In this document: positions 1-34,681 of the stretch, piece after piece | Layout: the number at the start of each line of letters is the position of its first letter | Position numbering within the stretch: the stretch's first letter is position 1 | Virus record (IMG/VR): IMGVR_UViG_3300048110_000435 | Location: 1-34,681 of that record | Strand: one strand, 5' to 3' | From: a virus | Length of the DNA stretch: 34,681 nucleotides | The notes under the pieces: model-generated | What the model was told of the DNA's origin: nothing | Database searches by the model: none | What the model saw: the letters and a program-made list of their open reading frames with translations, nothing else | Program-made: the position numbers and the translations under genes

Positions 1-127
1 TAAGTGTTGAAGCCTTTTGGGAGTAATCTTGAAAGGCTTTGATTTTATTAAACCTGTTACCTCACACCTCCGTATCTTCATTTTACGTTGATTTTTTAAA
101 TCCTCATTCCTCACATCCTGCCATCTT
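1..127. repeat. Left copy of 127-bp terminal direct repeat
   Basis: Identical to the last 127 bases of the window (34555-34681). The unit genome is therefore 34,554 bp and closes into a circle. The length equals a widely used maximum assembler k-mer, so I read it as the overlap left when a circular or circularly permuted genome is linearised. A true direct terminal repeat cannot be excluded from sequence alone. Confidence 0.95.
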
Positions 128-139
128 CATTTTACGTTT
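60..139. repeat. Two 31-bp direct repeats, 49-bp period
   Basis: Copies at 60-90 and 109-139. Both begin CCTCACA and end ATCTTCATTTTACGTT; the seven bases between differ. They lie in the non-coding control region between the end of the accessory operon and the start of the virion operon. An origin, operator or packaging-recognition role is possible, but the sequence does not choose between them. Confidence 0.8.
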
Positions 140-184
140 GTATGTACAATAGTTGCATCTACAACAGTTGTATGTACAACAGTT
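140..184. repeat. Three tandem 15-bp repeats
   Basis: Units at 140-154, 155-169 and 170-184 follow the pattern G(T/C)AT(G/C)TACAA(T/C)AGTT. The end of unit 2 and the start of unit 3 form a dyad, GTTGTA-TG-TACAAC, at 167-180. Tandem units of this size with dyad symmetry resemble iterons or operators. No binding protein can be assigned. Confidence 0.75.
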
Positions 185-228
185 AGGATTTTAACTAATC
201 AAAATAAGGCGTTTTAAGAGACTTTAAT

Positions 229-300
229 ATCTCCAGGGCAGTTAGGTATGGGTAAAGGGCTGAAATGCGCTGTAAAGGGCTGTAAATGGGAGAGGGCGGT
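229..300. other. Locally GC-rich, purine-rich block with short repeats
   Basis: An isolated G-rich stretch in very AT-rich DNA. GTAAAGGGCTG occurs at 252-262 and 272-282 (20-bp spacing), followed by a partial copy, GTAAATGGG, at 282-290. No open reading frame covers it. Its contrast with the surroundings suggests a protein-binding or packaging/replication site. No function can be read from the sequence. Confidence 0.5.
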
Positions 301-355
301 GAGCTCCGATATTAATTTAGTTTAATTATCAAGCATTTAGCAAATTATTAAGTAT

Positions 356-393
356 AAAAAAACCCCATAATAATTATTAAAATTACTAAGGGG
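356..393 (-). terminator. Intrinsic terminator closing the accessory operon
   Basis: Read on the minus strand, CCCC (393-390) pairs with GGGG (366-363), with further A/T pairing inside after one mismatch, followed by seven T residues (362-356). It lies 30 bases past the stop of the last minus-strand gene (423-560). It probably insulates the control region from read-through. Confidence 0.8.
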
Positions 394-422
394 TCAAACA
401 AAACAAACGAAAAAAAAGTATT

Positions 423-560
423 TTAAATGCTGTCTAAATTAAGTCTGTCGAACTGTTCAAATGTTATCCTTTTATTAATTCCATCCATATCAGAAATAAA
501 ATATTTATTATCTAATTCAATTGAATAAAAAGTTTTATTTAGCTTCTTAATATATTTCAT
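423..560 (-). CDS. Small hypothetical protein, 45 aa
   Basis: Begins MKYIKKLNKTFYSIELDNKY and ends DRLNLDSI. It is the last gene before the terminator at 356-393 and starts 4 bases after the stop of the 129-aa gene upstream, so it reads as the distal member of that operon. The sequence is mixed charged and hydrophobic with no membrane segment or cysteines. I do not recognise the family. Support is position, spacing and an A-rich leader. Confidence 0.55.
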   Translation of the reverse strand: MKYIKKLNKTFYSIELDNKYFISDMDGINKRITFEQFDRLNLDSI

Positions 561-564
561 TTTA

Positions 565-954
565 TTATTGATTTATATTTTTAGAATTCTCTTCTGTGTC
601 TTCTCTTTCATCCCATACATCCTTTAATATTAAAACGGTTTCGATATGGCTTTCATAATCCTGAAATAGTTTTTGTATATCAGTTGAAATACTTTTAATA
701 TCAATAAAGCTGAAGCCGTCAGGCGTATCCTCTTCGTTTAATTCAAGGCGGTTAACTTCCTTACCGTTTTTATAGGTTATTAAGTTAATAGGGCCGCAGT
801 GCATTTGGTCCCAATGACTCCGCCTTTTGTCCCTTTCATATATATTAATACGGTTTAATAGTTTTTCTTTTAATGCTTTACTGCATTTTTCTTTATTGAT
901 ACTTTCAATTTGGTAGTCTGTTAAGTATGTATATTTATTTTCTTTATGTTTCAT
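565..954 (-). CDS. Hypothetical protein, 129 aa
   Basis: Starts MKHKENKYTYLTDYQIESIN. A charged N-terminal half contains the stretch RRSHWDQMHCGPINLITYKNG at about residues 44-64. An acidic, Asn/Glu-rich tail follows. No signal peptide or membrane segment. Lies 4 bases downstream of a 46-aa gene and 4 bases upstream of a 45-aa gene, in a tight cassette of small unknown genes after the terminase. The position suggests accessory or host-interaction functions, but that is inference. Family not recognised. Confidence 0.75.
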   Translation of the reverse strand: MKHKENKYTYLTDYQIESINKEKCSKALKEKLLNRINIYERDKRRSHWDQMHCGPINLITYKNGKEVNRLELNEEDTPDGFSFIDIKSISTDIQKLFQDYESHIETVLILKDVWDEREDTEENSKNINQ

Positions 955-958
955 AATG

Positions 959-1099
959 TTATTTATTTTGTGTTATAAATTCTTTTATTGTTGTTTCTAT
1001 TGTTATTAATTGTTCAGGGGTGATATCACCATTTAATAAATTGAAATCATTACATAATAAATTCCAATTTATATACTTATCAATATTAAAATTTTCCAT
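959..1099 (-). CDS. Small hypothetical acidic protein, 46 aa
   Basis: Begins MENFNIDKYINWNLLCNDFN and ends KEFITQNK. It fills most of the gap between the Gp88-type gene (stop at 1115) and the 129-aa gene (start at 954). The leader before the ATG is A/T-rich, as for other genes here. Predicted soluble and mostly helical. No recognisable domain. A real gene is likely because the cassette is otherwise gapless, but length alone gives little support. Confidence 0.6.
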   Translation of the reverse strand: MENFNIDKYINWNLLCNDFNLLNGDITPEQLITIETTIKEFITQNK

Positions 1100-1114
1100 T
1101 TTATTAGTTTTTAA

Positions 1115-1726
1115 TTAGTGAAATATTAAACCGACTTTGTTAGTAGGGTTGAACCATTTAGTAGCGAACAAATCTATTTTAGAGGCGTTTTTATAGCCTA
1201 ATTTATTAAGACTTTCAATGCTATTAAAAATCTTTGTATGTCTGTCTTTTTTAGTATCAATTAAGTTTACTTGCTTACCTGAGTCACTGAAAATAAAGTC
1301 AAAATTTGCAGGAGCTTTTTTTAGATCCTTAATGAATTTAATTGAATTAGTATAAGAGTAAAATTTAACTTTTGGGTTTTGCTCCGCAATAGTTAACCAT
1401 TTATTTAAATATTTAGGGCTGTAATAGTCGCCTGAGTCGTGGACCCTTATAAAATCAGGTTTCTTTTTTATTATTTCTCTATTCATTAATTCAACAAAAT
1501 TACTTTGTTTAGTTAATGCAAATTTCTTTTCCATTCCATTACGTACACTAGGAAACCTTTTATAGTTACCTTTTTGAGCATAACAGAATTTTATACATTT
1601 ATCAGCAAAGGGGCAAGTAACTTTTCCCGTTTCGCTTCGATAAGCCGGGATACTAAAATTGAATACTTTCTTTTTTAGAAAATTACCCGTTTCTTTGATT
1701 TTGGTATTTTGTGTTAATAAATTCAT
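1115..1726 (-). CDS. Gp88-type phage protein with a clustered-Cys motif
   Basis: I start this at 1726 (MNLLTQNTKIKETGNF, 203 aa). An upstream in-frame ATG at 1774 would run 44 bases into the neighbouring gene, whose stop is at 1731. From the chosen start, residues 38-50 read CPFADKCIKFCYA, giving C38-x5-C44-x3-C48. RVHDSGDYYSPKYLNKW follows further on. This pattern matches the Gp88 family first named from mycobacteriophages. The cysteine spacing suggests a metal or Fe-S site, which is inference. Biochemical role unknown. It belongs to the late-placed accessory cassette downstream of terL. Confidence 0.8.
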   Translation of the reverse strand: MNLLTQNTKIKETGNFLKKKVFNFSIPAYRSETGKVTCPFADKCIKFCYAQKGNYKRFPSVRNGMEKKFALTKQSNFVELMNREIIKKKPDFIRVHDSGDYYSPKYLNKWLTIAEQNPKVKFYSYTNSIKFIKDLKKAPANFDFIFSDSGKQVNLIDTKKDRHTKIFNSIESLNKLGYKNASKIDLFATKWFNPTNKVGLIFH

Positions 1727-1730
1727 AATC

Positions 1731-2195
1731 TTAATTATTAAATTCTTTAGTGAAATATTTATAAAGGGCGTCAATACCGTTTATTTTATTTTTGTATTGT
1801 GCGTCCTGAGTGGAAAAAATATCCTTTTCTAATTCGATAACATTACCACCTTTAAACCATTCAAAAAATGTTTGTTTATAATAATTCTCTTCTAAATTAT
1901 ATTTATGGAGTTTTACCTCCAATTCCTCTAAGCTTTCACTCTCATAGTAAGTGCGGTCAAGTATTAAAGCAAATTTTCCGTTTTTCCATTGTTCAATATA
2001 ACCACCAAAATTATCGTTATGAAATTTAGACCAATCAAAACCCCATTTTTTTGAAGTATTAATACATTCTTCAATTGTATATTGACCGTAATAAATCACA
2101 AAAAGTGTATCTTCATCCCCAATGTCATAAACCCATTTACGGAAATTTTGACCTGTCGTTATTTGTCTGTTTTTCCTAAGTTCTGTTAAATTCAT
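1731..2195 (-). CDS. Hypothetical protein, 154 aa
   Basis: Begins MNLTELRKNRQITTGQNFRK and is rich in aromatic residues (WVYDIGDEDTLFVIYYGQYT, then KKWGFDWSKFHNDNFGGYIE). Predicted to be a compact soluble alpha/beta protein with no membrane segment. Lies 4 bases upstream of the Gp88-type start and 2 bases downstream of the next gene's stop. I do not recognise the family. A small anti-host protein is a reasonable guess from position only. Confidence 0.75.
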   Translation of the reverse strand: MNLTELRKNRQITTGQNFRKWVYDIGDEDTLFVIYYGQYTIEECINTSKKWGFDWSKFHNDNFGGYIEQWKNGKFALILDRTYYESESLEELEVKLHKYNLEENYYKQTFFEWFKGGNVIELEKDIFSTQDAQYKNKINGIDALYKYFTKEFNN

Positions 2196-2197
2196 AA

Positions 2198-2485
2198 TTA
2201 TATTTTTTTATCATTAATTAAAAGGTTATCAATAAAATACTTTTTTTGCTTTATAGTAACACTAATTAAAGTGCTTAAATTAATAAATCTATATTCCTTT
2301 TTTTGCAAGTCATAAACTGAAAGTAAATTTCTAGCTATTGGGTCAAAGCTTAAGCCTACACCCTTAACATATTTTGAAACATTAGTACGGCAATTAATCA
2401 CCCTTTTTGTCTTATCCTTTTTGATAAATTCAGCGGTGAAAATTTTACCACTTTGCATTTCCTTAAGTAATTGTTTTATATTCAT
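2198..2485 (-). CDS. Hypothetical protein, 95 aa
   Basis: Starts MNIKQLLKEMQSGKIFTAEF with basic stretches (KKDKTKRVINCRTNVSKYVKG) and a C-terminal section predicted to form beta strands (LSTLISVTIKQKKYFID). The pattern resembles a small SH3-like or nucleic-acid-binding barrel, but no family is recognised. Its ATG overlaps the stop of the 68-aa gene upstream as ATGA (2482-2485), so translation is probably coupled. Confidence 0.75.
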   Translation of the reverse strand: MNIKQLLKEMQSGKIFTAEFIKKDKTKRVINCRTNVSKYVKGVGLSFDPIARNLLSVYDLQKKEYRFINLSTLISVTIKQKKYFIDNLLINDKKI

Positions 2486-2688
2486 TTTTTTATTTTATTT
2501 AGTGTTTTTGTTATGTCGTTATAATTTAAATTATCTAATGAGTCAATAATCATAGTATGAATGCTTGACCTAGTATTCAAAACCTTATTAAAAATAAAAG
2601 GTGTTACGCCTTTTTCCTTTTGCATTAGGTCTAAAGTCTTGTCAAGTTCTTTGTAAGTCTTTATTAATTGTTTTGATGTTTTATTCAT
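2482..2688 (-). CDS. Small helical hypothetical protein, 68 aa
   Basis: Starts MNKTSKQLIKTYKELDKTLD. Amphipathic helices, no cysteines, lysine-rich end (LNKIKK). Its stop overlaps the next ATG as ATGA. It lies just after a possible 35-aa membrane peptide gene (2699-2806) near the start of the accessory operon. Family not recognised; a small regulator or inhibitor would fit the size. Confidence 0.65.
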   Translation of the reverse strand: MNKTSKQLIKTYKELDKTLDLMQKEKGVTPFIFNKVLNTRSSIHTMIIDSLDNLNYNDITKTLNKIKK

Positions 2689-2698
2689 TTGTTAAAGT

Positions 2699-2806
2699 TT
2701 AAAGGTTAATAAATAAGCCCCTTATAATTTGCCCTATAATATATATAAGGAATAAACCACAAAAGGCAGTTGTAAAAAAGTTTAGTGTTTTTAATATATG
2801 TATCAT
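2699..2806 (-). CDS. Candidate 35-aa single-span membrane peptide
   Basis: Starts MIHILKTLNFFTTAFCGLFL, followed by IYIIGQIIRGLFINL. Almost the whole peptide could form one transmembrane helix. An A-rich leader precedes the ATG, and the stop is 11 bases before the next gene. It would be the first gene of the accessory operon. Support is modest because AT-rich DNA readily yields hydrophobic short frames. Confidence 0.4.
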   Translation of the reverse strand: MIHILKTLNFFTTAFCGLFLIYIIGQIIRGLFINL

Positions 2807-2825
2807 TTTTATATAGTTTTTATAT

Positions 2826-2894
2826 AATAGAGGCTTAATCTCTTTTGTCTTGTTCAGTTACTCAACGAAAATCTAACGATTAGTAGCCTCTATT
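2826..2894 (-). ncRNA. Possible structured leader: 10-bp stem around 49 nt
   Basis: AATAGAGGCT (2826-2835) is exactly complementary to AGCCTCTATT (2885-2894). The enclosed 49 bases contain a second short inverted repeat, CTAA-CGA-TTAG, at 2873-2883. The element lies in the 5' leader of the accessory operon, between a candidate promoter (2910-2936) and the first gene. It lacks tRNA T-arm features. It could be an RNA control element or a protein-binding site. Not a known riboswitch to my eye. Confidence 0.4.
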
Positions 2895-2909
2895 TTTGTT
2901 AATAATATT

Positions 2910-2936
2910 CAAATATATAAATAATAATTAACAAAA
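2910..2936 (-). promoter_or_regulatory. Candidate Bacteroidota-type promoter for accessory operon
   Basis: Minus strand carries TATATTTG (2917-2910), matching the TAnnTTTG -7 element, with TTTTG (2936-2932) upstream. The spacer is 14 bases, shorter than the usual 17-23, so the -33 assignment is doubtful. The position just ahead of the accessory cassette fits. Confidence 0.35.
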
Positions 2937-3100
2937 CCGTTAATAAATATAAAAATCTTTTTTCCCTATATAATTAAGGAACGTATGCGAATACATAAAA
3001 CTTTTTTAATATGCAAGTATAAACACAATTTTTTTTGATATCAATATTTGAAATCTTGCAAAGCATAAAACCTGAATAAATAGAAATCAAAAGGTAAAAC

Positions 3101-3295
3101 CCTATTGCGTTTAAGAACCTACTATGTTTAATAAACCTACTGCGTTTAAGAGCTCACTATGTTTAAGAGCTCACTGTTTATAATCCAGGATAAGTCTGCC
3201 TGGATTGATCCTGGATTAAGAAAGTAAAAAATATTTTAACCCACTATGTTTAAGAAAGTGATTTAGTAAATCATAACCCACTATGTTTAAGAAAC
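3101..3295. repeat. Iteron-like array, 7 copies of a (C)TATGTTTAAG / TGCGTTTAAG unit
   Basis: The core GTTTA recurs at 3109, 3126, 3144, 3161 and 3176 (spacings 17, 18, 17, 15), with outliers at 3248 and 3285. Cores are mostly preceded by CTAT or CTGC and followed by AGA. GAGCTCACT also repeats at 3150 and 3167. The array lies in the roughly 510-bp non-coding stretch 2807-3317, downstream of terL. The same motif pair recurs at 13425-13455. Best readings are a replication origin, a repressor or sigma-factor binding cluster, or a packaging signal. Copy number and spacing are seen directly; the function is inferred. Confidence 0.75.
3181..3218. repeat. 11-bp inverted repeat with an extra half-site
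   Basis: TAATCCAGGAT (3181-3191) is an exact inverted copy of ATCCTGGATTA (3208-3218), and a third half-site CCTGGATT lies at 3199-3206. No T-run follows on either strand, so it is not a classic terminator. It sits between the two groups of iteron-like repeats and could be an operator or a cruciform. Confidence 0.6.
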
Positions 3296-3317
3296 TGTAA
3301 AGTGTAAGAGGTTTACA

Positions 3318-4523
3318 CTATCGAATAACATAACTCCCTTTGTTTGCATTTGCAAGGAAGTATTGAACTCCATAACGGAGGGAATCCATATGGTGATTCC
3401 ATTTATCTATTGGCCTTTCATTTCTACTATGCCATACATAATTGTTTAACTCCTTAATAAGTTCTAAAGAGTCAGGATCAATAATCAAATCATAATCCTG
3501 AATAAGTGCAATACCTGTTAAGATACTACCTTGTTTTTTTATTGCAGGTTTTACATTACAATATACCTTGAGCTCCTGGAGTAGTCTAGGTTCAGCACTA
3601 TCACATATTATAATATCTTCTTTAGCGTGTCTCCTATTGAGTTCACCAATCTCTTTAGTAGATAAACCTACCTTACAATACATAGTCTTTAACCACATCT
3701 TCTTCCTATCCCTATCTATAGCTACTTTAAGTAAAACTGTAGGGTCAACTGAAAACCCAAAATCCTGCCCAAATATATAAGGGGAATACTCATTAAAAGG
3801 TCCAACGGACCATCTAGTAAATACAACACCATCAGCCTTATCTAGCCATCCACCAAGTATCTGATGATTATATTTATCTGGCCTACGTCTACGAATCTCC
3901 TCTATCTGTAATAAGAATGAATCAGATAGATGTTCTAGGTTATCTTTGAATGTAGTATGCACATAAGTTACATTATCCTTCCAACCATTAAATCCACCAT
4001 TAACAGCTTTGGAGGCAAAGAACCTTTGATATATCCAATGCTCCTTTGTAGTAGGATTCAATATAAGTATAATCCTATTAGGTTTATTTTTAGCCCTTAC
4101 AGACTGATCTATTTTATCAAATGAATCCTCATCAACAAGTTCCTCTGCTTCATCCAATACAAACGTTGTAATACCTTGTAGAGACTTCAGGGCTGCAGTT
4201 TGATTACCTGCTGATGTTTTGATACCTTTAAATATAATAGAGCTCCCTGTGGACATATTTAGTATCTCATCTTTAGTTATCCTAAAATGTTCAGAGATAC
4301 CATACAACTCTATCTTTTCTATAAACTCTGGAATAATAGAAGTTGATGCTGAAGACATTGTATACCTGGTGAACAATATCTTATGCCCTTGCTCCATAGT
4401 TAGTAATGCCAAGAAGGAACCAATAGCAAAAGACTTACCACTACCTCGACCTCCGGTAACTACAAAGTACCTACTGTCATTACCTAATGCTTGATATTTA
4501 CTATTTAATTTCGGTGCGTTCAT
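3318..4523 (-). CDS. terL: Terminase large subunit
   Basis: Packaging motor ATPase and headful/cos nuclease. Walker A GGRGSGKS at residues 24-31. Walker B TTFVLDEAEEL in the N-terminal ATPase half, followed by a coupling motif region ILNPT. The C-terminal RNase-H-like nuclease shows acidic motifs FGQDFGFSVDPT, IICDSAEPR and HHMDSLRYGVQY. At 401 aa it is close to normal length for compact siphovirus TerL proteins. It is the distal gene of the replication operon, unusually far from portal and capsid genes on the linear map. A 7-bp hairpin (AGTGTAA/TTACACT, 3301-3319) overlaps the stop codon but has no T-run. The start overlaps a 55-aa gene by 23 bases. Confidence 0.95.
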   Translation of the reverse strand: MNAPKLNSKYQALGNDSRYFVVTGGRGSGKSFAIGSFLALLTMEQGHKILFTRYTMSSASTSIIPEFIEKIELYGISEHFRITKDEILNMSTGSSIIFKGIKTSAGNQTAALKSLQGITTFVLDEAEELVDEDSFDKIDQSVRAKNKPNRIILILNPTTKEHWIYQRFFASKAVNGGFNGWKDNVTYVHTTFKDNLEHLSDSFLLQIEEIRRRRPDKYNHQILGGWLDKADGVVFTRWSVGPFNEYSPYIFGQDFGFSVDPTVLLKVAIDRDRKKMWLKTMYCKVGLSTKEIGELNRRHAKEDIIICDSAEPRLLQELKVYCNVKPAIKKQGSILTGIALIQDYDLIIDPDSLELIKELNNYVWHSRNERPIDKWNHHMDSLRYGVQYFLANANKGSYVIR

Positions 4524-4668
4524 TTACTTTTATATAACCTGACCTTATACTAGCAGGTAGACCTTTACCATCAGGTTGATATCTATAACCTAATATTGGA
4601 TTGATTCCATAATTCCAAAAATCATATGGTATCTTTTTGACTAAATACTCTTCAGTATCTCTAGACAT
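4501..4668 (-). CDS. Small hypothetical protein, 55 aa, between terL and methyltransferase
   Basis: Starts MSRDTEEYLVKKIPYDFWNY and ends GYIKVNERTEIK. It bridges the 117-bp gap between the methyltransferase (overlap 28 bases) and terL (overlap 23 bases). Composition, with many aromatic and charged residues and a Gly/Pro-rich centre, looks like true protein rather than AT-rich noise. No family recognised. Position suggests a packaging or DNA-modification accessory role. Confidence 0.7.
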   Translation of the reverse strand: MSRDTEEYLVKKIPYDFWNYGINPILGYRYQPDGKGLPASIRSGYIKVNERTEIK

Positions 4669-5294
4669 AATTGTTCAGGTATTTTACTGCGTTCATAATT
4701 ATTCTTCATTCCTTGAGTTCCTTTACCTAGAGCTCCAGATTTTTTTTTAGCTGCATAACCTCTTGGCTGTTTGTCGTGATGACATTTATCATTACCATTA
4801 AAACATTCTGGTCTAGGTTGCCATCCATCAGGATTAATTAGATTCCTTATATTGTTACTCCATATGTCTGTTGGTTTTGCCCTATTCTCACCATACTTAC
4901 AATACCAAATAGTAGTCCTAGGTAATCCTTCCATAAAGAGTTGTTTCCTTAACATTCCCCTAGGATTCTCTATATACCAAAATCTAGGTTTTAACTCCCT
5001 GATGATCTGAATAGTCTTTTTAACTATTAAATCACTCTTCTTAGCGAAATCACTCATCTCTTTATTATGAGGTCTGTGATGAGATATTGCAGAAACTGAA
5101 TATGTTGTGCAAGGTGGAGAAGCCCATATTATATCAGGAGTAAAAGGAACTTTGTTTATATCAAAATCAAGTATATCAACAGCATAATCAATCCCTTCAA
5201 AATCATTTAGGTCCGAACTAAACACTTCATAACCTAAAGTTTCAGCAACCTTACCTATAGACCTACTACCTGCAAATAATTCTAGCACTTTCAT
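4641..5294 (-). CDS. DNA (cytosine-5) methyltransferase-like protein
   Basis: Predicted SAM-dependent modification of cytosine in phage DNA, plausibly protecting it from host restriction. Motif I LELFAGSRSIG at residues 4-14. Catalytic motif IV SPPC with C62. Motif VI-like ENP at 109-111. A conserved-looking RSKIPEQL near the C-terminus may serve as motif X. At 217 aa it is shorter than most C5 enzymes, so the target-recognition domain must be small. No restriction endonuclease lies nearby, so this is an orphan enzyme. It overlaps the candidate small-terminase stop by 4 bases (ATGA). Confidence 0.85.
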   Translation of the reverse strand: MKVLELFAGSRSIGKVAETLGYEVFSSDLNDFEGIDYAVDILDFDINKVPFTPDIIWASPPCTTYSVSAISHHRPHNKEMSDFAKKSDLIVKKTIQIIRELKPRFWYIENPRGMLRKQLFMEGLPRTTIWYCKYGENRAKPTDIWSNNIRNLINPDGWQPRPECFNGNDKCHHDKQPRGYAAKKKSGALGKGTQGMKNNYERSKIPEQLCLEILKSI

Positions 5295-5680
5295 TCCTCC
5301 TCCGTTACATCAATTATATCAGGTTTATCCTCATCTTGGTTCCCTGCAAATAGATTCTTAATATTGATATTAACTTTAGGTCTACCTTCATTAATACCTA
5401 CATCTTCAGGTTTACCATACTTATATTCAAATAGTAATTTAAGGTGAGGAAATGAATCTTTAGCTTTCTCCGCTAGTGATTCCCAGGCCTTCTCTTCAGA
5501 CCCAAATACTTCCCTCATTGCGTTTAAAGCATAGATATGTACCCTATCCTTCTTAGCTTTATTTAAACCTCTAGGAGTTGCTGTAATAGGTTTATTAACT
5601 CTATCACCTTTCTTTCTACCATTGTTCTTTCGACCATCAGTAGGTTTAACGTACTTCCTTTCTTTAGGCTTTCTCCCCAC
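5291..5680 (-). CDS. Candidate terminase small subunit / basic DNA-binding protein
   Basis: 129 aa. The N-terminus (residues 1-48) is extremely basic with several KK, RK and GRK runs. A helical central part (IYALNAMREVFGSEEKAWES) precedes a KYGKPED turn, and the tail is acidic (DKPDIIDVTEEE). This layout is seen in small terminases of Bacteroidota phages and fits its place two genes before terL. The identification rests on layout and location, not on a recognised helix-turn-helix. Codons reading TTTAAACGCAAT at 5519-5530 (minus strand) resemble the iteron motif. Confidence 0.5.
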   Translation of the reverse strand: MGRKPKERKYVKPTDGRKNNGRKKGDRVNKPITATPRGLNKAKKDRVHIYALNAMREVFGSEEKAWESLAEKAKDSFPHLKLLFEYKYGKPEDVGINEGRPKVNINIKNLFAGNQDEDKPDIIDVTEEE

Positions 5681-5933
5681 TATGCTTCTCGTATAAATAA
5701 TTATAAACGGACCATATTGCTATAGGCCATTCTTTTTGTGTGTATTCCTTTGAACCAATTCTCTTATCACTACCAAACTCAACAACAAGTTTAAACTTAA
5801 CACCTAGCTTCTGCCTATACTTTGTTTCTTTAAACTCTATAGGTTTAGGGTATATTTTATAACCCCTGTTGAAACACCACTTAGCAGCTTCCTGATTAAT
5901 TATAATCTCTTGTATTTGTTTCTTCTTAGACAA
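5664..5933 (-). CDS. Hypothetical protein, 89 aa
   Basis: Starts MSKKKQIQEIIINQEAAKWC. Residues from GVKFKLVVEFGSDKRIGSKE suggest a short beta sheet, and the C-terminal segment WPIAIWSVYNYLYEKHSG is aromatic and helical. Soluble, basic. Overlaps both neighbours (17 bases with the downstream gene, 8 with the upstream one), indicating coupled translation. Family not recognised. The location between a DnaA-like protein and the candidate small terminase suggests a DNA-metabolism accessory. Confidence 0.7.
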   Translation of the reverse strand: MSKKKQIQEIIINQEAAKWCFNRGYKIYPKPIEFKETKYRQKLGVKFKLVVEFGSDKRIGSKEYTQKEWPIAIWSVYNYLYEKHSGEKA

Positions 5934-6423
5934 TTGGTTTTTCTATTAAATCATTAACAGTCTTCATAAGTCTATCCTTTTTTACTTTAGCTAACATACC
6001 TTTGGATTTATTATCATATTCTTTTATCTCTGATACAAGAAAATTATATCTACTTAAGAGGTCTTTATACTTTTCACTAATCTCTGTATACCTAACCTCA
6101 TATAGTTTTTCTACTGAAGCATAAGTATAGTCTTCATCAATTTGCTTAAGCTCCTCTTTAATTAAACGGTCAAGTTCACTATAATATGCAATAATCCTTT
6201 TATCATATGTTAACCAACCATCGAGTCTATCTAATGCATTTATAACACAAGCGTGATCTCTACCTACAAAATTACCTATAGATGCTAAACTCTCTTTTGT
6301 ATATAACCTACAGAATTTATAGTAGAATGCCCTGGCTTCAACGTATTCTCTTCTCCTAGTATCCCTCTTTGTATTAAGGTTAAAATATTTTTCTATTATG
6401 TTATTGATTAATTCTTGTCTCAT
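5926..6423 (-). CDS. DnaA domain IV-like DNA-binding protein
   Basis: 165 aa. Residues about 24-67 read as DnaA domain IV: REYVEARAFYYKFCRLYT, then a helix-turn-helix with the signature SIGNFVGRDHACVINALDRL, equivalent to the DnaA-box-recognition GRDH(S/T)TV(L/I) motif. No AAA+ domain is present. The C-terminal half (90-165) is a charged coiled-coil-like helix. It may recognise DnaA-type or phage-specific repeats at the origin, or redirect host DnaA. It lies in the replication operon. I see no clear consensus DnaA box in the non-coding regions, so the target may be the iteron array. That last point is inference. Confidence 0.8.
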   Translation of the reverse strand: MRQELINNIIEKYFNLNTKRDTRRREYVEARAFYYKFCRLYTKESLASIGNFVGRDHACVINALDRLDGWLTYDKRIIAYYSELDRLIKEELKQIDEDYTYASVEKLYEVRYTEISEKYKDLLSRYNFLVSEIKEYDNKSKGMLAKVKKDRLMKTVNDLIEKPIV

Positions 6424-6437
6424 CTTTAATTTTAATG

Positions 6438-6686
6438 TTAAATGTTATATTTACTATCTAATTCTAATGCTATTAATTTTAAATCTTTATAGGTTCTATA
6501 CTCTGCCTCACCTATAGCTTTCTGTATACCAGAACAAGCTTCATAGTTTTCTAAGCTTTCTTGTTGCTCAATTTCTAATTCTAAGTCATAGACAGGAACT
6601 CCTTCAAGCAAACTCAATATAGTTAAGTAATAGTACAAACCTTCTTCTTCTTTAAACCTAGAGGATTCCCCTGATTGTGTAGTCAT
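6438..6686 (-). CDS. Small acidic hypothetical protein, 82 aa
   Basis: Starts MTTQSGESSRFKEEEGLYYY. Acidic and helical, with LELEIEQQESLENYEACSGI in the middle. The ATG overlaps the 3' end of the exonuclease gene by 29 bases. It is followed after 14 bases by the DnaA-like gene. No membrane segment. Small acidic proteins beside a RecB-family exonuclease may act as nuclease regulators or DNA mimics, but nothing here proves that. Family not recognised. Confidence 0.65.
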   Translation of the reverse strand: MTTQSGESSRFKEEEGLYYYLTILSLLEGVPVYDLELEIEQQESLENYEACSGIQKAIGEAEYRTYKDLKLIALELDSKYNI

Positions 6687-7446
6687 TTATTTTACTGCGT
6701 TTATCAACAAAGTATTCTTTGTATGTGTTAGCACATTGTTTTACTTTGTCTCCACCAATTTCTCTTGTTTCATCACTGAGTTCAAATATACCAATATCTC
6801 CGGTACCTTTTTCAACAACAACATAAGTGAATTTAGTTACACCAAATAACTCACAATATATCCAACCCTGCATATCATAATGCCATTGATATTTAGCAGA
6901 CCTTTCCCAACCATCCAATCTTGCTGTAGTCTTAAGATCAATTAAATGACCATCCTTTAAATAGTCTGCCTTTCCTCGGAAGGGTAAACCATACAACTCC
7001 CCTATACCTGGAACCTCAGCTTTACCACCTGTGAGTAAATCATTAGAATATGTATTAAATCTTATAGCATTACAAAGCTCATTAGCCTTATTAAGCTCAC
7101 TAGAAAGCATAACTTCCTTACCTAGAGAATCAGCTTCCTTTTTAGCCTCCTTAAATTTAATGGTATTTCTACTAGCTACCTCCACAAAATTATATTTATC
7201 TTTTAAATTCTCCTCCTCCAATACAACAGTATGTATAAGTCTACCCTCCCTTAATGCAGGAGCATCAGAATTAATTACATTAGTTTTATTGAAGTAAGTT
7301 TTAGGTGACTTATATAAATCCTTTAATGCTGAAGAAGATAATGCATTCTTACCTAAGAATCCATAATAAAAGGAATCGTCATCCATCTTCTTGAGAAGTT
7401 CTTTAACGTTCCAGTTATTGTTATCAAATAGTTTAATTGTTTCCAT
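6658..7446 (-). CDS. RecB-family PD-(D/E)XK exonuclease (DUF3799/RecE-like)
   Basis: 262 aa. Residues in order: EGRLIH with H72, AEVPGIG with E144, FRGKADYL with D161, LIDLKTTA with D170-L-K172, and the RecB motif YDMQGWIY with Q193. This is the phage/prophage exonuclease VIII-like fold, which processes double-strand ends 5' to 3' to give single-strand tails. With the ERF annealase (11950) and SSB-like protein (11666) it forms a complete Red-type recombination set in one operon. Possible uses are concatemer formation, circularisation and repair. Confidence 0.85.
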   Translation of the reverse strand: METIKLFDNNNWNVKELLKKMDDDSFYYGFLGKNALSSSALKDLYKSPKTYFNKTNVINSDAPALREGRLIHTVVLEEENLKDKYNFVEVASRNTIKFKEAKKEADSLGKEVMLSSELNKANELCNAIRFNTYSNDLLTGGKAEVPGIGELYGLPFRGKADYLKDGHLIDLKTTARLDGWERSAKYQWHYDMQGWIYCELFGVTKFTYVVVEKGTGDIGIFELSDETREIGGDKVKQCANTYKEYFVDKRSKINDYTIRGIL

Positions 7447-7481
7447 ACAACTAAGCTACATTAATTTTTAGATATACACAA

Positions 7482-7730
7482 TTATTTACTTGTCAAATCT
7501 TTTTCATTCATATGAGCTTCTAGAATATATCCATCTAGTGGACTGATAATAGATATAGCTTTATATATTCTCCTACTCATATCCTTAACTTTCTTCTTTT
7601 CTGACTTTGCTGAATCTGTTCCTAAATTAGTATACATCCAAGCATCCTCTCTTAAGAGCTCATCAACTTTCTTTTTTACTGTCCAGGTCTTGTATCCCTG
7701 AATCTTTCTTATCCTTTCGTCTGTTATCAT
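7482..7730 (-). CDS. Hypothetical basic helical protein, 82 aa
   Basis: Starts MITDERIRKIQGYKTWTVKK. Predicted all-helical and lysine-rich (DSAKSEKKKVKDMSRRIYKA), with a short hydrophobic end. Its first 68 bases overlap the end of the preceding small gene in another frame. The gap to the exonuclease gene is 35 bases. Family not recognised. Basic charge and neighbours suggest nucleic-acid association. Confidence 0.65.
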   Translation of the reverse strand: MITDERIRKIQGYKTWTVKKKVDELLREDAWMYTNLGTDSAKSEKKKVKDMSRRIYKAISIISPLDGYILEAHMNEKDLTSK

Positions 7731-7824
7731 TTTCTAATTTTTCTATCTTATATAAAGCTACAGCTAATGCCTGTTGAATAATCTTTATATCCTTCTGCAT
7801 CATAACTAATGTACTTTCTTTCAT
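7663..7824 (-). CDS. Small helical protein, 53 aa, overlapping its downstream neighbour
   Basis: Starts MKESTLVMMQKDIKIIQQAL and ends DSGIQDLDSKKES. A coiled-coil-like heptad pattern runs through the first 35 residues. Its ATG overlaps the stop of the MazG-like gene as ATGA (7821-7824), the best evidence it is translated. The last 22 codons share DNA with the next gene in a different frame. Similar short coiled-coil peptides occur in phage replication operons, but I cannot assign a role. Confidence 0.55.
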   Translation of the reverse strand: MKESTLVMMQKDIKIIQQALAVALYKIEKLENDNRRKDKKDSGIQDLDSKKES

Positions 7825-8084
7825 TTCTGTCTCTTTAACTTTTCAATATATAAAGTAGCATCCATAAGTTCCTCCTGTAGATGATTAAGGAATTTATAGA
7901 ATCCATCAGGAGAATCATATAAAGTAGTACCATACTTTTGTATACCATCTCTACTTCTAGCCCTCATTGTATTTATTACATCTTCAACTATAGGGTCTTT
8001 AGGTAAATGCCTATACCCTGTAGAATCTGAAGTCCATTCTCCGGACTCCACCATTTCATTATATTTTTTTATACTATCACTCAT
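7821..8084 (-). CDS. MazG-like / DUF550-type NTP pyrophosphohydrolase-like protein, 87 aa
   Basis: The C-terminal half carries RSRDGIQKYGTTLYDSPDG and then a helix HLQEELMDATLYIEKL. The EELxDA helix plus the upstream YGTTL turn is the layout of phage MazG-like all-alpha pyrophosphohydrolases, which clean nucleotide pools or hydrolyse (p)ppGpp-like nucleotides. It is shorter than the usual family members and retains only part of the metal-binding acidic set. It may be a reduced enzyme or a structural relative. Coupled by ATGA to neighbours on both sides. Confidence 0.6.
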   Translation of the reverse strand: MSDSIKKYNEMVESGEWTSDSTGYRHLPKDPIVEDVINTMRARSRDGIQKYGTTLYDSPDGFYKFLNHLQEELMDATLYIEKLKRQK

Positions 8085-8164
8085 TTAAAGAAAAAATAAA
8101 ATAATTTAACAATCAACCACTCGATAAGCCTTAAAGCTATATAACCTGCTATAAATTCATTCAT
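8081..8164 (-). CDS. 27-aa single-span membrane peptide
   Basis: Begins MNEFIAGYIALRLIEWLIVK and ends LFYFFFK: one hydrophobic helix with a lysine end. Both ends overlap neighbours as ATGA (8161-8164 and 8081-8084), so it fits a coupled chain exactly. This makes chance unlikely despite its size. It would be a very small inner-membrane peptide expressed with the replication genes. Role unknown; host takeover, superinfection exclusion or replisome anchoring are all possible. Confidence 0.6.
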   Translation of the reverse strand: MNEFIAGYIALRLIEWLIVKLFYFFFK

Positions 8165-8541
8165 AATATTTCTGCATCTATTACATCTAAAAGGGCTATC
8201 TCTTTATCTATAGGTGTTCTATCTATAAATTGAGTTGTAGCCCTTATCTTTTTTATAAACCAATTAGGTTTAACCTTATAAAGATTAAATCTAAATATAC
8301 CTTCTGGAGTAGAATTTATATAATATGGAATATCAAGATTATCTTCACACTTTTCAATCATTGAATCAAACTTTCTCTTTTCAATTAATAGATCACCGTA
8401 GTGCTTCTTTCTACATTTAAGTTCTATTCTATGATATGCTTTCGGACTATAGCAATCCCATTTACTTATTTTGCTTTTAGCCATAACTAAATCAGGATAA
8501 TAACTTTCTCTTAGATATTCAAAAAGGTCCTTCTCTATCAC
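8161..8541 (-). CDS. PD-(D/E)XK-like nuclease or resolvase, 126 aa
   Basis: Residues 29-44 show the fold's core: D29 in KWDCY, then HRIELKCR with E40-L-K42, followed by the helix KHYGDLLIEKRKFDSM. This is the compact phage/archaeal Holliday-junction-resolvase-like or VRR-type arrangement. It could resolve branched DNA made during recombination-dependent replication. Coupled by overlap with genes on both sides. A second, different PD-(D/E)XK protein lies at 9937-10377. Confidence 0.65.
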   Translation of the reverse strand: MIEKDLFEYLRESYYPDLVMAKSKISKWDCYSPKAYHRIELKCRKKHYGDLLIEKRKFDSMIEKCEDNLDIPYYINSTPEGIFRFNLYKVKPNWFIKKIRATTQFIDRTPIDKEIALLDVIDAEIL

Positions 8542-8972
8542 AAATATTCCTTATATAATCTCTCTAACTTCTTTAACCTATTTCTAACACAAGAAGGACA
8601 TCCACTAGGTGAATCAGAAGTATTAAATACTCTGTTATAAGTACTGTATAAATCCTTAACTTCTCCTGCAGTTATACTTTTAGATTCCCAATTCTTATCA
8701 GAGAAAAATTTACCTAAGTGATCAAATTCATCTTCTGTAAAGCAATTAGGTTTATTATAAGGAAAAAGGTAATTGAGTTTATCTTTTCTCTCACTGCACC
8801 CACAGTCCTCTCCTGCTAGAAATTTAACCACCTTCTTAATTCCTGTGGCCTCTGTTATTTTTTCTACTGTGTCTCCAACACCTTCAGAAGTATTCTCATA
8901 TTTATTCACCCAATCCTTATAACGTTTAGTTCTCTTATCTTTTGGCTTTGGTGGTATTTGTTTTTCACTCAT
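8538..8972 (-). CDS. Cysteine-motif hypothetical protein, 144 aa
   Basis: A basic Pro/Lys-rich N-terminus is followed by an amphipathic helix (GIKKVVKFLAGEDCGCSERK) and five cysteines: C57-x-C59, C77 and C125-x2-C128. The arrangement suggests one zinc site pinning the helical C-terminal domain. Segments such as LNYLFPYNKPNCFTEDEFD are familiar to me from unannotated proteins of Bacteroidota phages, but no function is known to me. Coupled by overlap to both neighbours. Confidence 0.75.
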   Translation of the reverse strand: MSEKQIPPKPKDKRTKRYKDWVNKYENTSEGVGDTVEKITEATGIKKVVKFLAGEDCGCSERKDKLNYLFPYNKPNCFTEDEFDHLGKFFSDKNWESKSITAGEVKDLYSTYNRVFNTSDSPSGCPSCVRNRLKKLERLYKEYL

Positions 8973-9088
8973 ATCTTGTTATTTTTAAAATACATATACA
9001 TATTAATTATCTCCTGGGAGCTCATACCTTCTATATCCTCACTCATAGCATTATACCATTCTAAGAAGTCTAGCAATTCCCCCTCCAT
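8969..9088 (-). CDS. 39-aa acidic peptide
   Basis: Starts MEGELLDFLEWYNAMSEDIE and ends MYMYFKNNKI. Acidic and helical. The ATG overlaps the stop of the sigma-like gene as TGATG (9086-9090), and its own stop overlaps the next ATG as ATGA (8969-8972). Exact coupling at both ends and protein-like composition make this a real gene. Being right after the sigma-like protein, it could be an anti-sigma or co-factor peptide. That is inference only. Confidence 0.65.
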   Translation of the reverse strand: MEGELLDFLEWYNAMSEDIEGMSSQEIINMYMYFKNNKI

Positions 9089-9660
9089 CACTCATCCATT
9101 ATTAAATCAAAATCTCCATTCAGATAGTCCTCAAAGTCCTCTCCAAACTTACCTTTAATTATCTCTTTATAATTCTTGCAGCTATTAAATATAGAAGTGA
9201 CAGATATGTTAGTTTCACTTGCTAATTTACGCATACTCATATCTGTATTGTAGTATAAGTTGAATAGCTTTTTATCATACCAATAATCCCAAGAGTTAAC
9301 CTCTTGACTTATCTTATTTAAAATATACTCCTGGGCCTCTTCCTTCTCATAATTAACTTCTTCATATATGGCCCATTCTGGAGTATCAAATACATACTCA
9401 CCGTTATAGTCATCTATCTTATATACGGTGTGTTTAGATTTAGCTTTATTATAGTCGCTCCAAAGGTTCTTTATAGTTATATAAACATAAAACTTATTTA
9501 CCTCTGTCTCATTATACATTATTTTCTCAGGATTGTTTACATACTTGTTGAGTCTAAGATATGTCTCGTGGATAAAATCCTCGACCATATATTTAGGGAT
9601 ACCTATTGATAGTCCCATAGCGACCCAGGTCGTATGATTTTTACTGAGAATCTCTAACAT
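9088..9660 (-). CDS. Sigma-70-like (ECF-type) transcription factor
   Basis: 190 aa. The region-2-like part, MVEDFIHETYLRLNKYVNNP with KFYVYITIKNLWSDYNKAKS, has the helical layout of sigma region 2. A linker of about 50 residues leads to a region-4-like helix-turn-helix: KLFNLYYNTDMSMRKLASET followed by NISVTSIFNSCKNYKEIIKG. The acidic tail ends DLIMDE. It could redirect host RNA polymerase to late phage promoters. The likely target sequence is unknown; the iteron-like repeats are one candidate. Sequence similarity to sigma is judged by eye. Confidence 0.65.
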   Translation of the reverse strand: MLEILSKNHTTWVAMGLSIGIPKYMVEDFIHETYLRLNKYVNNPEKIMYNETEVNKFYVYITIKNLWSDYNKAKSKHTVYKIDDYNGEYVFDTPEWAIYEEVNYEKEEAQEYILNKISQEVNSWDYWYDKKLFNLYYNTDMSMRKLASETNISVTSIFNSCKNYKEIIKGKFGEDFEDYLNGDFDLIMDE

Positions 9661-9808
9661 TAACTGGTATATGTATAAAAACTATTCCTAAACTAATCCT
9701 GATTAAATCGAAGACAATGCTTCCATTATCAAAATCACTATGCTCAACATCTTCTAGATAATCAACACCTAAAAGAAATCCTTTTATTAATTCAAATTGT
9801 ATATTCAT
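9641..9808 (-). CDS. Small hypothetical protein, 55 aa
   Basis: I start at 9808 (MNIQFELIKGFLLGVDYLED) rather than at an upstream in-frame ATG. This ATG overlaps the stop of the preceding peptide as ATGA and has an A-rich leader. It ends HIPVNVRDSQ and overlaps the sigma-like gene by 20 bases. Mixed hydrophobic and acidic sequence with a possible weak membrane-associated stretch (SIVFDLIRISLGIVFIHIPV). Family not recognised. Confidence 0.65.
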   Translation of the reverse strand: MNIQFELIKGFLLGVDYLEDVEHSDFDNGSIVFDLIRISLGIVFIHIPVNVRDSQ

Positions 9809-9927
9809 ATTATAACTCTTAATTTTTTTAATACTACTAACATTATGTATGACCATAAAGTGCTTGTCATAAAGAAGCCTACTATTAAGACTCCTGATAA
9901 TAAAAACTTTTTTATTAATTGTATCAT
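9805..9927 (-). CDS. 40-aa single-span membrane peptide
   Basis: Starts MIQLIKKFLLSGVLIVGFFM and continues TSTLWSYIMLVVLKKLRVII. One hydrophobic helix flanked by lysines at both ends. Begins 9 bases after the resolvase-like gene stop, and its own stop overlaps the next ATG as ATGA. With 8081-8164 it is one of two tiny membrane peptides in the replication operon. Function unknown. Confidence 0.6.
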   Translation of the reverse strand: MIQLIKKFLLSGVLIVGFFMTSTLWSYIMLVVLKKLRVII

Positions 9928-9936
9928 TTTCTTGGA

Positions 9937-10377
9937 TTATAATTTGTCTAGTATAAGTTCTACAACTCTATCACATTCTTTTTGATTTTGTGGTTTATAA
10001 AGAGTGTGATCAGGATATTGTTTAGATATTAATTTTTTAAACAACTTCCATCGCATCGGAAAGGATTCATTAGCTCTACCTTTAGTTTCAATAATAAAAT
10101 CCTTACCTATAAAATCAGGAGTATATTTAATAGGTAGTATCTTCTTTGAACCCCTATTTGTAAAATCTCCCTTACTGTTAGATTGTCTCTCGTATGACTC
10201 GTTAGTGAAGTGAAATGATTCTGAAAGAATAAACGTTTCACCTTCATATTCTGCATTTATTTTATTTTTCTTTAAAGCTATATACATATATCTTTCTAAT
10301 CCAGAGGCAAATTTAATACCATCATAAGTTATCTTTTTTGATTGTACCGGTCCTCTCTTTTTTGATCTTCTCCTCAT
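9937..10377 (-). CDS. PD-(D/E)XK endonuclease (DUF1064/T7 endonuclease I-like)
   Basis: 146 aa with a very basic start (MRRRSKKRGP). Catalytic residues by pattern: E28 in SGLERYMY, D88 in KYTPDF, E97-T-K99 in IIETKGRA, then the helix RWKLFKKLI. This is the arrangement of small phage endonucleases that cut branched DNA or act as Holliday-junction resolvases. It lies directly downstream of the RecA-like ATPase. A role in debranching replicative DNA before packaging is likely. Confidence 0.8.
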   Translation of the reverse strand: MRRRSKKRGPVQSKKITYDGIKFASGLERYMYIALKKNKINAEYEGETFILSESFHFTNESYERQSNSKGDFTNRGSKKILPIKYTPDFIGKDFIIETKGRANESFPMRWKLFKKLISKQYPDHTLYKPQNQKECDRVVELILDKL

Positions 10378-10384
10378 TAATAAA

Positions 10385-11218
10385 TCATATCCTTAAATAC
10401 TTGTCTCGGTCTATGTTCTCTGGCACAGACTCTAATATATTAGGTAGACCGTTAAAGTCAACCTCAAATGCAAACTTGTCAAAAGGGAAACCCCTGCTTC
10501 GCATACACTTTACAACTGCTATATTCTTTTGTTCTGTTAATTCTAATGATATTTGAGTTTCTGCTTTTTTCTCCAAGAAAGAACCTAAGTGTCCTGTAGG
10601 CTTCTCGGAATTCCAATTCGAATGAATTGCTGTCATTATATGGATGTTCAGCTCTTGAGTCCATTTCATTAAATATTGTACCACCTTACTTGATTCTTTC
10701 AAATCATTACTGTCAAACATAAGGTCGGCAATACCGTCTATTATTACTAACCCAATATCCTTAGTTTTGTTCAAGTGCCAATCCATAAAGTCTAATCTCT
10801 CCATAGGTGTGTACTGTCGTAAAGCATATGTAAGATAGTCATTTGACTCTCCACAAACATCTGTTATTCTGCGAAATACCTTTTGAGCGTGAAACCTACC
10901 TTGTTCTGTGTCATAGTGTATTAACTTCTTATTCTTTCTATGACCTGTCATTCCTTTGGTCCTATCGGTTTCTCCGTTCATATAGGCCATAGCCACTAAC
11001 GAGAGGAAAAACGTTTTCTTACTCTTTGGAGGAGCCTGTACAAAGCTGAAGTTACCATAACTACCAATCCCAATGGGGACAGGACTATTACCACTAGTGA
11101 AGCCAAAAGAGACTGCCAGGGGCGGTTGCGATAATTCTCCCTTAGGATCGACATAGCTGTCTTCCAGGATTCTTTCATATTTTGTTTCATAATCAATTTT
11201 ATGCTGTTCCATAATCAT
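10385..11218 (-). CDS. RecA/RepA-like replicative ATPase with degenerate Walker A
   Basis: 277 aa. A P-loop-like turn occupies residues 62-69 (APPKSKKT), where the two consensus glycines are replaced; the KS-KKT form is familiar from RepA-like ATPases of Bacteroidota elements. HYDTEQ at 101-106 has a candidate catalytic E105. Walker B is IGLVIIDGIADL with D161. A sensor-like AIHSNW follows. It probably forms a hexameric helicase or a strand-exchange ATPase. No primase domain or separate primase was found. An alternative start is M3. Confidence 0.75.
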   Translation of the reverse strand: MIMEQHKIDYETKYERILEDSYVDPKGELSQPPLAVSFGFTSGNSPVPIGIGSYGNFSFVQAPPKSKKTFFLSLVAMAYMNGETDRTKGMTGHRKNKKLIHYDTEQGRFHAQKVFRRITDVCGESNDYLTYALRQYTPMERLDFMDWHLNKTKDIGLVIIDGIADLMFDSNDLKESSKVVQYLMKWTQELNIHIMTAIHSNWNSEKPTGHLGSFLEKKAETQISLELTEQKNIAVVKCMRSRGFPFDKFAFEVDFNGLPNILESVPENIDRDKYLRI

Positions 11219-11627
11219 CCTTAGTATTGAAAACTAAAACGTCTTTAACAAATAAGGATATAGCTTCAGAAACTTCTCCTACACCATTTATCTTATTGTC
11301 ATTCTCAATATTTATACCTCTAATATTGTTTTCAATGCTTAAGTAATTATATTCAGAAGGTGTGTTTAAAATAAAAGCTAATTTATTTAAAAGGATGTGT
11401 TTTATAAAATCATAACTAACCTTATCTAGTTTTGACTCATTCAACTCAATCATATGGTCTATATACCAAGAAGCTAATCTTTCTAAATATTTTGTTTTAT
11501 CCTTGTAATTATTGTCTAAAAAAGTACAGTGATCTAACAAATTATTAAATGCTTCTTTTACCCTCCAAGGAACATTCTTCTGTTCTGATAAGTATTCGGA
11601 CAATACATTAATTCTTTTCTCTATCAT
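11199..11627 (-). CDS. Hypothetical protein, 142 aa
   Basis: The start at 11627 (MIEKRINVLSEYLSEQKNVP) is chosen because an earlier in-frame ATG at 11654 lies inside the terminator hairpin 11631-11657 and its extra residues are translated hairpin. The protein is helical: residues from WRVKEAFNNLLDHCTFLDNN onwards form amphipathic helices, and the end is acidic. It overlaps the RecA-like ATPase start by 20 bases, as a helicase loader or partner would. No family recognised; the loader idea is inference. Confidence 0.75.
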   Translation of the reverse strand: MIEKRINVLSEYLSEQKNVPWRVKEAFNNLLDHCTFLDNNYKDKTKYLERLASWYIDHMIELNESKLDKVSYDFIKHILLNKLAFILNTPSEYNYLSIENNIRGINIENDNKINGVGEVSEAISLFVKDVLVFNTKDDYGTA

Positions 11628-11630
11628 AAT

Positions 11631-11657
11631 AAAAAAGGGTGACCGTAAAGCCACCCT
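11631..11657 (-). terminator. Intrinsic terminator after SSB-like gene
   Basis: Minus strand: AGGGTG (11657-11652), loop GCTTTACGGT, CACCCT (11641-11636), then T residues (to 11631). It sits 8 bases past the SSB-like stop and 4 bases before the next start. It probably makes the promoter-proximal genes (64-aa, ERF, SSB) more abundant than the replication genes beyond. The loop is nearly identical to that of the terminator at 21661-21690. Confidence 0.85.
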
Positions 11658-11665
11658 GATTTAAT

Positions 11666-11938
11666 CTACCAAGGCAAATCATTAGAAACAGCCTCTTGCT
11701 CTTGTTTTGGCTGATTACCAACTCCTGCAGTTCTTCCATTACCTAAATAAACTCTAGGTGTTTTGGCATCTCTCTCTTCTTTAGTTTGAGACATAATGAT
11801 TGAGGAGTTATTACCAAATTGGTCCACCTCATCATTTATAAACATAGTTATATTTACATAACTACCTTTCTTACCTTTAATAATTTTAGACTTCTCTATC
11901 TTAGTTAAGTCTATACTCGCATTTACAATTGTACTCAT
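11666..11938 (-). CDS. SSB-like protein with DLPW tip
   Basis: 90 aa. A basic central segment (KIEKSKIIKGKKGSYVNITM) leads into beta-rich sequence and a Gly/Gln/Glu linker ending NDLPW. The C-terminal acidic-Pro-aromatic tip resembles the DLPF/DIPF tail by which SSB recruits partners. The OB fold itself is not obvious at this length, so this is an inference from the tail, the basic strand pattern and its place directly after the ERF annealase. Followed immediately by an intrinsic terminator, which implies high relative expression. Confidence 0.55.
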   Translation of the reverse strand: MSTIVNASIDLTKIEKSKIIKGKKGSYVNITMFINDEVDQFGNNSSIIMSQTKEERDAKTPRVYLGNGRTAGVGNQPKQEQEAVSNDLPW

Positions 11939-11949
11939 AATAAAAATAA

Positions 11950-12504
11950 TTAATTAATTAAACTTTCTAACTCCTTTTTAAGTGTAGAAGTAACACTATA
12001 CTTTTGAAATACTCTGTTGATATCTCCATTCTCTTCAATATACTTCTTAACTCTATCGAAAGAAGGACTACCTTTAGTCAACTTTTCTTTTGCTATCGTA
12101 GTAGTTTTATGGTCATTTGTTGCATCAGAATCTTTTGTGTCATCCAATAGAAATAAATTCCCTAAAGCATACTTTTTAGCATAAGAAGATGCTGCTCCAG
12201 ACTTCTGTGGCATCTGCATACCCTTTGCATTCATTTCTATAAATGCATCATCCTGAGCTTCTATAGTTGAATTTGGGTCTTCTGTATCAATTATTTTTGC
12301 AGTGGACCTAACACAAGGTAAACCACAAACATCAATAGTTTCATTACTTACCTTTACAGCAGCTTTATGCTTTTTAAGATAAGGTTTAAGTGCTTCAAGA
12401 ATATCTTCTGCACTTCTATATTTATAATTACCAAACTTATTAGTTTGATTCTTTGGAGCCTTAATCTCCGTTTGTATTGCTAATAGTTTTTCTGCAATAT
12501 TCAT
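11950..12504 (-). CDS. ERF-family single-strand annealing recombinase
   Basis: 184 aa. The N-terminus is characteristic of the family: MNIAEKLLAIQTEIKAPKNQ, then NKFGNYKYRSAEDILEALKP and LKKHKAAVKVSNE. The core continues through the region QKSGAASSYAKKYALGNLFL, typical of ERF. The C-terminal 50 residues are a charged helical tail. It anneals complementary strands exposed by the exonuclease (6658-7446) and is helped by the SSB-like protein 11 bases downstream. Confidence 0.9.
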   Translation of the reverse strand: MNIAEKLLAIQTEIKAPKNQTNKFGNYKYRSAEDILEALKPYLKKHKAAVKVSNETIDVCGLPCVRSTAKIIDTEDPNSTIEAQDDAFIEMNAKGMQMPQKSGAASSYAKKYALGNLFLLDDTKDSDATNDHKTTTIAKEKLTKGSPSFDRVKKYIEENGDINRVFQKYSVTSTLKKELESLIN

Positions 12505-12514
12505 AATATATAAT

Positions 12515-12709
12515 TTAATCGATTATTAATTCTTCCTTAACTATTTCCTTTCTAACAACGTCCTTATACATATCAGGACATTCAGGATCAGTTACCTCAA
12601 ACAAGAAAGTTCTAAGTCTATCTATTTCCTTGCTCTGTTCATTAGTCTTCCCCTCTAGAGCAGCTATTCTAGCTGTAAAGTAAGATGATAAATCATAAAA
12701 ATGTTTCAT
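12515..12709 (-). CDS. Small coiled-coil-like protein, 64 aa
   Basis: Starts MKHFYDLSSYFTARIAALEG. A heptad-like helix (NEQSKEIDRLRTFLFEVTDP) and an acidic end follow. It is the first gene of the replication operon, 24 bases below the -7 element of the candidate promoter. Family unknown. First-gene position suggests early expression and perhaps regulation. Confidence 0.7.
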   Translation of the reverse strand: MKHFYDLSSYFTARIAALEGKTNEQSKEIDRLRTFLFEVTDPECPDMYKDVVRKEIVKEELIID

Positions 12710-12732
12710 AAATGATATTTTTATCTAAATTA

Positions 12733-12766
12733 CAAAAAAATACTTATCTACAAATATTTTAACAAA
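12733..12766 (-). promoter_or_regulatory. Candidate Bacteroidota-type promoter of the replication operon
   Basis: Minus strand carries TTTG (12766-12763), a 20-base spacer, then TATTTTTTTG (12742-12733), a slightly lengthened TAnnTTTG -7 element. It lies between the lysis-operon terminator (12782-12816) and the first replication gene (start 12709). Placement is ideal; the -7 fit is imperfect. Confidence 0.55.
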
Positions 12767-12781
12767 CTTTAACATTTGAGC

Positions 12782-12816
12782 AAAAAAAAGAAGGTAGACT
12801 ACTTTCTTCGTCTACC
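12782..12816 (-). terminator. Strong intrinsic terminator closing the lysis operon
   Basis: Minus strand: GGTAGAC (12816-12810), 10-nt loop, GTCTACC (12799-12793), then TTC and a run of eight T (12789-12782). It lies 53 bases past the stop of the second M15 gene and separates the late operon from the replication promoter. Confidence 0.9.
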
Positions 12817-12868
12817 CTCTACTCCAAGAATTAATGTCCGATTAATTACAATACTAAGATAATATATG

Positions 12869-13234
12869 TTACGTTAAAAACCAAAGCATAGGTGGTTTTA
12901 AATCATCATTATCAATATGTATGTAACTTCTATGCAAACCTATCCTTCTAAAACCAACCATATTTAATGATTCAACTATTTTAATGCGTTTGTTAGCGTT
13001 AACACATTCTATATGAGCTGCCCTGCCAATTAAGTGAGAAGATGTAGTAGAGGCCTTGTAGTGTATCTTATTATGAGTACTAGTAATATAGCCACTAAGT
13101 ATCTTAAATCTTATTTTAGCAATATCTCTAGCCTCATCTAACATACTCATAAATTCCCTATCCATATACTTATATCCAGAACCTGGTGAATCAGGGGAAT
13201 CAAACTCTTCAAAACGAAAATACTTATATTCCAT
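12869..13234 (-). CDS. Second M15-type peptidase, altered zinc-ligand motif
   Basis: 121 aa, paralogue of the M15 protein at 14024-14380. The motif SSHLIGRAAHIECV has H67, but the zinc-binding Asp seen in the other copy (AADIAV) is H74 here. YIHIDND retains H106. The conserved SGYRT is SGYIT, losing the Arg. The gene is separated from the main lysis cassette by the mirror repeat and lies just before the terminator. It could be a His-ligated active peptidase, a wall-binding relic or a regulator of the other lysin. The fold assignment is firm, the activity is not. Confidence 0.8.
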   Translation of the reverse strand: MEYKYFRFEEFDSPDSPGSGYKYMDREFMSMLDEARDIAKIRFKILSGYITSTHNKIHYKASTTSSHLIGRAAHIECVNANKRIKIVESLNMVGFRRIGLHRSYIHIDNDDLKPPMLWFLT

Positions 13235-13361
13235 TTTGTTAAATTAATAAAAAAATATATATTTGCAAAACAGTAGCAGTAAATCTACCTTAAAAATTAC
13301 CAAACTTCTATAGGAATATAGTTGGAACAGATACTTTGAAATTTTGTTTTTCTAGGGGGCT

Positions 13362-13411
13362 TTTTCTTTTCTTTCTTTCTTTTTACTCTTTTTCTTTCTT
13401 TCTTTTCTTTT
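13362..13411. repeat. Perfect 23-nt homopyrimidine mirror repeat (H-DNA motif)
   Basis: On the plus strand the T-run lengths between single C residues are 4,4,3,3,5 in 13362-13384 and 5,3,3,4,4 in 13389-13411, separated by ACTC. The halves are exact mirror images, all pyrimidine, the arrangement that permits an intramolecular triplex. It lies in the non-coding stretch 13235-13451 between the basic peptide gene and the second M15 gene. The remainder of that stretch has a G5 run at 13354-13358 and no open reading frame I can support. Confidence 0.9.
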
Positions 13412-13424
13412 GTAATTATATATA

Positions 13425-13455
13425 TACTATGTTTAATAAGGTGTACTGCGTTTAA
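13425..13455. repeat. Second site of the iteron motif, two copies
   Basis: ACTATGTTTAATAAG and ACTGCGTTTAACG have GTTTA cores at 13431 and 13450, 19 bases apart. They match the two alternating versions of the unit in the 3101-3295 array, even to the ATG/GCG alternation. The second copy overlaps the stop codon of the basic peptide gene. Confidence 0.65.
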
Positions 13456-13586
13456 CGACCCTGTCCTTTATACCTCTTAGAATAGTTCTTAGAGCTCTTC
13501 AGATGACTTGATTTAGACTTACTGTGTACACCAGGTCGTTTAGTCTTAGAAGGTCTCTTATACTTGCTTATTTGAAGTCTAGCCAT
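13452..13586 (-). CDS. Very basic 44-aa peptide
   Basis: Starts MARLQISKYKRPSKTKRPG and ends SKRYKGQGR. About 40% Lys/Arg, Ser-rich, no hydrophobic core, so probably disordered. Its ATG overlaps the holin stop as TAATG. Peptides of this look are common in phages of Bacteroidota, next to structural or lysis genes. A nucleic-acid or cell-envelope-binding role is possible; none is established. Confidence 0.75.
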   Translation of the reverse strand: MARLQISKYKRPSKTKRPGVHSKSKSSHLKSSKNYSKRYKGQGR

Positions 13587-14005
13587 TATTTATGTTTTGA
13601 GTTACCAAATACTTTTTCTATCCCTCTAGAACCAAAGTATCCTCCAATTACGATTGATAAAAGACCGGTAATTGAATCCAAAGGATAACTTAAATACCAA
13701 CCTATAACATAACTAACTGTAAGAAATACCAATACTAAAGGTCTAACATTACTAGCTAACCAGGAGCCTGACCTAGCGTCTGCAACCCATCGTCTAGTTG
13801 TACCATCTATTTCTGCTCTTTCTAAATCTAGTTTTTTAAGTGCTATTTCTTTATCAGCATCACTCATATCAGAACCACCAATAATAGCCTGTATAACACT
13901 ACCTACTGCTGTATTACCTGCTACAGCTCCAACTACATCAGGTATTTTATCTAAAAGGAATTGACCTACTTTAGTATCTTTAAATTTCTTTTTGGGGGTA
14001 GACAT
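13586..14005 (-). CDS. Holin, 3TM family-like
   Basis: 139 aa. A basic N-terminus is followed by a weakly hydrophobic Gly/Ala segment (about residues 21-44), a charged helix (KEIALKKLDLERAEIDGTTR), then two strong membrane spans: VRPLVLVFLTVSYVIGWYLS and SITGLLSIVIGGYFGSR. The NVRPLVL motif after a charged helix is typical of the GTA-type 3TM holin family. It should form the membrane lesion that releases the M15 endolysin encoded 18 bases upstream. Confidence 0.8.
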   Translation of the reverse strand: MSTPKKKFKDTKVGQFLLDKIPDVVGAVAGNTAVGSVIQAIIGGSDMSDADKEIALKKLDLERAEIDGTTRRWVADARSGSWLASNVRPLVLVFLTVSYVIGWYLSYPLDSITGLLSIVIGGYFGSRGIEKVFGNSKHK

Positions 14006-14023
14006 AATGTGCTTCCTACTGTA

Positions 14024-14380
14024 TTAGTAAGTCCAAACTGAATTTGGTTTTGTATCATCGGTATCGCAATGTATAAAGGTTTTTGCGACTCCAATACGTT
14101 TAAACCCTGCTTTGATAAGGGCGTTAAGGATGATATATCTTTGGTTTCCTCCACTAACAGCAATATCGGCTGCAACTCCGATGAGGTGGCTTGAGTTTGG
14201 TACTCCTCCAACTTGCTGATTCCTTTCTTTTGTCCTGTAACCACTTGTGATCTTAAAGGGTATACCTGCAAGTTCTCTAGCGTGTTCAAGTTTATAAAGA
14301 AAGTTAGTATCCATATTCTTACCTGAATCAGATAGACTAGGACAGTTAAACTCATCAAGGGAAAAGTAATTAAGGTTCAT
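14024..14380 (-). CDS. M15 (VanY/D-Ala-D-Ala carboxypeptidase-like) endolysin
   Basis: 118 aa with no signal peptide or binding domain. Catalytic elements: SGYRT (R49), SSHLIGVAADIAV with H65 and D72, and FIHCDTD with H104 and D106. This is the complete zinc set of M15A enzymes. It should cleave peptidoglycan cross-links once the holin opens the membrane. Preceded by a small membrane protein and overlapping it as ATGA. Confidence 0.9.
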   Translation of the reverse strand: MNLNYFSLDEFNCPSLSDSGKNMDTNFLYKLEHARELAGIPFKITSGYRTKERNQQVGGVPNSSHLIGVAADIAVSGGNQRYIILNALIKAGFKRIGVAKTFIHCDTDDTKPNSVWTY

Positions 14381-14532
14381 ACAAATATGCTATATATTAT
14401 TTTCCACAAGATAAAAAACAATACAACTCCCATAAATATAAGTTTACCTTTATTATAATAGCCATCACTATTCCAATTTTCAGAAACGTATTCTATTACA
14501 GTTTCTTTTGCTAAAAACCAATATCTTTTCAT
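14377..14532 (-). CDS. Small membrane protein, 51 aa, lysis cassette
   Basis: Starts MKRYWFLAKETVIEYVSENW. A roughly 30-residue polar N-terminus is followed by one membrane span (KLIFMGVVLFFILWKIIYSI). It begins 2 bases after the CDGSH peptide stop and overlaps the M15 endolysin ATG as ATGA. It may be an accessory holin, a pinholin or an inner spanin. The spanin idea is weak, as the polar part precedes the span. Confidence 0.7.
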   Translation of the reverse strand: MKRYWFLAKETVIEYVSENWNSDGYYNKGKLIFMGVVLFFILWKIIYSIFV

Positions 14533-14534
14533 TT

Positions 14535-14612
14535 TTATTTATTTAAGTGTGAACCGTCACAATATCCGTTAGGGTTGCTAGTGCAACCACATTTACATTT
14601 TACTTCTTTCAT
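14535..14612 (-). CDS. 25-aa CDGSH-type iron-sulfur mini-protein
   Basis: The whole peptide is little more than the motif: MKEVK, then CKCGCTSNPNGYCDGSH at residues 6-22, then LNK. The predicted 2Fe-2S ligands are C6, C8, C18 and H22, with an extra C10. Canonical CDGSH motifs (CxCx2(S/T)x3PxCDG(S/A/T)H) are one residue shorter between the CxC and CDGSH parts. The ATG overlaps the stop of the membrane coiled-coil gene as ATGA, and the next gene follows after 2 bases, so it is a regular member of the lysis cassette. Metal binding is inferred from the motif. A zinc-binding alternative is possible. Confidence 0.75.
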   Translation of the reverse strand: MKEVKCKCGCTSNPNGYCDGSHLNK

Positions 14613-15019
14613 AATTTTCCTTTTTGTGAGTTACGATTGTCATCAAAGTCCATTGCTGCCTTAAGGATGATTTTATCCATCATATTATCTTGGTTTTGGA
14701 GCATTTCTCTTTGGAGGTTTATAACCATTTCCTCTAAATTATCTTTAGCTTTTACAAGCATTTCAATTTGATTCTCTTTCTTCTCTAAACTTTGTTTAAG
14801 AGAGTTTATATCATCTGGTTTACTTCCTGTTATAGTAGCTACTGTAATACCAATACTAGCTGAAATTGTTCCAATTAACATCATTACAACCTCCTTGTTA
14901 GTGTCTAGTACAGGAAACTGAATTAATGCTATAATTAAACCAATAACAAAAAGAAATATTAGTAGTGAACCTACATAACTTCTTATTTCTCTAGCTACAC
15001 CATTTTTAGGAAGTGCCAT
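14609..15019 (-). CDS. Membrane protein with coiled coil, lysis cassette, 136 aa
   Basis: Two spans (SYVGSLLIFLFVIGLIIALI and VVMMLIGTISASIGITVATI) are followed by a long coiled coil (about residues 70-125) and a charged tail. The layout of two spans plus a coiled coil recalls small phage holins or an inner-membrane spanin partner. Both ends overlap neighbours (TAATG and ATGA). No outer-membrane lipoprotein is seen nearby, so the spanin role is open. Confidence 0.7.
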   Translation of the reverse strand: MALPKNGVAREIRSYVGSLLIFLFVIGLIIALIQFPVLDTNKEVVMMLIGTISASIGITVATITGSKPDDINSLKQSLEKKENQIEMLVKAKDNLEEMVINLQREMLQNQDNMMDKIILKAAMDFDDNRNSQKGKL

Positions 15020-15159
15020 TATTTTAATTTTTTATAAATACTAATTGATGTATATACAACTGCAAGACATAAAGAAATACTTTGAAGTATCGGATTTGCC
15101 TCACTTATAGAAATGCCTAAAGCAAAAATATTAACGAAACCTATCTTCAACTCTTCCAT
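15019..15159 (-). CDS. Small membrane protein, 46 aa
   Basis: Starts MEELKIGFVNIFALGISISE, with a second hydrophobic stretch (ILQSISLCLAVVYTSISIYK) and a lysine end. It overlaps the fibre stop and the next gene start, each as TAATG. Probably the first gene of the lysis cassette and a one- or two-span holin-like protein. Family not recognised. Confidence 0.7.
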   Translation of the reverse strand: MEELKIGFVNIFALGISISEANPILQSISLCLAVVYTSISIYKKLK

Positions 15160-17921
15160 TATTTAATTGCTAAATAGATGTAAGTATTATTACCATTAAT
15201 ATCACTATTAGAAGTTAATATTTCAAATGAAGTTGAATCAAAACTAATATCTAAAGTTCCATCTTCTGCTGCGCTGCTGTTTGGATAAATCCTACCTTTT
15301 CCGTCAGTACCTGAAGTTCTTACACTATCAAACATATTCCAAAAATTACCATTACTTGAAGCACTTTTAATTAATAAGAATCTTGGTTGAAAGCCTGTAG
15401 CAACAACTTTACTACTTGAATTTGAACCAACATAGCTCCCAACTTTCTGATACCCTGTTATAGATGTGAAACAGTAGGCAATTAAATTATTTCCACTACC
15501 ATTAACATCTGTTGAAGTTCCAACACTAAATACAGTAGATGTAGGTTCTGTATCATTCCAGATAGTTGTAGCTGTTCCAGCTCCGTAGCTTTGGTTTAAA
15601 TTCATATATTTAGTAGCACCTGATGCACTATTATATACCGCCCAATTATCCGATACATCTAAATTTTTTAACAAAATTAGTTCAGGGGCTGAAGAGAGAC
15701 CGTGTGAAATGGTAGCTCCTGCAGTACCATTCCCTGTATACTTCACAATACTAAACCCTGCCTCTGCATTTACACTTACTACACTATCTATAGTTCCCTC
15801 TGTGTTTATCTGTGGTAAGTTGTCATCGTGGTCACCTGCTTTCCAAACCCAAGCAACGTATGATTTACCACTTCCATTAAGTGAATCCATTCCTATAGAA
15901 CCTGAAGTGATACTAAATCCATTATCATTGAAAGACGATAAATAACCATTATTATCATTAACGGATTCAGCATTAGTTGCATTAGAAAAAATAGGTTTAT
16001 TACCTCCTCTTACACTATCAAATAAATAGTGCCAATAACCTGCCGAATCTGCCCTTTCCTTAATCCAAACAAAATCAGGTTTAAATCCTACATCAATATT
16101 TCTATTATTACCATCTCCTGTATAAGTAACAACATCAAAGCTATTCTCTACAGTTGGAGTAGTAGTATCAGGGTCTGCAGCTATAGCTAGGTAGATGAAA
16201 GTTTGTCCGCTTTGATTTTCACTATTACTGTTTGCAACTGTAAAGCCATTTGAATTAAACGAAACTAAATCTGATGAAGATGCTCCTTCCGCACCTGATG
16301 AATCAGCAATTAAATAATTTTTTCCGCTTCTTTTGGAGTCATACATCATCCAATTTTGAGTAGATGTAGATGATTTTATCAATACAAAACCAACTTCAAA
16401 ATCTGTAACTATTGATTGACTAGTTCCATTTCCTGTATAAGTACCGACTTTTTGTATTCCGTCTACATTTTTGAAGCTGTAAAGAATATAATCTCTACCT
16501 GATGAAGATGTAGGTTGATATACAGTTGTAGCTGTTGGTGCTGTTTCTGATGAATCACTTTTTGAATCACTACCATTCAACACAAAATAATCTAAACTTC
16601 CATCAATTACTTGGGTATATGTCCACCAATTCTCTGTACTATCAGTTCTTTTAAAAATAAATAAATCAGGAGTTCCGTTCAATCCGTGTGGCACTTGGTT
16701 AGTTGCACCTGCTTGACTTGTAAATTCTACTATTGAGAATTGAGCGTTAGTATTGACAGACATTTTTTTAGCTTCTACATTACCTGCCAAAGCTGCTGAA
16801 GATGAAGATCCATCTATCATAACACTTCCAGAAGTCGGAACATTACCTGCTCCTGCTGAATTTGTTGCAGTTGGTGAACCTCCTGCATTGAAACACCAAG
16901 CAACGTAATCTGTACCACTTGCTCCTGTAAAATCTGAACTACCTACAGTAAATCCATTAGAATCTAAAGACCTAATATAAAGACCATTAGTTTCTGTCGC
17001 TGTATATTCTCTTTCGTTATTCTGCGTACTAAGTAAGGCAAGACTGTTTGTAGCATTATTGCTAGACATACTATTTGAAAGAATGTGCCCTTTTGCAGTA
17101 CTTCTACTTTTTACCCAAACCAAATCAGGTGAGAAATTTGTAGCATCCTGATAAGTTACGTTTGTAGCAGTTCCGTTGTAATTTCCTCCTGTATCATTAG
17201 CGTTACCATCTAATTGGTATAAAGCAACACCAGAATTGTCATCAAAAATATCAGTAACTGATTTAGATGCTGAAGCAAATGTTTCCCCATATAAAGTAGT
17301 TCGCTCTGTAGAAGATAATGCTTTGTTAAATATTCTTACTTGGTCTATTTTGCCGTTAAAATATTGACTTGTTGATGGTCTTCTATATCCAATCCCGTAA
17401 TTGCTATCTCCTGTATTTGCGACACCTGTTTGAATTCCTGTAGTTGACATAGCGACTGCTGAACCATTAACGTAAATTTGAGTATTTGTTGCTGTTTCTA
17501 TTGCACCTCCATTATATGTTACCGCTACATTAAACCAACTCCCAGTAGTTATCTGTGCTGATGAAGTTATTGCATCTCTTCCATAGTATTCCACATATAA
17601 TTTTCCTGCTGTATCAATAGCAAAACCAAATCTTTCTCCTGCTGCCGAAGCTCCAAACTGAAAAATGGTTTGAGCAGCACTTAAGCTATTTACATTAATC
17701 CAAGCAGAAATAGTTCTTGTTGCAGCACCGCTTATTCCTAAATTTGGTAAATCTATCTTACTACTACTCCCATTAAATAACGCAGCTCTATTTATATAGC
17801 CACCTATTTTTTGAGTACCTCCGTTACCTGTATAGGTAACTGTGTTGAAATAACCTGATGGTAGATTGCCTGAAGGAGCATCTCCTGCCGCCTTCTTAAA
17901 TGTCTTTCTATTTAAAGCCAT
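15159..17921 (-). CDS. Tail fibre / adhesin with LamG and DUF7483-like repeats
   Basis: 920 aa. A LamG (concanavalin A-like) domain spans about residues 45-200 (RTISAWINVNSLS, WFNVAVTYNGG, KIDQVRIFNKALSS). Six imperfect units of about 85-100 residues follow, starting near 263, 395, 495, 597, 722 and 815. Each has a 'PdfvliK......W...ds' strand and an 'SF...GF.i....' element, ending with an aromatic 'yIYlAia' or 'YVAWcf' strand. This matches the repeated domain of marine phage fibres (DUF7483-like). It is probably the receptor-binding or polysaccharide-binding fibre. Ser/Thr/Asn-rich, very low Lys. Confidence 0.8.
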   Translation of the reverse strand: MALNRKTFKKAAGDAPSGNLPSGYFNTVTYTGNGGTQKIGGYINRAALFNGSSSKIDLPNLGISGAATRTISAWINVNSLSAAQTIFQFGASAAGERFGFAIDTAGKLYVEYYGRDAITSSAQITTGSWFNVAVTYNGGAIETATNTQIYVNGSAVAMSTTGIQTGVANTGDSNYGIGYRRPSTSQYFNGKIDQVRIFNKALSSTERTTLYGETFASASKSVTDIFDDNSGVALYQLDGNANDTGGNYNGTATNVTYQDATNFSPDLVWVKSRSTAKGHILSNSMSSNNATNSLALLSTQNNEREYTATETNGLYIRSLDSNGFTVGSSDFTGASGTDYVAWCFNAGGSPTATNSAGAGNVPTSGSVMIDGSSSSAALAGNVEAKKMSVNTNAQFSIVEFTSQAGATNQVPHGLNGTPDLFIFKRTDSTENWWTYTQVIDGSLDYFVLNGSDSKSDSSETAPTATTVYQPTSSSGRDYILYSFKNVDGIQKVGTYTGNGTSQSIVTDFEVGFVLIKSSTSTQNWMMYDSKRSGKNYLIADSSGAEGASSSDLVSFNSNGFTVANSNSENQSGQTFIYLAIAADPDTTTPTVENSFDVVTYTGDGNNRNIDVGFKPDFVWIKERADSAGYWHYLFDSVRGGNKPIFSNATNAESVNDNNGYLSSFNDNGFSITSGSIGMDSLNGSGKSYVAWVWKAGDHDDNLPQINTEGTIDSVVSVNAEAGFSIVKYTGNGTAGATISHGLSSAPELILLKNLDVSDNWAVYNSASGATKYMNLNQSYGAGTATTIWNDTEPTSTVFSVGTSTDVNGSGNNLIAYCFTSITGYQKVGSYVGSNSSSKVVATGFQPRFLLIKSASSNGNFWNMFDSVRTSGTDGKGRIYPNSSAAEDGTLDISFDSTSFEILTSNSDINGNNTYIYLAIK

Positions 17922-17922
17922 A

Positions 17923-18405
17923 TTATAAGTTTATGTCGTACTGTACTACTTGTGCTTTTGTGGTCTTGGCATTTATTTCGCCTTCTTTTGTTTCTACAGT
18001 TGTTCTTATTGCTGCTCTAGCATCTGTTATATCAGATTCAGTAGTATTACCTAATTCAGTATCTCTTATAATTACCCAATCAGTTTCAGATAGTTTATTA
18101 TTAGCAATACTTTTTAGGTTAGCTATCTTTTGAGTTTTTAATTCTGCTAAAGTTTGTGTCCAAGTTTTATTTGTTTTAGGATATGTAAATTGAATATTTT
18201 TACTATCCCAAAATATTTCTCCTAAATCGTGAATTTGTGAGTTATAACCATCTGGTAATACTACATCAAACAAACCTTCTGATTTTTGGTCAGCTCTTGG
18301 TAATTGGTCAAACCCTCCTAGATATTCTTTTTGACTACCTTTAAATGCTTTAGGTACTGATGTATATACCTGTATTGTTCCGTTTCTATTTATTGCGTAT
18401 GCCAT
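17923..18405 (-). CDS. Fibre-associated protein with DUF4376-like tail, 160 aa
   Basis: The start at 18405 (MAYAINRNGTIQVYTSVPKA) is chosen because it overlaps the upstream stop as TAATG; an earlier in-frame ATG would run 30 bases into that gene. The C-terminal half (IANLKSIANNKLSETDWVII, then TTESDITDARAAIRTTVETK) resembles the helical domain found at the ends of tail fibre or fibre-assembly proteins. It probably caps or assembles the neighbouring LamG fibre. Confidence 0.65.
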   Translation of the reverse strand: MAYAINRNGTIQVYTSVPKAFKGSQKEYLGGFDQLPRADQKSEGLFDVVLPDGYNSQIHDLGEIFWDSKNIQFTYPKTNKTWTQTLAELKTQKIANLKSIANNKLSETDWVIIRDTELGNTTESDITDARAAIRTTVETKEGEINAKTTKAQVVQYDINL

Positions 18406-19112
18406 TATGATCCTATTTGTGAGATTTGATACCACGCCTCTGACGTAGATATAAATTTAAATTCTATTAAGTTTTTTGCAGAACCTGTATCACTATAAGT
18501 TCCTCCTAGTTTATTAAATGTTCCTGATGAACCGTTTATATTACCAAGTGCTAAAGTAAAAGAACCACCACTACCTGTTATCTGTAAAGTACAAGTAGAA
18601 CCTATTTTAACATTTGTAAAAGCTACTGTCGTAGAATGTCCTGCTGTCCAAGTAAATACATCTGCTGTTGCGGTATCTATTGTTATTGCTGCTGCTGATG
18701 TTACCGCACTTGCTGCTGTATATCTGTTTGATAATTGGTCGTGACCTACAACATCGTTAGCAATAGTTAAAGCTGTTGCTCCTGTTACATCACCTGTATG
18801 GGTTGCGTTAGTAACCTTTGCTGTATTTGCTGCTATAGCTGTATTAATTGAGTTAGCTAGTTTATCTGCTGTAACAGCATCGTCTGCTATTTTACCTGTA
18901 GCTATTCCTAAATCAGCTAAAGAAATAGTGACTGCACCTACTGCTGAATCTCTTGCTAGTGGAGCTGTTGCTGTTATACTATTTACTTCACCTGTAGTTT
19001 CATCATTATACAGTTCTGTGAAGTTGTCGTTTATTTTATCAAATGCGGTTCTTAACGGATCACCTGTTCCATCATTTGCTGCACTCCCAATTCCTATTGT
19101 CTGTTTAGCCAT
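18405..19112 (-). CDS. Virion fibre/tip protein, 235 aa
   Basis: The N-terminus MAKQTIGIGSAANDGTGDPL, with RTAFDKINDNFTELYNDE, is the attachment motif shared by many phage fibre and baseplate proteins. The middle is Ala/Thr-rich with beta-helix-like spacing (ATAPLARDSAVGAVTISLAD), and the end forms a small beta domain (LIEFKFISTSEAWYQISQIG). Lies between the WG mini-proteins and the fibre cap protein. Confidence 0.75.
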   Translation of the reverse strand: MAKQTIGIGSAANDGTGDPLRTAFDKINDNFTELYNDETTGEVNSITATAPLARDSAVGAVTISLADLGIATGKIADDAVTADKLANSINTAIAANTAKVTNATHTGDVTGATALTIANDVVGHDQLSNRYTAASAVTSAAAITIDTATADVFTWTAGHSTTVAFTNVKIGSTCTLQITGSGGSFTLALGNINGSSGTFNKLGGTYSDTGSAKNLIEFKFISTSEAWYQISQIGS

Positions 19113-19124
19113 TTTATTTTATTA

Positions 19125-19232
19125 TTAATTCATACAAGAAGGTTCGGAAGGTATATCAATTGTAGAATTATTTGATGAGATACCCCACCAACTACTACAA
19201 TATATATTCCCCCAATTTATGTTATTTGCCAT
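19125..19232 (-). CDS. WG mini-protein 2, 35 aa
   Basis: Starts MANNINWGNIYCSSWWGISS and ends PSEPSCMN. Shares the pattern (S/N)WG(S/N)(V/I)Yxx SW(F/W)G with the 57-aa protein directly upstream. The ATG overlaps that gene's stop as TAATG. It looks like a small structural protein; the aromatic motif may dock on a larger virion protein. Two cysteines. No known family. Confidence 0.65.
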   Translation of the reverse strand: MANNINWGNIYCSSWWGISSNNSTIDIPSEPSCMN

Positions 19233-19405
19233 TATATTTCAGTTTGGTCAGCAGTCGTTGTTGTAGTGTCTGCAAATATACTAATCATACTAGCTAGAAG
19301 ACTACTCCCTCCTGCGATTGAAGGATAAAATATACCCCATCCTATAGTGCTATCTTCATTTGCGTTTCCGAACCAACTCTTTTTGTATACCGATCCCCAA
19401 CTCAT
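19232..19405 (-). CDS. WG mini-protein 1, 57 aa
   Basis: Starts MSWGSVYKKSWFGNANEDST, continues IGWGIFYPSIAGGSSLLASM and ends TTTTTADQTEI. The aromatic N-terminal motif matches mini-protein 2. A Gly/Ser/Ala hydrophobic segment follows, then a Thr-rich tail. It overlaps the 43-aa gene in another frame by 50 bases. The shared motif in adjacent genes argues for duplication and for real translation. Probably a small virion component. Confidence 0.7.
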   Translation of the reverse strand: MSWGSVYKKSWFGNANEDSTIGWGIFYPSIAGGSSLLASMISIFADTTTTTADQTEI

Positions 19406-19487
19406 TATTGTTCTTTATAAGATAACTATTTAATTTAATTTCGTTTTCTTTTTTAGGTCTATAAACTTTCTTCTTTTTTCTACCCAT
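19356..19487 (-). CDS. Basic small protein, 43 aa
   Basis: Starts MGRKKKKVYRPKKENEIKLN. The ATG overlaps the stop of the head-tail adaptor gene as TAATG. The last 16 codons share DNA with WG mini-protein 1 in a different frame, and that end (KELVRKRK) is less convincing. A true gene on start evidence; its 3' part may be shadow. No family recognised. Confidence 0.5.
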   Translation of the reverse strand: MGRKKKKVYRPKKENEIKLNSYLIKNNNELGIGIQKELVRKRK

Positions 19488-19984
19488 TATAAAACCCAAC
19501 CGGTAAAATTAACGTCTCTTTCAGGATACATTCCGTCATCCTGGTTAGATATATATTCCGGATATAAACTACTATTGTAATTCATATGGTCCATAAATCT
19601 TTGAGTGTAAAACTCAGCAGTCTCCGTAGCGTGACCTGCAAGAGAATTAATTTCTGACTGATCTACAGGTGTTGAATTTTCTGAATTGTGTTTATAAATA
19701 CCACCATTTGATATTTGATAAGCCGCATAAGGTATATAAGCCGCTTGAGTATACCAAACAAGCATTGGTTTAATGTAATCATCAACCAGGGTTTTGTAAT
19801 CACCTGTTAAGGCATTTGCTATAATGTCAGCCTGTAATTTTTCATATAATTTACTACCTAGATATGTTTGTATTTCAGTGTCCTGAGCCACTTCAATAAA
19901 ATGCACTATCTTATCAGCATCTAAATTTCCGTCAAATATTGACTTCCTTTTTAATTCCTTTAATGTTATAAATAAAGCCTTCAT
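19487..19984 (-). CDS. Head-tail adaptor-like protein (DUF6712 type)
   Basis: 165 aa, all-helical. It carries TYLGSKLYEKLQADIIANAL, then LVDDYIKPMLVWYTQAAYIP and a C-terminal TAEFYTQRFMDHMNYNSSLY. This matches the helical adaptor of Bacteroidota phages (DUF6712) that docks beneath the portal. Placement directly after the portal gene supports this. Confidence 0.75.
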   Translation of the reverse strand: MKALFITLKELKRKSIFDGNLDADKIVHFIEVAQDTEIQTYLGSKLYEKLQADIIANALTGDYKTLVDDYIKPMLVWYTQAAYIPYAAYQISNGGIYKHNSENSTPVDQSEINSLAGHATETAEFYTQRFMDHMNYNSSLYPEYISNQDDGMYPERDVNFTGWVL

Positions 19985-19986
19985 AT

Positions 19987-21273
19987 TTATTCTTCTTCTT
20001 TAGGTTCTTCTAATTCAAAATCAACCTCTATATCTAATAACTCTTCGTCATCTATCACTTCTTCCTTATCTGAAGATAACTTTTCACCTGTTTCTTCTTC
20101 TCTTTTAATCTTAGTAGATATATTATCTAACTCAGTAAACTCTATAGGTTGTAAAGTAGTAAAGTATAAGTCAAGCATTATTCCATTGAACGATAACAAT
20201 TCTTTGAAAGCATCTAATAGTAATGTTTGAAATGGTCTAATAACAATATTATCCATAAGGATGGATGCTGTTCTTAATTCTTCTGCGTTATTACCAAATC
20301 CTGTATTATCTTTAATACCTAATAAAATAGGTGATACAACACCGTGACCTATCATAATCTTTTCTCTACTCTCCTTGGCTAAAAAATCATATTGGGCGTG
20401 AGCATCCGGTAAATGCATAGGCTCTACACCTGCTTGACTTTCAGAGCTCTCGTTGAATGCAAGAATAAACCTACCTGCATTTGAAGACCCACTGAATTTA
20501 TCATATATCTTTCTCTCTATAAGTTCCTGGATTTCATCTGTAGGAACACCATTGTTAAAATTCAATAATAGAGAAGGCTGTAAACCATTTTTAATATTAC
20601 TTATATGATAGTTAGACACCTCTTCTTCTAGAGAACAATACTGTAAACATCCTTGATAATCAACAGGACTATAATAATAGAACCCTGCCCTATATGGTTT
20701 AATGCAGTAAATCTCAATCTTCTCAGACCTAGTTCCATTTCTAAAAGAAGGTATCCTTTTAGGTTTATCTGATGGTTTTATATTGGCCCAATCTGGATGA
20801 TAATAATACCCTTTAACTTTACCATCTTTAGCTTTCTCTGCTCTTAATGTTTCGGTAGGGAAATGATGAAGGCCTGATATCTGTTTTTTACCTGCCTTAT
20901 AAACAACCTGTATTGTAGCCTGACCTAGCATTTTTAAATCATTAACCACTCTTTTAATATCATTCGGTCTTAATAAGGACTGCATCTTACCAAACATCTC
21001 AGGTTTTTCAGTAGAGTCTGTTGCGTTTAATCCTCTACCATAAATCATATCAACAATACCATTGATACATCTTGAGTTTGTTGGACTACCTAAATATCTT
21101 TCTATAAGCTCATAGAAGTAATTATTGTCATCTCCATATTCAACCCATTCCCTTCTAGCATTCTCTTTTACTTTAGGTATTTCGTATCCAGATAAATTTA
21201 CAACCCTCATACTAGGATCAACCTTTTTAGGTATTTGAATGTTTCTATTAGCTTTAATGTTTTTTCGACTCAT
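19987..21273 (-). CDS. Portal protein
   Basis: 428 aa. Portal-like features: WVEYGDDNNYFYELIERYLG near residue 45, LGQATIQVVYKAGKKQISGL, a clip/wing region with KIYDKFSGSSNAGRFILAF, and a helical stem around SPILLGIKDNTGFGNNAEEL. The C-terminal 50 residues are very acidic (EEVIDDEELLDIEVDFELEE). It forms the dodecameric DNA gate and docks terminase. It overlaps the preceding gene's stop as ATGA. Confidence 0.85.
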   Translation of the reverse strand: MSRKNIKANRNIQIPKKVDPSMRVVNLSGYEIPKVKENARREWVEYGDDNNYFYELIERYLGSPTNSRCINGIVDMIYGRGLNATDSTEKPEMFGKMQSLLRPNDIKRVVNDLKMLGQATIQVVYKAGKKQISGLHHFPTETLRAEKAKDGKVKGYYYHPDWANIKPSDKPKRIPSFRNGTRSEKIEIYCIKPYRAGFYYYSPVDYQGCLQYCSLEEEVSNYHISNIKNGLQPSLLLNFNNGVPTDEIQELIERKIYDKFSGSSNAGRFILAFNESSESQAGVEPMHLPDAHAQYDFLAKESREKIMIGHGVVSPILLGIKDNTGFGNNAEELRTASILMDNIVIRPFQTLLLDAFKELLSFNGIMLDLYFTTLQPIEFTELDNISTKIKREEETGEKLSSDKEEVIDDEELLDIEVDFELEEPKEEE

Positions 21274-21626
21274 ATTATCATATATTGTTGCTCTTGCGTA
21301 TCAGCATCATAATTATTGTATTCGCTAGTATTAAGTGTATGCGATATTGTTGTATCTGTTTTTGCAGTTGCATAAACTTTATCTCTATAAAGTAATGTAG
21401 AACCTTGTTTTACTTCTATAGAATAAGAAGTGTCTTCAGCTAAAATACTAAACGTACAAGGTATATCTAAAAAGTTACCATTTACAGTTGAAGTTAAACT
21501 AGTCAGTGTCTCATTCTTTTTTGTACCGTCTTCAATAATCTTTAAGGTTAAATCACTAGCGGCAGTGTATGCCCTAGGTATTATGCTTAAAGTTTGAGAG
21601 TCTGTACTTGGTAAAAGTCTTATCAT
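21270..21626 (-). CDS. Beta-rich virion-module protein, 118 aa
   Basis: Starts MIRLLPSTDSQTLSIIPRAY. The pattern of short strands (LTLKIIEDGTKK, DTSYSIEVKQGSTLLYRDKV) suggests one immunoglobulin-like domain. Lies between the tail-tube-like gene and the portal, downstream of the terminator 21661-21690. Could be a head decoration or connector component. Family not named. Confidence 0.65.
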   Translation of the reverse strand: MIRLLPSTDSQTLSIIPRAYTAASDLTLKIIEDGTKKNETLTSLTSTVNGNFLDIPCTFSILAEDTSYSIEVKQGSTLLYRDKVYATAKTDTTISHTLNTSEYNNYDADTQEQQYMII

Positions 21627-21660
21627 ATAATTATAACTAAAATACTTTAGTTTTGTTCAC

Positions 21661-21690
21661 AAAAAAAGGGTAACCGTTAAGCTACCCTTT
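21661..21690 (-). terminator. Intrinsic terminator after tail-tube-like gene
   Basis: Minus strand: AAAGGGTA (21690-21683), loop GCTTAACGGT, TACCCTTT (21672-21665), then T residues. The stem is 8 bp and the loop differs by one base from that of the terminator at 11631-11657. Confidence 0.85.
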
Positions 21691-21711
21691 AATTATCAAA
21701 TAAAACTCAGT

Positions 21712-22260
21712 TTAAGAGTTTGTACCTGGTGTAACTGTTACACTTGCACTACCCATCCCTGCATAGGGGTCAGCTAGAGTTGGTGCATCTACAAAGTTAG
21801 CCGGTTCTCTCTCCATAGCAGTAAGTGTAAGTGTGTAACCACTTAAATCTCCCATAGATGTACCTGTAGCAATAGTTCCTCCTGTTACTTCAGCACCGTG
21901 TTCTAGACCCATAACAAATACATTGCCGTTATAATCTTCAACTGCAATGTGAGGTCTTCCATATGTCAACAACTTGATTTCTTTATGATCCTCTTTACTT
22001 AACTTTCTCAAGGTAAGAGATAGAGTTTGTTCAAAGAAAGCAGTCCCATTTTCTGTACTAGCAGTAATACTTTGTTCAAAGCTGTTAGCACCTTTTAATT
22101 CGTATTTAAAAGCAATAAAAGTTCCTGATAAATCTGTAATCTCATCATTAGTCTTTGTTACAGTACCTAAATCACCAAAATCAGTGAAATATACTGCTCT
22201 TAGACCGCCAACTACATCTTTACAAGGTTCTTTACGCCCTTTAGTTAAATCACAAGCCAT
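21712..22260 (-). CDS. Tail-tube-like structural protein, 182 aa
   Basis: Begins MACDLTKGRKEPCKDVVGGL. The C-terminal half has the tube-like beta pattern HIAVEDYNGNVFVMGLEHGA, then MGDLSGYTLTLTAMEREPAN. It is flanked by intrinsic terminators on both sides (22275-22306 and 21661-21690), consistent with separate, high expression. Assignment is by pattern and context. A capsid-associated protein is the alternative. Confidence 0.6.
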   Translation of the reverse strand: MACDLTKGRKEPCKDVVGGLRAVYFTDFGDLGTVTKTNDEITDLSGTFIAFKYELKGANSFEQSITASTENGTAFFEQTLSLTLRKLSKEDHKEIKLLTYGRPHIAVEDYNGNVFVMGLEHGAEVTGGTIATGTSMGDLSGYTLTLTAMEREPANFVDAPTLADPYAGMGSASVTVTPGTNS

Positions 22261-22274
22261 ATCTTTTTATTATT

Positions 22275-22306
22275 AAAAAAGGGTGAGTAGGCATCTCGGC
22301 TCACCC
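22275..22306 (-). terminator. Intrinsic terminator after major capsid gene
   Basis: Minus strand: GGGTGAG (22306-22300), 12-nt loop, CTCACCC (22287-22281), then six T (22280-22275). It lies 27 bases past the capsid stop and 15 bases before the next start. Confidence 0.9.
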
Positions 22307-22332
22307 ACCCTTTTAAGTTGATTAATTAATTA

Positions 22333-23286
22333 TTAGTTAGCAGAGTTGGTAATACCGTATGTTACGATATCCTCAACAATTCCATATTGCACACCTGCAC
22401 TAAATCTCATTACAACTCTCACATTTTGAGAACCATCAAGATCAGCCATATCAATAACTTTTACTTCATTATGGTCAGAAAGTAATCCTGTACCGAAGAA
22501 AATGTTAGATTTTTCAGCAGCAACTGCTGTGTTATCAGCAAGACCGTTAGCAACAAATAAAGAAACACCATCAAAAGAAAGTGAACCGTTATTCCACCAT
22601 TGAGTCCCTTGTGCGTTTGTACCTGCAGCACCTAGTCCAGAAGCTCCAAATCCACCTAAAGCTCTTACATAGCTTCTCGCAATATTTTGAGAAACATAAA
22701 TGTTTAGGTCTTCGCTACCATAAAGTTTTGAAGGAATTGCATCAACGATGCTACCTAATTTAGTAATAACATTTGAAGATGTTACTGCTCCTGCAGCAAT
22801 CTCTTGTGCAGCAGGTAAACCTGCATCTAATGCTATTTGAGTAGTCAATCCATTAAATTGTCCATTATTAGAAGTAGCACCTGCCCAGATAGACTGTTCT
22901 GTTCTTTGAGCTACTTTTGCTGCCACGTGAGCAATAAGAAAGTCAGAGAATTTAGAAGGCATATTGCTGTGAGCAGAAAAGCCCATAGAAAGAGCTTCCC
23001 AATCAGAGATAAAGTCTTTCTTACATAATTGTAAGTTAACTTGTTGCTCTTCTGGAGCAAGGATTCTTTCAGTTAGTGTAATAGTTGAAGTAGCGTCAAA
23101 ATCACAAGTTGCATCCTTAACGATATCGTCAGTTGCCACTTTTTTGATAACCTCTTTTAACTTTACATTTGGTTTTACAGTTATACCACCATTGGATATA
23201 GTAGAACCTTCAAGTAGAGCAGCAGCGATATATTCACCTGCAAACTCACCTGCGTAAGTAGTAGTAATTGATGTAGTAGTTGCCAT
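22333..23286 (-). CDS. Major capsid protein, HK97-fold type
   Basis: 317 aa. A mobile N-arm is followed by KFSDFLIAHVAAKVAQRTEQ (spine helix), a Gly/Ala loop (GGFGASGLGAAGTNAQGTQW), LFVANGLADN and a C-terminal strand set ending VVMRFSAGVQYGIVEDIVTY. This layout matches small HK97-type capsid proteins of Bacteroidota phages. It is preceded by an acidic scaffold-like gene and followed by a strong terminator. Confidence 0.8.
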   Translation of the reverse strand: MATTTSITTTYAGEFAGEYIAAALLEGSTISNGGITVKPNVKLKEVIKKVATDDIVKDATCDFDATSTITLTERILAPEEQQVNLQLCKKDFISDWEALSMGFSAHSNMPSKFSDFLIAHVAAKVAQRTEQSIWAGATSNNGQFNGLTTQIALDAGLPAAQEIAAGAVTSSNVITKLGSIVDAIPSKLYGSEDLNIYVSQNIARSYVRALGGFGASGLGAAGTNAQGTQWWNNGSLSFDGVSLFVANGLADNTAVAAEKSNIFFGTGLLSDHNEVKVIDMADLDGSQNVRVVMRFSAGVQYGIVEDIVTYGITNSAN

Positions 23287-23306
23287 TTTCTTTGTTTAAT
23301 ATATTA

Positions 23307-23759
23307 TTACTTATTTAATCTTGCTAATACTCTATCAAGAGTGGTTTGCGGTCTGTTTTGAGCATATAAATGCAAATTTTTACTATCTGTTGTATTTTCT
23401 GGGCTATGAGTTAAAGGTTGCTCATCGGCAGAAAGTTCTTGAGGAACTTCTTCTTTAGATTCTTCTTTAGCTTCTAATTGACCCATCATTTTTTCAACCA
23501 TAGCCCTAACTTCTGCTAGTTCTTCTTTGGTTGCATAAGACATCTCAGCTTCTTGAGCCTCAACCTCTTCAGAAGCCTCTCCTTCAGGAGCCTCTTCTAA
23601 TTGCACTTCCTCTTTAACTTCTTCGGTGTTAGACTCAAGCTGTACCTCTTCCTGTACATCTTCTTGCACTTCTTCTTGTGCAACATTTTGAGTTTCTACC
23701 TCTTCAGTTGAAGACAAAAGCACATCTTTCAGTTTTGAAACGATTTCACTTGCTTTCAT
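23307..23759 (-). CDS. Acidic scaffolding-like protein, 150 aa
   Basis: The first two-thirds is a highly acidic, repetitive low-complexity helix with recurring EEVQ units (QEEVQEDVQEEVQLES, KEEVQLEEAPEGEASEEV). A short ordered C-terminus follows (NRPQTTLDRVLARLNK). Its size, acidity and position directly before the capsid gene fit a capsid assembly scaffold. The basic C-terminal helix would bind capsid. Not proven. Confidence 0.65.
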   Translation of the reverse strand: MKASEIVSKLKDVLLSSTEEVETQNVAQEEVQEDVQEEVQLESNTEEVKEEVQLEEAPEGEASEEVEAQEAEMSYATKEELAEVRAMVEKMMGQLEAKEESKEEVPQELSADEQPLTHSPENTTDSKNLHLYAQNRPQTTLDRVLARLNK

Positions 23760-23809
23760 AAAATTGGTATTTATAATTATTACTGATTAATATTGTAACT
23801 GTTGTATTT

Positions 23810-24277
23810 TTAAGCCTTCTTCTGGATAATAAACCATTCTGTTCCATCTGACCATATTTGAATACCCTCATACTCTTTATTTATCTCATAATAAGATGCT
23901 GAGCCATCAATTGTTTGACTTCCGGAAGGAGTTAAGTGTACTCTAGTATTTGTAGTAAAGGTTGTGTCAGATATAAACCTAATAACTCTATGTTGGTTAT
24001 TTGTAGCGGTTGCATCTGGTAGTGTAAAAACTGCAGTCCCATTAGAACCTGTCCAAGACAACTTTATTATTTCAGAACTTGCATATGCTGAGTCACCAAG
24101 ATTAATTGGTGTCGAGGCCTGTGCTGTTATATTTGTCGCAGTTAAGTAATTTACAATCTCCTTTTGAATATCTGAAAATTGAATCTTCTTTGTTGTTCCA
24201 CTCTGTACAATAGGAAAAACATCTGTTGTATTTAAGTCTGTTGTTGATGTTAACTCGCTTATCTTTTTATCTGCCAT
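23810..24277 (-). CDS. Fibre-like virion protein, 155 aa
   Basis: The N-terminus MADKKISELTSTTDLNTTDV, then FPIVQSGTTKKIQFSDIQ, is the attachment motif of head or tail fibres. The C-terminal part is a beta domain with GSASYYEINKEYEGIQIWS. It lies between the protease and scaffold genes, which hints at a head decoration fibre. Confidence 0.75.
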   Translation of the reverse strand: MADKKISELTSTTDLNTTDVFPIVQSGTTKKIQFSDIQKEIVNYLTATNITAQASTPINLGDSAYASSEIIKLSWTGSNGTAVFTLPDATATNNQHRVIRFISDTTFTTNTRVHLTPSGSQTIDGSASYYEINKEYEGIQIWSDGTEWFIIQKKA

Positions 24278-24492
24278 TATTGATATAATTTATGTGTGTT
24301 TTCTTGCATTAATATATTTCCATCTTCAGTATATAAGTGAAACAAATATCTAGTAATACTTCCTACTCCTTGAGCTCTTAAAGAACCATTACAACATTTA
24401 CTAGAATACGTTCTACCATCCTTGCAGAGACATCCTCTTCTACTACCTTTAGGTGAAGAGTAACTTGGTGTTTCTTTCATTCTATCTCTCAT
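24277..24492 (-). CDS. Cys-rich small protein with AQG motif, 71 aa
   Basis: Carries GCLCKDGRTYSSKCCNGSLR, then AQGVGSITRYLFHLYTEDGN. The C-x-C plus CC grouping suggests one metal site. Such small proteins occur in Bacteroidota phages and elements; function is not known to me. The ATG at 24492 overlaps the protease stop as ATGA; M5 is an alternative start. Confidence 0.7.
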   Translation of the reverse strand: MRDRMKETPSYSSPKGSRRGCLCKDGRTYSSKCCNGSLRAQGVGSITRYLFHLYTEDGNILMQENTHKLYQ

Positions 24493-25508
24493 TGTTTAGG
24501 TACGCAATTAGGCACTTTCCTGCCGTTCTTATTCTTAAATCCTACCATTTCATATCCTTCTTGACAAGGATTTACATCCTCTAACTCCTCTAAACCTTTT
24601 AGTTTAGATTTTGTCCAATTAAGCATACTTTTACCTCCCCACAACAAATAACTTATTGTACCACAAGCCTCAGGCTTACTAGGGTTATAATATTCAGCAG
24701 CTCTACTTAAGTAAGAGTATATGCGTTTAAGAGTTGGTAATGTAAATTTCTCTTTTCTCTCTAATTGTCTGGCTCTAGTTTTCCCCACTAAAGTTGCACA
24801 CTTATTACCTAATTCTTTATTCCTTTTTATACCTAATTTAGCATTATTAGATGCAGATTCTGGGTATCCACCATAAGATTCTAACTCTACGTCTTCAGAT
24901 AATAATTCAATTGCCTCTAGTAAGTCATATTCGGCATTTAATTCATCTAAACACTCTGAACAGAAAGACTCTGATATAGATTCTTTAGGTCCATCCATTT
25001 TATCAGCAAAATAACCTTCAATAGAAAATCCTTTTATCTCTCCGGCCTTTACTTGATTCCATATTTCATCATTATTAACCTTCATAGATACCATCCAGGT
25101 TCCTATAGGTAAGTCAAAGTCATATTTTCTAGATTTATCTCTTTTTTCGTCTTCTATAATCCAGGATTCAACCACAGACATACCTTCCAACTCAATATTA
25201 TGTTCTAGTGTGCTATTATTCTGATTACCATTCATTAAAAACAATTCAGAAGCCTTCCTTACGGTCTCTTCAGAGAAAAAGATGTAATAATCCTCTTCTT
25301 CACCACTTCTAAATATCTTTTTATTAGGAATAAGGGCCGCACCCATTAAAATCCTTTTTTCTTTATCTACTTCAGCTAATTTTATCTCTTTATGCTCTTT
25401 TAGAGCTACAAAGTCTTCTTCAATAGCAGGATTTTCAACAACAGAGATAGCTTCTATTCCACTAAACTCGTTTTCTTCGTCTATGATAAGTTCTATAATA
25501 CGTTCCAT
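24489..25508 (-). CDS. XkdF-like prohead protease with fused C-terminal domains
   Basis: 339 aa. N-terminal protease-like domain (1-180): NSTLEHNIELEG with H103, VVESW with E115, and KGFSIEGYF with S162, matching the XkdF-type serine protease layout. Residues about 211-300 form a distinct helical domain (SYGGYPESASNNAKLGIKRN to YLLWGG). A short Cys/Gly module at about 315-339 ends GRKVPNCVPKQ. It probably trims capsid and scaffold during maturation. The middle domain is one I associate with separate or fused phage head proteins. Confidence 0.75.
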   Translation of the reverse strand: MERIIELIIDEENEFSGIEAISVVENPAIEEDFVALKEHKEIKLAEVDKEKRILMGAALIPNKKIFRSGEEEDYYIFFSEETVRKASELFLMNGNQNNSTLEHNIELEGMSVVESWIIEDEKRDKSRKYDFDLPIGTWMVSMKVNNDEIWNQVKAGEIKGFSIEGYFADKMDGPKESISESFCSECLDELNAEYDLLEAIELLSEDVELESYGGYPESASNNAKLGIKRNKELGNKCATLVGKTRARQLERKEKFTLPTLKRIYSYLSRAAEYYNPSKPEACGTISYLLWGGKSMLNWTKSKLKGLEELEDVNPCQEGYEMVGFKNKNGRKVPNCVPKQ

Positions 25509-25544
25509 ATATAATTAACTATTTTGATTCTATTCGTTATATAT

Positions 25545-27791
25545 TTACCCTAATGTTCTAGTTACATCAATATTTCTATCAAGTTCATTAGCATCTTTAA
25601 TATCTTTATGCACTACAAATGCTCTTAATGGTTGTGTTTGTTGCTCACTAACAGATTGTGCTAATTGAGATTCAGGAGATGCACCTACTACGTTGAAGTC
25701 TGGTGCCTCTACAGAAGAACCTCCTCCTGCACCACCAATACTTCCGCCAGAAGGACCACCTAATGATGCTATTTGTGATTTAGCTTTTTTTCTTGCAGCA
25801 AAAATAGAAGCTAAAAGACCACCAATTGTTATGGCATATGCAGCTAAACCTGCTGCCCCACCTTGAGAAACAAAAGTACCTATAGACATCTTAGCCTTCC
25901 CTGCCTGAACGGCAGCCTCAGTACCTATATCAGATAAAGCAACGTCTAATTTAAATGCATTTTCTGCTAAAACGGCCTTTGCCTTCATTACTTGTTCAGC
26001 TATAAGCATTGATTGTTTTATTGTAAACAATTCCCTCTCTAGTCTTATCTTATTTTTCTGTGCTTGTAATTCTCTTCTTTGTATGTCTTCAATTCTCTTC
26101 TTTTGAGCCTCTCCTGTTAATGTCTCTGAATTCAATACATAATCTCTTTCTCTTTTCAATGCTTCTATTCTAGCATCAGTATAAGAAGTAAATACATTAC
26201 TTAATTGAGAGAAAGCTCCTTGAGTTGCTTTTATTATTTCATTTATCCTTTTAGCTTCTTCATCTATAAATTTAACACCTCTTTCTACCTGCTTTTGAGA
26301 CAGCTTCTCTCTTAATGTATCTATTTTTTCCTCAATACCTATAGTAGATTCACCCGCTATTATCTTCTCTTCAATTTGTTGTTCTAACTCCTGTATTATT
26401 ATTTCAGTCTTCAGCTTCTCTAATTCTATATCTGCATCAAATCTTTGCTTGTTAGTTAGTGCTAAAAACGAGTTAAATTCAGCCGCAGATTTCTTTCTTA
26501 TATTTAATTGATCTTCTTGCATAGCTGCAGCCTTAGACAAGTCCTCAATATTCATTTGAGTTATTACACTATCCCTTTCTCGTCTTAACTGAATTATATA
26601 ATCAACCAAAGACTTTTCAGAATCAGCAATCTCTTTGTTAACTTTCTTTTGAGCTGCTGCTTTTAATTTTTCGTCTTTAATTAAATCAACCCTTCTCTGT
26701 TGAGCCTCTGCAAAATCTTTTTGTTTTAATACAGCTAATCTTCTTATAGTTTCAAATTCATTTTTAACTCGTAATTCATTACTAACTACTAATGATTCAC
26801 TCACCCTGCCACTTGACTGTATAATTTCTTTTTCAAAATCAAGTTGACCTGCTTTAAATGCCTTAGTAGATTTTTCACTTCCTTTAGGTATTTCTTTAAA
26901 TAAATCAAAAAGTCTATTTTCTTTTTTAAGCAATTCTTGTATTTCCCTGTTTATAGCACTTAAAGTAAGAAGAGCAGGGTTTTGAATGACAAGTCCTCCT
27001 TTAGTAATGGTTTCTCCTTCTTTTCTTATTTTTTTCTGTATTACAAGGGCTTGTCCTTCCTTTTCGCTTAACTGTTGTCTTACTGATGTATATTCTCGGT
27101 ATGCTTTTATAAGTTTAGATATAATCTCTGGGTCTTTCTGTTGTTCCTTACTTAATCTTTTATATCCATTTTCAAAATCCTTAAATTTTCTATTTAATAT
27201 TTCTACGGTTTCTGATAAATTAAGATAACCATCACCAAAAGTATCTAAAATAGCTAGAGATTGTTCTAAAGCACTTATCTTAGAATTTAATGATTCTAAA
27301 GCATCAGCTTGTTCTTTAATGGCTTTGGTTGTTCTTCTTGCTGCTGCAGCCGCCTCCTGTTCTTTTATTTCAAAACCTTCTATAAGTGCAATAACGGTTT
27401 GAAAAGCTAGTATTAAACCTAACGGACCCATAACAGCACTCCATAATTTTGATAAACCTTTGGCTAAACCTCCACTAGTAACTGTAAGTGTAATAAACAA
27501 TGTTGACAACTGAGATATGTTGTTTGCCATACCTCTAATACCGTAGTTAGAGTCTGATATAGTACGACCTAATTCAACAATGGTTGCTCCTGCAAGACCT
27601 GTCTTATCAATCATATTTTGATTGGTCTTGGTTACCTGGTTCATAGCAACACTTTGGTCAATTATAGATTTATTAACCTTTTTGACTGCACTATCTAAAT
27701 TGACAAAGCCTTTAGTTAAATTATCTACCTTGACCTTACCCTTGTCATTTACCTCTACGGTAAATATTATCTTTTTATTTTTATCAGCCAT
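25545..27791 (-). CDS. Tail tape measure protein
   Basis: 748 aa, mostly helical. Hydrophobic segments lie near residues 90-135 (STLFITLTVTSGGLAKGLSK, GPLGLILAFQTVIALIEG) and 640-665 (GLAAYAITIGGLLASIFAAR). A long charged coiled coil runs between, and a Gly/Ser hinge near 680 precedes a short end domain. This is the standard tape-measure layout. By the usual rule of about 1.5 A per residue it predicts a tail of roughly 110 nm. Confidence 0.85.
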   Translation of the reverse strand: MADKNKKIIFTVEVNDKGKVKVDNLTKGFVNLDSAVKKVNKSIIDQSVAMNQVTKTNQNMIDKTGLAGATIVELGRTISDSNYGIRGMANNISQLSTLFITLTVTSGGLAKGLSKLWSAVMGPLGLILAFQTVIALIEGFEIKEQEAAAAARRTTKAIKEQADALESLNSKISALEQSLAILDTFGDGYLNLSETVEILNRKFKDFENGYKRLSKEQQKDPEIISKLIKAYREYTSVRQQLSEKEGQALVIQKKIRKEGETITKGGLVIQNPALLTLSAINREIQELLKKENRLFDLFKEIPKGSEKSTKAFKAGQLDFEKEIIQSSGRVSESLVVSNELRVKNEFETIRRLAVLKQKDFAEAQQRRVDLIKDEKLKAAAQKKVNKEIADSEKSLVDYIIQLRRERDSVITQMNIEDLSKAAAMQEDQLNIRKKSAAEFNSFLALTNKQRFDADIELEKLKTEIIIQELEQQIEEKIIAGESTIGIEEKIDTLREKLSQKQVERGVKFIDEEAKRINEIIKATQGAFSQLSNVFTSYTDARIEALKRERDYVLNSETLTGEAQKKRIEDIQRRELQAQKNKIRLERELFTIKQSMLIAEQVMKAKAVLAENAFKLDVALSDIGTEAAVQAGKAKMSIGTFVSQGGAAGLAAYAITIGGLLASIFAARKKAKSQIASLGGPSGGSIGGAGGGSSVEAPDFNVVGASPESQLAQSVSEQQTQPLRAFVVHKDIKDANELDRNIDVTRTLG

Positions 27792-27927
27792 TACTTCTTC
27801 TCTTTACGGATTCTTTTAGTTCTTTTATAGTTACAGGAGCTTTGTATTTACCTTTAGCGATATCAATAATAGGATCAACACCGTAAAAATCATCTGCCTT
27901 TAATAAGTCTACTATCTCTTTTATCAT
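27784..27927 (-). CDS. Small protein, 47 aa, before the tape measure gene
   Basis: Starts MIKEIVDLLKADDFYGVDPI and ends VKRRSNG. Acidic helical N-terminus, basic end. The ATG overlaps the preceding stop as ATGA, and the end overlaps the tape measure start by 8 bases. Possibly a small tail assembly component. Family not recognised. Confidence 0.7.
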   Translation of the reverse strand: MIKEIVDLLKADDFYGVDPIIDIAKGKYKAPVTIKELKESVKRRSNG

Positions 27928-30149
27928 ACTATGTCTGCTTCAAATATGTTATATAATTCAAATTGTGATTTACCTGTGGTAAGGTCAATACTAACATTAT
28001 TAATACGGAACATTTTATCGCCTATTCTTATTTGGTGGTTTAGTTTATAATTAACCAATATACTTGCAGGTAGATATGCTGTAACTTTAAATACCCTTCT
28101 TAAAGGATTAAATATTCCTTCAACATAGCTTTTATAGAATTTCTCATATAAAGAGTTTGGAGAAAGCTGCCTACTCCATTCATCAAATTCCTCTTCAAAG
28201 TTTAGTGTAAAAGCAGCCGGAGTTGTTGAATTCCCAGATTGGTTAGTATTTGATGGTCTGTAATAATTAGTTAAAGATTCCACACCACTTCCATTATACC
28301 AAGCTATAGGTGTTGATATAGAGGTTTCTCTAACAGCATAAAATAAAAGAGGTTTAATAAGTATACTTTCGTAATCCCCTTGTTTTGGACTTGCACTTGT
28401 ATCTTTCACATTAAATTCACCTCCTGCTGAATAACCCCATTGTATCTCTGTTATTCCACCACCTATTTTAGTATCTAAGATTCGTTCATACTTAAGATGA
28501 GAAAATGGAACATCAATATTATATTTAGGTCCTCTATCTATATTATATTCTCCTGTAGAAACATTCTTAAGGTTCTCCCTAATATTGTATTCTGCATTAC
28601 CATAAACCTCTTTAAACGTCTCCTGGTGATGCTCCATAAAGACAGTGTTAGTTTCTGCGTATTTAAATTCTATGTCAGTGAATGGAAGTATCGAGTCAAC
28701 TTGATGTTCGTTGATATCTACATACTTATCTAAAGTTATTGTTTGTGTGAGTCTGTTGTTTACAGCATCCGCATAATAGTTATCTAAAGTATCTACATAT
28801 ATTTTTTTATAATCACTATCTGATGGGTCTTCTATATAGTATGCAGTAAGATTAAATGCCTTAAATATTCCTGTGAGAAAATCCACAACTTTCATTTCAG
28901 GTGCTTTCTGTTCAACATCTATATTGAACGTAGCTTGTTGTGAGGCATTGCCAGATATTGTATATGTCTTGTCTCTTATTGTACCGTCAAATGTTGTTAA
29001 TTTTGCATCTAATGATAAATTAGAAAAAGTTATACTAGTTTCTGAGGTTAATTCTATTTCTAGATTTATATCCTTAACGCCATTAACAATATCATATATA
29101 TTCAATTCTGTTGCATTACCAAATCCTTCAGTTATAGTTTGGTTTCCTGTATCTATATCCCTTACAATAACTTTATAAGCAGCAGTTGCATTATCAACAT
29201 TAAAACTTAAATCTAAATCCCAAGAACTAAGTAGTGTATTTATTGTTATTTTTGTTCCAGATGTTGACATTGATATACTTGAGTGTGGGTCAGTAGAAGT
29301 ATAATCACTTACTTTTTTAGTAAATAAATAAGGTTGATCAGAACTGTTATCATCTATATGATTAAATTCTTCTTTCTTAGGATTTAACCACATATATAAA
29401 TTACTGAAAGCAGTGTTAGACCCAAAGAAGTCCCTGGTAAATTCTATTCCCTCATATTTAGCTTCTATAGCCTCTATAATATGTATTGCTTTTATTGCAG
29501 GTTTTAAATCAGTAAACTCTAAGCCTCTACCATTATTTGTAGAAGTACCATCATTAAAAAGATTACCGTCAAAATCTATATTTGTAGGGACAGATCCTGT
29601 AAAAGAATTATAAAACAACCTCTTCTTTGAAGTTATTAATGGATATATAATAGCATCTGTTTGTGAAACTCCACCTACAGTAAAATCTAAACCATTTTGA
29701 AAACCATTCTTTACGTTTGCATCTGTGTACTCGTGGTCATAATTATTTAGATATGGAAGCTGACTAATTAAGTCATCACCTATAGTATCTTTTATAGATA
29801 CAACAGTCTTACCGTAAAATGTAATATTGTAAGTATGAGGTTTATTGTTCCTCATCTTTACATTATTAAGGTAAACTTTACCATCTCTAAAAGGGAGATA
29901 GTTAATTTCTATTATAGCATCTTTCTTTGTTCTGTTATCATATGCACCTCCTGTTATGTTGAAATTGTAGAAATGCTTAAATATTTTATTATTTGTATCT
30001 GATGCCGGAACATTAAAAGATTGTGTGTAGTCACTAAATATTTTACCAATATCCCTAAAGTCCTGTATAGATGAATTTACTTCTATTGTCTCATCAGAAA
30101 ATAAGTCTACTCTCTGTTCCTCTATATATAGCTGTACTTTGTTTTGCAT
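27924..30149 (-). CDS. Large tail/baseplate-type protein, 741 aa
   Basis: The N-terminal domain (1-150) reads VQLYIEEQRVDLFSDETIEV and SDYTQSFNVPASDTNNKIFK, a pattern seen in distal-tail or baseplate proteins of Bacteroidota phages. A beta-rich central part follows, and a C-terminal hub-like part ends GDKMFRINNVSIDLTTGKSQ. Probably part of the tail tip. Coupled to the upstream gene by TAATG. Confidence 0.7.
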   Translation of the reverse strand: MQNKVQLYIEEQRVDLFSDETIEVNSSIQDFRDIGKIFSDYTQSFNVPASDTNNKIFKHFYNFNITGGAYDNRTKKDAIIEINYLPFRDGKVYLNNVKMRNNKPHTYNITFYGKTVVSIKDTIGDDLISQLPYLNNYDHEYTDANVKNGFQNGLDFTVGGVSQTDAIIYPLITSKKRLFYNSFTGSVPTNIDFDGNLFNDGTSTNNGRGLEFTDLKPAIKAIHIIEAIEAKYEGIEFTRDFFGSNTAFSNLYMWLNPKKEEFNHIDDNSSDQPYLFTKKVSDYTSTDPHSSISMSTSGTKITINTLLSSWDLDLSFNVDNATAAYKVIVRDIDTGNQTITEGFGNATELNIYDIVNGVKDINLEIELTSETSITFSNLSLDAKLTTFDGTIRDKTYTISGNASQQATFNIDVEQKAPEMKVVDFLTGIFKAFNLTAYYIEDPSDSDYKKIYVDTLDNYYADAVNNRLTQTITLDKYVDINEHQVDSILPFTDIEFKYAETNTVFMEHHQETFKEVYGNAEYNIRENLKNVSTGEYNIDRGPKYNIDVPFSHLKYERILDTKIGGGITEIQWGYSAGGEFNVKDTSASPKQGDYESILIKPLLFYAVRETSISTPIAWYNGSGVESLTNYYRPSNTNQSGNSTTPAAFTLNFEEEFDEWSRQLSPNSLYEKFYKSYVEGIFNPLRRVFKVTAYLPASILVNYKLNHQIRIGDKMFRINNVSIDLTTGKSQFELYNIFEADIV

Positions 30150-31312
30150 TACCTAACATTTTGTATGTAACTGTTAGCATATTCAAACTCTATTTCAAAG
30201 TTTATTAATTTATCATTTAATACTGTTTTGCTAGTAAAAGATGAGGTTTTTGGCATAATAGGTACAGGCTCAAAGCTGAAGTTTGTTTGCTCGTGAATCC
30301 AGGCAAATTCAGTTACCATAAACTGTTTGATTACTTCATTATGGTCTTCACTAATAAATCCTGTATTCATTATAAAAGTTTCTTCACTAGAAACATCTAG
30401 CAATGAATTGCTATGAGAAAATCTATTAAAATCAACCCCTGTTGTGGTAGTGGTTAATATGTTTTTATTATAACTTTCTCTATTAGTGGAGAATGAATCA
30501 ACTCTCTTTTTAAAGAACCAAAGGTCTTGTAATGCTCCAAATTTATTTAAAAATGTTACTTTATAGGGAGTGTATTTGCACTCTTCTATCTCTTCTACAG
30601 GTATGCTAATATCTACTCCTGTAGGAGTTGTATAAACCACTTTTGTTGTAGTCCCACCTCCTGCTGCTATTTTAATTGTATCGTCAGCATTATCATTTCT
30701 CCTAAAAGTCATATCAGCAGTATATAAATCTAATGCACCTGTAAAATTATCAGCAGTCACATCTCCTTTGTCTGCTGTTATGTTAGATACGGAACCGCCA
30801 TATATTTTACTAGTTAATTCTGTTGATCCATCGAAAAATTTAACTTGATTTACACCGTCTGTCGTAGTGTAAAAGGGAACATATAATGGCTCTCCTTTTT
30901 TGTGATATATCTTTCTATTACTAATCAATATATCTTTTGATAGAGTAGGGTTTATATTTTTACCATAGTAAGGAGCTGTTAAATATAAATTCTCATCCTC
31001 TAATTCTCCATAGCCTCTAAATGCTAAGAATTTTCTAGCTAATGGAGATGGGTCCGACTCTGTCACTTCTGTTCCACTTACTGTATCTTTAAATGTTCTA
31101 GTAAGTTCTGTATCAACAAAAGCCGTAAAAGAAGCAAGACTATAACTACCATCAAAAGTAACATTAATATAGTCCTTTATTAATTCTGATATTTCAAAGT
31201 TTATAGTATCCTCTCCAGATAGTTTTGTTTTGGATAATGTATATTGAGGAGAAGAAGGCTTTCCCCCACTTGTATATATATATATTTTTAATTCTGCACT
31301 ATCTAAATTCAT
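30149..31312 (-). CDS. Tail protein, 387 aa
   Basis: Starts MNLDSAELKIYIYTSGGKPS. Predicted beta-sandwich domains. The sequence includes FEISELIKDYINVTFDGSYS and LARKFLAFRGYGELEDENLY, with a Gly/Thr-rich middle. Lies between two other large tail proteins. Role inferred from position only: tail tip or minor tail protein. Confidence 0.7.
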   Translation of the reverse strand: MNLDSAELKIYIYTSGGKPSSPQYTLSKTKLSGEDTINFEISELIKDYINVTFDGSYSLASFTAFVDTELTRTFKDTVSGTEVTESDPSPLARKFLAFRGYGELEDENLYLTAPYYGKNINPTLSKDILISNRKIYHKKGEPLYVPFYTTTDGVNQVKFFDGSTELTSKIYGGSVSNITADKGDVTADNFTGALDLYTADMTFRRNDNADDTIKIAAGGGTTTKVVYTTPTGVDISIPVEEIEECKYTPYKVTFLNKFGALQDLWFFKKRVDSFSTNRESYNKNILTTTTTGVDFNRFSHSNSLLDVSSEETFIMNTGFISEDHNEVIKQFMVTEFAWIHEQTNFSFEPVPIMPKTSSFTSKTVLNDKLINFEIEFEYANSYIQNVR

Positions 31313-31323
31313 TACTATTGTTT

Positions 31324-32562
31324 TTAATTATGAAGCCTTAATCCAAACAAACTACCAACACCTTCAACACCTGAGTTAATCTCGCTAATATAAGTTCCTT
31401 TAGTGTAGTCATCTGCGTAGGTTGGCTTTCTAGGGTGGTCTAAACCTGCTGAAGAAGAAGGGTCATTTCTATAGTAAAATATTATCTTTCTTGAACCACT
31501 CTGGTTAGGTGAACCATAAATCTGACGAGTTGATATTATTGAGTCATCCCCTATAAAACCACCTTTTGAACCACCTCCATACTTTATATTAAACTTAGAT
31601 AAATCTGTAGACTTGTCAATTATGTACCGATAAATACTTCCAGAATTGTCAAAAACAATACCTCCTTTTTGATAATGTATTGTAGCAGTCACTCCTTGTC
31701 CTGAAGATATTCTTTCAAAAGTAAATTCTATTTTGTTTATATTTTGATTAAAATATGTTGATTTAGCTAAATGTGTTGTAGGTGTGGTTTCAGTTCTAAC
31801 ACCATTATTTTCTGTAAATGTCTCGTAACCTAATCCTATTCCAAAAGACCCAACACTAGAATGATTAGTGAAAGCATAGTATCTGTTTGCGTCTAAGTTT
31901 GAATTAACTAATACATCATTAACTCTTAGACTAGCTTTTACATTATCTAATACGTTTATGTAAAATGCAGGTACTACATCAAATAAAATACCGTTTGATT
32001 GAGACCCAGGAGAAGGTAATGTGGATACAGGAACAGCAGGTGCTGCTGGGCATCCAAAAGTTAATTGGTAATTATCTGTTTTTAATGGGGCGGAAACTAA
32101 AATAGCAACAGTCTCTGGCGTAGCAGCAGTTTTGTTTATAGTTACAGTACCTGTTTGTGTTCCACTCCCTAAACTCATATTTCCTGATGATATACCTGCA
32201 TCCAATAAATCTTGTTGATATATGTTATTACCAACATAGCCTGTGTTTTGAAAGTCCGGTACTGTTTGGTTCCAAAATGCAGTTATACTTATAGGTATAT
32301 CTACACTGTAGTTTATACTGATGTTCCCTGTAGCAGTACCTACATTTAAAACATATTGTCTACCTCCAACATCTTCACCTACTTTTATAGTTTCTCCACA
32401 AATTACTTCTTGTGTTAACGTAGCAGGCTGCACATATTCTGCAGGTACTACAGGGTCAGCTATAGGATCAGAGGGTGCTGAAGGTGTTGTAGGAGCTCCC
32501 TCACCTGTAGCAGTTATAAAGAATGGACTTCTTACGTTTATTTTGTGGATATCTTCCGCCAT
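31324..32562 (-). CDS. Virion protein, 412 aa, Pro/Ala linker near N-terminus
   Basis: Starts MAEDIHKINVRSPFFITATG. A Pro/Ala-rich linker (residues about 23-47) is followed by beta-rich domains with Gly/Thr/Asn repeats and three cysteines. Probably a minor tail or receptor-proximal protein. No family named. Confidence 0.65.
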   Translation of the reverse strand: MAEDIHKINVRSPFFITATGEGAPTTPSAPSDPIADPVVPAEYVQPATLTQEVICGETIKVGEDVGGRQYVLNVGTATGNISINYSVDIPISITAFWNQTVPDFQNTGYVGNNIYQQDLLDAGISSGNMSLGSGTQTGTVTINKTAATPETVAILVSAPLKTDNYQLTFGCPAAPAVPVSTLPSPGSQSNGILFDVVPAFYINVLDNVKASLRVNDVLVNSNLDANRYYAFTNHSSVGSFGIGLGYETFTENNGVRTETTPTTHLAKSTYFNQNINKIEFTFERISSGQGVTATIHYQKGGIVFDNSGSIYRYIIDKSTDLSKFNIKYGGGSKGGFIGDDSIISTRQIYGSPNQSGSRKIIFYYRNDPSSSAGLDHPRKPTYADDYTKGTYISEINSGVEGVGSLFGLRLHN

Positions 32563-32609
32563 TATTCAGCTTTTATTATATAACCTTGTTTTAACAAAGT
32601 GTACTCTAG

Positions 32610-33068
32610 TTATTTCTTTTGTTTTGGTATCTTTTTATCTAATTCTAATTCTAAATCTTTCAAGTAAGCAGCCTCTATTTCTTTAGTCATCTTAGGTTCT
32701 ATCTTATCTATAACGTCAAAGAATCTAACAGGTTGTATTCCACTCCTAGCTATGGACCTACCAATCAAAAAACCGAGCTGCCTAAGTGTTGGTGTTTTAC
32801 CACTCTTTAATGTTTTAGGCTTTATACCTTTTTTATTAATCCAATCTTCTATCTTTTGTCTTGGAGGAAACTTACCTGGCCTTCTTCCATCATTTACAAA
32901 AGCCCCATACTCATTCATTGAGATAGCGAACCCATCCTTGTTTGTTATTTTCCTAGCTGAAATACTCTTCTCTAAATCACTACCTGGTTTATTAAGTTGT
33001 CGCTTAAGTTCAGATACTACTATCTTCTTATAATTATCTAGGGCTTTCTTTGTAAACTTCTTTACCAT
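32610..33068 (-). CDS. HK97 gp10-like tail completion protein, 152 aa
   Basis: Start at 33068 (MVKKFTKKALDNYKKIVVSE) is preferred: the ATG overlaps the upstream stop as TAATG. An ATG six bases earlier is the alternative. The layout, with a helical basic N-terminus, a beta core around GAFVNDGRRPGKFPPRQKIE, then ARSGIQPVRFFDVIDKIEPK, fits the gp10 family that closes the head-tail interface. Confidence 0.8.
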   Translation of the reverse strand: MVKKFTKKALDNYKKIVVSELKRQLNKPGSDLEKSISARKITNKDGFAISMNEYGAFVNDGRRPGKFPPRQKIEDWINKKGIKPKTLKSGKTPTLRQLGFLIGRSIARSGIQPVRFFDVIDKIEPKMTKEIEAAYLKDLELELDKKIPKQKK

Positions 33069-33529
33069 TAGCAAATAGTGTGTTCTGTATTAGGCATTTC
33101 TATACTTATAGTTACAGCCCAACCTGCTAATTCATTTTCAAAGCTGTCTAATAATGGTGATGCTGTTATATCTGTGGTTAACTGAAGCTCATCTGTAAAT
33201 AAGGCACCCCTCCTTAATTCTTGTTGGATGTCATTAACAACCTGAAGTTGAGTGTTTAATGCATCTTGTAGATTATCATTACCGAATATTGAGTCTTCGT
33301 CTGATAGTTCGTTTGGTTTATCAACTATATCTAAACAAAACAATTGAATTGTAACTGTTACTATGTGACTAGAGAACACCACATCCCCCATTGATATATG
33401 AGATAGTGGATAAATAGTTGTCTTGTCAAGGTCCACTTCTAGAATATCCCCAAAAGTAACCTTATTGGTTATTCCGTTAGCTTTTAACTTCTCTTGTATT
33501 TTATCTATTATAGTATATACTTGTCTCAT
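33068..33529 (-). CDS. Tail terminator/completion-like protein, 153 aa
   Basis: Starts MRQVYTIIDKIQEKLKANGI. A ferredoxin-like alternation of helix and strand (SSHIVTVTIQLFCLDIVDKP and ELAGWAVTISIEMPNTEHTI) is the pattern of tail-terminator and Neck-type proteins. Its ATG overlaps the stop of the frameshifted chaperone product as ATGA (33526-33529). It lies between the chaperone and gp10-like genes. Confidence 0.7.
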   Translation of the reverse strand: MRQVYTIIDKIQEKLKANGITNKVTFGDILEVDLDKTTIYPLSHISMGDVVFSSHIVTVTIQLFCLDIVDKPNELSDEDSIFGNDNLQDALNTQLQVVNDIQQELRRGALFTDELQLTTDITASPLLDSFENELAGWAVTISIEMPNTEHTIC

Positions 33530-34298
33530 TTACTTTTTTGTTTTAACATCTTTGCTTCTAAATCATTTTTCTCCTTCTCAAACTCTAACCAGGTTAGACA
33601 TTCGGAAGCTGTGAGTTTCGTAACTTCTTTAAATTTTGTGATATCTCCTTTAGCGATTGCATATATTGATTGATACCATCCCCATTTTGCTCCAAATCCT
33701 TGATTGTTTCCTTGTCCTCCATCATCTTTTGGGTCAAAGAGTCCGCTAAATAACTCGACAAAACGTTCCCTAAACGATAAAAAAAAACAACTGAACCTAA
33801 AGCTACATTTACCGGTGCATCTTTCATTATTTCAGAGTACTTATCTGCACCTTCATAATCTTCTATAAGGTACAGCTCTCCTTTTCTAAACGTAACAGGT
33901 CTATACAGGACAGACATAGCTTTATGTATCTGTTGCCAATCACCAATATAATTATCTAAATCAACAAACTCCCCTAATGTTATATCATCTAACTTTGGTA
34001 TAAATCCAAATGTTATAGTATCACCATTTGGGTCTGTTAATGTGAAATCTCTTTGAAGAGGTGTCTCCTCCTTAAATAAAGTTACAATGTGGTTTATGAT
34101 AAAAGAAAATTCTGCCAGAGGTAAATTATATGCCTCCTTTAAATTGATCCCACAGAATATTTCTAGAACCTTTAGATTGATGAATTCAGTGTCCTCTGCA
34201 TCCTTATTATCATCCATAACCTTAAGGTATTTCTGATATTCTCTAAGTGGTATAGCGGACAGCTCCTTGGGTACTTCTATAGTGAATTTACTACTCAT
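33526..34298 (-). CDS. Tail assembly chaperone, -1 frameshift (GT-type) product, 257 aa
   Basis: Residues 1-173 are read in the zero frame (from 34298). Slippage at the nine-T run (33787-33779) moves to the -1 frame, giving 84 more residues: LSFRERFVELFSGLFDPKDD, a Gly/Gln linker, then AKWGWYQSIYAIAKGDITKF and ECLTWLEFEKEKN. That C-terminal block is typical of the T part of phage tail chaperones. The -1 frame has no start codon of its own, so the fusion is the likely route. It stops exactly at the next gene's ATG (ATGA) and fills the apparent 64-bp gap after the zero-frame stop. The chaperone binds the tape measure and recruits tail tube protein. Confidence 0.85.
33594..34298 (-). CDS. Tail assembly chaperone, zero-frame (G-type) product, 234 aa
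   Basis: Starts MSSKFTIEVPKELSAIPLRE and carries LKVLEIFCGINLKEAYNLPL and FGFIPKLDDITLGEFVDLDN, the usual helical chaperone domain. After the nine-T slippery run (residue 173) the unshifted ribosome makes 61 more residues ending NLKKLRNSQLPNV, which share DNA with the -1-frame product. First gene of the virion operon. Confidence 0.85.
   Translation of the reverse strand: MSSKFTIEVPKELSAIPLREYQKYLKVMDDNKDAEDTEFINLKVLEIFCGINLKEAYNLPLAEFSFIINHIVTLFKEETPLQRDFTLTDPNGDTITFGFIPKLDDITLGEFVDLDNYIGDWQQIHKAMSVLYRPVTFRKGELYLIEDYEGADKYSEIMKDAPVNVALGSVVFFYRLGNVLSSYLADSLTQKMMEDKETIKDLEQNGDGINQYMQSLKEISQNLKKLRNSQLPNV
33779..33787 (-). promoter_or_regulatory. Programmed -1 frameshift site (nine-T slippery run)
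   Basis: The minus strand reads GTT GTT TTT TTT TAT in the zero frame, a run of nine T that satisfies X-XXY-YYZ slippage. The -1 frame continues as TTA TCG TTT and stays open to the next gene. The shift raises length from 234 to 257 residues, and the new frame carries the conserved T domain. No stimulatory stem or upstream Shine-Dalgarno-like element was identified. Confidence 0.8.
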
Positions 34299-34554
34299 AC
34301 ATATATAACTACTAAACAGTTATTCTGTACCTTACACAAAAATAAAACAGTTTGATAATAATTAGTTACTTATATAGATAATCAATAGACCACCACAAGT
34401 GGTCTTATTACTTCAAACAAAACTTTAGATTATCATAACGTTTTTAGTTAGGTTTAGGATAACTATATCTTTTTTTCAAATAAGATTATTTATTTAATGT
34501 TTTTTACTATATTAGCATATCTAAGTTCATTGGTTAGATTATTTTAATTGTTAA
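34299..34554 (-). promoter_or_regulatory. Leader of the virion operon, with hairpin and possible -7 element
   Basis: 256-bp AT-rich non-coding region, continuous with 1-422 in the circle. A -7-like TATTTTTG (34344-34337, minus strand) lies about 40 bases ahead of the chaperone start, but I see no -33 partner. A perfect 7-bp hairpin, AGACCAC-CACAA-GTGGTCT, lies at 34387-34405 with no T-run on the minus strand, so it reads as a leader structure or operator. No gene is supported here. Confidence 0.4.
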
Positions 34555-34681
34555 TAAGTGTTGAAGCCTTTTGGGAGTAATCTTGAAAGGCTTTGATTTT
34601 ATTAAACCTGTTACCTCACACCTCCGTATCTTCATTTTACGTTGATTTTTTAAATCCTCATTCCTCACATCCTGCCATCTT
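34555..34681. repeat. Right copy of 127-bp terminal direct repeat
   Basis: Exact copy of bases 1-127, including the 8-bp inverted repeat AAGCCTTT/AAAGGCTT at 10-39 (34564-34593 here). Marks the circular junction of the contig. It should be counted once in genome-level analyses. Confidence 0.95.

Follow-up and report, generated by a model that had tools for sequence, protein, structure and literature searches.

The DNA analysed here, referred to as the window, is one virus record of 34,681 bases (IMGVR_UViG_3300048110_000435). The terminase of the window is closest to those of the Nonlabens phages P12024S/L (54% identity), suggesting that the host is likely flavobacterial. On the minus strand, the gene for a 46-aa TM protein is followed by those for a 136-aa membrane protein, a 25-aa protein, a 51-aa TM protein, an M15 endolysin and a holin-like protein (Table 1). 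The 25-aa protein, termed mini-CDGSH or simply mini below, occurs in exactly one copy in the window and translates to MKEVKCKCGCTSNPNGYCDGSHLNK. Its ORF has no longer in-frame form, because the ORF finder begins at the first start codon past a stop. The motif reads C6-K-C8-G-C-T11-...-G16-Y-C18-D-G-S-H22, which confirms the original prediction that the whole product is little more than the CDGSH motif, with C6, C8, C18 and H22 as candidate ligands and a motif one residue longer than the CISD consensus. The extra Cys in this motif (CxCGC; C10, codon 14583-14585, minus strand) is typical of the window lineage, and the same position is N or K in most minis outside it.

The gene order and overlaps are also as first described, i.e., the mini lies between two membrane-protein genes, upstream of the endolysin and coupled by ATGA. 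This ATGA is the overlap of the stop of the 136-aa gene (at 14609) with the mini start, and the 51-aa gene begins 2 bases past the mini stop, its own end overlapping the endolysin start. A Shine-Dalgarno-like stretch is found immediately 5′ of the mini start, in the 3′-terminal part of the 136-aa gene. The 136-aa protein is weakly holin-like (phrog_297, E 0.018), and no relative of it was found among deposited phages. A second M15 peptidase gene (12869-13234, minus strand; PF08291, E 3.8e-6) is located approximately 0.8 kb downstream of the endolysin.

Table 1. Features of the cassette that holds the mini-CDGSH gene (window positions).
Feature	Position	Strand	Match or basis
46-aa small membrane protein, conserved, heads cassette	15019..15159	-	
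136-aa membrane protein, two membrane stretches predicted by eye, coiled-coil-like tail	14609..15019	-	
Purine-rich Shine-Dalgarno-like stretch AAAAAGGAAAATT (AAAAAGGAAAA)	14613..14630	-	sequence read
mini-CDGSH gene, 25 aa	14535..14612	-	
51-aa single-TM protein	14377..14532	-	
M15 peptidase endolysin	14024..14380	-	PF08291 (M15_3) E 1.2e-16; phrog_894 E 2.7e-29
Holin-like 3-TM protein	13586..14005	-	phrog_3427 E 7.6e-13; GTA_holin_3TM weak

Relatives of the window were sampled as contigs with a related endolysin and were inspected at the homologous site. The motif, whose conservation the original prediction had made its test, is conserved at the same position in 19 of the 69 related contigs that cover the site, complete every time, and in many other contigs. 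The remaining 50 are without the mini and have the cassette intact (a clean absence of approximately 70%), and at the corresponding position the 136-aa gene is followed directly by the 51-aa gene. Fourteen near-full-length relatives of this kind carry no copy anywhere, while the five positive controls were detected. Within the window lineage, 25 distinct window-type motif DNAs gave a pN/pS of 0.15, or of 0.28 once the positions set by the search pattern are excluded. Since it is intact where present, shows a low pN/pS and is cleanly missing from most relatives, the mini behaves as a maintained yet dispensable cassette. Thus, it is an accessory gene of this lineage under purifying selection. 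Its very short length and its absence from most relatives could also be read as signs of a spurious or decaying ORF, i.e., an untranslated stretch of conserved DNA at the tail of the 136-aa gene. However, the pN/pS values at both the whole motif and the free positions, the wide synonymous variation at invariant codons and the occurrence of the same protein across unrelated contexts and phyla all speak against this explanation, and no decayed in-frame version was seen at the homologous site among the related contigs. On the pN/pS and the breadth of occurrence, the spurious ORF was rejected, with a very small residual probability.

This breadth emerged from motif scans of viral sequences, which gave 46 and then at least 120 matches, and from a genome scan, which gave at least 120. 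The motif was found in small ATG-started ORFs on more than 100 viral contigs, all viral relatives being uncultivated contigs, and on more than 80 cellular contigs. At least 187 distinct stand-alone minis of up to 45 aa were obtained (at least 97 viral and at least 90 cellular), with a median length of 27 aa among the matches listed. The cellular ones belong to marine Flavobacteriaceae, Cryomorphaceae, Flammeovirgaceae, Paenibacillus and Brevibacillus among the matches listed. In the family of one flavobacterial carrier, 5 of 101 sampled genomes, all five 1.7-2.2 Mb in size, gave strong matches (E below 1e-12) with an earlier version of the alignment. This earlier version included MKADRPKCGCGNTQNPEGYCDGSHLNK, a blend of two real sequences; figures not attributed to it are from the clean alignment. 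At threshold, the family matches no model of Pfam, PHROGs or NCBIfam and is thus unannotated; its members are too short for standard gene callers. A tblastn search of the 25-, 34-, 43- and 109-aa forms against deposited phages returned no convincing full-length relative, the power of such short queries being limited. No description of stand-alone minis of this kind was found in the open-licence literature on CDGSH in phages, viruses, Paenibacillus and small proteins.

The minis share CxCGx[TS]x4-GxCDG[ST]H. At sites that the search patterns left free or nearly so, all 139 distinct motifs among the matches listed have T/S at motif position 6, which was free, and solely S/T at position 16. These two positions are thus fixed as in CDGSH proteins, so that the CDGSH signature returns at sites that were not searched for. 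The CISD/NEET proteins (PF09360) comprise seven types, of which types 3, 4 and 6 have been solved as 3TBO, 3TBM (RsCISD) and 3TBN (MmCISD), respectively (Lin et al. 2011, PMC3174974). With these proteins the minis have in common the C-x-C ... C-D-G-[ST]-H ligands, the T/S and the second shell. In terms of the 17-residue CISD motif, the ligands C2, C4, C13 and H17 are invariant in the minis, which is partly set by the search pattern; the same ligand set is found, with the spacing one residue longer, in every mini that was located by its position via the endolysin. (S/T)7, D14, G15 and (S/T/A)16 are all kept as well, D and G being set by the pattern.

However, the minis depart from CISD proteins in several respects. 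The P11 of CISD, with its S/T-X3-P spacer, is absent, and the minis instead have S/T-X4-G, i.e., a fixed one-residue insertion with Gly for the invariant Pro. In CISD proteins, hydrophobic residues at positions 1 and 12 belong to the dimer interface; of 187 minis, just 23 have a hydrophobic residue at position 1, which precedes C1, and 135 have Y/F/L/I/M at position 12. In these 187 minis the flanks are usually 1-8 residues ahead of the motif and 2-6 behind it, which is too short for the N-strand and the lid-proline (GP-phi-X-phi) strand to fit. Both strands, which form the beta-sandwich dimer, are required for an integral CISD according to Lin et al. 2011 (PMC3174974). The total length of 22-30 aa may be compared with the 53 residues of type 3 CISD (PMC3174974). 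Since they lack P11 and both strands and mostly also a hydrophobic residue at position 1, the minis are not placed among the seven types.

Motif-only CDGSH proteins that have the classical proline also occur in viral contigs and bridge both forms. A viral scan with canonical spacing gave at least 121 ORFs, of which at least 35 are 24-45 aa long (e.g., MKKCTCGESQTKPTCDGSHKNKGK). Like the minis of the window type, these are free-standing, motif-only and viral; in contrast, they retain the Pro and the consensus spacing, and 2OG-Fe(II) oxygenases, instead of lysis genes, frequently lie beside them. Such oxygenases are among the commonest families near 14 canonical-spaced viral minis (9 of 64 proteins among the matches listed), and in two uncultivated viral contigs (L389 and L390) a 2OG-Fe(II) oxygenase bears a canonical-spaced CDGSH motif fused to its N-terminus. 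Opitutae and relatives have tandem mini-CDGSH proteins, 52-59 aa in length (L259, L279, L299 and L335). They resemble the type 6 tandem CISDs in having two motifs per chain, whereas in L279, L299 and L335 the linker is approximately 7-13 residues (by eye) versus approximately 20 in type 6, and each unit is a mini motif.

The relationship to CDGSH proteins was also approached by profile and structure searches. A PDB profile search with the clean alignment matched the CDGSH proteins 3tbm (E 0.034) and 3tbn (E 0.1), aligned with a one-residue gap at the insertion, and the sole other match was 1gh9 (E 1.7). With the earlier alignment, 3tbm was matched with an E-value of 0.006, together with 3tbo and CISD2. 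An hhalign comparison with canonical CDGSH proteins of the same bacterial genomes gave 92% and E 6e-7. The window protein itself gave no match to Pfam PF09360 (zf-CDGSH), which was matched by 24 of 38 members, all under the cut-off (best E 5e-4). An AlphaFold model of a 31-aa lineage member, used in place of the 25-aa window peptide, has pLDDT 83-85 across the motif and a helix from the DGSH end. A Foldseek search of this model against the PDB returned two matches only, 3tbm and 3tbo (1.5 Å over 20 columns), with weak E-values (4.9 and 7.4) that are expected at 31 residues, and the model may mirror sequence memory. The profile, hhalign and fold searches thus lead essentially to CDGSH iron-sulfur proteins alone. 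On these comparisons, the mini resembles a CDGSH module and probably functions as one, in a new variant form, and we infer that the minis bind a [2Fe-2S] cluster.

The genomic surroundings of the minis outside the window lineage include redox and iron proteins. In marine Flavobacteriaceae, the free-standing mini either belongs to an operon-like series, in which a MarR or HxlR regulator and YceI precede it and FMN reductase and pirin follow, or adjoins trpE (MarR, HxlR, YceI, FMN_red and Pirin were assigned by Pfam, the trp genes named by eye). A YceI gene lies near the mini in 48 cellular loci among the matches listed. In two fusions (L332:943-1602, plus strand; L344:3-485, minus strand), the mini is followed by a signal/TM segment and by the YceI domain, a layout that would put the motif on the cytoplasmic side. 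In flavobacterial RicT fusions (L296, 5977-7125, plus strand; L306, L343 and L243), the mini is a C-terminal tag on the regulatory iron-sulfur complex subunit RicT (NF041131). XkdF-type phage proteases likewise carry a C-terminal mini-CDGSH (L163, L170, L218 and others). The XkdF-like protein of the window (24489-25508, minus strand) is without a mini; next to it, at 24277-24492, a Cys-rich protein of 71 aa is encoded (CLCKDGRTYSSKCCNGS). In other viral contexts, the mini forms the N-terminus of a protein of approximately 108 aa whose gene precedes one that is GroES-like by eye, the Pfam match being non-significant (L222). A phage GroEL gene adjoins the mini in L186 (by eye), with L189 grouped in the same observation, and a thioredoxin-like gene is near the mini in L145 and L180 (Pfam just below the cut-off).

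The occurrence of one module at the termini of unrelated proteins (XkdF, RicT, YceI and the 108-aa protein) is tag-like and would suit a Zn or mononuclear-iron site, i.e., a structural Cys3His knuckle that mediates protein interaction, akin to the SEC-C of SecA, and has no redox chemistry. A length of 25 residues is usual for a zinc knuckle and very small for a [2Fe-2S] protein, and the name of PF09360 is itself that of a zinc finger type. The SEC-C motif follows the pattern C-x-C-x8-C-[HC], with the fourth ligand directly after the third Cys. SEC-C and the minis are both short Cys-rich terminal tags with a C-x-C-G start. However, Asp follows the third Cys in all minis, as required by the search pattern, where SEC-C has His or Cys. 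In addition, the CISD-type second shell (T/S, D, G, S/T) is fixed, not all of which a zinc knuckle would need; the structure and profile matches are CDGSH proteins rather than zinc fingers; and the neighbours and fusion partners are iron/redox proteins. A purely structural metal site is therefore regarded as rather unlikely.

The position of the mini next to the endolysin raises the question of a link to lysis. Among the 116 viral stand-alone minis found by motif alone, 81 have an M15 or holin-family gene within 2.5 kb (among the matches listed), and such a gene is present in 8 of the 16 viral context groups, some of the contigs being 50-114 kb long. This association is suggestive only, because one context group accounts for 86 of the 116 loci, so that the counts depend on one another. 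Several lineages have minis next to lysis genes, and minis also occur elsewhere. The original description of a CDGSH mini in a phage lysis operon stands in so far as the gene is conserved in the lysis cassette of flavobacterium-like phages. A lysis-specific reading of it is not supported, as mini-less relatives keep the cassette, many contexts are not lysis contexts and free-standing copies exist in cellular bacteria. These other contexts also rule out a single ancestral lysis-specific role. The peptide also does not resemble a holin, spanin or antiholin, which would have a transmembrane or lipoprotein segment and be required for lysis, since it is without a hydrophobic stretch and is missing from most cassette-bearing relatives.

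A direct role of the mini in lysis is possible. As a lysis regulator, the peptide would bind the membrane proteins encoded beside it or the M15 endolysin, which is Zn-dependent, and would time lysis by metal or redox state, consistent with its tight coupling to the membrane and endolysin genes (ATGA and the 2-base gap) and with the neighbourhood counts above. However, the same cassette is kept without the mini in most relatives, and lysis genes are missing from the vicinity of the mini both in the remaining half of the context groups and in the cellular loci inspected. Late accessory genes commonly gather by lysis genes, and the dependence of the counts also weakens the case. A lysis regulator is thus considered unlikely.

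The explanation that we prefer, at about even confidence, is that the mini is an accessory, probably host-derived metal/redox peptide of CDGSH type, expressed late with the lysis genes and having a labile [2Fe-2S] site. The peptide would bind a labile, solvent-exposed [2Fe-2S] cluster, with one Fe ligated via C6/C8 and the other via C18/H22, possibly as a homodimer or docked onto a partner. As a small cytoplasmic redox/iron carrier or sensor, it may then sustain the infected cell during the late phase. Late expression would come from the lysis operon through translational coupling, and the peptide itself would be dispensable for lysis, making the recurrent lysis neighbourhood a by-product of late expression. 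A redox/iron role is favoured because the operons and fusions of the relatives hold YceI, FMN reductase, pirin, RicT and 2OG-Fe(II) oxygenase. The CDGSH reading is favoured by the 3tbm/3tbn, Foldseek, hhalign and zf-CDGSH matches, with the canonical-spaced viral minis as a bridge. The loss of P11, of the hydrophobic residue before C1 (in most members), of the N-strand and of the lid-proline strand weakens this explanation. The probability not assigned to these explanations is reserved for unforeseen functions.

More broadly, we tentatively propose, with somewhat less than even confidence, that the mini-CDGSH proteins constitute a new and widespread iron-sulfur class of phages and bacteria, in which a [2Fe-2S] cluster would be held by approximately 20 residues without a beta-sandwich and which appears free-standing, in tandem or as a tag, repeatedly on lysis modules. 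If they bind [2Fe-2S], the minis would rank with the smallest iron-sulfur proteins in nature and would offer a minimal model of cluster chemistry; the CDGSH cradle would then function without the dimerisation scaffold, which bears on CDGSH origins. For phages, the mini is a candidate late redox or metal function beside the lysis genes. As operon neighbours or fusion partners of YceI, pirin, FMN reductase, RicT and 2OG-Fe(II) oxygenases, the minis may also offer a handle on poorly understood redox systems. One further protein (L207:3130-3417, plus strand) combines a mini-CDGSH with a second, shorter Cys3His-like motif (CGCGRSPTGKCIGWHGL).

Follow-up and report, generated by a model that had tools for sequence, protein, structure and literature searches.

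A conserved run of at least nine T's joins two reading frames of a putative tail-assembly gene in probable Bacteroidota phages

Does a run of nine T's within a phage gene cause two proteins to be made from that gene, and is it the ribosome or the RNA polymerase that slips? This question is raised by the minus strand of IMG/VR record IMGVR_UViG_3300048110_000435, which was analyzed over its whole stretch of 34,681 nucleotides (here called the window). The 0-frame open reading frame (33594 to 34298), referred to here as G-like, begins with ATG and encodes 234 amino acids, with its last ~63 codons located 3' of the T run. The run itself (33779 to 33787) is read in the 0 frame as GTT TTT TTT TAT, includes an in-frame T_TTT_TTT, and is the sole run of at least nine T's on the minus strand of the window. 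No stop interrupts the -1 frame between 33831 and a TGA at 33528 to 33526. Its T-like region (33526 to 33786) has 86 codons plus the TGA, includes AKWGWYQSIYAIAKGDITKF and the FFLxFR and WGWYQS motifs, and overlaps the 0-frame tail of G from 33594 to 33786. Counted from the slip position at 33786, the 86 codons correspond to FF plus the 84 residues listed in a first-pass annotation of this DNA. The TGA shares bases, as ATGA, with the ATG at 33529 of the next gene (33068 to 33529), which encodes 153 amino acids. Of ATG, GTG, TTG, CTG, and ATT codons, the -1 frame has just one, the ATG at 33549. It precedes the stop by seven codons, so there is no candidate start for the T domain. The sequence statements of the first-pass annotation, namely, a T9 run within a 234-codon frame and a -1 frame that lacks a start for its core and ends on the next gene's ATG, were all correct to the base.

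We queried IMG/VR for relatives of the -1 frame protein, using both the protein and its alignments, and ran separate searches for the 0-frame protein. Hundreds of IMG/VR contigs carry homologues with the conserved shifted frame (FFLxFR...WGWYxS), and the T frame keeps an identical relation to G in all relatives found. The family is deep, as the combined tree of G and T has a total length of ~59 amino acid substitutions per site, and all 69 G members scanned match phrog_32199. One scan of species genomes gave three Bacteroidota metagenome-assembled genome (MAG) contigs with homologues; no second genome with the gene was found among 395 genomes from the phylum of one MAG host. At 283 distinct sites, the T run is 9 (271 sites), 10 (11 sites), or 12 (1 site) nucleotides long. 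A chance origin is excluded, because essentially all copies of the gene in relatives have at least nine T's in a row, and such a run is nearly absent from the other genes of the same loci: among ~1,140 other predicted genes, 6 were listed with such a run, and 5 of these 6 are unflagged copies of this gene. Judged by this conservation, the recoding is real, conserved, and programmed. The first-pass proposal of a programmed -1 frame change by which the upstream frame gains a short downstream domain is thereby supported, its suggested check for conservation of the T run in relatives having come out in its favor, and its assignment to a Bacteroidota phage agrees with the identified hosts of the relatives, which are Bacteroidota.

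Among cultured phages, P12024L and P12024S of Nonlabens carry homologues, with a 0-frame identity of 29%. Both halves are annotated there as independent hypothetical genes, gp40 and gp41 (PHROGs 32199 and 38404), although the site is again T9 with the same frame relation; the P12024L pair lies at NC_018272.1 23946-24640 (11989 to 12683 of our locus L082). In P12024L, the ATG annotated as the gp41 start overlaps the short 0 frame at its end, as would be expected if T were a separate gene with its own nonstandard or internal start, translated by coupling. However, the -1 frame upstream of this ATG (FFLSFRERLRDLYPELY) is conserved with the window and across the family, and together with the T9 run this argues that gp40 and gp41 of P12024L, and likewise of P12024S, are one recoded gene, with the annotated gp41 start lying inside the conserved -1 frame. 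A survey of start codons also speaks against a separate T gene: 174 of the 283 relatives lack any ATG, GTG, or TTG before WGWY, an ATG is present there in just 22, and the window has no ATG, GTG, TTG, CTG, or ATT before this motif. An independent start of T was rejected on this survey of relatives and window, and we consider it very improbable.

We additionally examined whether the 0 frame is maintained past the slip site. It stays open for a median of 63 codons, compared to 8 expected when the T-frame codons are redrawn synonymously, and 88% of the sites are individually unusual for this opening at p<0.05. At every level of divergence, fourfold-degenerate T-frame sites within the overlap vary about 1.4 to 2.9 times less than those 3' of it. 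The open 0 frame and the constrained T-frame sites indicate that both endings are selected and that the unshifted product carries a selected C-terminal tail. The Nonlabens clade is the exception, with a 0-frame tail of only 18 to 27 codons (27 in P12024L and P12024S). The +1 frame, in contrast to the -1 frame, is closed by a stop within 3 codons in 273 of 283 relatives, indicating that only the -1 frame yields a long product. In the window, a TAG two codons past the run (33770 to 33772) would terminate +1-shifted products of transcript or ribosome.

The first-pass annotation took the ribosome to be the slipping agent. Under -1 ribosomal frameshifting, two tRNA-Phe would slip one base back on T_TTT_TTT without stimulators and, as with lambda G/GT, in a few per cent of cases, and the T9 length would follow incidentally from the flanking codons. 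An in-frame T_TTT_TTT, which has the X_XXY_YYZ form of a slippery heptamer, is indeed present at all 283 sites, and the flanking T's are partly forced by hydrophobic or aromatic residues of both frames. To our knowledge, every characterized phage tail-chaperone shift is ribosomal, and lambda-type frameshift sites require no strong RNA structure. We found none here: over 160 diverse sites, the mean z for nested structures, the only kind scored, was 0.00 downstream (+5 to +55) and 0.02 upstream, not beyond shuffled sequence, and the window itself has no nested structure at the run (z of +1.58). A downstream stem-loop or upstream hairpin as a stimulator was rejected, as there was no signal in the 160 sites or the window. 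Such stimulators are common, though not obligatory, at ribosomal sites, and the lack of downstream structure counts against that mechanism.

The codon usage of the run bears more directly on the agent. In Escherichia coli, tetramers follow the order U_UU.C > U_UU.U and H_HH.U_UU.Y motifs are among the most efficient heptamers (PMC4066793), which is in favor of a ribosomal slip, as is the finding that known phage G/GT shifts are ribosomal (PMC5009743). However, since U_UUU_UUC is at least as shifty in E. coli as U_UUU_UUU (PMC4066793), a ribosomal site should tolerate TTC, and seven T's would suffice. Runs of 7 or 8 T's were found at 0 of the 283 distinct sites, and T_TTT_TTC without an upstream extension was likewise found at 0 of 283. 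Among the 268 T9 sites in phase 1, none has TTC at either Phe codon, both being TTT every time, and TTC makes up 25% of the Phe codons upstream in the same genes. A change from TTT to TTC at the second Phe would be silent in both frames (the T-frame Leu would go from TTA to CTA) and would leave T_TTT_TTC, a canonical ribosomal slip site. At sites that deviate 3' of the run, T's elsewhere hold the length at nine or more. Loci L046, L058, L108, and L151, whose 3' part is unusual, have 10 T's; L152, L188, and L189 read GCT TTT TTT TTC, with 9 T's in another phase; and in L046, L108, and L219, a TTC follows but T_TTT_TTT is retained one codon upstream.

What is conserved at all 283 sites is thus an uninterrupted run of about nine or more with a conserved length. 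In bacteria, RNA polymerase begins to slip efficiently on runs of nine A's or T's, and coding sequences begin to avoid runs of that length (PMC1088944; PMC5009743), and slippage-prone runs have been given as "Tn, n > 8" (PMC3711429). Transcriptional slippage needs just the run, and the run of at least nine, the absence of TTC, and the absence of structure therefore fit it better than they fit a ribosomal slip. The length constraint favors the RNA polymerase in this sense but is not proof. Any T9 run necessarily includes an in-frame T_TTT_TTT, so that sequence alone is always compatible with ribosomal slippage, which we regard as a serious but clearly less probable explanation. The first-pass claim of slippage at a pure T run is therefore upheld in that the run is conserved, whereas the ribosome as its agent is not favored, as the length, the lack of TTC, and the lack of structure fit transcription at least as well. 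Peptides across the VVFF-LSFRER join, which had been suggested as a check, would not tell the two mechanisms apart, because both yield an identical fusion.

Homopolymer runs are also prone to replication slippage, and GT could in principle be toggled by phase variation, with the DNA run gaining or losing a T in some phage genomes. However, roughly 280 distinct genomic copies include no indel that would fuse the G and T frames, codon substitutions preserve the -1 relation where the run has 10 or 12 T's, and the 0-frame tail is maintained by selection. Phase variation by DNA indels was rejected for want of an in-frame variant among the ~280 copies, and it is the least credible of the explanations weighed here. 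Elsewhere in the window, a nine-A run (4740 to 4748) lies on the sense strand of a minus-strand gene, near its 3' end. This gene (4641 to 5294) is DNA methyltransferase-like; the run is slippage prone, and the shifted frames end within a few codons.

The assignment to tail chaperones, also made in the first-pass annotation, is in keeping with the G/GT-like architecture; among known chaperones, one fold match gave a lead. No tail-assembly chaperone (TAC) family match for G or T was found in Pfam or PHROGs, and a sequence search of the PDB gave no match to a chaperone. The AlphaFold (AF2) model of G is confident to about residue 180 (mean pLDDT of 87.5), and that of the T domain is helical (mean pLDDT of 75.6). 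Compared with PDB chains, G matched the HK97 tail chaperone 2ob9 with a Z of 3.5 over 66 residues, tied with the unrelated 6vek; filing G by this fold match was rejected as too weak. A PDB fold search with T returned nothing. A role as a tail-assembly chaperone is a plausible best guess from architecture.

In BFVD, several proteins of uncultured phages, 226 to 267 amino acids long, match the folds of both G and T in one chain; A0A516L611, A0A6J5N0W0, A0A516L5A8, and A0A6J7WJY4 (243 to 267 amino acids) are examples. These modeled single-chain proteins are likely unshifted GT proteins. They support G and T being parts of a single protein and suggest that some relatives need no shift. Homologues with a T domain that has an independent start or no T run, named in the first-pass annotation as a contrary result, were not found by sequence; the fold matches, however, suggest that more distant relatives have both parts in one open reading frame. 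Flavobacterium phage 6H gp10 (L406, 10352 to 10927) has a G-like GEYxD...YR motif and a fold match and sits a few genes before the tape-measure gene. It lacks a T run, and a stop closes its -1 frame immediately. The unannotated gap of ~300 bases after it (L406, 10047 to 10352) has open stretches in other frames and no T9 run.

The gene neighborhood provides a tail-module context. The 153-amino-acid gene is located downstream of G/T in 275 of 282 relatives and is followed by a gene weakly similar to the HK97-gp10/tail-completion family (32610 to 33074 on the minus strand of the window, a weak Neck1 match). The order in the window is G/T, the 153-amino-acid gene, the HK97-gp10-like gene, three long genes, and a tape-measure candidate assigned by eye, which G/T does not adjoin. 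The terL gene is located just upstream of G in 172 relatives; the window and its nearest relatives do not share this arrangement. In the window, terL (3318 to 4523) lies at the opposite end of the structural module, in contrast to loci such as L082 and L075.

The best explanation, to which we give a probability of roughly 60%, is that one gene gives rise to G and GT via the T9 run by RNA polymerase slippage and that the two products have lambda-like roles. The products would share a start, with G being the 234-residue 0-frame product and GT, of about 257 amino acids, exchanging the last 63 residues of G for the 84-residue helical T domain of the -1 frame, and the switch would occur at the T9 run. 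Most likely, RNA polymerase slips on the run, so that part of the mRNA has one extra U (or two fewer), and ordinary translation of the slipped mRNA would read into T; the opposite error, into the +1 frame, would end within about three codons. By analogy with lambda gpG/gpGT, G would be a tail-assembly chaperone, and GT, present at a set ratio, would recruit tail-tube subunits to the tape measure. That a widespread clade of Bacteroidota phages sets its ratio of tail-assembly proteins by host RNA polymerase slippage, in place of ribosomal frameshifting, on an obligatory run of at least nine T's, and in addition has a selected alternative tail on G whose codons share their bases with the T domain, we hold to be only marginally favored.

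For tailed phages, G/GT recoding is treated as the model case of a conserved ribosomal frameshift. The gene described here resembles lambda G/GT, and the HK97-type arrangement, in that a short open reading frame is followed by an overlapping -1 extension, conserved in relatives, that adds a small domain without its own start. As in lambda, two products with a common N terminus are expected from a tail-gene module, here in a group of phages with cultured flavobacterial members. However, lambda-type sites are heptamers such as G_GGA_AAG, whereas the slip here is placed at a T run whose length is invariably nine or more. The gene also differs in that the unshifted product has its own selected tail of ~63 residues, in that there is no detectable sequence similarity to TAC families, and in that it often follows terL rather than adjoining the tape-measure gene.

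Transcriptional slippage at nine A's or T's, as in mxiE and spa13 of the Shigella type III secretion system, Thermus dnaX, and insertion sequence (IS) elements, shares with this gene an uninterrupted homopolymer of at least nine at a conserved frame change and no need for RNA structure. Those cases are bacterial genes and IS elements, whereas this putative case is a phage gene, and no phage tail-chaperone example of transcriptional slippage was found in the open-access literature searched. If our reading is true, a clade of hundreds whose site is locked at nine or more T's would show that a G/GT-type arrangement can be built by transcriptional slippage. The closest comparison is with gp40 and gp41 of Nonlabens phages P12024L and P12024S, which are direct homologues of both halves and share the T9 run and frame relation but differ in their two-gene annotation, 27-codon 0-frame tail, and position directly after terL. 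Since the gene is split even in these cultured phages, a run of at least nine T's, a -1 frame, and a WGWY domain may serve as a rule for gene callers.
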